Part shown: one piece after another, positions 1-35,314 of the stretch | How the letters are laid out: each line of letters begins with the position of its first letter | Position numbering within the stretch: position 1 is the stretch's first letter | DNA from: Clostridiales bacterium | GTDB taxonomy: Bacteria; Bacillota; Clostridia; Caldicoprobacterales; DTU083 | Assembly: GCA_012837325.1 (NCBI GenBank) | Contig: DURK01000079.1 | Location: 1-35,314, forward strand | Direction: 5' to 3' | DNA: 35,314 bases | Program-made: the position numbers and the translations under genes | The notes under the pieces: generated by a model | What the model was told of the DNA's origin: nothing | The model's input: only the letters and a program-made list of their open reading frames with translations | Database searches by the model: none

Positions 1-59
1 CTCCTATTACTTTATTCTTTATTCATACTCAATCCGCTTTTTGACATTGAGTTGATACA

Positions 60-986
60 CTAATGTCTAAAATCCTGATGCATTTCTACAGCCTGCCTGA
101 TATCCTGATACAATTGAATAACAGCGGGATCCTCTTCGCTCACGGGCAAGAATGGCAATCTTGGTTTCCCGATATCACAGCCGTCCAAACGAATGAGAGC
201 CTTGACAACACCATAAAGAGAAGGAAATGACAGCAGACGATAAATAAAGCCTGTTATCGTTGTCTGTAAATCCTGTGCTTTAGAGATCCGATCCTTTCTA
301 ATCAGCTCTTCCAGTGCCAGAAAAAGTTCCGGCATTGCGCCATAGGTGCCTCCGATTCCTGCATCTGCGCCCAGCAGACGACCTGCCAGATATTGCTCAT
401 CAGGACCATTAAATACAATAAAGTCCTTTCCTCCTGCTTGTTTGAAACGAAGAATATCATGAGCTGGGTCAGACGAATTTTTGATGCCTGCCACTCTTTC
501 GTTTTTTAACATGCGTTCAAACAAATTCATGGAAACAGCATATCCTGTAAGCTGTGGAATATTGTATATGAAGAAAGGCAGATCAGCTGCTTCCGTAATT
601 TCCATCCAATGACGATAAATACTCTCCTCACCGGGACGGTAATAAACACAGGGAACAGCTGATGTGGCGTCCGCGCCACTTCGTTCAGCATGACGAGCTA
701 GGTCGGCTGAATGTCTGGTACAAGCTGTACCTACATGTACAATCACAACCATTTTACCGCCTACTTCATCCATTACAGCATCCACTACACGTTTACGTTC
801 TTCATTGTCGAGAAGAAACCCTTCTCCTGTACTGCCACATAAATAAAGATTTTTTACTCCCTTGTTGAGAAAATAGCGGGAAAGAGCCTTTACAGCACTG
901 GTGTCCAATGACCCATCTTTTGCAAAGGGGGTATTGAATGCGACTGTTATATTTCGAAACTTCGATACATTAAATTTAGGCATCAT
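60..986 (-). CDS. DHDPS/N-acetylneuraminate lyase family aldolase
   Basis: This is a class I (Schiff-base) aldolase or dehydratase of the dihydrodipicolinate synthase/NAL superfamily, about 308 residues, the usual length. Visible landmarks are the carboxylate-binding GSTGE motif (residues 51-55), the active-site Tyr141 in YNIP and the Schiff-base Lys169 in AGIKN. The Ser-Thr pair in the first motif is more like lyases of 2-keto-3-deoxy sugar acids than DHDPS, but the substrate cannot be read from sequence. Two adjacent ATGs exist (986 and 983); GGGAG lies 6-9 bases upstream of them, so either may be used. It is the last gene seen in the minus-strand operon that begins at 3598. Its location beside SDRs and an Idh-like enzyme rather than lysine genes points to sugar-acid catabolism (inference). 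Being cytosolic, it would release pyruvate and an aldehyde. Confidence 0.88.
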   Translation of the reverse strand: MMPKFNVSKFRNITVAFNTPFAKDGSLDTSAVKALSRYFLNKGVKNLYLCGSTGEGFLLDNEERKRVVDAVMDEVGGKMVVIVHVGTACTRHSADLARHAERSGADATSAVPCVYYRPGEESIYRHWMEITEAADLPFFIYNIPQLTGYAVSMNLFERMLKNERVAGIKNSSDPAHDILRFKQAGGKDFIVFNGPDEQYLAGRLLGADAGIGGTYGAMPELFLALEELIRKDRISKAQDLQTTITGFIYRLLSFPSLYGVVKALIRLDGCDIGKPRLPFLPVSEEDPAVIQLYQDIRQAVEMHQDFRH

Positions 987-1029
987 GATTCACTCCCTTA
1001 ACTTTATATTTGTATACCTTCTCCATATT

Positions 1030-1827
1030 TTATATGGAGACATAGCCACCGTCTACGGGTATGGACAAACCTGTTATATATGCTGAAGCTTCAGAGGCCA
1101 GAAACAATACAGCACCTTTGATATCACTATCATTGGCAAGACGTCCAAGCTGTGTATGCTTGCTGTAGTTCTCGATAAATCGCTCCGGCGTTCGGTCGGA
1201 TGCAAGTCCGCCGGGGCAAAGTGTGTTAACCCTTACACCATATTTCCCATAATAGCTTGCAGCGTGCCTTGTCCAAGCTGTTATGGCTGATTTATTCAGG
1301 GCGTAATCATGAGAGTATGCCCCTGCAGCCATTTCCGGGTGTCCGTCGTAATTATGCTTTTCTACACCTACAAGACCCATCATTGATCCAAAATTGATAA
1401 TAGAGCCACTCTTTTGCCGAATCATCTGCTCTCCTACCAGCATGGTCATATACAGAAAGCCTGCAGAATTAACCCGCACCGACCAGTCCAAACCACTTTC
1501 TTCCTGGAACCATCCAACGCCATTCCTTGGTATTACACGACTGGCATTTACGAACACATCGATACGTCCTTCTTTTTTTACAACAAGATCAACCATTTTC
1601 TGAATGGATTGCGGATCTTCCTGATGGAATTCAATTATATCAACCATACCGCCTCTTTCTCGAAGCTCAAGAGCTGTATCCTTAGCTGAATCAACCGAAT
1701 GGCTTGCCAAATACAGCCTGGCACCTGCGTCCACCAAAGCTATGGAAGCACCTTTTCCATACATGGCTCTTCCACCTGTAATCAGTGCTATTTTCCCTTT
1801 AAGCGAAAATAGATCCAGTGTATTCAT
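1030..1827 (-). CDS. SDR-family oxidoreductase (SDR A)
   Basis: This is a classical short-chain dehydrogenase/reductase of 265 residues. It has a Rossmann nucleotide loop TGGRAMYGKG (residues 17-26), the catalytic Ser148 (INFGS) and the YALNK motif giving Tyr175 and Lys179. It ends in the family-typical ITGLSIPVDGG segment. The NNAG motif is altered to VNAS. Such enzymes oxidise or reduce a sugar-acid hydroxyl or keto group with NAD(P); the exact substrate is unknown. It lies 14 bases downstream of another SDR (1842-2633) that shares its start (MN-LD-FSL-GK) and its C-terminus (LASxASAYITG), so the two are tandem duplicates. The ATG is preceded by AAGGAA. Confidence is high for the family and low for function. 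Confidence 0.88.
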   Translation of the reverse strand: MNTLDLFSLKGKIALITGGRAMYGKGASIALVDAGARLYLASHSVDSAKDTALELRERGGMVDIIEFHQEDPQSIQKMVDLVVKKEGRIDVFVNASRVIPRNGVGWFQEESGLDWSVRVNSAGFLYMTMLVGEQMIRQKSGSIINFGSMMGLVGVEKHNYDGHPEMAAGAYSHDYALNKSAITAWTRHAASYYGKYGVRVNTLCPGGLASDRTPERFIENYSKHTQLGRLANDSDIKGAVLFLASEASAYITGLSIPVDGGYVSI

Positions 1828-1841
1828 GTATCAATTCCTTT

Positions 1842-2633
1842 CTATTTGGCTGTGTAACCACCATCTACAGGCAAAGTTATACCGGTTATATACGCAGATG
1901 CATCCGAAGCAAGAAAAACCACTGCAGCCTTAATGTCCCGTGCAGTTGCCAGACGTTTTAGATGGGAATGTCTGATAAAAGCTTTCGAAAAACCTTCAGG
2001 AACATTTTCTGCCAATGGTGCATAAGCAATGCAATTGCATCTTGCATTATGCTCTCCAAGATATCCGGCAGCTTGACGTACATAGTTTACATAGGAACCC
2101 TTCACAAAACCATAGTTTAAGGAAAAATCCTGTTCGAATTTTTCCGGGGTGTTTATGTAGTTCTGCCGATCGAAGCCTACCAGTGCAGCATAATCCGAAA
2201 CAAAGATCATGGAACCAAAACCCTGAGCGGCCATAATCAAACCAAGATGCTTCACTGTTAACATCAACCCCAATTGAGTGCGTTTGAGGTTCTCATATAT
2301 CGCAGCAAAACCATGTACCCAACCTTTCAGCAGAGAATTGGAACCATTGTCTACATAAATATCAAGGGTTCCCATTTTGATCCTTACTACATGAGACAGT
2401 TCTTCCGCATTCGACTCTTTCCCCTGATGATAAGTAATGATCCCATGAATTTGGTGCCCTGCATCATGTAATCTGGCTGCCAATGCCTCCATTCCATCCT
2501 TGTCTTCCCCGCAAAACCAGACTTCAGCACCAGCTTCGCAAAGGCCAGCTGCAATTTCTTCACCATATATGTATTGGGGTGAGTAAATTAGTGCTTTTTT
2601 ACCTGTTAAAGAAAAACAATCCAATATGTTCAT
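1842..2633 (-). CDS. Divergent SDR-family protein with lost nucleotide-loop glycines (SDR B)
   Basis: A 263-residue SDR-fold protein. The catalytic-type residues are kept (Ser146 in IFVSD; Tyr174 and Lys178 in YGFVK), as is the C-terminal ITGITLPVDGG. The TGGxxxGxG cofactor loop is replaced by YSPQYIYGE (residues 17-25), keeping only Gly24, and the NNAG element reads DNGS. It is therefore either an SDR with altered cofactor binding or a non-catalytic partner of the neighbouring SDR A, with which it forms a tandem duplicate. The frame is intact over the full length, so this is not simple decay. Its ATG overlaps the TGA of the upstream Idh-like gene by 4 bases (ATGA), indicating translational coupling. 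Function is not known. Confidence 0.85.
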   Translation of the reverse strand: MNILDCFSLTGKKALIYSPQYIYGEEIAAGLCEAGAEVWFCGEDKDGMEALAARLHDAGHQIHGIITYHQGKESNAEELSHVVRIKMGTLDIYVDNGSNSLLKGWVHGFAAIYENLKRTQLGLMLTVKHLGLIMAAQGFGSMIFVSDYAALVGFDRQNYINTPEKFEQDFSLNYGFVKGSYVNYVRQAAGYLGEHNARCNCIAYAPLAENVPEGFSKAFIRHSHLKRLATARDIKAAVVFLASDASAYITGITLPVDGGYTAK

Positions 2634-3598
2634 AATATCTCCTTGATTTCAGAAAGCAGAACTTTTCTTCCGCCTTGTTCACGGCTTATGATACCGCCAA
2701 TAACCAGCTTCATTAGTTCAATGGTTTCTGTAAACGGAAAGGGTTCTTGGCCGGTTCGCAGATAATGAACAAACTTGTCCATTTGTTTTTTAAAAGAGTA
2801 GTAGGAATCGTTGTCGGTAATAATCTTGTTTCCACTGCTTCCTATCAGCAGGGTGATACCAAAAGCACCATACATTTCATCTGAAAGCGGTATATGGACA
2901 TCACATCCTGTTTTATGCGTAATATGAACCATGTTTCGCTCATATGTGCCTGTATTTTGAATGGATAAAAAGCCCTCCCCCAGAAGCGGGAAGACTCCCT
3001 CCAGGGCATGAATGCCATATGTCTCCCATTTTTTACACATAGGCTTGCATATGAACATAAGTTTGCCAATCTCATAATGATGATTAAAGTATGGTTCCAT
3101 TGACTTTGAATATCTCAAGGAAGAAGAGGAAATAAAATGTTTTCCTTCCTTATGCCACTTAACAAAAGTTCGAAGATCTTCTTCATTATCCACCATGGGT
3201 TTGTCGATAAACATAGGAATATCTGCTTCCATAAAGGGGCGGCATCTTTCCACATGTTCTGAACCGATATCCGTTGCACAGATAACCGCATCAACCCGGC
3301 CAATCATTTCCTCAGGATTGTCTACAATATTTGATATGAATGAGCAGCGGGCCACATCCTCTGCATCAGCTCGATTTTGGCAATAGATATGTGTAATATG
3401 AGCCCCTGGAATTCCCAGGGTTTCCTTTGGTTGTTTGTTTAAGTACGCAGGAATGCCCGGGAAAGGACAATTATCCATCCGCTCCCGGTCGTAGCCGTTA
3501 AACATTGCACTCCAGGAATAAGGGTGGCCGTTTCCTTCTGTCATGCCTAGGATCCCAATTCGAAGTTCTTTATTTCCTAATGGCCAAACACCGGTCAC
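2630..3598 (-). CDS. Gfo/Idh/MocA-like oxidoreductase
   Basis: A 322-residue protein with an N-terminal Rossmann segment (LRIGILGMTEGNGH, about residues 12-25), a second strand ending in DAVICATDIGSEH, and FIDKPM, where the Lys of the EKP-like motif of this family is expected. It is probably an NAD(P)-dependent dehydrogenase on a sugar or sugar-acid. The glycine motif is unusual: an NGHPYSW insertion replaces the common GxGxxG. The only start that retains the first strand is GTG at 3598, with GAGGAG about 11 bases upstream; a three-codon ATG-AAG-TGA overlaps this start out of frame. It is the first gene of the minus-strand operon 3598-60 and diverges from the aldolase at 3862 across a promoter-rich 263-base gap. 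Confidence 0.8.
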   Translation of the reverse strand: MTGVWPLGNKELRIGILGMTEGNGHPYSWSAMFNGYDRERMDNCPFPGIPAYLNKQPKETLGIPGAHITHIYCQNRADAEDVARCSFISNIVDNPEEMIGRVDAVICATDIGSEHVERCRPFMEADIPMFIDKPMVDNEEDLRTFVKWHKEGKHFISSSSLRYSKSMEPYFNHHYEIGKLMFICKPMCKKWETYGIHALEGVFPLLGEGFLSIQNTGTYERNMVHITHKTGCDVHIPLSDEMYGAFGITLLIGSSGNKIITDNDSYYSFKKQMDKFVHYLRTGQEPFPFTETIELMKLVIGGIISREQGGRKVLLSEIKEIL

Positions 3599-3664
3599 TT
3601 CATGTCACACTCCTCAAGAATGTCAGATTTGTATTGCCTGTGAAATTCGGAATCTTTCTTTTAT

Positions 3665-3692
3665 AGTATATCGTAATAGCAATTTTTTTCAA
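3665..3692 (-). promoter_or_regulatory. Putative promoter for the Idh-SDR-SDR-aldolase operon
   Basis: Read on the minus strand, TTGAAA is followed by a 16-base spacer and TATACT, about 65 bases before the GTG start at 3598. The -10 lies within a TATAGTATA palindromic 9-mer (3662-3670) that recurs in the divergent promoter at 3811-3819. The assignment rests on consensus matching only. Confidence 0.5.
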
Positions 3693-3792
3693 CTATTTTC
3701 GATTATGAAAGTAAATCGCACATCAATTTACAATTTTATTAACAGAACTTTGGAAAAACAAAACTCATTATTTCATTTTGCGGTTTGTAATG

Positions 3793-3821
3793 TTTTCATA
3801 TGCCAATTATTATAGTATAAT
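3793..3821 (+). promoter_or_regulatory. Putative promoter for the aldolase-AKR-SDR operon, with overlapping palindrome
   Basis: TTTTCA is followed by 17 bases and a perfect TATAAT, ending about 40 bases before the aldolase ATG at 3862. The -10 sits in a perfect palindrome, TTATTATA-G-TATAATAA (3807-3823), which could be an operator or just symmetric AT-rich promoter DNA. Confidence 0.55.
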
Positions 3822-3861
3822 AACTACTATGCAAGTCGATAAATTTAAGGAGGAAAACAAA

Positions 3862-4659
3862 ATGAATATGAGACCCAGCAGGGTTCTTCGAAAAATGAGG
3901 GAAGGTTACGTCGCTACTTGCGTAAAACTAAATTCCAGTGATCATCGCATCGCAGAACTGGCGGCAATGTGCGGTTTTGATTGTGTGTGGGTTGACTTAG
4001 AGCATGTTCCCAATGGCATGCACTCAATAGAAAAAGCTGTGTTGGCTACAAAAATATACGACTGTGATCTTCTGACCCGTGTATCTCGGGGTGGCTACAG
4101 TGACTATATCAGGCCCCTGGAAGCGGACAGTACGGGCATTATGGTTCCACATCTAATGAGCCTTGAGGATGCAAAATATGTACAGTATTATACAAAATTC
4201 CATCCCATCGGCAGACGTCCCATTGACGGAGGAAACGCTGATGGAAAGTACTGTCTGATAGATGCAAAAGAATATATGAAACAGGCAAACGAACAACGTT
4301 TTGTAGTCGTACAGATTGAAGATCCGGAACCCTTAACCGAGTTAGAAGAAATCTGCCAATTGCCAGGAATTGACATGATATTCTTCGGTCCTGCGGACTT
4401 CAGTCAGGGAGCAGGCATTCCATGTGAATGGGACAACCCTTATATAGATCAAACTCGTAGACTTGTTGCCAAAACTGCAAGAAAATACGGCAAATTTGCC
4501 GGCACTGTTGGAGGAACGGGCAACTTCAGCGACCTGGTCAAAATGGGCTATAACTTTATTAATCTTGGTGCCGATGTCATTGCACTGGCTGCATATTTTC
4601 AAGATATCGTTTCCAAGTGCGAGGGAAAGAAAGCCGTTACTGTGGATGAAATCGAATAG
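3862..4659 (+). CDS. HpcH/HpaI-type class II aldolase
   Basis: A 265-residue metal-dependent aldolase of the HpcH/HpaI (2,4-dihydroxyhept-2-ene-1,7-dioate / 2-keto-3-deoxy-sugar-acid) family. The pattern VWVDLEHVPNG gives the catalytic His48. Arg73 lies in LTRVSRG, the metal ligand Glu153 in VVQIED and Asp179 in FFGPADFS, matching the spacing of His/Arg/Glu/Asp known in HpaI aldolases. It would cleave a 2-keto-3-deoxy acid to pyruvate and an aldehyde. ATG 3862 is chosen because AAGGAGG stands 8 bases before it (3847-3853); an upstream in-frame ATG at 3778 has no such site and would run through the promoter. It is the first gene of a plus-strand operon followed 10 bases later by an aldo/keto reductase. 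Confidence 0.88.
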   Translation: MNMRPSRVLRKMREGYVATCVKLNSSDHRIAELAAMCGFDCVWVDLEHVPNGMHSIEKAVLATKIYDCDLLTRVSRGGYSDYIRPLEADSTGIMVPHLMSLEDAKYVQYYTKFHPIGRRPIDGGNADGKYCLIDAKEYMKQANEQRFVVVQIEDPEPLTELEEICQLPGIDMIFFGPADFSQGAGIPCEWDNPYIDQTRRLVAKTARKYGKFAGTVGGTGNFSDLVKMGYNFINLGADVIALAAYFQDIVSKCEGKKAVTVDEIE

Positions 4660-4669
4660 GAGAGAAAAA

Positions 4670-5620
4670 ATGAAATACACTGAACTTGCTGGACAAAAAG
4701 TGTCCAATATGTCTCTTGGAACGGTGCAGTTAGGCCTGAATTATGGAATAGCCAACCGCTATGGTAAACCTGACAAACAAAAAAGCTATTCCCTGCTAAA
4801 CGAAGCTTTGAAAAACGGCATAACTTCGCTTGATACCGCCCGTGGATACGGAGACTCAGAGCAGGTTATAGGCGGTTTTTTCAAGCAAAGTGACTTGAAA
4901 GGCAAAATTCCCTTCATCACGACCAAGTGCTTTACCACTGTTCCCGCCGGTTCGCCTGATGCAGTTGTAGAAAAAGAAATCATTGACTCAGTTGAGACCT
5001 CCCTGACAAATCTAGGTCTTAATAAGGTGAATTGTATTCTATTGCATCGACCGGATGACATGATCAAACACGGAAGCATTGTACCTAAAACCCTGGAAAG
5101 ACTTATAAAACGCGGCTATACGGATATCACCGGCGCATCCATATATCAGCCAGAAGAAGTAGAAACCATGCTTCAAAATGACCTATATGGTGCGATTCAA
5201 ATACCCATGAGTCTTTTTGACCAAAAGCTTTTACATGGTGGTTATCTAAAACGACTGAAGGAAAGAGGAATTGGTGTATTTGTGCGCAGTGTCTTCCTGC
5301 AGGGTCTGTTCTTTCTCAATCCCGATCAAATTGATAACCCAGATCTTAAAGTTCATGCAGCACCGCATCTGAAAACCCTTAGAAAGCTTGCTGAAAAAGC
5401 GGATATGAGTTTGGCACAGTTTGCCATTTCTTTTATACGGGATTTGCCTGGCGTAACCAGTCTGGTGTTAGGTGCAGAAACACCTGAACAAGTAAAAGAA
5501 AACATAGCATTGATCGATGGTCCCGTCATTGATGATGAACTCCGAAATGTAGCCTATCATTCTTTTTCAGATGTAAATTTAAAGGCAATTATGTCCGTTT
5601 TATCCGGGCCAAAAAAATAA
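4670..5620 (+). CDS. Aldo/keto reductase
   Basis: A 316-residue (beta/alpha)8 NADP(H)-dependent oxidoreductase. The family tetrad is visible: Asp55 and Tyr60 in SLDTARGYGDSE, Lys86 in FITTKC and His126 in ILLHRPD. The C-terminal LVLGAETPEQVKEN is the usual cofactor-binding part. The start at 4670 follows AGGAGA (4658-4663), which overlaps the stop of the aldolase gene; a longer in-frame start inside the aldolase gene is unsupported. In context it may reduce the aldehyde released by the upstream aldolase, or oxidise the sugar substrate (inference). Similar AKRs also occur in sugar-biosynthesis clusters, so direction is uncertain. Confidence 0.88.
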   Translation: MKYTELAGQKVSNMSLGTVQLGLNYGIANRYGKPDKQKSYSLLNEALKNGITSLDTARGYGDSEQVIGGFFKQSDLKGKIPFITTKCFTTVPAGSPDAVVEKEIIDSVETSLTNLGLNKVNCILLHRPDDMIKHGSIVPKTLERLIKRGYTDITGASIYQPEEVETMLQNDLYGAIQIPMSLFDQKLLHGGYLKRLKERGIGVFVRSVFLQGLFFLNPDQIDNPDLKVHAAPHLKTLRKLAEKADMSLAQFAISFIRDLPGVTSLVLGAETPEQVKENIALIDGPVIDDELRNVAYHSFSDVNLKAIMSVLSGPKK

Positions 5621-5650
5621 TATCAAAATATGATCGAGGAGGAAAACAAC

Positions 5651-6427
5651 GTGAATATATTTGATCTCAGCAGCAAAAATATTGTTATGTTTGGAGGCAG
5701 TGGATATTTGGGCAGTGCAACGGCTAAGGCGATGCTGGATCTAGGGGCAAAGGTTCTGATAGCGGATCGCTTCCCTGACTATGCACTGAAAAATGTAAAG
5801 CATTTGGAGGATAACCCAAACTGCATACTTTATGAATGTGATTTGCAGGACACCAATCAAATTCGAGGAGCTTATAACAAGTGTGTGGAATCTTTCGGAG
5901 GTTTTAATGCGATGGTGAATTTAGCCACCTTTGGCCCTTCCAACTCCGTAGAGAAAATGACGGATGAAGAATGGGCTTTGGGAATGGAAGGCACCATTAA
6001 CACCTCTTTTCGTGCCATACGGGAATGCGTCCCGTTTTTTGAAAAAAATCACAACAGCTGCATTGTCAATACCGGTTCCATGTACGGCGTGGTATCACCA
6101 GATTACCGCATTTACGGGACCAGCGGGCAGAACAATCCTGCCAATTACGGCGCAGGCAAAGCTGCTGTGATTATGCTGACCAAGTATTGCGCCGCACATT
6201 TGGCCCCAAAGAATATCCGGGTTAATTGTGTTACTCCCGGTCCCTTCCCGGATGACCGGAAGCTTCCCCCAAAAGAATTTCTTCAGGCACTGTCCGACAA
6301 AACTATGTTGGGGAGAGTTGGGAAAAACCATGAAATTGCCGGTGCATACTGCTACCTTGTTTCAGATGCAGCTTCCTTTACCACCGGTGCAAATTTGATA
6401 GTAGACGGCGGCTGGACTGCATGGTAA
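5651..6427 (+). CDS. SDR-family oxidoreductase (SDR C)
   Basis: A 258-residue SDR with nucleotide loop GGSGYLG (15-21), Ser143 (NTGSMYG), Tyr166-x3-Lys170 (YGAGK) and C-terminal VDGGWTAW. The NNAG motif is replaced by VNLA. GTG 5651 is preferred over the in-frame ATG at 5630 because GAGGAGG (5636-5642) lies 8 bases before the GTG and would itself be coding if ATG 5630 were used. The resulting N-terminus (MNIFDLSSKN) also matches those of the other SDRs in this region. It is the last gene of the plus-strand operon begun at 3862 and is followed by a strong terminator. Substrate is unknown; it is presumably a sugar-acid intermediate. Confidence 0.87.
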   Translation: MNIFDLSSKNIVMFGGSGYLGSATAKAMLDLGAKVLIADRFPDYALKNVKHLEDNPNCILYECDLQDTNQIRGAYNKCVESFGGFNAMVNLATFGPSNSVEKMTDEEWALGMEGTINTSFRAIRECVPFFEKNHNSCIVNTGSMYGVVSPDYRIYGTSGQNNPANYGAGKAAVIMLTKYCAAHLAPKNIRVNCVTPGPFPDDRKLPPKEFLQALSDKTMLGRVGKNHEIAGAYCYLVSDAASFTTGANLIVDGGWTAW

Positions 6428-6445
6428 TCATCCCTGATGCAGAAC

Positions 6446-6481
6446 GAAAAAGGCCTTGATTTTCATCAAGGCCTTTTTTTA
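6446..6481. terminator. Bidirectional rho-independent terminator
   Basis: A perfect 11-base-pair stem (AAGGCCTTGAT / ATCAAGGCCTT, 6450-6475) has a TTTC loop, a T-run to the right and an A-run to the left. It sits between convergent operons, so it can serve both strands. Confidence 0.92.
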
Positions 6482-6486
6482 TCCTA

Positions 6487-6957
6487 TTATTTGTTTGTTT
6501 CTACACGTACTTTTGCAATGAGCTTTTTCACATTGCTGCTCTCATTCCACAATTGCCCTGCACAATGTGCATCTTGAGGCATAAAAATTGCGATAAACCC
6601 TGCAGGAAACCTTACCACGCAAGCATCCTCATCAATTTTACCTAAGCAGGCTTCAATTGAGGAGTCATACTCACGGGTAATGTTGATTACTTCCTCAAGT
6701 GGTTTATAATAAAAGGCTTCTTCTCCTTCCGCTACGTACATAACATCAATATACTCCCTGTGAGCCTCAAACAGCGGATTTTCTGACGGTGCTGTAGTAT
6801 AAGTGTTTCTTACAACGTATACGTTTTTCCCATCCAACTCAACAACACTGTTTTCATGTTGGGATGAATCATAGCACTCGAAATATTTTAACGCCTTTTC
6901 GATTCCCTTGCCAAGTCCATAATAGCTCTCAGCATTTTTCAAACTGTCAAATACCAT
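6487..6957 (-). CDS. YhcH/YjgK/YiaL (EbgC-like) family protein
   Basis: A 156-residue cupin-like protein of the DUF386 family. Family hallmarks are MVFDSLKNA at the start, FEAHREYIDVMYVAEGEE in the middle (with metal-ligand type His and Glu) and MPQDAHCAG near the end. Members occur in sialic acid, alginate and galactoside clusters, where anomerase or isomerase roles have been proposed. That supports a sugar or sugar-acid substrate for this locus. ATG 6957 is preceded by AGGAGG. It is the last gene of the minus-strand operon 9591-6487 and ends at the bidirectional terminator. Confidence 0.85.
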   Translation of the reverse strand: MVFDSLKNAESYYGLGKGIEKALKYFECYDSSQHENSVVELDGKNVYVVRNTYTTAPSENPLFEAHREYIDVMYVAEGEEAFYYKPLEEVINITREYDSSIEACLGKIDEDACVVRFPAGFIAIFMPQDAHCAGQLWNESSNVKKLIAKVRVETNK

Positions 6958-6968
6958 TGATATGCCTC

Positions 6969-7409
6969 CTACTTCTTAGGCACATAGAATTTTATTCTAC
7001 ATTTTGCCTTGTCGGTTTCAGAGTAGTCCTCTTCCGACTCCAGACCGTATTCTTTCAGTAAAGGGGCATATAGATGGGCACAGTGCCCACAGTAATCGTG
7101 GTAAGATTCCATATGCGTCAGTTGATTTAAAAGACCCTTTGAAGGACAGTAATGCATGATTATTTCAAATTCCTGCTCTTCTTCGTCATAGGTGATGGTG
7201 AAATCTGCGGCTTCTTCATTCAACGCTTTGGTCCAGTAATCCCAACATCCTTCGATGCCTTTTTCTTTCACCAGTTCTCCAAGTCTGGGTTCAACATACT
7301 CTTTTGATATATGCTGCCAGTAACGAACAACTGCAGCATGATCAGCTTTATCTTCTATATATTTGAAAAGTTCACTGTATAAAGGTATAAACTCTGTACA
7401 TGATAACAC
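6969..7409 (-). CDS. Unknown small Cys-containing protein, paralogue of its upstream neighbour
   Basis: I do not recognise this 146-residue protein. It is soluble, acidic and has no signal peptide. It contains a Cys-Pro pair (88-89) and a YCGHC segment (106-110). Its layout parallels the neighbouring 157-residue protein: a Y-x-x-P helix, then K-E-K-G, an acidic stretch, the CP pair, and a C-terminal strand rich in R, K, F and Y (CRIKFYVPKK versus AYRFFRRCF). The start is GTG 7409, directly after the TAA of the upstream gene, with AGGAGGTG inside the upstream coding end. It is probably translationally coupled. The function may be enzymatic (for example a small thiol-dependent hydrolase), but that is speculation. 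Confidence 0.75.
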   Translation of the reverse strand: MLSCTEFIPLYSELFKYIEDKADHAAVVRYWQHISKEYVEPRLGELVKEKGIEGCWDYWTKALNEEAADFTITYDEEEQEFEIIMHYCPSKGLLNQLTHMESYHDYCGHCAHLYAPLLKEYGLESEEDYSETDKAKCRIKFYVPKK

Positions 7410-7883
7410 TTAGAAGCACCTCCTGAAGAATCGGTATGCTGCTTTTCCGGTCTCGATATCATAGTGAATCAATTCAAAGCCCAAATCAGCATTATCAGCA
7501 ATTGTCTCATTTACTGTACGAGTTTCTTCGATATACCATTTGGATGGTGTATGCCCGATGCTCTTCATATAAGCAATCGCAGGACATCGAGAAACCTCCA
7601 CCAGCAGTTCATCATCTTTTATAGTTGTCTTCAATACTTCACTGGCTTCCTCTATTTCATATATGCTCTCGATGTGTTCTTTTAAGGCAGCAAGGCCTCT
7701 TTCCTTGATGTCTGCAATCAAAGGAGAATAGTATGAAGTTGTAAAGCGGCGCAGGTATTCTTTGACACCGTTGTCACCATATCTTTCACCGACATATTGA
7801 ATTCCGAGATCGCCTGAAACATGAAAGTCCCGATGCAGGTATTTATTGTCTGCAGCCCTTCTATCCATCACTCTCTTTGCCAT
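7410..7883 (-). CDS. Unknown small protein in the sugar-acid operon
   Basis: I do not recognise this 157-residue soluble protein. Visible features are a His-rich YLHRDFH segment (15-21), a helical YGDNGVKEYLRRF region, a Cys-Pro pair (100-101) in VSRCPAIAYMKSIG, and a basic aromatic C-terminus. It looks like a diverged paralogue of the next gene (6969-7409). ATG 7883 is chosen because AAGGAAGG lies about 8 bases upstream; an in-frame GTG three codons earlier overlaps that site. It sits between SDR D and its paralogue, 30 bases after the SDR stop, so it belongs to the aldolase-SDR-YhcH operon. A distant similarity in layout to the ATC-hydrolase-like family (CP pair, then a basic C-terminal strand) is only an impression. 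Confidence 0.72.
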   Translation of the reverse strand: MAKRVMDRRAADNKYLHRDFHVSGDLGIQYVGERYGDNGVKEYLRRFTTSYYSPLIADIKERGLAALKEHIESIYEIEEASEVLKTTIKDDELLVEVSRCPAIAYMKSIGHTPSKWYIEETRTVNETIADNADLGFELIHYDIETGKAAYRFFRRCF

Positions 7884-7913
7884 AATAATCACCTTCCTTA
7901 TCTAATTGTACAT

Positions 7914-8702
7914 TTACCATATCGTAAATCCGCCATCCATAACCAGATTAATACCGGTTACATAACGCGAAGCCTCACTTGCCAAGAAAACAACAGGCCC
8001 TTTAATGTCGTCTTGATCCGGCCACTTTCCCAAAGGGGTGTGCTCCATATAAGTTCGATAAAAATCCGGCCGCAGCGCCCCCAGTTTTGGATCAAATCCC
8101 CCCGGACTGATGCAGTTGGCGCGAATGTTATCCTTTCCAAAAAAGGCGGCAAGCCATTTTGTATAACCAACCATTCCCCATTTTTCAAAAGTATACCCCA
8201 CGGGACTGCTTTGGCCTGCTTCATAGTATGGAAAATGGGGTGCTGTTACACCTTGGATGGAAGAAATATTGATGATGGTGCCCGCACCTTGTTTTTGCAT
8301 ATATGGCAAGACAGCTTTGGTTAATAACAAAGTGCCGCTTACATTGACGTCAATTGTATGGTTAAGTCTTTCTCTATTCATATCCGGCAAGTCGCCGTAA
8401 CCTTCTCGAGTCACTGCATTGTTAACCAAAATATCAATATGCCCGAACTTTTCAGCCACCGCTGTGACGAACTTTTCGATGGATTCATCACTCGCCAGAT
8501 CAAGACTCATCCCAACAGCATTCAGACCGCACTCTTGTAATTGTTTGGCATATCCTTCGCACCTTTCTCCATTGCGGGAGGCAATGATTGCAACAGCCCC
8601 TGCTTCTGCAAGACCTTCGGAAATAGGAGTTCCATACAAGCCGGTTCCACCGGTTACGATAGCTGTCTTTCCAGTTAAATCGAACATTTCATGTGCATTC
8701 AT
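7914..8702 (-). CDS. SDR-family oxidoreductase (SDR D)
   Basis: A 262-residue classical SDR with complete motifs: TGGTGLYG (17-24), NNA (94-96), Ser147/148 in INISS, and Tyr170-x3-Lys174 (YTFEK). The C-terminus is VMDGGFTIW. It is the most canonical of the four SDRs here and is probably an NAD(P)-dependent sugar or sugar-acid dehydrogenase of the gluconate 5-dehydrogenase / 2-keto-3-deoxygluconate dehydrogenase type (inference from context). ATG 8702 is preferred to the in-frame ATG at 8726 because AAGGAG stands 9 bases before it and overlaps the stop of the upstream aldolase gene. It is the second gene of the operon 9591-6487. Confidence 0.9.
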   Translation of the reverse strand: MNAHEMFDLTGKTAIVTGGTGLYGTPISEGLAEAGAVAIIASRNGERCEGYAKQLQECGLNAVGMSLDLASDESIEKFVTAVAEKFGHIDILVNNAVTREGYGDLPDMNRERLNHTIDVNVSGTLLLTKAVLPYMQKQGAGTIINISSIQGVTAPHFPYYEAGQSSPVGYTFEKWGMVGYTKWLAAFFGKDNIRANCISPGGFDPKLGALRPDFYRTYMEHTPLGKWPDQDDIKGPVVFLASEASRYVTGINLVMDGGFTIW

Positions 8703-8715
8703 ATCCCGGATCTCC

Positions 8716-9591
8716 TTATACTTCACCTGCTGTCTTCATAATGGATTTCACCAGGTCTTTTTGTTCTTCACTTAATTCAGGTTCGTAATCAGGACAGAAC
8801 AAGCCTTCAAAGCCAAGAAGGTTCATGGCGTAGCTGAAAGCAGGCCAAATACCTACAACAAACATTTCATCTCTTGCTTTCATCATACGGTTAAGGTTAG
8901 CTTTTCCGGTTTCAAAGTCTCCTTTGTTAAAAGCAGCTTGAGCGGCTTGAATGGTCTTTGGAAAGCAAGCAAATATACCGTCGAGAAAATGATGTATGCC
9001 ATAAGTGTATCCCATGGTGAAAAGATCCGAATTAGAGAAGATTGGAGTAAAATCTTTCTTTAAACCCTTTGTATCGTGAAGGGCTTTGATGAGAACTGCA
9101 TCGCCGGTTTTAATTCCTTTTATATTCTCTACATCAGCCAGCTTCACTACATCAGCATAAGTAAGCTTATACCTGGCGGTAAATGGGTGGTCATAAAGAT
9201 AAACAGGGTGATCAGTCAACGATGCTGCTGCTTTAAAATAATTCATGGCAGTTTGTTGCGTCATGCTAAAATAGTATGGTGCAGTCAATACAATGGAGAC
9301 ATCATAATTATTCAGTACATCTAAACGTTCCTTTACCCGGGCTATACTATTGTCCGCAGCTCCTACTAAAAGCGGTACGCGGTTTCGAACAGCCTTTACC
9401 GCTATTTCGATAGCTATTCGGTACTGATCGGATCTGATACAGCCAAGCATGCCCATGGTACCCATAAGCAAAAGCCCGGAAGCCCCAGCTGCTATTTGAC
9501 TTTCAATATGCGCATCCAAGCTTTGCTTTATGATATTTCCATCGCAATCCAGAGGTGTACCTAAAGCACAATAAAACCCCTTCTGTAACAT
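8716..9591 (-). CDS. NAL/DHDPS-family aldolase with altered substrate motif
   Basis: A 291-residue Schiff-base aldolase. Lys161 (IKGIKTGD) and Tyr133 (YLYDHP) are in place. The carboxylate-binding GTTGE motif reads GTMGM (44-48), so the second hydroxyl residue and the Glu are both replaced, which suggests a different substrate head group from the first aldolase at 60-986. It is the first gene of the second catabolic operon (aldolase, SDR D, two unknowns, YhcH). GGAGG lies about 9 bases before the ATG. An extended -10 and an inverted repeat lie 49-77 bases upstream. The two aldolases are distant from each other in sequence, so they are not a recent duplicate. Confidence 0.87.
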   Translation of the reverse strand: MLQKGFYCALGTPLDCDGNIIKQSLDAHIESQIAAGASGLLLMGTMGMLGCIRSDQYRIAIEIAVKAVRNRVPLLVGAADNSIARVKERLDVLNNYDVSIVLTAPYYFSMTQQTAMNYFKAAASLTDHPVYLYDHPFTARYKLTYADVVKLADVENIKGIKTGDAVLIKALHDTKGLKKDFTPIFSNSDLFTMGYTYGIHHFLDGIFACFPKTIQAAQAAFNKGDFETGKANLNRMMKARDEMFVVGIWPAFSYAMNLLGFEGLFCPDYEPELSEEQKDLVKSIMKTAGEV

Positions 9592-9637
9592 GGTTCTTTT
9601 CCTCCATTTTTCATTTTCTGTATATACATTTGATCTA

Positions 9638-9668
9638 TAAGTATAACAGGTACCCTGCTTACAACTTA
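9638..9668 (-). promoter_or_regulatory. Extended -10 promoter within an imperfect inverted repeat
   Basis: On the minus strand TGTTATACT (9648-9640) fits an extended -10. It is embedded in an imperfect inverted repeat, with TAAGTATAACAGG on the left and CCTGCTTACAACTTA on the right around a 3-base centre. This is a possible operator for the aldolase operon starting at 9591. Confidence 0.4.
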
Positions 9669-9808
9669 CATGTTCTCAAATATAATACCTATATGGTCTT
9701 TGCTAATAGACTGGAGAAACAGTGCATACAAGCGTTTTCCCAACCAATTATCCTGATTATAACACCTTTCAATCTACGAATCAATTTATTGTAAAACATA
9801 AATTATAC

Positions 9809-9837
9809 TTTTCAATTGCTTGATTTTATATTACAAT
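9809..9837 (+). promoter_or_regulatory. Candidate promoter of the ABC transporter operon
   Basis: TTTTCA-N17-TACAAT resembles the -35/-10 arrangement at 3793. A palindrome ATAGC-TATAT-GCTAT (9836-9850) would cover the transcription start, as an operator might. A second candidate (TTGACA at 9903, N17, GATAAA at 9926) is closer to the gene but has a weaker -10. Confidence 0.35.
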
Positions 9838-9922
9838 AGCTATATGCTATAACCATAAATTTAGTAAATCTATCTTGATTCATTGTTGTAAATATGTTAT
9901 TTTTGACAACAAACAGCAATGA

Positions 9923-9952
9923 AGAGATAAATTATTCTATCTCTCTTTTTTT
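9923..9952 (+). terminator. Terminator-like hairpin in the ABC operon leader
   Basis: AGAGATA and TATCTCT pair over 7 bases with an 8-base loop and are followed by a run of seven T, 45 bases before the first permease ATG. If transcription starts upstream (for example at about 9845), this could be an attenuator. The stem is AT-rich and weak, so it may be chance. Confidence 0.35.
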
Positions 9953-9996
9953 ATGAAGAAATTTCAACGATTCCCCGAAAGGAGCTGCAGCTTAAT

Positions 9997-10974
9997 ATGT
10001 TAAAATATTTTGTAAGCAGAATTCTATTGCTGATACCAATGCTATTGGTAATCGGCCTGGTTGTTTTCATTGGTTTGGAACTGGCGCCAGGAGATCCCAT
10101 AACGGCTATGATCCCGCCCGACCAGTTATCTTCTATGACCTTGGAGGATATAGAGGCTATGAGAGAAAGTCTGGGATTAAATGACCCGATGCTGGTTCGC
10201 TATTTCCGCTGGCTTTTCAATCTCATCAAAGGTGATATGGGATATAGCGTCGTAACAGGTACACCTATTGCTAGTATAATCCAAAACCTGCTGCCTGCTA
10301 CAATTAAATTGACATTCGCTGCACTGATCATATCAACGATTATCGGCTTATTATTTGGTATTGTTTCCGCAATCAAAAGCAACACCTTCATAGATTATAT
10401 TTCATCGGTTCTTGGTGTAATTGGTATTTCGATGCCGGAGTTCTTTATCGGTATACTGGCTCTGTTGATTTTTGCCATACGTCTGAAATGGTTTCCGGCT
10501 CAGGGGCGTACAGATGTAGGCCTTAATGCACTCCAATCTTTGAAATATCTTGTACTACCCGCCTGCAGCTTAGGGATGGTGCTGGCGGCAGCACTAATGC
10601 GGTATACACGAAACGCTATGTTGGATGTATTAAATAAAGACTACGTTAAAACAGCGCGAGCAAAGGGTCTGCCTGAATGGAAGGTTTATTACAAGCATGT
10701 ATTTCGAAACTCCCTCATGCCCATCAGCGTTTTGCTTTTGTTACGTCTTCCTATGTTGATTGGAGGATCTGTCGTAATTGAACAGGTCTTTGGTTATGCA
10801 GGAGTTGGTTCCCGTCTGCTGGCAGCCATTAATGGAAGCGACTACCAACTGGTATTGGTAATTATATTGCTGCTTTCAACTGTATCCCTATTGGCCAGTG
10901 TTCTTATAGACATGTTTACTGCATTGCTTGACCCCCGTGTTCGCCTGGGTGGAGATATTGGAGGTGCAAAGTAA
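9997..10974 (+). CDS. Opp/Dpp-type ABC transporter permease (DppB-like)
   Basis: A 325-residue integral membrane permease with six predicted membrane segments: an N-terminal one at about residues 10-30, then a cluster from about 100 to the C-terminus. The cytoplasmic loop ARAKGLPEWKVYYKHVFRNSLMP is the EAA-type coupling motif that contacts the ATPases. The N-terminal LVVFIGLELAPGDPI is typical of the OppB/DppB branch. GAAAGGAGC lies upstream of the ATG. It is the first gene of a four-gene operon of two permeases and two ATPases; the binding proteins are encoded on the other strand at 14012-17939. This transporter class carries peptides but, in many Clostridia and Thermotogae, also oligosaccharides. 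Its place here favours a sugar-derived ligand (inference). Confidence 0.92.
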   Translation: MLKYFVSRILLLIPMLLVIGLVVFIGLELAPGDPITAMIPPDQLSSMTLEDIEAMRESLGLNDPMLVRYFRWLFNLIKGDMGYSVVTGTPIASIIQNLLPATIKLTFAALIISTIIGLLFGIVSAIKSNTFIDYISSVLGVIGISMPEFFIGILALLIFAIRLKWFPAQGRTDVGLNALQSLKYLVLPACSLGMVLAAALMRYTRNAMLDVLNKDYVKTARAKGLPEWKVYYKHVFRNSLMPISVLLLLRLPMLIGGSVVIEQVFGYAGVGSRLLAAINGSDYQLVLVIILLLSTVSLLASVLIDMFTALLDPRVRLGGDIGGAK

Positions 10975-10975
10975 T

Positions 10976-11857
10976 ATGGCAACAGTATTAGCATCAAAAC
11001 AAAAAGTTAAAAAATCCAGCCTTGCAAAAAGAAACCTGCAAAAACTTTTGAACAATAAGCTTGCAGTCTTTGGATTGATTGTAGTCACAGCTATGATTCT
11101 GGCATGTATTGCCGCACCACTGCTAACCCCTTATGATCCGATGAAGATATCCCTTTCCGAACGTGATCTCGAACCAAGCAGTAATCATTTGTTTGGCACG
11201 GATAAGCTGGGCCGCGATGTCTTTGCCCGTACCTTGTATGGAGGCAGGATGTCCATCTTGATTGGGCTGTCTGGTGCGATCGGTGGTATGTTGCTTGGTG
11301 TTATATTTGGAAGCTTATGTGGTTTCTTTGGTGGTACATTGGATGCCATTTTTGTTAAGATAGCCGAACTGGTTTCGGTAGTCCCGCAATTGCTCCTGGT
11401 ATTGGTCTTGTCAACCTTTTTAGGAGCTGGTGTCCAAAACTTGATTTATGTATTTATGTTTACAGGCTGGGTGGCTACCTTCCGTCTGGTAAGAGGCCGG
11501 TTCTTTTCCTTGCGTGAAGAAAGCTTTGTCGAAGCATGCCGTGCATTTGGAATCGGAAATTTATCCATCGCCTTTAAGCATATCCTTCCAAACTGTCTGG
11601 GTCCCGTGGCTGTACAACTGACCCTTAATACCGCAGGCTTTATTTTACAGGAAGCAGCTTTGTCCTTTATCGGCCTTGGTGTTCCCTCTGGTGTTCCTAC
11701 CTGGGGTAACATCATGAATGCTGCCAAAGAAATTATTGTGATAACACAAAGCCCTTGGCTCTGGATCCCTCCGGGAATCGCCATAGCTTTATTTGTTCTT
11801 GGTGTCAATTCCTTAGGCGACGGGATGCGGGATGTACTGGATCCCAGCCAACTGTAA
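10976..11857 (+). CDS. Opp/Dpp-type ABC transporter permease (DppC-like)
   Basis: A 293-residue permease of the OppC/DppC branch. A long cytoplasmic N-terminus (MATVLASKQKVKKSSLAKRN) leads into a first membrane segment at about residues 30-52. The conserved FGTDKLGRDVFARTLYGGR follows, then the EAA loop EACRAFGIGNLSIAFKHILPN and GLGVPSGVPTWGNIM. ATG 10976 begins one base after the TAA of the first permease with GGAGGTG 9 bases before it, indicating tight coupling. It forms the membrane pore as a heterodimer with the preceding protein. Confidence 0.92.
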   Translation: MATVLASKQKVKKSSLAKRNLQKLLNNKLAVFGLIVVTAMILACIAAPLLTPYDPMKISLSERDLEPSSNHLFGTDKLGRDVFARTLYGGRMSILIGLSGAIGGMLLGVIFGSLCGFFGGTLDAIFVKIAELVSVVPQLLLVLVLSTFLGAGVQNLIYVFMFTGWVATFRLVRGRFFSLREESFVEACRAFGIGNLSIAFKHILPNCLGPVAVQLTLNTAGFILQEAALSFIGLGVPSGVPTWGNIMNAAKEIIVITQSPWLWIPPGIAIALFVLGVNSLGDGMRDVLDPSQL

Positions 11858-11869
11858 GGAGGAGCATAT

Positions 11870-12880
11870 ATGAACAAACAGGACTATATACTAAGTATTA
11901 ATGATCTGAAAACACAGTTCAAAATTGGCAAAAGAGTTGTGAAAGCCGTTGACGGTGTAACTCTGAATGTACGACGTGGTAAAACCATGGGGCTGGTAGG
12001 AGAAAGCGGTTGCGGAAAAAGCGTGACCGCACATTCCATCATGCAGCTTCTGCCCAAGGCCGGTTCAATAAAAGAAGGCGAAATTATATTCCGACCACAA
12101 AATAGTGAGGAATTTGATATTGCAAAGTACAGAAAAACAGATAAAAAACTTAGAAATATGCGGGGAAGGCAAATCTCCATGATTTTTCAGGATCCGATGT
12201 CTTCTCTGAATCCTGTCTATCGAATCGGAGATCAAATTATTGAGAGTATTATCCAACATGAAAGAATATCCAAAAAAGCTGCCATCAAACGTACGGTAGA
12301 CATGTTGGAAATGTTAAGCATTCCACAAGCAGATAAAAGGATAATGGATTACCCTCATCAGTTTTCCGGTGGTATGAAGCAGAGGGTCATGATTGCCATG
12401 GGGCTGATAACCAATCCTGAACTCCTGATTGCAGATGAGCCCACCACCGCTCTTGATGTTACAATCCAAGCGCAGATATTGGAGCTTATGCAGCAAATGC
12501 AAGAACAGCTTGGATTTACGATTATCATCATTACCCATAACATGGGTATTGTTGCTGATATGGCCGACGACATTGCAGTAATGTATATGGGTAAGATCAT
12601 GGAGTTCGGTGCAAAAGAAGATATCTTTTTACGCCCCACTCATCCCTATACCAGAGCTTTACTAAAGTCTGTACCTGTACTGGGCAATGGCGGTAATGAT
12701 CGGCTGGAGCCCATTCGAGGTACTACACCTGATCCCTCCGATATGCCAGAAGGATGTTCATTTATGCCGCGTTGTGATCTTGCAACAGAGAAATGTAAAA
12801 ATGCACCGCCATATGAAGATGTTGGGAATGGGCATATGGTTCGATGCTGGTACGCCAAAGGAGGAGCTGCGAATGAGTAA
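11870..12880 (+). CDS. Opp/Dpp-type ABC transporter ATPase (DppD-like)
   Basis: A 336-residue ATP-binding subunit. The Walker A is GESGCGKS, the Q-loop FQDPMSSLNP, the signature FSGGMKQR, the Walker B LLIADEPTTALD and the switch His is in IIITHN. The C-terminal oligopeptide/dipeptide extension contains four cysteines in the pattern C-x5-C-x6-C-x-n-C (CSFMPRCDLATEKC and the later MVRCW), typical of the Fe-S-like C-terminal domain of Opp/Dpp ATPases. AAGGAGG precedes the ATG. Energises import together with the next gene. Confidence 0.94.
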   Translation: MNKQDYILSINDLKTQFKIGKRVVKAVDGVTLNVRRGKTMGLVGESGCGKSVTAHSIMQLLPKAGSIKEGEIIFRPQNSEEFDIAKYRKTDKKLRNMRGRQISMIFQDPMSSLNPVYRIGDQIIESIIQHERISKKAAIKRTVDMLEMLSIPQADKRIMDYPHQFSGGMKQRVMIAMGLITNPELLIADEPTTALDVTIQAQILELMQQMQEQLGFTIIIITHNMGIVADMADDIAVMYMGKIMEFGAKEDIFLRPTHPYTRALLKSVPVLGNGGNDRLEPIRGTTPDPSDMPEGCSFMPRCDLATEKCKNAPPYEDVGNGHMVRCWYAKGGAANE

Positions 12881-13922
12881 TCAAAGTAATCATACTGAGA
12901 TTCTTCTTGACATAAAAAACATAAAGAAATATTATCCCATTCAAGCAGGGTTGTTCCGCAGAACCATCGGCCATGTAAAAGCAGTCGATGATGTAAGTCT
13001 GTATGTAAAAAGGGGTGAAACCCTTGGACTGGTTGGTGAAAGCGGATGTGGAAAAACCACTTTGGGAAAATGTATCGTAAGGCTTCATCGTCCTACAGAA
13101 GGCGAGCTTCGCTATCGGTTTGATGAGGACGGTGAATATAAAGACCTGCTGTCTCTGGATAAAAAGGAAAGCTTTAATGCCAGAAAGAAGATTCAAATGG
13201 TATTTCAGGATCCATACTCTTCCCTGAATCCCATTAAAAATATTTTAACAGCATTTGATGAACCCTTGAGGATTCATGGCTGGACCAATGCCAACGAGAG
13301 AAAAGAACGAGTTGCTGAACTTTTAGAGTCGGTCAACCTCCATGCTGATTATATGTATCGCTATCCCAACGAATTTTCAGGGGGACAGCGTCAACGCATA
13401 TGTATTGCGCGAGCCATGTGCGTGAATCCCGATCTTATCGTTTGTGATGAACCGGTTTCTGCATTAGACGTTTCCATACAGGCACAGGTTCTGAACCTAA
13501 TGAAAGATCTCCAGAAAGAGCATGGGCTCACCTATGTCTTCATTGCTCATGACTTATCTGTAGTTGAGTATATGAGTGATCGTATTGCAGTTATGTATCT
13601 GGGCAAGGTAGTTGAGCTTGCCTCTGCAAAGAAATTGTATTATCACTTTGAACACCCATATACGGAAGCATTGCTATCCGCTATCCCCATTCCGAAGATT
13701 GGTGAAAAGCGTCAACGCATTATACTGGAAGGTGATGTTCCCTCTCCTGCCAATCCCCCTGCTGGATGTCGATTCCATACCCGCTGTCATAAAGTAATGG
13801 ATATTTGCAGGGTGAAGAGTCCAGAACTGCGTCCAATGAAAAATGACCCCGATCACCTTGTTGCATGTCATTTAGCAGATACGGTGGAAGATATAGCAGA
13901 AATACCTGCTGATGCAGTGTAA
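12873..13922 (+). CDS. Opp/Dpp-type ABC transporter ATPase (DppF-like)
   Basis: A 349-residue second ATPase with Walker A GESGCGKTT, Q-loop FQDPYSSLNP, signature FSGGQRQR, Walker B LIVCDEPVSALD and switch His in FIAHD. The C-terminal cysteine cluster (CRFHTRCHKVMDIC and VACH) is present. The start at ATG 12873 overlaps the end of the first ATPase by 8 bases, with AAAGGAGGAG directly upstream; longer in-frame starts lie wholly inside the preceding gene and are not supported. It completes the transport engine and is the last gene before a bidirectional terminator. Confidence 0.94.
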   Translation: MSNQSNHTEILLDIKNIKKYYPIQAGLFRRTIGHVKAVDDVSLYVKRGETLGLVGESGCGKTTLGKCIVRLHRPTEGELRYRFDEDGEYKDLLSLDKKESFNARKKIQMVFQDPYSSLNPIKNILTAFDEPLRIHGWTNANERKERVAELLESVNLHADYMYRYPNEFSGGQRQRICIARAMCVNPDLIVCDEPVSALDVSIQAQVLNLMKDLQKEHGLTYVFIAHDLSVVEYMSDRIAVMYLGKVVELASAKKLYYHFEHPYTEALLSAIPIPKIGEKRQRIILEGDVPSPANPPAGCRFHTRCHKVMDICRVKSPELRPMKNDPDHLVACHLADTVEDIAEIPADAV

Positions 13923-13943
13923 TAGAAAATGCTTTATGCTATT

Positions 13944-13980
13944 AAAAAATCCCCGAAAGGAAACTTCTCGGGGATTTTTT
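13944..13980. terminator. Bidirectional rho-independent terminator
   Basis: AAAAAATCCCCGA pairs with TCGGGGATTTTTT across an 11-base loop. It lies between the convergent ATPase gene and the first binding-protein gene, with A- and T-runs on both sides. Its loop core (GAAAGGAAAC) is also found in the terminator at 16129-16163. Confidence 0.9.
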
Positions 13981-14011
13981 GTTCTGTATAGACCTATATG
14001 CTGTTAATTCC

Positions 14012-15754
14012 TTATTCAGCTGCATTAATCGTCCATTTGTGGAGATAACGCTCGTAATTGGACCATTCGTTGGAGAGAACGAGCTCATCGGGAAGATTCA
14101 CTCTGGCTGTGTTGAATACCTGAATATTTCTTAGAGCAAACAATGGAATATTCCACAGCATCTCTTCCGTTTCAACTTTCTGAATCTCTTTGATTACTTC
14201 AATACGTCTGTCAGGATCGGTTGTTACCCAAAGTTCTTCAAGCAGAGCGTCCAAGCCTGGATAATCAGTAGGATAAATACTGCCAGCTATGGAAGTTCCA
14301 ATAGTGGGGCTATACCAACCATTGTAAGCCTCCTCAACTGCCATGGCAGAGAGACCGGCATAAATCATATGATAGTCTCTTACTTCATAGATCTGGGAGA
14401 CCAGATCACCAGTTAACAGAATCCACTCTGCTTTTACGCCGATATCAGCTAGATATGCAACAATAGCATCCATTAGATCTGCAGAACCTTGGTCAGCATA
14501 ATAGCAGGCCAGCTTCACTGTTTCGTTAAAATCAAAGCCTGCTTCTTCAAGCAGCTGCTTTGCAAGCTCGGGATCATAAGTCAGTTCGTAAACTTCATCA
14601 TTATAATAGGGCATAGATGCAGGTACTTTGCTGTTTGTAAGGGTTGCCTGTCCAGGCATAAGATTATCAATGATAGCCTGCCTGTCAATCGCATGACCTA
14701 GTGCACGTCTGGCACGGATATCACTGAACAAATCATTGCCTTCTCCCTTTGGTCCATAGCTGTTCCACATGAGGTATCTTATAAAATAAATATCTGTATA
14801 AAATGCTTCATAATTGGGATTCTGCAGAGCAGCCTGCGCTGTTGCGAGATCGTTGGTTTGAAAGAAGTCAACTTCATCTGAAAGGGCGCGGGTTGCATAA
14901 TCTGCCTCAGACATCTGGGTGAGCTTGACCTGTTTTATTTGAAATTCTTCATCACCAAAGTAATCATCGAACACTTCAAGCAGTGCGTAGTCATTGGGAA
15001 CAAATTCAGTGATCTTGTAGGGGCCAGTGCCTATCGGCCAGTCATAGAATTCGGAAGTGTTTAAGGTCAAAGGATCCAGTCCTTCTATCTTATGACGGGG
15101 AAAAATGTTAAATTGAGCCAATGCCAGAAGGAAGGTACCTGTGGGCTTAGCCATGTCAATTGTGATTACATTGCCGTCAACCGAGATGCCTTCCAAGTCA
15201 TCAGCAGCTGTTTTGCTGTCATCAGCCATGTATTCGGCAGCACCTTTGATATTACTGAGAGCAGTTTTAATAACTCCGTTCACTTGCGATGCCTTTAATG
15301 CAGTTTTAATGGAAAATGCTACATCATCAGCGGAAAAATCTTCGCCGTCATGCCATTTTACACCTTCATGCAGTGTAAAGGTATACTGCATACCGTCGTC
15401 AGATTGTGTCCACTCTTTTGCCAGGTCACCATAAACCGGGTTGAGATCGGAGTCCAGTCTTAACAGCCTGGAAAAGAGCATCATTCTAACGATGCCTCCA
15501 TAATCAGACCAAGAACCAGTCCATTTATCACTCATGCCTTGCATCGTAGGTAAAAGAAGCATGTCAGGACCTATTCCCGTACTTGGCTCAGGTTCCGGTT
15601 CCGGTTCCGGCTCATCGGCCGGTTTTGGTGTTGCGGGCTCCTGAATCTCGGGAGCTTTGGTTGGTTCTACATCTGTTGGCTCTCCCTGTCCGCAACCGGC
15701 CAGAAGACCGATAAGCATCAACACAGAGAGAATCAGTGCGAGAGTACGCTTCAT
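14012..15754 (-). CDS. Family-5 (peptide/nickel-type) ABC solute-binding lipoprotein, copy 1
   Basis: A 580-residue extracellular binding protein. A lipoprotein signal peptide (MKRTLALIL..., lipobox LLAGC with Cys at residue 21) is followed by a Pro/Glu-rich linker and the SBP family-5 domain (YTFTLHEGVKWHDGEDFSADDV, FPRHKIEGLDP, YDWPIGTGPYKI). It aligns without gaps to copy 2 (16197-17939); I count about 73 differences, roughly 87% identity. ATG 15754 has AAGGAGG about 8 bases before it; longer starts lie in the structured leader. It has its own promoter (16035-16063) and a leader of about 270 bases. It is the likely ligand receptor for the convergent ABC operon at 9997-13922. Confidence 0.93.
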   Translation of the reverse strand: MKRTLALILSVLMLIGLLAGCGQGEPTDVEPTKAPEIQEPATPKPADEPEPEPEPEPSTGIGPDMLLLPTMQGMSDKWTGSWSDYGGIVRMMLFSRLLRLDSDLNPVYGDLAKEWTQSDDGMQYTFTLHEGVKWHDGEDFSADDVAFSIKTALKASQVNGVIKTALSNIKGAAEYMADDSKTAADDLEGISVDGNVITIDMAKPTGTFLLALAQFNIFPRHKIEGLDPLTLNTSEFYDWPIGTGPYKITEFVPNDYALLEVFDDYFGDEEFQIKQVKLTQMSEADYATRALSDEVDFFQTNDLATAQAALQNPNYEAFYTDIYFIRYLMWNSYGPKGEGNDLFSDIRARRALGHAIDRQAIIDNLMPGQATLTNSKVPASMPYYNDEVYELTYDPELAKQLLEEAGFDFNETVKLACYYADQGSADLMDAIVAYLADIGVKAEWILLTGDLVSQIYEVRDYHMIYAGLSAMAVEEAYNGWYSPTIGTSIAGSIYPTDYPGLDALLEELWVTTDPDRRIEVIKEIQKVETEEMLWNIPLFALRNIQVFNTARVNLPDELVLSNEWSNYERYLHKWTINAAE

Positions 15755-16028
15755 GTAGTTTTCCTCCTTTTTTAAGTTTGTAAGATCCTTGAAAGCATAG
15801 AAACCTTTCAAGTTTATGTTAAAAGGCTGTGAATTACCATGCCTTTTAAGCACCAAAGGGAATGAATATATCTATGTGTATTGTAGAATCATCGTTCGAA
15901 GCATTGATAATGCTCATTTAATTGTTGATTTATCTGGATTTTGTTATATGCTTTATCGTAAACTATTTGCATTTATTTGAAAATAACCTATCACAAATAT
16001 ACAACTGATACAAAATATGTGAATCATT
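15755..16028 (-). promoter_or_regulatory. Long structured 5' leader of binding-protein gene copy 1
   Basis: The leader contains two consecutive hairpins. Hairpin A is CTTGAAAG / CTTTCAAG (15788-15812, 8 pairs, 9-base loop). Hairpin B is TTAAAAGGC / GCCTTTTAA (15819-15849, 9 pairs). Equivalent hairpins with different stem sequences stand at the same distance before copy 2. A separate small inverted repeat, GCATT-GAT-AATGC (15901-15913), has no counterpart there. Confidence 0.6.
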
Positions 16029-16034
16029 AATATT

Positions 16035-16063
16035 ATATTATTTTAAAAAGTAAAAAATGTCAA
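16035..16063 (-). promoter_or_regulatory. Promoter of binding-protein gene copy 1
   Basis: On the minus strand TTGACA-N17-TAATAT. The same -35, spacer length and -10 occur upstream of copy 2 (18142-18170), inside otherwise diverged DNA, which supports both. Confidence 0.75.
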
Positions 16064-16128
16064 TACGCCCGACTGAAATATACCTCTATTTTATTTTCAG
16101 CTGTTTCTATAGAATATTTTAATCAGTA

Positions 16129-16163
16129 AAAAAACCCTGAAAGGAAACCTTTCAGGGTTTTTT
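16129..16163 (-). terminator. Rho-independent terminator of binding-protein gene copy 2
   Basis: A perfect 16-base-pair stem (AAAAAACCCTGAAAGG / CCTTTCAGGGTTTTTT) with an AAA loop lies 34 bases after the copy 2 stop and before the copy 1 promoter. The two binding-protein genes are therefore separate transcription units. Confidence 0.92.
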
Positions 16164-16196
16164 AGCTGTTTCTTAATCTTTTAAGTGCTGTTTCAA

Positions 16197-17939
16197 TTAT
16201 TCCGCTGAATTAAGTGTCCACTTGTGGAGATAACGCTCGTAGTTGGACCATTCATTGGAGAGAACGAGTTCGTCGGGAAGATTGACTCTGGCGGTATTAA
16301 TTACCTGGATATTCCTTAAGGCGAACATGGGAATGTTCCACAGCATCTCTTCCGTTTCAACCTTCTGAATCTCTTTGATTACTTCAATGCGTCTGTCAGG
16401 ATCGGTTGTTACCCAAAGCTCTTCAAGCAGAGCATCCAAACCGGTAAAGTCTGTTGGGTAAACATTTCCGTACATGGAGTTCGAAATCGTAGGATTATAC
16501 CAGATATTATACGCTTCTTCAACTGCCATGGCTGAAAGGCCTGCATAGATAAAGTGGTAGTCTCTGGTTTCCCAAATTTGAGAGGTTAAGTCACCGGTTA
16601 GCAGAACCCATTCTGCCTTCATGCCGATATCAGTCAGATAAGCAACAATTGCATCCATAAAGTCTGCAGAGCCTTGGTCGGCATAGTAGCAGGCAAGCTT
16701 GATTGTTTGATTGTAATCAAATCCTACTTCATCAAGGAGCTGTTTGGCAAGTTCCGGATCATAAGTCAGTTCATAAACATCGTCATTGTAATAAGGTAGA
16801 GCAGCAGGCACCTTACTGTTGGTAAGGGTTGCCTGTCCAGGCATCAGATTATCAATCAGAGCCTGTCTGTCAATCGCATGACCGATTGCACGCCTTGCAC
16901 GGATATCGCTGAAAGGATCGTTACCGTCTCCCTTGGGTCCTTTACTGTTCCATTGCAGATATCTTACAAAATAGATATCTGTATAGAATGCTTCATAATT
17001 GGGGTTCTGCAGGGCAGCCTGTGCTGTTGCAAGGTCATTGATATGGAAGAAGTCGATTTCATCAGCAAGTGCACGGGTTGCATAGTCTGCTTGAGTCATT
17101 TGTGTCAGCTTAACCTTTTTAATTTGGTATTCTTCCTCACCAAAATAGTCTTCAAACACTTCAAGCAATGCATAATCATTGGGAACGAACTCAACGATCT
17201 TGTAAGGTCCGGTACCGATCGGCCAGTCATAGAATTCGGAAGTGTTTAAGGTCAAAGGATCCAATCCTTCAATTTTATGACGGGGGAAAATATTAAATTG
17301 AGCCATTGCCAGAAGGAATGTACCTGTGGGCTTAGCCATGTCAATCGTGAGTACATTGCCATCCACCGAGATCCCTTCCAAGTCATCGGCAGCTGTTTTG
17401 CTATTGTCTGCCATGTATTCGGCAGCACCTTTAATATTACTGAGAGCGCCTTTGATAACACCGTTGACCTGCGCTGCCTTCAAAGCGGTTTTAATAGAAA
17501 ATGCAACATCATCAGCGGAAAAATCTTTGCCGTCATGCCATTTTACACCTTCATGCAGTGTAAAGGTATACTGCATACCATCGTCAGATATTGTCCACTC
17601 TTTTGCCAGGTCGCCATAAACCGGGTTAAGATCGGAGTCCAGTCTCAGCAGCCTGGAGAATATCATCATTCTGCCTATGAGACCATAGTTATCCCAAGAA
17701 CCGGGCCATTTGTCACCCATATTTTCCATGGTGGGCAGAAGGAGCATGTCAGGACCTATTCCTGCGCTTGGCTCAGGTTCAGGCTCCGGATCTGTATCAT
17801 CGGCGGGTTTTGGTGTTGCGGGTTCCTGAATTTCTGGAGCTTTGGTTGGTTCTACATCTGGTGTGCCCCCTTGTCCACAACCGGCCAACAGACCGATAAG
17901 CATGAACATGGAGAGAATCAGTGCCAGAGTGCGTTTCAT
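16197..17939 (-). CDS. Family-5 (peptide/nickel-type) ABC solute-binding lipoprotein, copy 2
   Basis: A 580-residue lipoprotein with lipobox LLAGC (Cys21), an acidic Pro-rich linker and the family-5 binding domain. It is a tandem duplicate of copy 1 spaced 2185 bases away start to start, and the promoter and leader are duplicated too. Differences are spread over the protein but concentrated at residues 478-499 (10 of 22 residues differ, against about 13% overall). In this family that part of the C-terminal lobe can lie near the ligand. AAAGGAGG precedes ATG 17939. No permease gene is adjacent on this strand, so it presumably feeds the transporter at 9997-13922 (inference). Confidence 0.93.
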   Translation of the reverse strand: MKRTLALILSMFMLIGLLAGCGQGGTPDVEPTKAPEIQEPATPKPADDTDPEPEPEPSAGIGPDMLLLPTMENMGDKWPGSWDNYGLIGRMMIFSRLLRLDSDLNPVYGDLAKEWTISDDGMQYTFTLHEGVKWHDGKDFSADDVAFSIKTALKAAQVNGVIKGALSNIKGAAEYMADNSKTAADDLEGISVDGNVLTIDMAKPTGTFLLAMAQFNIFPRHKIEGLDPLTLNTSEFYDWPIGTGPYKIVEFVPNDYALLEVFEDYFGEEEYQIKKVKLTQMTQADYATRALADEIDFFHINDLATAQAALQNPNYEAFYTDIYFVRYLQWNSKGPKGDGNDPFSDIRARRAIGHAIDRQALIDNLMPGQATLTNSKVPAALPYYNDDVYELTYDPELAKQLLDEVGFDYNQTIKLACYYADQGSADFMDAIVAYLTDIGMKAEWVLLTGDLTSQIWETRDYHFIYAGLSAMAVEEAYNIWYNPTISNSMYGNVYPTDFTGLDALLEELWVTTDPDRRIEVIKEIQKVETEEMLWNIPMFALRNIQVINTARVNLPDELVLSNEWSNYERYLHKWTLNSAE

Positions 17940-18135
17940 ATAGTTTTCCTCCTTTAGTGAATATCTTATGTTGGAAGCTTTTCATACTTCCAATATATGT
18001 TCAAAGGCATATGATTTTTATGCCTCTAACACATCACATGGAATATTTATTTGAACTTTTCATATAACCTTATAATTTTCGTCTGTTATTACTAAGTCGT
18101 TCTCATTAAAATTGTATATATTATATGTTTCATTG
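17940..18135 (-). promoter_or_regulatory. Long structured 5' leader of binding-protein gene copy 2
   Basis: Hairpin A is TTGGAAG / CTTCCAA (17971-17993, 7 pairs, 9-base loop). Hairpin B is AGGCATA / TATGCCT (18005-18025, 7 pairs, 7-base loop). Hairpin A begins 32 bases before the ATG (34 in copy 1) and A and B are 11 bases apart (6-8 in copy 1). The stems differ in sequence from copy 1 yet remain paired. Confidence 0.6.
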
Positions 18136-18141
18136 AATACT

Positions 18142-18170
18142 ATATTATTTTATAAATTAAGAAATGTCAA
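18142..18170 (-). promoter_or_regulatory. Promoter of binding-protein gene copy 2
   Basis: On the minus strand TTGACA-N17-TAATAT, identical in both hexamers and spacing to the copy 1 promoter. The predicted start gives a leader of about 195 bases. Confidence 0.75.
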
Positions 18171-18298
18171 TATCTATACTATCGTTTTCGGTTGTTTTTA
18201 AAAAACAGGCATTTTCAAAGCTCGGTTTTGAATTCGATGCTGGATTTATTGCTGCATGGTTTAGCTGTGCAAAATTTCAATGCTGCCTGCTTTTCCTG

Positions 18299-18327
18299 AT
18301 AGCTGTATCATATCGATTTACAGCTAT
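18299..18327. promoter_or_regulatory. Inverted repeat upstream of the Asp-box protein gene
   Basis: ATAGCTGTA and TACAGCTAT form perfect 9-base arms around an 11-base centre, about 60 bases before an extended -10. It could be an operator. The ATAGC half resembles the palindrome at 9836-9850. The rest of the gap 18171-18464 shows nothing gene-like. Confidence 0.4.
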
Positions 18328-18387
18328 ATCATAAACATAGCTTACTTTTATTTACGTTCATTTTAGTAGTCTGCAAGAGACTTTTAA

Positions 18388-18396
18388 TGTTATAAT
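18388..18396 (+). promoter_or_regulatory. Extended -10 promoter of the Asp-box protein gene
   Basis: TGTTATAAT gives a perfect extended -10 about 68 bases before the ATG at 18465. No clear -35 is visible at 16-18 bases. Confidence 0.45.
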
Positions 18397-18464
18397 ATTA
18401 TTGAAAGAAAAGGTAAAACAATGACTTGGAAAACAATACGAAAAACTGATTGCGAGGTGTTCCA

Positions 18465-19568
18465 ATGAAAGTAATTCATCATTCCATCATTTATGAGAAT
18501 CCTTTACCCCAGCTGCGAAGCCGGCAGAGCCTGTTTCCCTGGCTGTGCGAAATGCCCGATGGCTCTCTACTGGCCAGTCACTGCATAGGTGAAGCTTTTG
18601 AAAGTATTGATGGTACAAGCTATCTTTCTAAAAGTTTTGATGGAGGAAAGACGTTTTCCAAACCCAAACCAATGTTTGAACGAGATGAACGTCTTCCTAA
18701 CAGCAATGATACCTGCAAAGTAACTTATCTCCATGATGGGAGACTGGTTGCTCTTGGCTATGCCTACGAACGTTCTGATCCGGATCTGCCCATAGGAAAC
18801 CCTGAAACAGGGGGCCTGCTGGATGACTTTCTTTTCGTATCTTACTCCTCTGATCAAGGTGATACCTGGTCACCATGGCAGCTGATAGAATGCAGTTGGG
18901 GCCCTCATGTAGAAGCATCCGCACCACTGACTGTATTACAGAGTGGATCTTGGGTCACACCTATTACAGGTTTTCCTAAATGGGATGGAACCAGGACTGG
19001 TAAGAACTGTGGAAGACTTCTCCGTTCAGACGATAACGGAGAAACCTGGTCGGATGATACCATTTGCATGGAATTTGAAGGCGACGAAGTCACCTGCTAC
19101 GAACAACGGCTTTGCCAATTGGAATCCGGTACAGTAGTCTGCATTGGATGGAATGAAGACCTTCGCACTGGCAAGCTGTTGAATAACCATTATACCCTTT
19201 CCCATGACGATGGTAGAACCTTTTCTTCACCCAAAGATACGGGAATAGGAGGTCAAGCCTCCAGTGTATGTGCCATTGGTGGTGAAAAGCTTCTGGCATT
19301 GCATGCGTTAAGAAAGGATACAGATCGCCCGGGCATATATGGCTACATCGTAGATCTATCTTCCGGAAGCTGGGATATAGAAGAGGAACTTCTTATATGG
19401 AAACCTCAGATTCCCATCATTAAGAATGAAAAAATGGCCGAGGTCTTCTCTTTTCTCAAGTTCGGGCAGCCTGGGGCTATTTTGCTTGCTGATAAAGATA
19501 TTTTAGTCAGCTATTGGCGTGAAGAACAAGGAGTATATAAAACCTGTGCCGCTAGAATCCAATTATAG
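18465..19568 (+). CDS. Asp-box (BNR) sialidase-like protein, predicted cytoplasmic
   Basis: A 367-residue beta-propeller protein related to sialidase/neuraminidase-fold proteins. Four Asp boxes (S-x-D-x-G-x-T-W/F) are visible at residues 57-64, 128-135, 188-195 and 246-253. There is no signal peptide or membrane segment, so unlike secreted sialidases it should act inside the cell, possibly on an imported oligosaccharide or sugar-acid conjugate. I cannot confirm the sialidase catalytic arginine triad or Tyr/Glu pair by eye, so a hydrolase role is not certain. ATG 18465 with GAGGTG 5 bases upstream is chosen over an in-frame TTG at 18450. It diverges from the copy 2 binding protein and is probably monocistronic. 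Confidence 0.8.
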   Translation: MKVIHHSIIYENPLPQLRSRQSLFPWLCEMPDGSLLASHCIGEAFESIDGTSYLSKSFDGGKTFSKPKPMFERDERLPNSNDTCKVTYLHDGRLVALGYAYERSDPDLPIGNPETGGLLDDFLFVSYSSDQGDTWSPWQLIECSWGPHVEASAPLTVLQSGSWVTPITGFPKWDGTRTGKNCGRLLRSDDNGETWSDDTICMEFEGDEVTCYEQRLCQLESGTVVCIGWNEDLRTGKLLNNHYTLSHDDGRTFSSPKDTGIGGQASSVCAIGGEKLLALHALRKDTDRPGIYGYIVDLSSGSWDIEEELLIWKPQIPIIKNEKMAEVFSFLKFGQPGAILLADKDILVSYWREEQGVYKTCAARIQL

Positions 19569-19707
19569 ATTTGCTTCGAGCTTGGTCTGTTTTTCGATCA
19601 AATAGCTGCTTCTGCTTGTCCTTGCATGGGCTTTGGAAATTTCTTTGTTTACCTTATGGGAAGTATGCTTGAAAAAACAATAATCTCAAAGAACAGACCA
19701 GGCGGTT

Positions 19708-21387
19708 TTATTTCATCAAACGGTACACTGGACAATCACTTCCTTTTTGTACAGATACTCTGCCATTGAATTTTGAAACCTGATCAGGGAAGTCGCTGCG
19801 GTAATGAGGACCGCGTGATTCTCTTCTCTCATTCATAACACCTAAAAGAATCTTTGCAAGCTGAATGGAACTGACCAGCTCACTAATTTTTCGAATGTCA
19901 ATGCGCTGCTCAAAATGGTGAATCGGGTTAAAGGTGGATTCAATTTGAGTAATACGAGCAAATCCGTCAGCACAACGCTTTTCTGAACGAACGATTGCCC
20001 CGCATTCCCACATTATTTTACGAATCTCTTTTAATGCATTCGGGATATCTGTTATACCGCCTTCATCGCACGAAAAACGCTCTGCAAAGCATTGTATGAG
20101 CTCATTGTCTGTAACTTCAGTAAAATTGCTTTTCCTTGCATAAGTCGCACTCTGTTCTCCTGCAATTGCGCCAAATACCTGTGTAGCAGCAATAGCGGCA
20201 CCGCCCAACCTATCAGCACCATGCACCCCTCCTGCTGCTTCACCTGCCGCATACAGTCCCGGGACACCTGTTGATGTATTTTCATCAATGGCTATTCCAC
20301 CATTAAAGCACTGAGCATGAGGAATGATATCGAAACCTTCCTCTACAGGCTTGACCCCCATTGTCTCCATCCATTCCACCCAGCTTTTAATAAACCAACG
20401 GTCATCTTCAAGAACCTTTCCATCATACTGCATATGAATCCCGCCACTCTGCATGGCATTGCCTTTGATAGCTTCCTCATACATCCCTACATCCAAATAA
20501 AAGCTGATATCAGCAGTTGTAAACGGTCCATGCTTTGCCCGCTCTGTCAGACATTCCTCAACTGTATATTTCTGTGGAAGATATTTACGAACGATATCCT
20601 CCCCATGAATATTTGTTATTTTCGGGAATGTATCCAGGTTTTTTTCCTGAAAAAGCTTTTTCTTTACAGGCCATACCAGGCCGGGTATAAATTGGATGAA
20701 TTCCATATTGATTAAGGAAGCGCCAGCATTAAAGGCAAGCATGTAACCATCGCCTGTTTGATCCGGTGTAGACAAAGAATACTTGTATAAGCCGCAAGCA
20801 CCTCCCGTAGCGAGGACTACAGCTCTTGATGCAATGTAAAAGAGCTCGTTTTGCTCATCCAAAGCCAAAGCGCCGCAAACAGCATCATTCTTCTTAACAA
20901 GCGAGATTACTGATATGCCGTGCCGTATGTTGACTCTACGTTTATTAAGCTGCAACCAAAGAGCACGGCGAATTCTATTCAGTCCCAGCGTAGTGCTGCC
21001 ACGCAGACGTTTTCCGAAGCAGGGAATGACCCCCTTATAACTCCCATCCTCATACTTCTCAAAGTGAATTCCGTATGATTCCAACTCATGAAAAGCGTGT
21101 GTACTTTTCTCAGCAAGAATCCGAGCCAGCTTTGGATCAGCCGCACCTGCTCCTGCCTCAATAATTTCCTCAAAGAATTGTTGTTCTGAATCACCTCTGT
21201 GAAGGATTGCCTGCATTCCCCAACCAGGCGTACCCGGGTAGAATGTTGCACCAGTACGTCCAAAAGCATACTTCCCTACAAGCAGCACTTTCGCACCTAT
21301 TTCTGCTGCCTTTATCGAAGCCTTTATACCTGCTCCTCCCATACCGATTACCAACACATCTGTATCCGTTCGATATTGTATTTTCAT
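19708..21387 (-). CDS. FAD-dependent fumarate reductase/succinate dehydrogenase-type flavoprotein
   Basis: A 559-residue soluble flavoprotein of the FrdA/SdhA/L-aspartate oxidase/AprA superfamily. It has the N-terminal FAD motif GMGGAG (15-20), RTGAT after the first strand, VVLATGGACGLY, the FAD-binding GLYAAGEAAGGVHGADRLGG, and the C-terminal helical-domain signature ESRGPHYRSDFP. No iron-sulfur or membrane-anchor subunit is adjacent, so it is not a standard respiratory complex. It may oxidise or reduce a small carboxylic or sulfonic acid. AAGGGG lies before the ATG. It follows the split TauE/SafE genes by 44 bases and is likely co-transcribed with them; an exported or imported acid shared by both is possible (inference). 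No clear terminator is visible after it. Confidence 0.85.
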   Translation of the reverse strand: MKIQYRTDTDVLVIGMGGAGIKASIKAAEIGAKVLLVGKYAFGRTGATFYPGTPGWGMQAILHRGDSEQQFFEEIIEAGAGAADPKLARILAEKSTHAFHELESYGIHFEKYEDGSYKGVIPCFGKRLRGSTTLGLNRIRRALWLQLNKRRVNIRHGISVISLVKKNDAVCGALALDEQNELFYIASRAVVLATGGACGLYKYSLSTPDQTGDGYMLAFNAGASLINMEFIQFIPGLVWPVKKKLFQEKNLDTFPKITNIHGEDIVRKYLPQKYTVEECLTERAKHGPFTTADISFYLDVGMYEEAIKGNAMQSGGIHMQYDGKVLEDDRWFIKSWVEWMETMGVKPVEEGFDIIPHAQCFNGGIAIDENTSTGVPGLYAAGEAAGGVHGADRLGGAAIAATQVFGAIAGEQSATYARKSNFTEVTDNELIQCFAERFSCDEGGITDIPNALKEIRKIMWECGAIVRSEKRCADGFARITQIESTFNPIHHFEQRIDIRKISELVSSIQLAKILLGVMNERRESRGPHYRSDFPDQVSKFNGRVSVQKGSDCPVYRLMK

Positions 21388-21431
21388 ATTTAACCCCTTT
21401 TATATTGAGTTTTAAACATTAATATGAGATG

Positions 21432-21788
21432 TTACTTGATTTTTTCCTTGCGGAGCATTTCATAAATGCCCATGATCAATAGAAACCAACCGAATAGTTT
21501 TCTGAGTAGTTGTGCTGAAACATGGGAGGCAAGGATTGAACCCAAAATGGCACCAGGAATACCTGACAAAATCAAAAGGAAGGCAATTTTGAACCGTACA
21601 TGCCTTCTTTTGGAATGCACAAAAACAGCTGCCAGGGACGTTGGTATAAAGGAAGCGAGATTGATACCCTGGGCAATCTGCTGTGGTGTCCGTACCAAAA
21701 AGATCATAGAAGGAATCAAGATCGTGCCGCCTCCGATGCCCATACCTCCAATAAAGCCGGATACAACCCCAATAATAAAAAGCAACAT
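21432..21788 (-). CDS. TauE/SafE-type permease, second half-gene
   Basis: A 118-residue hydrophobic protein with about four membrane segments. The repeat signature of the sulfite/organosulfonate exporter family is visible: GVVSGFIGGMGIGGGTILIPSMIFL, then a TSLAA segment and GIPGAILGSILASH. Full-length TauE/SafE proteins are about 250 residues and contain this motif twice; here each motif is on a separate gene. ATG 21788 shares one base with the TAA of the upstream half-gene, so the pair is translationally coupled and likely forms a heterodimer. An in-frame ATG at 21848 lies inside the upstream half-gene and is less likely. Confidence 0.8.
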   Translation of the reverse strand: MLLFIIGVVSGFIGGMGIGGGTILIPSMIFLVRTPQQIAQGINLASFIPTSLAAVFVHSKRRHVRFKIAFLLILSGIPGAILGSILASHVSAQLLRKLFGWFLLIMGIYEMLRKEKIK

Positions 21789-22159
21789 TATACAATCAAC
21801 CTTATCGCTGCTGCAATCATAAACAAAGCAAATATCCTGTGCAGCCATTTAGATGGAATTCGATGAAGGAAAAAGGCTCCAATGATTCCCCCCATTACAC
21901 CACCCGCTGCGACAGGGATTGCCTTACCAAGATCCAAAAATCCATTTCTAAAGTAAATAAAGCTGCTTATTATCACCAGAGGGAGAATCACTGCTATCGC
22001 GGTAGCATGCGCCTCATGTTCATCGAATCTCAAGAGATGAACCATGGATGGAACCGCTATCATCCCTCCGCCTGCCCCGAATACACCATTGCAAAATCCA
22101 GTAATTAGACCAATCACCATGATTTTTATGAACCAACCCCGTCTATTCAAGTCATTCAC
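21788..22159 (-). CDS. TauE/SafE-type permease, first half-gene
   Basis: A 123-residue membrane protein with about four segments and the family motif GLITGFCNGVFGAGGGMIAVPSMVHLL at its start, followed by ATAIAVILPLVI and GGVMGGIIGAFFLHRIP. It corresponds to the N-terminal half of a TauE/SafE exporter. The start at 22159 has only a weak ribosome site (AGGTG next to the ATG), so an internal ATG near residue 14 is possible. Substrates in the family include sulfite and small sulfonates; none can be assigned here. Confidence 0.78.
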   Translation of the reverse strand: MNDLNRRGWFIKIMVIGLITGFCNGVFGAGGGMIAVPSMVHLLRFDEHEAHATAIAVILPLVIISSFIYFRNGFLDLGKAIPVAAGGVMGGIIGAFFLHRIPSKWLHRIFALFMIAAAIRLIV

Positions 22160-22277
22160 CTATTCAGTTTCCATATTTATACAGGTTAGGTTGCCCTCCT
22201 CTGCTGTTTTTATGCATTGATTAAAAGGAGTCTGGGTATATGGACTGCTTCTGAGTCAAATTTACTTCCATTGAATT

Positions 22278-22318
22278 GAAAAAAAATAACCATAAGAAAC
22301 AAAGCCCTTACGGTTATT
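22278..22318 (-). terminator. Rho-independent terminator after tRNA-Leu(GAG)
   Basis: On the minus strand AATAACCGTAAG pairs with CTTATGGTTATT (one G-U pair) around a 10-base loop and is followed by a T-run. Confidence 0.88.
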
Positions 22319-22323
22319 CGTCA

Positions 22324-22408
22324 TGGTGCGAGAGACGGGACTTGAACCCGTACGCCATAAGACACACGCCCCTCAAACGTGCCTGTCTGCCAATTCCAGC
22401 ACTCTCGC
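22324..22408 (-). tRNA. tRNA-Leu (anticodon GAG)
   Basis: An 85-base tRNA with acceptor GCGAGAG/CTCTCGC, anticodon loop TTGAGGG (anticodon GAG), a long class II variable arm and T-arm GGGTTCAAGTCCC. The 3' CCA is encoded. It lies about 80 bases downstream of the third binding-protein gene and may be read from the same transcript. Confidence 0.95.
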
Positions 22409-22487
22409 AAAGAGCAGCTGATCCAAACCGGAAAAGCCACAATCATTATTATAAGCCTGGTATATGCAATTGTCAACAGAAAATCGT

Positions 22488-24161
22488 TTATCGTACCAGA
22501 AACCAATCCTTGATGTTCCTGAATATGTCCAATTCTCCTACAGAGCGAATTCCCCTGACTCGATTGTCTACAAGCAAAGAAGCGGTTCGAAAGTACAAGC
22601 TGATAACCGGCAGCTCATCGGTAAAATGCTTTTGTATTCCCTGATATGCCTCCCGTCTTTCTTCTTCCGTATAAGCTCCTGCAGCTTTGAACAGCAGACC
22701 ATCCAACTCCGGATGGCTGTACCCGAAAAAGTTGTTTCCCTGCTCAACTGCCCAGTCAGAATGAAACACTGGCCGCAGGTCATTCATCGGATCCAGGGTG
22801 TAACCGGTTAAGACCGCATCAAACTCACCGGTTTTAATTTTTTGCTCCTGTAATACATCCCAGGGAAGATCTTCGATTGTTATACGAAAACCGATCTGAT
22901 CCAGCTGTTTTTTAATCAAGTCTGCTGCATCTTTTCGTAAATCATTTTCACTGTTAACCAATATGGTAAAGGCCAGATCGACTGTTGTTTCATCAATTTC
23001 TCTTTCCAGTATGCCATCTCCATCATGATCTTTCCAGCCCGCTTCCTCCAGTATCCTGCCTGCGCGCTTGGGGTCATAATCATAGATGCGATAGCTGCTG
23101 TCATACAGCCAGGAATTGGAAGGAATGGGAGCATCCACGGTCTCCGCATTGTTTAGATAAATCTTGGAAATGATATCTTTTCGATCTATGCCAAAGGCCA
23201 TCGCTTTCCTGATGCTATGATCCTGAAGCAGGGGATTGTTACTGTTCAAAGCCAAAAACTCAAAACTCGAAGTCAGATATTTGTAATGGCCGGCATCGTT
23301 CCGATTCAAACGGGTATTGGCGTAAACCACTGTTGTATCAACCAAATCAATATCACCATTGAGAAAGGCATTTCTTGATTCGTCATTGCTGGCATACACC
23401 TTCCCTTCAATGAAATGAATATATGGTGTTCCGTCCCACCAACTGTCATTTTGCACCAGTCTAATCATATCCCCTTCATATGGATAACCGGGATCAACTC
23501 GATAAGGGCCGGTTCCTACAGGCAGAAAAGAAAGATCTTCTTTGTTCTCAAGTATAAAATCAATGGATTGATAGACGCTCATAGGCAACACCGGAAAGGT
23601 CATAAGATTCAGAATACAATAGGTTGGCTCTCCCAAACGAATGAAAATTGTATAGGGATCACCACCTCGAAGACCATATTCCACTATATTTGTGTTATCG
23701 TATAAATTTTGCTGATAAAAGGAATCCAATGCACCGGTGTGAAGCACTTGTAAGGTAAACAAGATATCTTCACCTGTAAATTGCTGGCCATTATGCCATT
23801 TAACCCCTTTCCGCACATCGAATATCCACAGCCTCCCATCGGGCGAAACCTCCCAATCGGTTACCAGAGAAGGGGCAGGTTTGGACTGTTCATCATAGGT
23901 GATCGGGCTTTCAAAAATCAAGCCCAGAAAGTTTATCAGGTCTCTAGATTGCGTCAATAGAGGATTAAACGTATCAACATCTGTAAGGGGTACTCTAAGC
24001 TCTCCCCCCCTTGTGGGAGCAGACTCAGTCGGTTTTGGCGTGCTTTCCATGGAAGGTTTCTCTTCTTCCGTTAAATGGGCCTCAGGAATCCTTGCCAGCC
24101 CACATGCTGATAACAATGTAATCAACGACATGGAAAGTAGCAGGCAAATGATTTTCTTCAC
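22488..24161 (-). CDS. Family-5 ABC solute-binding lipoprotein, third copy
   Basis: A 557-residue lipoprotein (signal peptide; lipobox LLSAC with Cys20) with the family-5 binding domain: WIFDVRKGVKWHNGQQFTGEDI, LPVGTGPYRV and AGWKDHDGDGIL. It is clearly diverged from the two tandem copies at 14012-17939 and has no permease nearby. The start is GTG 24161 with AAAGGA about 9 bases upstream. It lies 21 bases after the lytic transglycosylase gene in the polA-coaE operon, so it may have been recruited to cell-wall peptide uptake, but that is inference from position. Confidence 0.9.
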   Translation of the reverse strand: MKKIICLLLSMSLITLLSACGLARIPEAHLTEEEKPSMESTPKPTESAPTRGGELRVPLTDVDTFNPLLTQSRDLINFLGLIFESPITYDEQSKPAPSLVTDWEVSPDGRLWIFDVRKGVKWHNGQQFTGEDILFTLQVLHTGALDSFYQQNLYDNTNIVEYGLRGGDPYTIFIRLGEPTYCILNLMTFPVLPMSVYQSIDFILENKEDLSFLPVGTGPYRVDPGYPYEGDMIRLVQNDSWWDGTPYIHFIEGKVYASNDESRNAFLNGDIDLVDTTVVYANTRLNRNDAGHYKYLTSSFEFLALNSNNPLLQDHSIRKAMAFGIDRKDIISKIYLNNAETVDAPIPSNSWLYDSSYRIYDYDPKRAGRILEEAGWKDHDGDGILEREIDETTVDLAFTILVNSENDLRKDAADLIKKQLDQIGFRITIEDLPWDVLQEQKIKTGEFDAVLTGYTLDPMNDLRPVFHSDWAVEQGNNFFGYSHPELDGLLFKAAGAYTEEERREAYQGIQKHFTDELPVISLYFRTASLLVDNRVRGIRSVGELDIFRNIKDWFLVR

Positions 24162-24182
24162 GTATATTAGTCCTTTCCGGTT

Positions 24183-24785
24183 TCATTCATCAATCGTTCT
24201 GCTCTTCCAGGATGGATAAATCTCTTTATAAATCTCATAAACACTGGTTACTTTTTTAACATAGCTTCGAGTTTCCGCAAAGGGAATGTGATCCAATTGT
24301 TTACCATCCGGACTGTATTCTTTGTTGCTCAGCCATTTGTTAACGTTTCCAATTCCACCGTTGTATGAGGCAAGAACCAGTTTTCGGCTGTCGGGGAATT
24401 GAGAGGTAAGATAGCCCAGATACCAGCACCCGATTTGAATATTGATTTCCGGTTCAAACAGCTGCTCATCGCTATACCCGCTTAAGCCGATCTTCTCCGC
24501 AACCCACTCCCCCGTGCTGGGAAGGATCTGCATTAATCCTCTTGCATCCTTGGAAGAAACTGCCGTTGGGATAAACCTGCTTTCAACCCAAATAACGGAG
24601 ACTACCAAAAAGGGATCCACTTCATATTCGGAAGCATACTTGCGTATTTGATCTTCATACGCCATTGGGTACTGTTTTCGTTTCCACCACCGGCTGTTTC
24701 CTATCATGTATATCAACAAAAAAATACCTAACAGCAATAATATAAAAAGCCAAAGCATCGGCCGGAATTTCTTGGGCTGTCCCAT
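24183..24785 (-). CDS. Membrane-anchored lytic transglycosylase (Slt/GH23 type)
   Basis: A 200-residue peptidoglycan lytic transglycosylase. A single N-terminal membrane anchor (residues 10-28) leaves the catalytic domain outside. The catalytic Glu68 is in VIWVESRF, followed by the family motifs SSKDARGLMQILPSTG and LASYNGG. ATG 24785 follows GGAGGA that overlaps the TAG of coaE; a start seven codons earlier would place the site inside the reading frame. It is the third gene of the polA-coaE operon. Confidence 0.9.
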   Translation of the reverse strand: MGQPKKFRPMLWLFILLLLGIFLLIYMIGNSRWWKRKQYPMAYEDQIRKYASEYEVDPFLVVSVIWVESRFIPTAVSSKDARGLMQILPSTGEWVAEKIGLSGYSDEQLFEPEINIQIGCWYLGYLTSQFPDSRKLVLASYNGGIGNVNKWLSNKEYSPDGKQLDHIPFAETRSYVKKVTSVYEIYKEIYPSWKSRTIDE

Positions 24786-24786
24786 G

Positions 24787-25392
24787 CTAGTTCCTCCAAA
24801 AATCAAGCTCCGACAAAATTTTTTTTATTTGGTCCTTTGTTTCGGAAATCGATTGAGAGTTGTCAATCACTCGATGCGCCATCTTCCGCTTTTCTTCCAT
24901 ATCCAGCTGACTGTGAATCCGAAGCAAAGCCTCTTCCCGGGTGAGGCCGTCTCTTTGCATCAATCTTGCTATTTGCATTTTCTTGGGAACGGCAACCACC
25001 CACACCTCGTCCATCCATTGGTGCCATCCGGATTCAAACAGCAATGGAACATCCATCACTATAAGCGGTGGATTCTGCTCCTGCTCAATGTATTTGCGAA
25101 TACGCAGCATCTCGTCCTTAACAATTGGATGGGTGATCCGATTCAGCTTTTCTCTTGCTTTACTATTCTGGAAGACCAGGCTGCCCAGCGCTTTCCTGTC
25201 CAGCTCTCCATCAGGCCGAAAATATTTCTTCCCAAAGGTATGAAGCACTGCCTGCCAAACAGGCTTTCCATTTTGGGTCAGCCTGCTGTAAACCATATCA
25301 GCATCAATAACCGGAACACCAAATTCCTGAAGTATTTTGGAAACTGTGGTTTTTCCTGATGCAATTCCACCTGTCAAGCCAATTGTCTTCAT
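24787..25392 (-). CDS. coaE: Dephospho-CoA kinase
   Basis: A 201-residue P-loop kinase that catalyses the last step of coenzyme A synthesis: ATP plus dephospho-CoA gives CoA. The Walker A is GGIASGKTT at the N-terminus, DADMVY follows as the conserved acceptor-site Asp, and the VMDVPLLFESGW motif is diagnostic of CoaE. GGAGAAGG precedes the ATG, 9 bases after the polA stop. The polA-coaE order is common in Clostridia and Bacilli. Confidence 0.96.
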   Translation of the reverse strand: MKTIGLTGGIASGKTTVSKILQEFGVPVIDADMVYSRLTQNGKPVWQAVLHTFGKKYFRPDGELDRKALGSLVFQNSKAREKLNRITHPIVKDEMLRIRKYIEQEQNPPLIVMDVPLLFESGWHQWMDEVWVVAVPKKMQIARLMQRDGLTREEALLRIHSQLDMEEKRKMAHRVIDNSQSISETKDQIKKILSELDFWRN

Positions 25393-25401
25393 GGCCTTCT
25401 C

Positions 25402-27981
25402 CTATTTAGCATCGTACCAATTACTGCCGATTCCAATGTCAACTACAAGAGGAACCGCCAATTTCATTGCATTTTCCATTTGCTCCTTTACCAGAATCAT
25501 CACTTCCTCCAGCTCGAAAATCAGTGTGTCTATGATCAATTCATCATGAACCTGGAGAATCAGTTTTGACTTCAGCTTTCTTCTTTCCAGTTCTTCATGT
25601 ACTCGTATCATGGCTAGTTTTATAATATCCGCAGCAGTTCCTTGAATCGGGGTGTTTAATGCAATCCGCTCTCCAAAACTCCGAATATTATAATTCCGTG
25701 ATTTTAGCTCTGGTATGTCTCTCCTTCGATTGAAAAGCGTAGACACATAGCCGTTTTTCTTTCCCTCTGATACGATCCGGTCCATGTATTCCTTCACCAT
25801 GGGAAATCGATGGAAGTAGCTTTCAATATATTTTTTGGCTCTGGCTCGAGTGCTACCAAGGTTTTTGGCAAGGCCGAAATCACTGATGCCGTAAACAATG
25901 CCAAAATTGACTGCCTTGGCGCTGCTGCGCTGCTCCTCCGTTACCTGATCCATAGGAATGCCAAAAATATCTGCTGCGGTCCGACGATGGATATCCTGTT
26001 TCTTGCGAAAAGCTTCAATTAAATTCGGGTCGCCTGAAATGTGGGCCAGCACCCGTAGCTCGATCTGAGAATAATCTGCATCTACCAGTATGTGCCGATC
26101 ATCACTGGCCGTAAATACCTTTCGGACTCTTCTGCCCATTTCCATTCTGACCGGTATGTTCTGCAAGTTGGGTTCGGTACTGCTGATTCGTCCTGTTGCA
26201 GTGACAGTCTGATTAAAGCTTGAATGGATTTTCCCGTCCAGCGGATTGATTACATGAAGCAGTCCATCAATATAGGTTGATTTGATCTTCATCACCTGGC
26301 GGTATTCAATCAGTTTTTCGATAATCGGATGCATACTATGGAGTCGCTCCAATACTTCTATATCCGTAGAATAGCCTGTTTTCGTCTTCTTTTGAACGGG
26401 TAGTCCCAGTTTATCAAACAATATTTCACCCAGCTGTCTGGGGGAGTTAAGGTTAAAGGATTCACCGGCAAGATTGATGATCTCACCGGTCAGACGATTC
26501 ACATGCTCACTGAATTCCACATCAAGTTGTTGGAGCATGGCCTTATCCACCTTGAAGCCCTCCAGTTCCATATCGGCCAGGACACGGATAAGAGGGTGCT
26601 CGATCTGTTGATACAAGCCTTCCATATTTGCTTGTTTCATACGTTCTATCATGCTGCGGGCTAAGAGAAGGATATCCGCCGCATCTGCTTCCGTGACATC
26701 AATATGGGCGTAATCATAGAGAAGCTGCTCTACTTCATATTTGTTTCGGGTAGGTTCCAGAAGATAGGCACCGATCTGCGCATCAAAGCCCAGACCCGCT
26801 ACAGCTATATCCAGCTTGTCCAGCCATAGAATCAGTCCTTTTGCATCATTGGTTATGATTTGAATGTTCCTGTCTTCAAAAAAAGGCTGAAGGTTTTTCC
26901 AAATCACTTCCTCATTTAAGCCATCTCCCAGCAAATCATCCTTTACAGAAAGGCGATATACCTTATCGTCCTGCCAGGCTATACTAATGCATGGTTTTAG
27001 AAGAATGGCTGCTTCCTTCTGTTTCAACAGCTGCTGAACAAGGGATAGCAAATCCTCCTCTGTTTTTACCTCTATAACAACCTTATCCCTATCAATTGCC
27101 TTCAGGGTTTCGCTTGCTTCCATTTCCAGTCTTTCGATTATGGTACTCAGTTCCAAATCCAATAGAAGCTTCCTGAGTTCGGGTGTTTTTGTGATATTCA
27201 ATGGCTGGGATAAAATACTGCAGTCAATGGGAATATCCCGATGTATGGTTGCCAGATCCTTGCTGAGCAGAGCATGCTGTCGATATATGGTAAGGTTTTC
27301 CCTGATTTTATTTCCATTCATATTTTCTGTATTGGCCAGCACGTTTTCCAGTGTGCCATATTCCTTTAAAAGCTTAATAGCTGTTTTTGGGCCGATTCCC
27401 GGTACGCCCGGAATATTATCGGAAGTATCCCCCATCAAACCTTTCATATCTATTAATTGCTCAGGTGTTAACCCAAATTCCTTAGTCAGTTCTCCTTCAT
27501 CATACCTGTGAATATCCGAGATACCCTTTCTGGTTAAAAGCACCTCCGTGTTTTCGGATACCAACTGCAGAGCATCTTTATCACCTGTTACCAATAAAAC
27601 GTGATGTTCCTGATTCCCGCAAGATTGAGATGCAGTTCCCAATATGTCGTCAGCTTCATATCCATCTAACTCGAAAATTGGGATACCCATTTGAAGCAGC
27701 ACCTCACGAATCAGATCAAATTGCGGCACCAGCTCTTCCGGTGCTTTTTGACGGGTTCCCTTGTAATCCTCATAGGCTAGATGACGAAACGTTGGAGCTT
27801 TTCGATCAAAAGCAACTGCAAGCGAATACGGCTTATAATCTTGAATGACCTTAAAAAGCATGTTGAGAAAACCATATACTGCATTGGTATAAATGCCCTT
27901 TTTGTTGGATAAAATTGGGATAGCGTAAAAAGCCCGATGCAGCAGGCTGTTTCCATCTATCAGCATAACCGTTTTCTTCAT
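25402..27981 (-). CDS. polA: DNA polymerase I
   Basis: An 859-residue Pol I. The N-terminal 5'-3' exonuclease domain (about 1-290) starts LIDGNSLLHRAFYA and contains GVPGIGPKTA. The middle 3'-5' exonuclease-like domain (about 300-470) lacks a recognisable DxE motif (the first strand reads AILLKPCISI), so proofreading is probably absent, as in many Firmicutes. The polymerase domain has motif A DADYSQIELR (near 630), motif B RSSAKAVNFGIVYG (near 685) and motif C VHDELIID (near 810). It works in repair and Okazaki-fragment processing. It is the first gene of an operon with coaE. Confidence 0.97.
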   Translation of the reverse strand: MKKTVMLIDGNSLLHRAFYAIPILSNKKGIYTNAVYGFLNMLFKVIQDYKPYSLAVAFDRKAPTFRHLAYEDYKGTRQKAPEELVPQFDLIREVLLQMGIPIFELDGYEADDILGTASQSCGNQEHHVLLVTGDKDALQLVSENTEVLLTRKGISDIHRYDEGELTKEFGLTPEQLIDMKGLMGDTSDNIPGVPGIGPKTAIKLLKEYGTLENVLANTENMNGNKIRENLTIYRQHALLSKDLATIHRDIPIDCSILSQPLNITKTPELRKLLLDLELSTIIERLEMEASETLKAIDRDKVVIEVKTEEDLLSLVQQLLKQKEAAILLKPCISIAWQDDKVYRLSVKDDLLGDGLNEEVIWKNLQPFFEDRNIQIITNDAKGLILWLDKLDIAVAGLGFDAQIGAYLLEPTRNKYEVEQLLYDYAHIDVTEADAADILLLARSMIERMKQANMEGLYQQIEHPLIRVLADMELEGFKVDKAMLQQLDVEFSEHVNRLTGEIINLAGESFNLNSPRQLGEILFDKLGLPVQKKTKTGYSTDIEVLERLHSMHPIIEKLIEYRQVMKIKSTYIDGLLHVINPLDGKIHSSFNQTVTATGRISSTEPNLQNIPVRMEMGRRVRKVFTASDDRHILVDADYSQIELRVLAHISGDPNLIEAFRKKQDIHRRTAADIFGIPMDQVTEEQRSSAKAVNFGIVYGISDFGLAKNLGSTRARAKKYIESYFHRFPMVKEYMDRIVSEGKKNGYVSTLFNRRRDIPELKSRNYNIRSFGERIALNTPIQGTAADIIKLAMIRVHEELERRKLKSKLILQVHDELIIDTLIFELEEVMILVKEQMENAMKLAVPLVVDIGIGSNWYDAK

Positions 27982-28114
27982 TCCTGTTTCACCTGTTTCC
28001 TCGTTTGCAATCTTATGTACGTTTACTTGACTTTATCATATTTTTTCTTATAATACAATGAAGCGTTTGTCTTTGCGAATAGTAAATTGTAATGTGAAAC
28101 CCTCTTTTTTTCTT

Positions 28115-28140
28115 TAAAAAAGGTGAAGAATACTTCACCT
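28115..28140 (-). terminator. Rho-independent terminator after the anti-sigma-like gene
   Basis: AGGTGAAG / CTTCACCT forms a perfect 8-base-pair stem with a 4-base loop and a run of T on the minus strand. It lies 8 bases past the stop at 28148. Confidence 0.9.
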
Positions 28141-28147
28141 GATAACT

Positions 28148-28903
28148 TTACATTTTTGCTTTTCGATTTCGAATAAGGAATGTTACAACAGCCAGCAATA
28201 CCACTGCTCCGATGCCCAGTTTTACAGCTTTCGGCAGCTCATTTCCTTCTCTTGTTATTTCTGCTCCACCCCTGTCTGCAAACTTGCCGGCACCACTTTT
28301 ATCTTCATCACTTTCACCGCTGTCAACCGATTCACTTCCCTCTGGTGCAGGACTGTCTGATTGATCTGTATCTTTGTTATGAAAGGATTCTTCAAGCTCC
28401 AACTGGTTTACGCTTTCCGCTGTTTCAATATCAACTGATGACCTTTCACCCTCATCTGCTGCAGCCATGCCAAGACTTTGCTCTGCACCTGCATCTGCAT
28501 CAAAAGAATCATCTGCTTGCGGTGTTGTCATAATGATATGCTCGCGCTCAACCTGCTCAAATATCCCATTCTTGGTATTCCTGAGAATTCCCGGCAACCC
28601 TTTTACGAATAGAAGCAGCAAAACTGCCGCCGCAAGCGGGACTGCGATTCGTCGGATTCGGATTATTTTGCCTGCTGATCTGTCATATTTTTGTAGTTGC
28701 TGCATAATCTGCCGATGAAGATCGTCAGGGAGCTCCTCTTCAGGCAGGTTTACGCTTAATTTTCTGAGCAGCATTAACTCTTGCCATTCCTGATTACAGT
28801 CAGTACAAAGTGGGAGGTGCTCTTCTATCATTCTTTCCAGATTTGGAGCCAACCTTCGGTCCAGATGATCAGACAATAATTGCTTGTCTTTACATGGCTT
28901 CAA
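28148..28903 (-). CDS. Zinc-finger anti-sigma-factor-like membrane protein
   Basis: A 251-residue protein. The N-terminal domain carries the H-x3-C-x2-C zinc motif of anti-sigma factors (His29, Cys33, Cys36 in EEHLPLCTDC). A membrane segment lies at about 87-103, then a Ser/Asp/Glu-rich exported region, and a second membrane segment at about 229-245 near the basic C-terminus. The start is TTG 28903, because GGGGGAGG ends 5 bases before it; an in-frame ATG at 28978 has no site and adds an unlikely N-terminus. No sigma factor is adjacent, so the partner, if any, is elsewhere. The C-terminal membrane segment is unusual for simple RsiW-like proteins. Confidence 0.75.
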   Translation of the reverse strand: MKPCKDKQLLSDHLDRRLAPNLERMIEEHLPLCTDCNQEWQELMLLRKLSVNLPEEELPDDLHRQIMQQLQKYDRSAGKIIRIRRIAVPLAAAVLLLLFVKGLPGILRNTKNGIFEQVEREHIIMTTPQADDSFDADAGAEQSLGMAAADEGERSSVDIETAESVNQLELEESFHNKDTDQSDSPAPEGSESVDSGESDEDKSGAGKFADRGGAEITREGNELPKAVKLGIGAVVLLAVVTFLIRNRKAKM

Positions 28904-28983
28904 TCTATCCTCCCCCTTTCTTATATGGAATAGACGAAGGAAGAAAGAATAAGTTGCATGGATTCTGTTGAAACACAAACAAA

Positions 28984-29928
28984 TTATACGGGAATCCTTG
29001 CGCTTCTCTTCATATTATAGGGATGAAACCACCCTTCCACCGGATTTAATTCCCGGTCAAATTGAACAGTAGCATGATGCATGTATCGATTGTTGACATA
29101 GTAGCGCAAATCTGTCATGGTCGCCTTCATTTTTCCATTTTCCAGTTTTTCAAAGGAAATATAGTATTCTCGGGTAAACTCGTCGAAAAATCGTCCCGGG
29201 CAGGTGTTCATTACCAGATCCCGGACCCAGCTTTCCGATTGATTCAATCGGTCGCGAAGTACAATTTTTTTGGCGAACATGCTGCTTTTACCGGTGACGA
29301 TCTCGGACTCTCCATAAGCAATAAAGTCCCAGCTGAAGATATTTGTCATGGACGGAAGCAGAACCAATCTAACCACTGGAAAATCGATGGTTTTTATGAT
29401 ACTGTTTTGAGTGCGTTTTTTACGATACTGACGGAAAAGTAAATAAACGGCAAAGGCTGCTATGCCAAGCTTGGAGTAGAGTGGGTTGGCTGTGTTGAAC
29501 CAATAGACAACCGTTGCCGCTGCTACCAAAAATGGATCAAAGGAAAGCATTAAACCCGTACCAATTTTTTTATCCAAAAAAGGCCAGAATAATTTTGCAC
29601 CATAGGTATTAAATATATCAAGACCGACATGGGTCAGACACCCAATATACATCCATAGTAAAATACTAAAAAAACCACTCCCTGGAAACAGAAGATGAAT
29701 TAGCAGTGAAGCTGCTGTTGAAAGAGCTGCCATACCAACCAGTGAATGGCTGGCACCTCGATGGTTTTTTAAATAAGCATAATCTCCCCAGTATTGCATG
29801 ATAATATCGCTGTCCGGTAAGACCGACCCGACCAGGCAACCCAAAGCCAATGGGTTGGATAATACTCCCCCGCTTCCGCTGAAGCTGCCTGCAGCCAAGC
29901 CTACCAATGCATGTGAAATAGGATCCAA
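28984..29928 (-). CDS. YdjM-like membrane-bound metal-dependent hydrolase
   Basis: A 314-residue protein of the YdjM/DUF457 family. The N-terminal MDPISHALVG (His6), the DSD segment (39-41), HRGASHS (His56 and His61) and THVGLDIFNTYG (His100, Asp104) are the conserved metal-ligand-type residues. Hydrophobic segments at about 65-100 and 120-165 anchor it in the membrane, and a roughly 140-residue soluble C-terminus follows. The start is TTG 29928 with GGGGGACGAG upstream. It is often described as a predicted phospholipase-like hydrolase; activity is unproven. Confidence 0.82.
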   Translation of the reverse strand: MDPISHALVGLAAGSFSGSGGVLSNPLALGCLVGSVLPDSDIIMQYWGDYAYLKNHRGASHSLVGMAALSTAASLLIHLLFPGSGFFSILLWMYIGCLTHVGLDIFNTYGAKLFWPFLDKKIGTGLMLSFDPFLVAAATVVYWFNTANPLYSKLGIAAFAVYLLFRQYRKKRTQNSIIKTIDFPVVRLVLLPSMTNIFSWDFIAYGESEIVTGKSSMFAKKIVLRDRLNQSESWVRDLVMNTCPGRFFDEFTREYYISFEKLENGKMKATMTDLRYYVNNRYMHHATVQFDRELNPVEGWFHPYNMKRSARIPV

Positions 29929-29976
29929 TTTTTACTCGTCCCCCTAGTTTACATAATAAAAAAACAAAGCTTTTCC

Positions 29977-30005
29977 ATTATAACACAAATTCTCACAGGG
30001 GCAAA
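29977..30005 (-). promoter_or_regulatory. Putative promoter of the YdjM-like gene
   Basis: On the minus strand TTTGCC-N17-TATAAT, with TG one base before the -10 (extended -10), about 50 bases before the TTG start. Confidence 0.5.
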
Positions 30006-30016
30006 GAAAAAATTTA

Positions 30017-30045
30017 TTGCAAACTGCTTTTCATTATGCTATGAT
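30017..30045 (+). promoter_or_regulatory. Putative promoter of tRNA-Leu(CAA)
   Basis: TTGCAA-N17-TATGAT lies 35 bases before the mature tRNA end. Confidence 0.65.
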
Positions 30046-30079
30046 ATTTATTGTCGTTAACCACTGACAAAAAGATTAA

Positions 30080-30166
30080 GCCGAAGTGGTGGAATTGGCA
30101 GACGCGCTGGATTCAAAATCCAGTGTTGGCAACAACGTGTGGGTTCGAGTCCCACCTTCGGCACCA
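30080..30166 (+). tRNA. tRNA-Leu (anticodon CAA)
   Basis: An 87-base class II tRNA with acceptor GCCGAAG/CTTCGGC, anticodon stem CTGGA/TCCAG with loop TTCAAAA (anticodon CAA), a long variable arm and T-arm GGGTTCGAGTCCC. The CCA end is encoded. Confidence 0.96.
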
Positions 30167-30174
30167 ACAAAAGC

Positions 30175-30206
30175 AAGGGTTTCAGTAATTTACTGAAACC
30201 CTTTTT
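30175..30206. terminator. Terminator between tRNA-Leu and glgD
   Basis: AAGGGTTTCAGTA / TACTGAAACCCTT is a perfect 13-base-pair stem with an ATT loop and a T-run. It ends the tRNA transcript and may also stop the convergent glg operon. Confidence 0.9.
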
Positions 30207-30254
30207 AAATCATTTTGACAAGCTTTTTTAATGCAACCACATAACCTACCCGAA

Positions 30255-31370
30255 TTACACAACCGCACCTTTTCCAATAATCATGGGATAGTTGTAGTCA
30301 CCGATCAACCTGCCTGACTCTCGTACAATCACTTCCTTGTCCATAACTACATGGTCCAGTTCGCAGCCGTCCTGGATAACAGAGTTTTGCATCACAATAC
30401 AGTTGCTGACCCTTGCACATTTACCGATATAAACGCCTCTGAAAATAATGCTGTTTTTCACTTCGCCTTCAATGGTGCATCCGTCTGCAATCAGGCTGTT
30501 ATGTACGGAAGCGTAGCTGCCATAGTTGGTGGGCACCTGATCCTTAATTTTTGTATAGATAGGTCTGTTTGGATTAAAAAGCTCTTTTCTCACATTTTCA
30601 TTCAATATACGTATGCTGTTATCATAATAGGACCGTATGCTGTCGATACACCCTACATAACCCTTAAAATCATAAGCACAAATGTTCAATCTGGAAACCT
30701 TTTTCATCAGGATATCCCTTGCTATGTCATGCTCACCTCGGGCAACAGCTTCATCGATCAGGTGCTGGAGAAAATTTCTCTCTGTCAGCATAATATTCAA
30801 GAATACTTTCTTTGACTTTGGCCTGCGCGGCCTTACTTCCATTCCCGTTACCCGGTTATTCTGATCCACTTCCAGAATGGTATGAGCAGAAAGCGCCCTG
30901 TCAGTCTGAAGTTCTTCGTTATACACCAATGTGATATCTGAATGATTGCTGAGATGGAAATCCATTACATCGTCAAAATCAATATTCAATACATTATTGC
31001 CGTCTGCCAATATAGCATGTTTTTGCTTGCTCCTCTTTATGTGTCCTCCGACCGCTGCAACCAAGTCAATGTTGCCTTCACCCAATCCATGCATTCCCCG
31101 TCCTATATAAGGAGGAAGGATTTGCAGTCCGCCGTTTTTTCTGTTTAGGTCCCATTCCTTTCCTGAGCCTAGATGATCCATCAAAGAAGAATAGTTCAGC
31201 CTTGGTATTACACCGACATTGGTAATCCCCGAATTCACCATGCTGGAAAGAATAAAATCAATCAATCGATAGCGCCCTGCAATAGGTAGGGCGGCTACAG
31301 AACGTTTTTCTGTAAGGGTGTTGATATGTATATCATTATCCGATAGAATCAAGCCCATTGCATGAATCAT
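30255..31370 (-). CDS. glgD: GlgD, ADP-glucose pyrophosphorylase-like subunit
   Basis: A 371-residue paralogue of GlgC. The nucleotidyltransferase-like N-terminus ([20 protein letters not shown]) lacks the GGxGxRL pyrophosphorylase loop, and a left-handed beta-helix C-terminus ([28 protein letters not shown]) follows. In Firmicutes, GlgD forms a hetero-oligomer with GlgC and modulates its activity rather than catalysing. Its ATG overlaps the glgC stop by 4 bases (ATGA), so the subunits are made in a coupled ratio. It is the last gene of the glgB-glgC-glgD operon. Confidence 0.94.
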
Positions 31371-32599
31371 ACTTCACCGCCTCCTATTCGTTGATAGGTT
31401 CTTACCATGGAGTTTTTGTATATTTCCGTATCCTCATCTATGGTGATATCTCCTTTGATGAGCACGATACCTTCCGAACAAAGGTCAGAAGCATAGGGAT
31501 TGTCTCCGGATTCCCTTATGCCGGACTTCACCCTTTTCCCTATAGTCGTCCCCTGCCCTACAATCGTTTTCTCCAGTATTGCACCTTCGCCGATATGGAC
31601 ATTGGGAAAGATTATGCAATCCTTAATGATTGCACCTTTTTCTATGGTAACACCGTCAGACACCACAGAATGTTCAACTCTGCCAAAGATATTACATCCT
31701 TCGGTTATGCAGCTGTTAACAATGTATGCATCACTGGATACGTAATGAGGCGGCTGAATGGGGTTTTTAGAGTAGATTCTCCAGTTGTTGTCATGTAGAT
31801 TGAAAACCGGTGGAGATGCGATAATATCCATATTGGCTTCCCATAGACTCTGTATGGTACCTACATCCTTCCAATAGCCCTGAAACTGAAACGCAAACAT
31901 CTCTTCCCTGTTCTGAAGCATATTGGGGATGATGTTTTTCCCAAAATCATTATCAGAAGAGGGGTCCTGTTCATCAGCGATCAGATACTCTTTGAGATCT
32001 CTCCAGTTAAACACATAAATTCCCATGGAAGCCTGATTGCTGGCTGGCTGGGCAGGTTTTTCCTGAAATTCGGTGATTCGTCCGGTTTCATCGGTATTCA
32101 TGATGCCAAAGCGGCTTGCTTCCTCCCAAGGTACTGACATCACCGCTATGGTGACTGCAGCACCGGTTTTTTTGTGATACCGGATCATATTTGTATAATC
32201 CATTTTGTAAATATGATCCCCCGATAGAACCAATACATATTCCGGATCAAACTTTTCAATAAATGGTATGTTTTGATAGATGGCATTTGCCGTTCCCTTA
32301 TACCATTCCCCTGCTTTCATCCGAACATAGGGTGGAAGTACATATACGCCGCCGATATTTCGATCCAGGTCCCAGGGGCCTCCATTGCCGATGTAAGTAT
32401 TCAAATCAAGAGGTTGATATTGGGTAAGGACACCGACTGTAGTAATCCCTGAATGGGTGCAATTGCTTAAAGTAAAATCAATAATCCGATATTTCCCTCC
32501 AAAGGGCACGGCAGGTTTGGCCAGATCATCCGTCAATACACCCAGACGGCTCCCCTGCCCTCCTGCTAGTATCATCGCAACGCATTCCGTTCTAGCCAT
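31367..32599 (-). CDS. glgC: Glucose-1-phosphate adenylyltransferase
   Basis: A 410-residue enzyme making ADP-glucose from glucose-1-phosphate and ATP. The N-terminal loop [34 protein letters not shown] has the catalytic GGxGx[16 protein letters not shown] is the metal-binding region, and the C-terminal beta-helix carries hexapeptide repeats ([22 protein letters not shown]). It supplies the substrate of GlgA. The start overlaps the end of glgB by 8 bases, with AAAAGGGGG upstream inside glgB. Confidence 0.97.
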
Positions 32600-34556
32600 T
32601 CACAAGCCCCCTTTTCTGATTTTTTGACTTTTCTTTATTTGGTTTTTCCCTTCTATTTCTTAAGTATATGGTTGATAGCGGTGAAAGATCTATGTAAATT
32701 ACTTGCTCCTCCTCTCTTTTACCTTTTTCTTTAATCGAGGCATAGTCAGGTAAATGATCGGTGCCCCCTCCATATTTCACGTCATCGCTGTTGATCACTT
32801 GGTAATACATTCCAGATTCAGGTACATGGATTCGATATTGTCTTCGAGGCACAGGGGTGAAATTGGATACCACTATTACATACTCTCCCTTGAGTCTGCC
32901 TTTGCGTACAAATGAAATCACACTATTGTCCGCATCATCCACCTGAAGCCATTCAAATCCGCTTCGCTCGTGATCCAACTGCCATAGACACGGGTTATTC
33001 AGATAAACATGATTTAAATTCCTTACATAATATATCAACTGTTTATGGCTGTCGTAACCTAACAATAGCCAATCCAACCCAGAATCATATTTCCATTCAA
33101 TAAATTGTCCAAATTCTCCACCCATGAAAAGCAGTTTCTTGCCTGGAAGGGCTGTCATAAACCCATAGAAGGCTCTTAATGTGGCAAATTTCTGCTCATA
33201 TGAACCGAACATTTTGCTCAACATGGACTTTTTCCCATGCACCACTTCATCATGAGAAAGAGGTAAAATGTAGTTTTCTGAATAGGTATACATTATCAGA
33301 AAGGTTAAGAGGTTGTGATGAAATTTTCGAAACAAGGGATCCAAGGAAAAGTATTGCAGGGAGTCATGCATCCAGCCCATATTCCATTTATAATTGAATC
33401 CCAGACCGCCTTCATGCACAGGCCTGGTCACTCCAGGGAAAGCAGTGGATTCCTCTGCTATCATCAATGCATGGGGATGTTGGGCAAATACTGCCTTGTT
33501 AAGCTTTTGTAGAAATGCGACAGCCTCAAGGTTCTCTCTTCCGCCCCTGATATTTGGCAGCCACTCACCCGGATTTCTGGCATAATCCCGGTACAGCATG
33601 GAGGTGACTGCATCCACCCGTAGCCCATCAAAATGATACTCATTCAGCCAAAACAACGCATTGGAAATTAAAAAAGACTGAACCTCCGGCTTGCTGTAGT
33701 CAAATACCAATGTTCCCCATTGGGGATGTGCACCCAGGCGCGGATCTTCATATTCAAAGAGGTGTGTACCATCAAATCGTGCCAACCCATGAGCATCCTT
33801 TGGGAAGTGTGCAGGCACCCAGTCCATAATCACCTTCAAACCTGCCTCATGACAGGCATCTATGAAAAACATCAGATCTTCCGGCTTGCCATAGCGACTG
33901 GTAGCAGCATAATAACCAGTTACCTGATAACCCCAGGATGCATCCAAAGGATGTTCCTGAAGAGGCATCAATTCTATGTGGGTATATCCCATATCAAGAA
34001 CATAAGGAATCAACTCCTTCGCCAGTTCCCGATAGGTATAGAAGGAGCCATCTTCATGCCGTCTCCAAGAGCCTGCATGCACCTCATATATCAGCATAGG
34101 AGAATGCTGCGGCAGTTGTGTGGGACTTCCTCTCTTGAAAGAATGCTTCCATTGGTAAGTATCCAGTCGATAGGTGATAGATCCGGTGTTTGGTCGAAGT
34201 TCTGCGCAGTAGGCAAAAGGATCTGCTTTCAGCTGGATTTCACCATCTGTCGAGGTAATAGCATACTTGTACCGTTCACCGACCTTCATACCCTCAATAA
34301 AAACCATCCATATGCCGGAATCTTCAATTTTTTGCATGGGATGTGCATTCAAACGCCATTGATTGAAATCACCAACAAGGCTTACGCTCACCGCATTCGG
34401 CGCCCATAGGGTGAATCGAAACCCATCTTTTTGGTGTGAATCATCAGAAAAGTATATGCTGCCCAGCATATCATATGCTTTGTAGTTTGTCCCTTCATGA
34501 AACAAATAAATTTGGTAATCTGTGGGTCGCGGGGTTGTAGCCTTTTTTTGGTCCAT
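32592..34556 (-). CDS. glgB: 1,4-alpha-glucan branching enzyme
   Basis: A 654-residue GH13 branching enzyme. An N-terminal CBM48-like module ([22 protein letters not shown]) precedes the barrel. The catalytic Asp is in [13 protein letters not shown] (near 312), the acid Glu in [10 protein letters not shown] (near 365), and the third Asp with its His in [10 protein letters not shown] (near 433). It introduces alpha-1,6 branches into the glucan made by GlgA. ATG 34556 has GGGGGT 6 bases upstream. It is the first gene of the operon, reading away from glgA. Confidence 0.97.
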
Positions 34557-34645
34557 GGGTGTACCCCCATTGATTGCATAATAAATGTTTACTCTGGCAG
34601 GTTAAATGTGTTATGATTCGTACAATAGCATTGTTTCTAAGCTTG

Positions 34646-34674
34646 ATTATATAAGACGTGGTTATATATTTCAA
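34646..34674 (-). promoter_or_regulatory. Promoter of the glgB-glgC-glgD operon
   Basis: On the minus strand TTGAAA-N17-TATAAT, giving a leader of about 80 bases before glgB. A weaker plus-strand match (TTTACT-N18-TATGAT, 34588-34617) could serve glgA. Confidence 0.65.
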
Positions 34675-34726
34675 GACAAATCAAGCCAATCGATGAAGAA
34701 GCCTTTATCAAAGGAGGTAAGTCAGG

Positions 34727-35314
34727 ATGACACGCATACTGCTGGCATCATCGGAAGTGGTTCCCTTTGCTAAAACCGGAGGACTGGCTGACGTTGCAGG
34801 CTCTCTCCCAGCAGCTTTTGAAAAAGGTAAGTATGATATCCGTGTTATTATGCCCAAATACGCTTCCATACCCAAGGAGTACACCAGCAAGATGACCTTT
34901 CTCAAGCATATCCATATTACTCTTGGCTGGCGCAACAAGTATTGCGGTGTATTCAAGCTTCAGCATGAGGGGTTCGTGTTTTACTTCATCGATAATGAGT
35001 TTTATTTCGGAGGTTCCCAATTATACGGGTATATTCATGAAGATATCGAAAAATTTGCCTTTTTCAGTAAAGCAGTGCTGTCAATCCTCCCCCATCTCGA
35101 TTTCCATCCGGATATCCTTCATTGCAATGACTGGCAGACAGGCCTTATACCGGTCATGCTGAAGGTGTTTTTTCAGCACAATGATTTCTACAGATCAATC
35201 AAAACCATTCTAGCCATTCATAATCTAAAGTTCCAGGGAATTTGGGGGCTGAAAGAAATTCAGGATGCCACAGGTCTGCCCGCAGATTGCTTTACCATAG
35301 ATAAATTGGAGTTC
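34727..35314 (+). CDS. glgA: Glycogen synthase, 5' part (runs off the window)
   Basis: The first 196 residues of a GT5 glycogen synthase. MTRILLASSEVVPFAKTGGLADVAGSLP contains the ADP-glucose-binding KTGGLADV motif, and LHCNDWQTGLIPV is the next conserved block. AAGGAGGT (34711-34718) lies 8 bases before the ATG. No stop is reached. It diverges from glgB. Confidence 0.96.
   Translation, partial: MTRILLASSEVVPFAKTGGLADVAGSLPAAFEKGKYDIRVIMPKYASIPKEYTSKMTFLKHIHITLGWRNKYCGVFKLQHEGFVFYFIDNEFYFGGSQLYGYIHEDIEKFAFFSKAVLSILPHLDFHPDILHCNDWQTGLIPVMLKVFFQHNDFYRSIKTILAIHNLKFQGIWGLKEIQDATGLPADCFTIDKLEF

Follow-up and report, generated by a model that had tools for sequence, protein, structure and literature searches.

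Two-hairpin 5' leaders before duplicated solute-binding lipoprotein genes in an uncultured lineage of Clostridia

Binding proteins are required in excess of their transporters. Bacilli protect long stretches of downstream mRNA by means of hairpins and ribosome-binding sites that lie close to the start of the message (PMC3997798). In Clostridium operons, stem-loops at 3' ends take part in selective RNA processing and stabilisation (PMC8219983). Structured, covarying leaders 5' of transporter genes are found among the cis-regulatory families of Rfam (release 15).

In this study, we follow up a sequence-only reading of a stretch of 35,314 nucleotides from a Clostridiales bacterium (assembly GCA_012837325.1, contig DURK01000079.1; hereafter the window). 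Two family-5 solute-binding lipoprotein genes, g1 and g2, each follow a leader with two hairpins, A and B. We conclude that this leader, together with that of an orthologue from another family of the order, is a real, probably selected and undescribed structured 5' leader, narrow and lineage-restricted in its occurrence. As a type of element the two-hairpin leader is ordinary; what is new is where it occurs.

The genes g1 and g2 are tandem neighbours on the minus strand and share 87% identity with each other (Table 1). Four open reading frames (ORFs), two for oppB/oppC-like permeases and two for oppD/oppF-like ATPases, run toward them and encode the transporter that g1 and g2 likely serve. A terminator-like hairpin lies between g2 and the g1 promoter; the scan called it on the plus strand, its stem is symmetric, and it is taken here as the end of g2. 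With this terminator between them and the transporter genes convergent, g1 and g2 look monocistronic. The window holds a third, distant family-5 binding-protein gene (22488-24161, minus strand, 26% identity) about 5 kb upstream of g2, which adjoins a coaE/polA cluster and is without the two-hairpin leader. A gene for a BNR-repeat (sialidase-like) protein (18450-19568, plus strand) diverges from g2.

The sequence-only reading had described one and the same promoter, TTGACA-N17-TAATAT, before both genes and leaders of roughly 195 and 270 bases. Both descriptions were accurate: the promoter lies in front of each gene, and the leaders measure about 196 nt (g2) and 274 nt (g1), assuming that transcription starts about 7 nt past the -10 box. 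A strong ribosome-binding site, AAAGGAGG, lies 8 nt 5' of the ATG in g1 and g2. No terminator was found inside either leader by the terminator scan, and the short ORFs in the leaders are not common to them, which gives no shared leader peptide.

Table 1. Features of the g1/g2 locus (window coordinates)
Feature	Position	Strand	Remarks
g1, family-5 solute-binding lipoprotein, 580 aa	CDS 14012..15754	-	87% identical to g2
g2, family-5 solute-binding lipoprotein, 580 aa	CDS 16197..17939	-	PF00496, E 3.6e-68
g1 promoter, sigma-A-type, TTGACA-N17-TAATAT	16035..16063	-	same architecture at g2 and L008
g2 promoter, sigma-A-type, TTGACA-N17-TAATAT	18142..18170	-	
g1 predicted 5' leader, about 274 nt	15755..16028	-	inferred start site
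g2 predicted 5' leader, about 196 nt	17940..18135	-	inferred start site
Hairpin A of g1, 8 bp, 9-nt loop, CTTGAAAG-9 nt-CTTTCAAG	15788..15812	-	
Hairpin A of g2, TTGGAAG-9 nt-CTTCCAA, 7 bp plus G-U	17971..17993	-	
Hairpin B of g1	15816..15853	-	base pairs with conserved ACAU
Hairpin B of g2, 16 bp, one bulge	17995..18034	-	base pairs with conserved ACAU
g1 Shine-Dalgarno, AAAGGAGG	15763..15770	-	identical in g1 and g2 (alignment A6)
g2 Shine-Dalgarno, AAAGGAGG	17948..17955	-	identical in g1 and g2 (alignment A6)
Intrinsic terminator-like hairpin between g2 and g1 promoter	16129..16163	-	terminator scan
oppB/C/D/F-type transporter genes (9997-10974, 10928-11857, 11870-12880, 12687-13922)	9997..13922	+	convergent to g1/g2

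Two hairpins at matching places had been proposed for g1 and g2, and when either leader is folded by itself, both hairpins appear in its minimum-energy structure. They precede the Shine-Dalgarno sequence (SD) in the order long hairpin B, short linker, hairpin A, short open stretch, SD. The loop of hairpin A in g2 has 9 nt, or 7 when the G-U pair is counted. Hairpin B sits where it had been placed but is longer than described: pairing continues beneath the AAGGC/GCCTT stem, between (R)UG(U) and a conserved ACAU. A stem of at least 7 bp ending 25-40 nt 5' of the ATG occurs in about 5% of shuffled leaders, so that one hairpin alone is unremarkable. The 294-nt stretch of g1, folded from end to end, is likewise unremarkable (z -1.2). 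Compared with shuffles, the region preceding the SD is strongly structured, with z of -6.0 in g2, -3.6 in g1 and -2.4 in the orthologue.

Concerning covariation, the stems of g1 and g2 had been said to differ by concerted replacement of both arms. Pairing is indeed kept; the arms have not been swapped, as only 2 of the 17 aligned pairs are changed on both sides, and an equal number of kept pairs results in 2-3% of trials when these sites are substituted at random (P = 0.02-0.03). The paralogs differ at 6 of 35 stem positions versus 27 of 47 unpaired ones, and their stems have therefore been conserved more than covaried. Stem B is no instance of replaced sequence either, since AGGCATA and TTAAAAGGC overlap within one AAGGC stem. 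For the g1/g2 pair alone the covariation claim is overstated. The present case illustrates how misleading a comparison of two paralogs can be about covariation before a true orthologue joins it.

This orthologue (locus L008) is a single-copy gene with 83% amino acid identity from a Clostridiales metagenome-assembled genome of another family of the same order (genome G030; G022 gives the same place). ATPase- and permease-sized ORFs in its neighbourhood are likewise convergent. The gene has the promoter TTGACT-N17-TATTAT and a leader of about 250 nt. Folded alone, the leader forms hairpin B with its ACAU base and hairpin A with the stem TTTTGGGG/CCCTAAAA, 30 nt 5' of the ATG. At fourfold-degenerate sites the identity of g2 and L008 is only 48%, and the neutral background has therefore drifted a long way. 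Between L008 and the paralogs, differences are about as frequent in stems (15-17 of 35-36 positions) as in loops (21 of 44-45 positions). Nonetheless, 17 of 18 scorable pairs are kept against g1 (P = 1.5e-4) and 16 of 17 against g2 (P = 3.3e-3), and six kept pairs are changed on both sides.

Alignment of the three leaders gives 8 of 18 pairs with double changes and 98% of cells paired, and its covariation score is reached by 2 of 500 shuffles; this test of compensatory change rests on three sequences, two of which are paralogs in one genome. When the partners are slid by 1-3 columns, 34-57% of cells are paired. When the three leaders are aligned directly by sequence (A2), hairpin A falls out of register, and the model-fitted alignment (A8) leans toward structure. 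Because A8 is fitted to structure, the single-sequence folds and the score gap between two search models are the safer tests. The cleanest test uses model R1, for which g1 and g2 were the sole input: L008 receives 39.2 bits from it, and 18.9 bits from the sequence-only model R3. About 20 bits of the L008 score thus come from base pairing, in a sequence unseen by the model. Selection on RNA structure, which the sequence-only reading had deduced from g1 and g2, is supported, but mainly via L008 (double changes, shuffles and the gain of 20 bits). The covariation test that it had proposed finds compensatory changes above chance with L008 included, on three sequences only. The two-hairpin leader was probably present before the tandem duplication and kept in both copies.

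The sequence-only reading recognised no known riboswitch in the leaders, and Rfam (release 15) agrees even at permissive thresholds. At the gathering cut-off, the whole window yields only a tRNA at 30080-30163; a permissive search of 15740-18220 returns sub-threshold matches only, none credible over the hairpins. The predicted spread to other Clostridia was not found in the genomes searched. R1 found no further member above chance in 30 genomes of the order. The class was screened in thinned form over 391 genomes (Infernal's stricter filters, with the ten best first-look candidates per genome scored), and model R2 found nothing above chance there beyond the three leaders: 22 genomes, two of them the known ones, reached E <= 0.1, whereas chance would give about 39 if the E-values, which are rough, hold. 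Protein searches of the order, the class and the GTDB collection gave, besides L008, no other homologue above 63% identity, and R1 gave no match at the homologue with 63% amino acid identity (L009).

Two weak matches (L186, L196) were rejected as members; they are alike, their likeness extends into a divergent transposase-like ORF, and partial copies occur in those genomes. Each probably lies where a copy of one shared insertion-sequence-like element ends. This apparent insertion sequence (L186:1384-1700, L196:1440-1900) has two outward-facing hairpins at its end, linked by AACATA, and mimics the leader model at chance-level scores. It adjoins a glycosyltransferase-like gene in L186 and lies directly 5' of a binding-lipoprotein-like gene, which reads like the TAXI type, in L196.

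Leaders of binding-protein genes in general were also compared. They were hairpin-rich in a first sample from the order (P = 0.002-0.005), and a larger sample was positive before homologues were collapsed (P = 0.0096). Once homologues were collapsed, binding-protein leaders of the order were no more structured than others (mean z -0.78 versus -0.64, P = 0.32). The rule that binding-protein genes carry leader hairpins was therefore rejected as evidence, and no general rule backs a stabilising role of the present leader. The intergenic stretches 3' of binding-protein genes, up to the next co-directional gene, are strongly structured (mean z -2.97 versus -0.63, P = 1e-7; loci L124-L183 and L223-L312), which would be consistent with the 3' stem-loops of Clostridium operons that undergo processing and stabilisation (PMC8219983). 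A recurring hairpin, GTAAAAYCCY...RGGRTTTTAC, lies about 32-74 nt 5' of the starts of four binding-protein-like lipoprotein genes (L161:11325-11361, L239:2632-2665, L253:3755-3790, L310:2163-2195) in three genomes (G014, G015, G018) of one family (f2) of the same order, i.e. at only 4 of 312 loci. Its inner stem is variable with pairing kept, and it is possibly a shared leader element of its own.

Regarding function, we favour a constitutive leader that acts in cis and either protects the message or allows its processing and stabilisation, possibly with a translational part. We give this reading a probability of about 0.45, somewhat short of even odds. Such a role is favoured because binding proteins are needed in excess. 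It is favoured, too, by the protection that hairpins and ribosome-binding sites afford to mRNA in Bacilli (PMC3997798). We infer that the leader is transcribed whole and that it affects stability or translation. Hairpins B and A, close to the SD, would block 5'-to-3' exonucleolytic decay and endonucleolytic entry, and would keep the SD region free from other partners. Predicted SD accessibility is mixed, which speaks against the favoured reading. From the predicted start site to hairpin B the distance is about 100 nt in g2 and 175 nt in g1. With the hairpins this far from the predicted 5' end, a classic 5'-terminal stabiliser needs an upstream cut; the leader may be cut upstream of B, which would place B at a new 5' end. 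Through the two hairpins, each monocistronic binding-protein message would outlive or out-translate the separately transcribed permease and ATPase genes.

In the main rival reading, a putative small RNA or RNA-binding protein would act in trans by landing on the leader, at a site that the hairpins present or flank. Messages of ABC binding proteins are often small-RNA targets, and small RNAs regulate oppA/dppA-type messages in other bacteria. The ACAUA segment and the SD region, the only conserved sequence, would suit such a partner; however, ACAU is mostly paired inside B, and no loop motif is conserved. We consider this unlikely. It is improbable that g1 and g2 have an ordinary leader whose chance hairpins were kept through recent duplication alone. 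The frequency of single 7-bp stems in the right place among shuffled leaders, the weak covariation of g1 and g2 alone and the unremarkable fold of the whole g1 stretch would all agree with it, but all three leaders are strongly structured close to the SD, and L008, from another family, keeps the pairing with different bases; given L008, chance is already unlikely. Both hairpins are inverted repeats and could, as DNA-level palindromes, be operator sites for a dyad-binding regulator. Yet the arms of hairpin A differ (CTTGAAAG, TTGGAAG and TTTTGGGG) with pairing kept, the kept pairs include G-U, which is no DNA dyad, and about 100-200 bp separate the hairpins from the conserved promoter upstream of them. 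The difference in arm sequence among the three leaders argues for RNA over a DNA operator, which we regard as very improbable.

Sensing of a ligand had been offered by the sequence-only reading as one possible function. The hairpins would form the aptamer of a riboswitch or attenuator, and an alternative fold, for example one in which the 3' arm of B pairs with the 5' arm of A or with the SD, would shut the gene off. The element sits 5' of transporter genes, the 3' arm of B carries CCUU(U), which is complementary to the SD, and g1 and L008 can form an alternative B3'/A5' hairpin of 8-9 bp. This hairpin is missing in g2, for which reason a switch between B/A and the alternative was rejected; elsewhere, even the best folds that include it are less favourable than B plus A by 4-6 kcal/mol. 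No aptamer-like conserved unpaired core was found in the three leaders, ACAUA and the SD excepted; unpaired positions before the SD differ at about half of the sites (21/45, 21/44 and 27/47 between leaders). Nor was an expression platform found in them, as regards a terminator or a conserved SD-masking fold; SD pairing is inconsistent across the leaders. With loops and linkers unconserved, no terminator, no conserved alternative fold and no Rfam match, ligand sensing is disfavoured and quite improbable. There is likewise little probability that the two hairpins and the ACAU strand form a new cis-regulatory RNA class regulating the synthesis of peptide-binding proteins on a signal, be it ligand, small RNA or protein; such a class would, so far, be limited to a single clade of uncultured Clostridia.

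If the favoured reading of a protective or stabilising leader is true, these genes add one more route to an excess of binding protein over transporter, by separate monocistronic genes with protective leader hairpins as opposed to 3' stem-loops inside an operon. Moreover, the tandem duplication offers a natural pair of leaders for asking which parts of the RNA matter.

Compared with known systems, the g1 and g2 leaders resemble the cis-regulatory families of Rfam 15 in being structured, covarying and 5' of a transporter gene, but match none of them at gathering score. With 5' stabilisers of the aprE-leader type in Firmicutes (cited in PMC3997798) they share a hairpin together with a strong ribosome-binding site, both in the 5' leader that precedes an exported protein's coding sequence in a Gram-positive lineage. 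The likeness is one of architecture, and the aprE type has one hairpin at the mRNA 5' end, whereas g1 and g2 have two adjacent to the SD. As with the stem-loops of selective RNA processing and stabilisation in Clostridium (PMC8219983), the hairpins would tune the stoichiometry of ABC-transporter components; unlike those stem-loops, which lie at 3' ends inside operons, they are found in the 5' leader of genes that look monocistronic.
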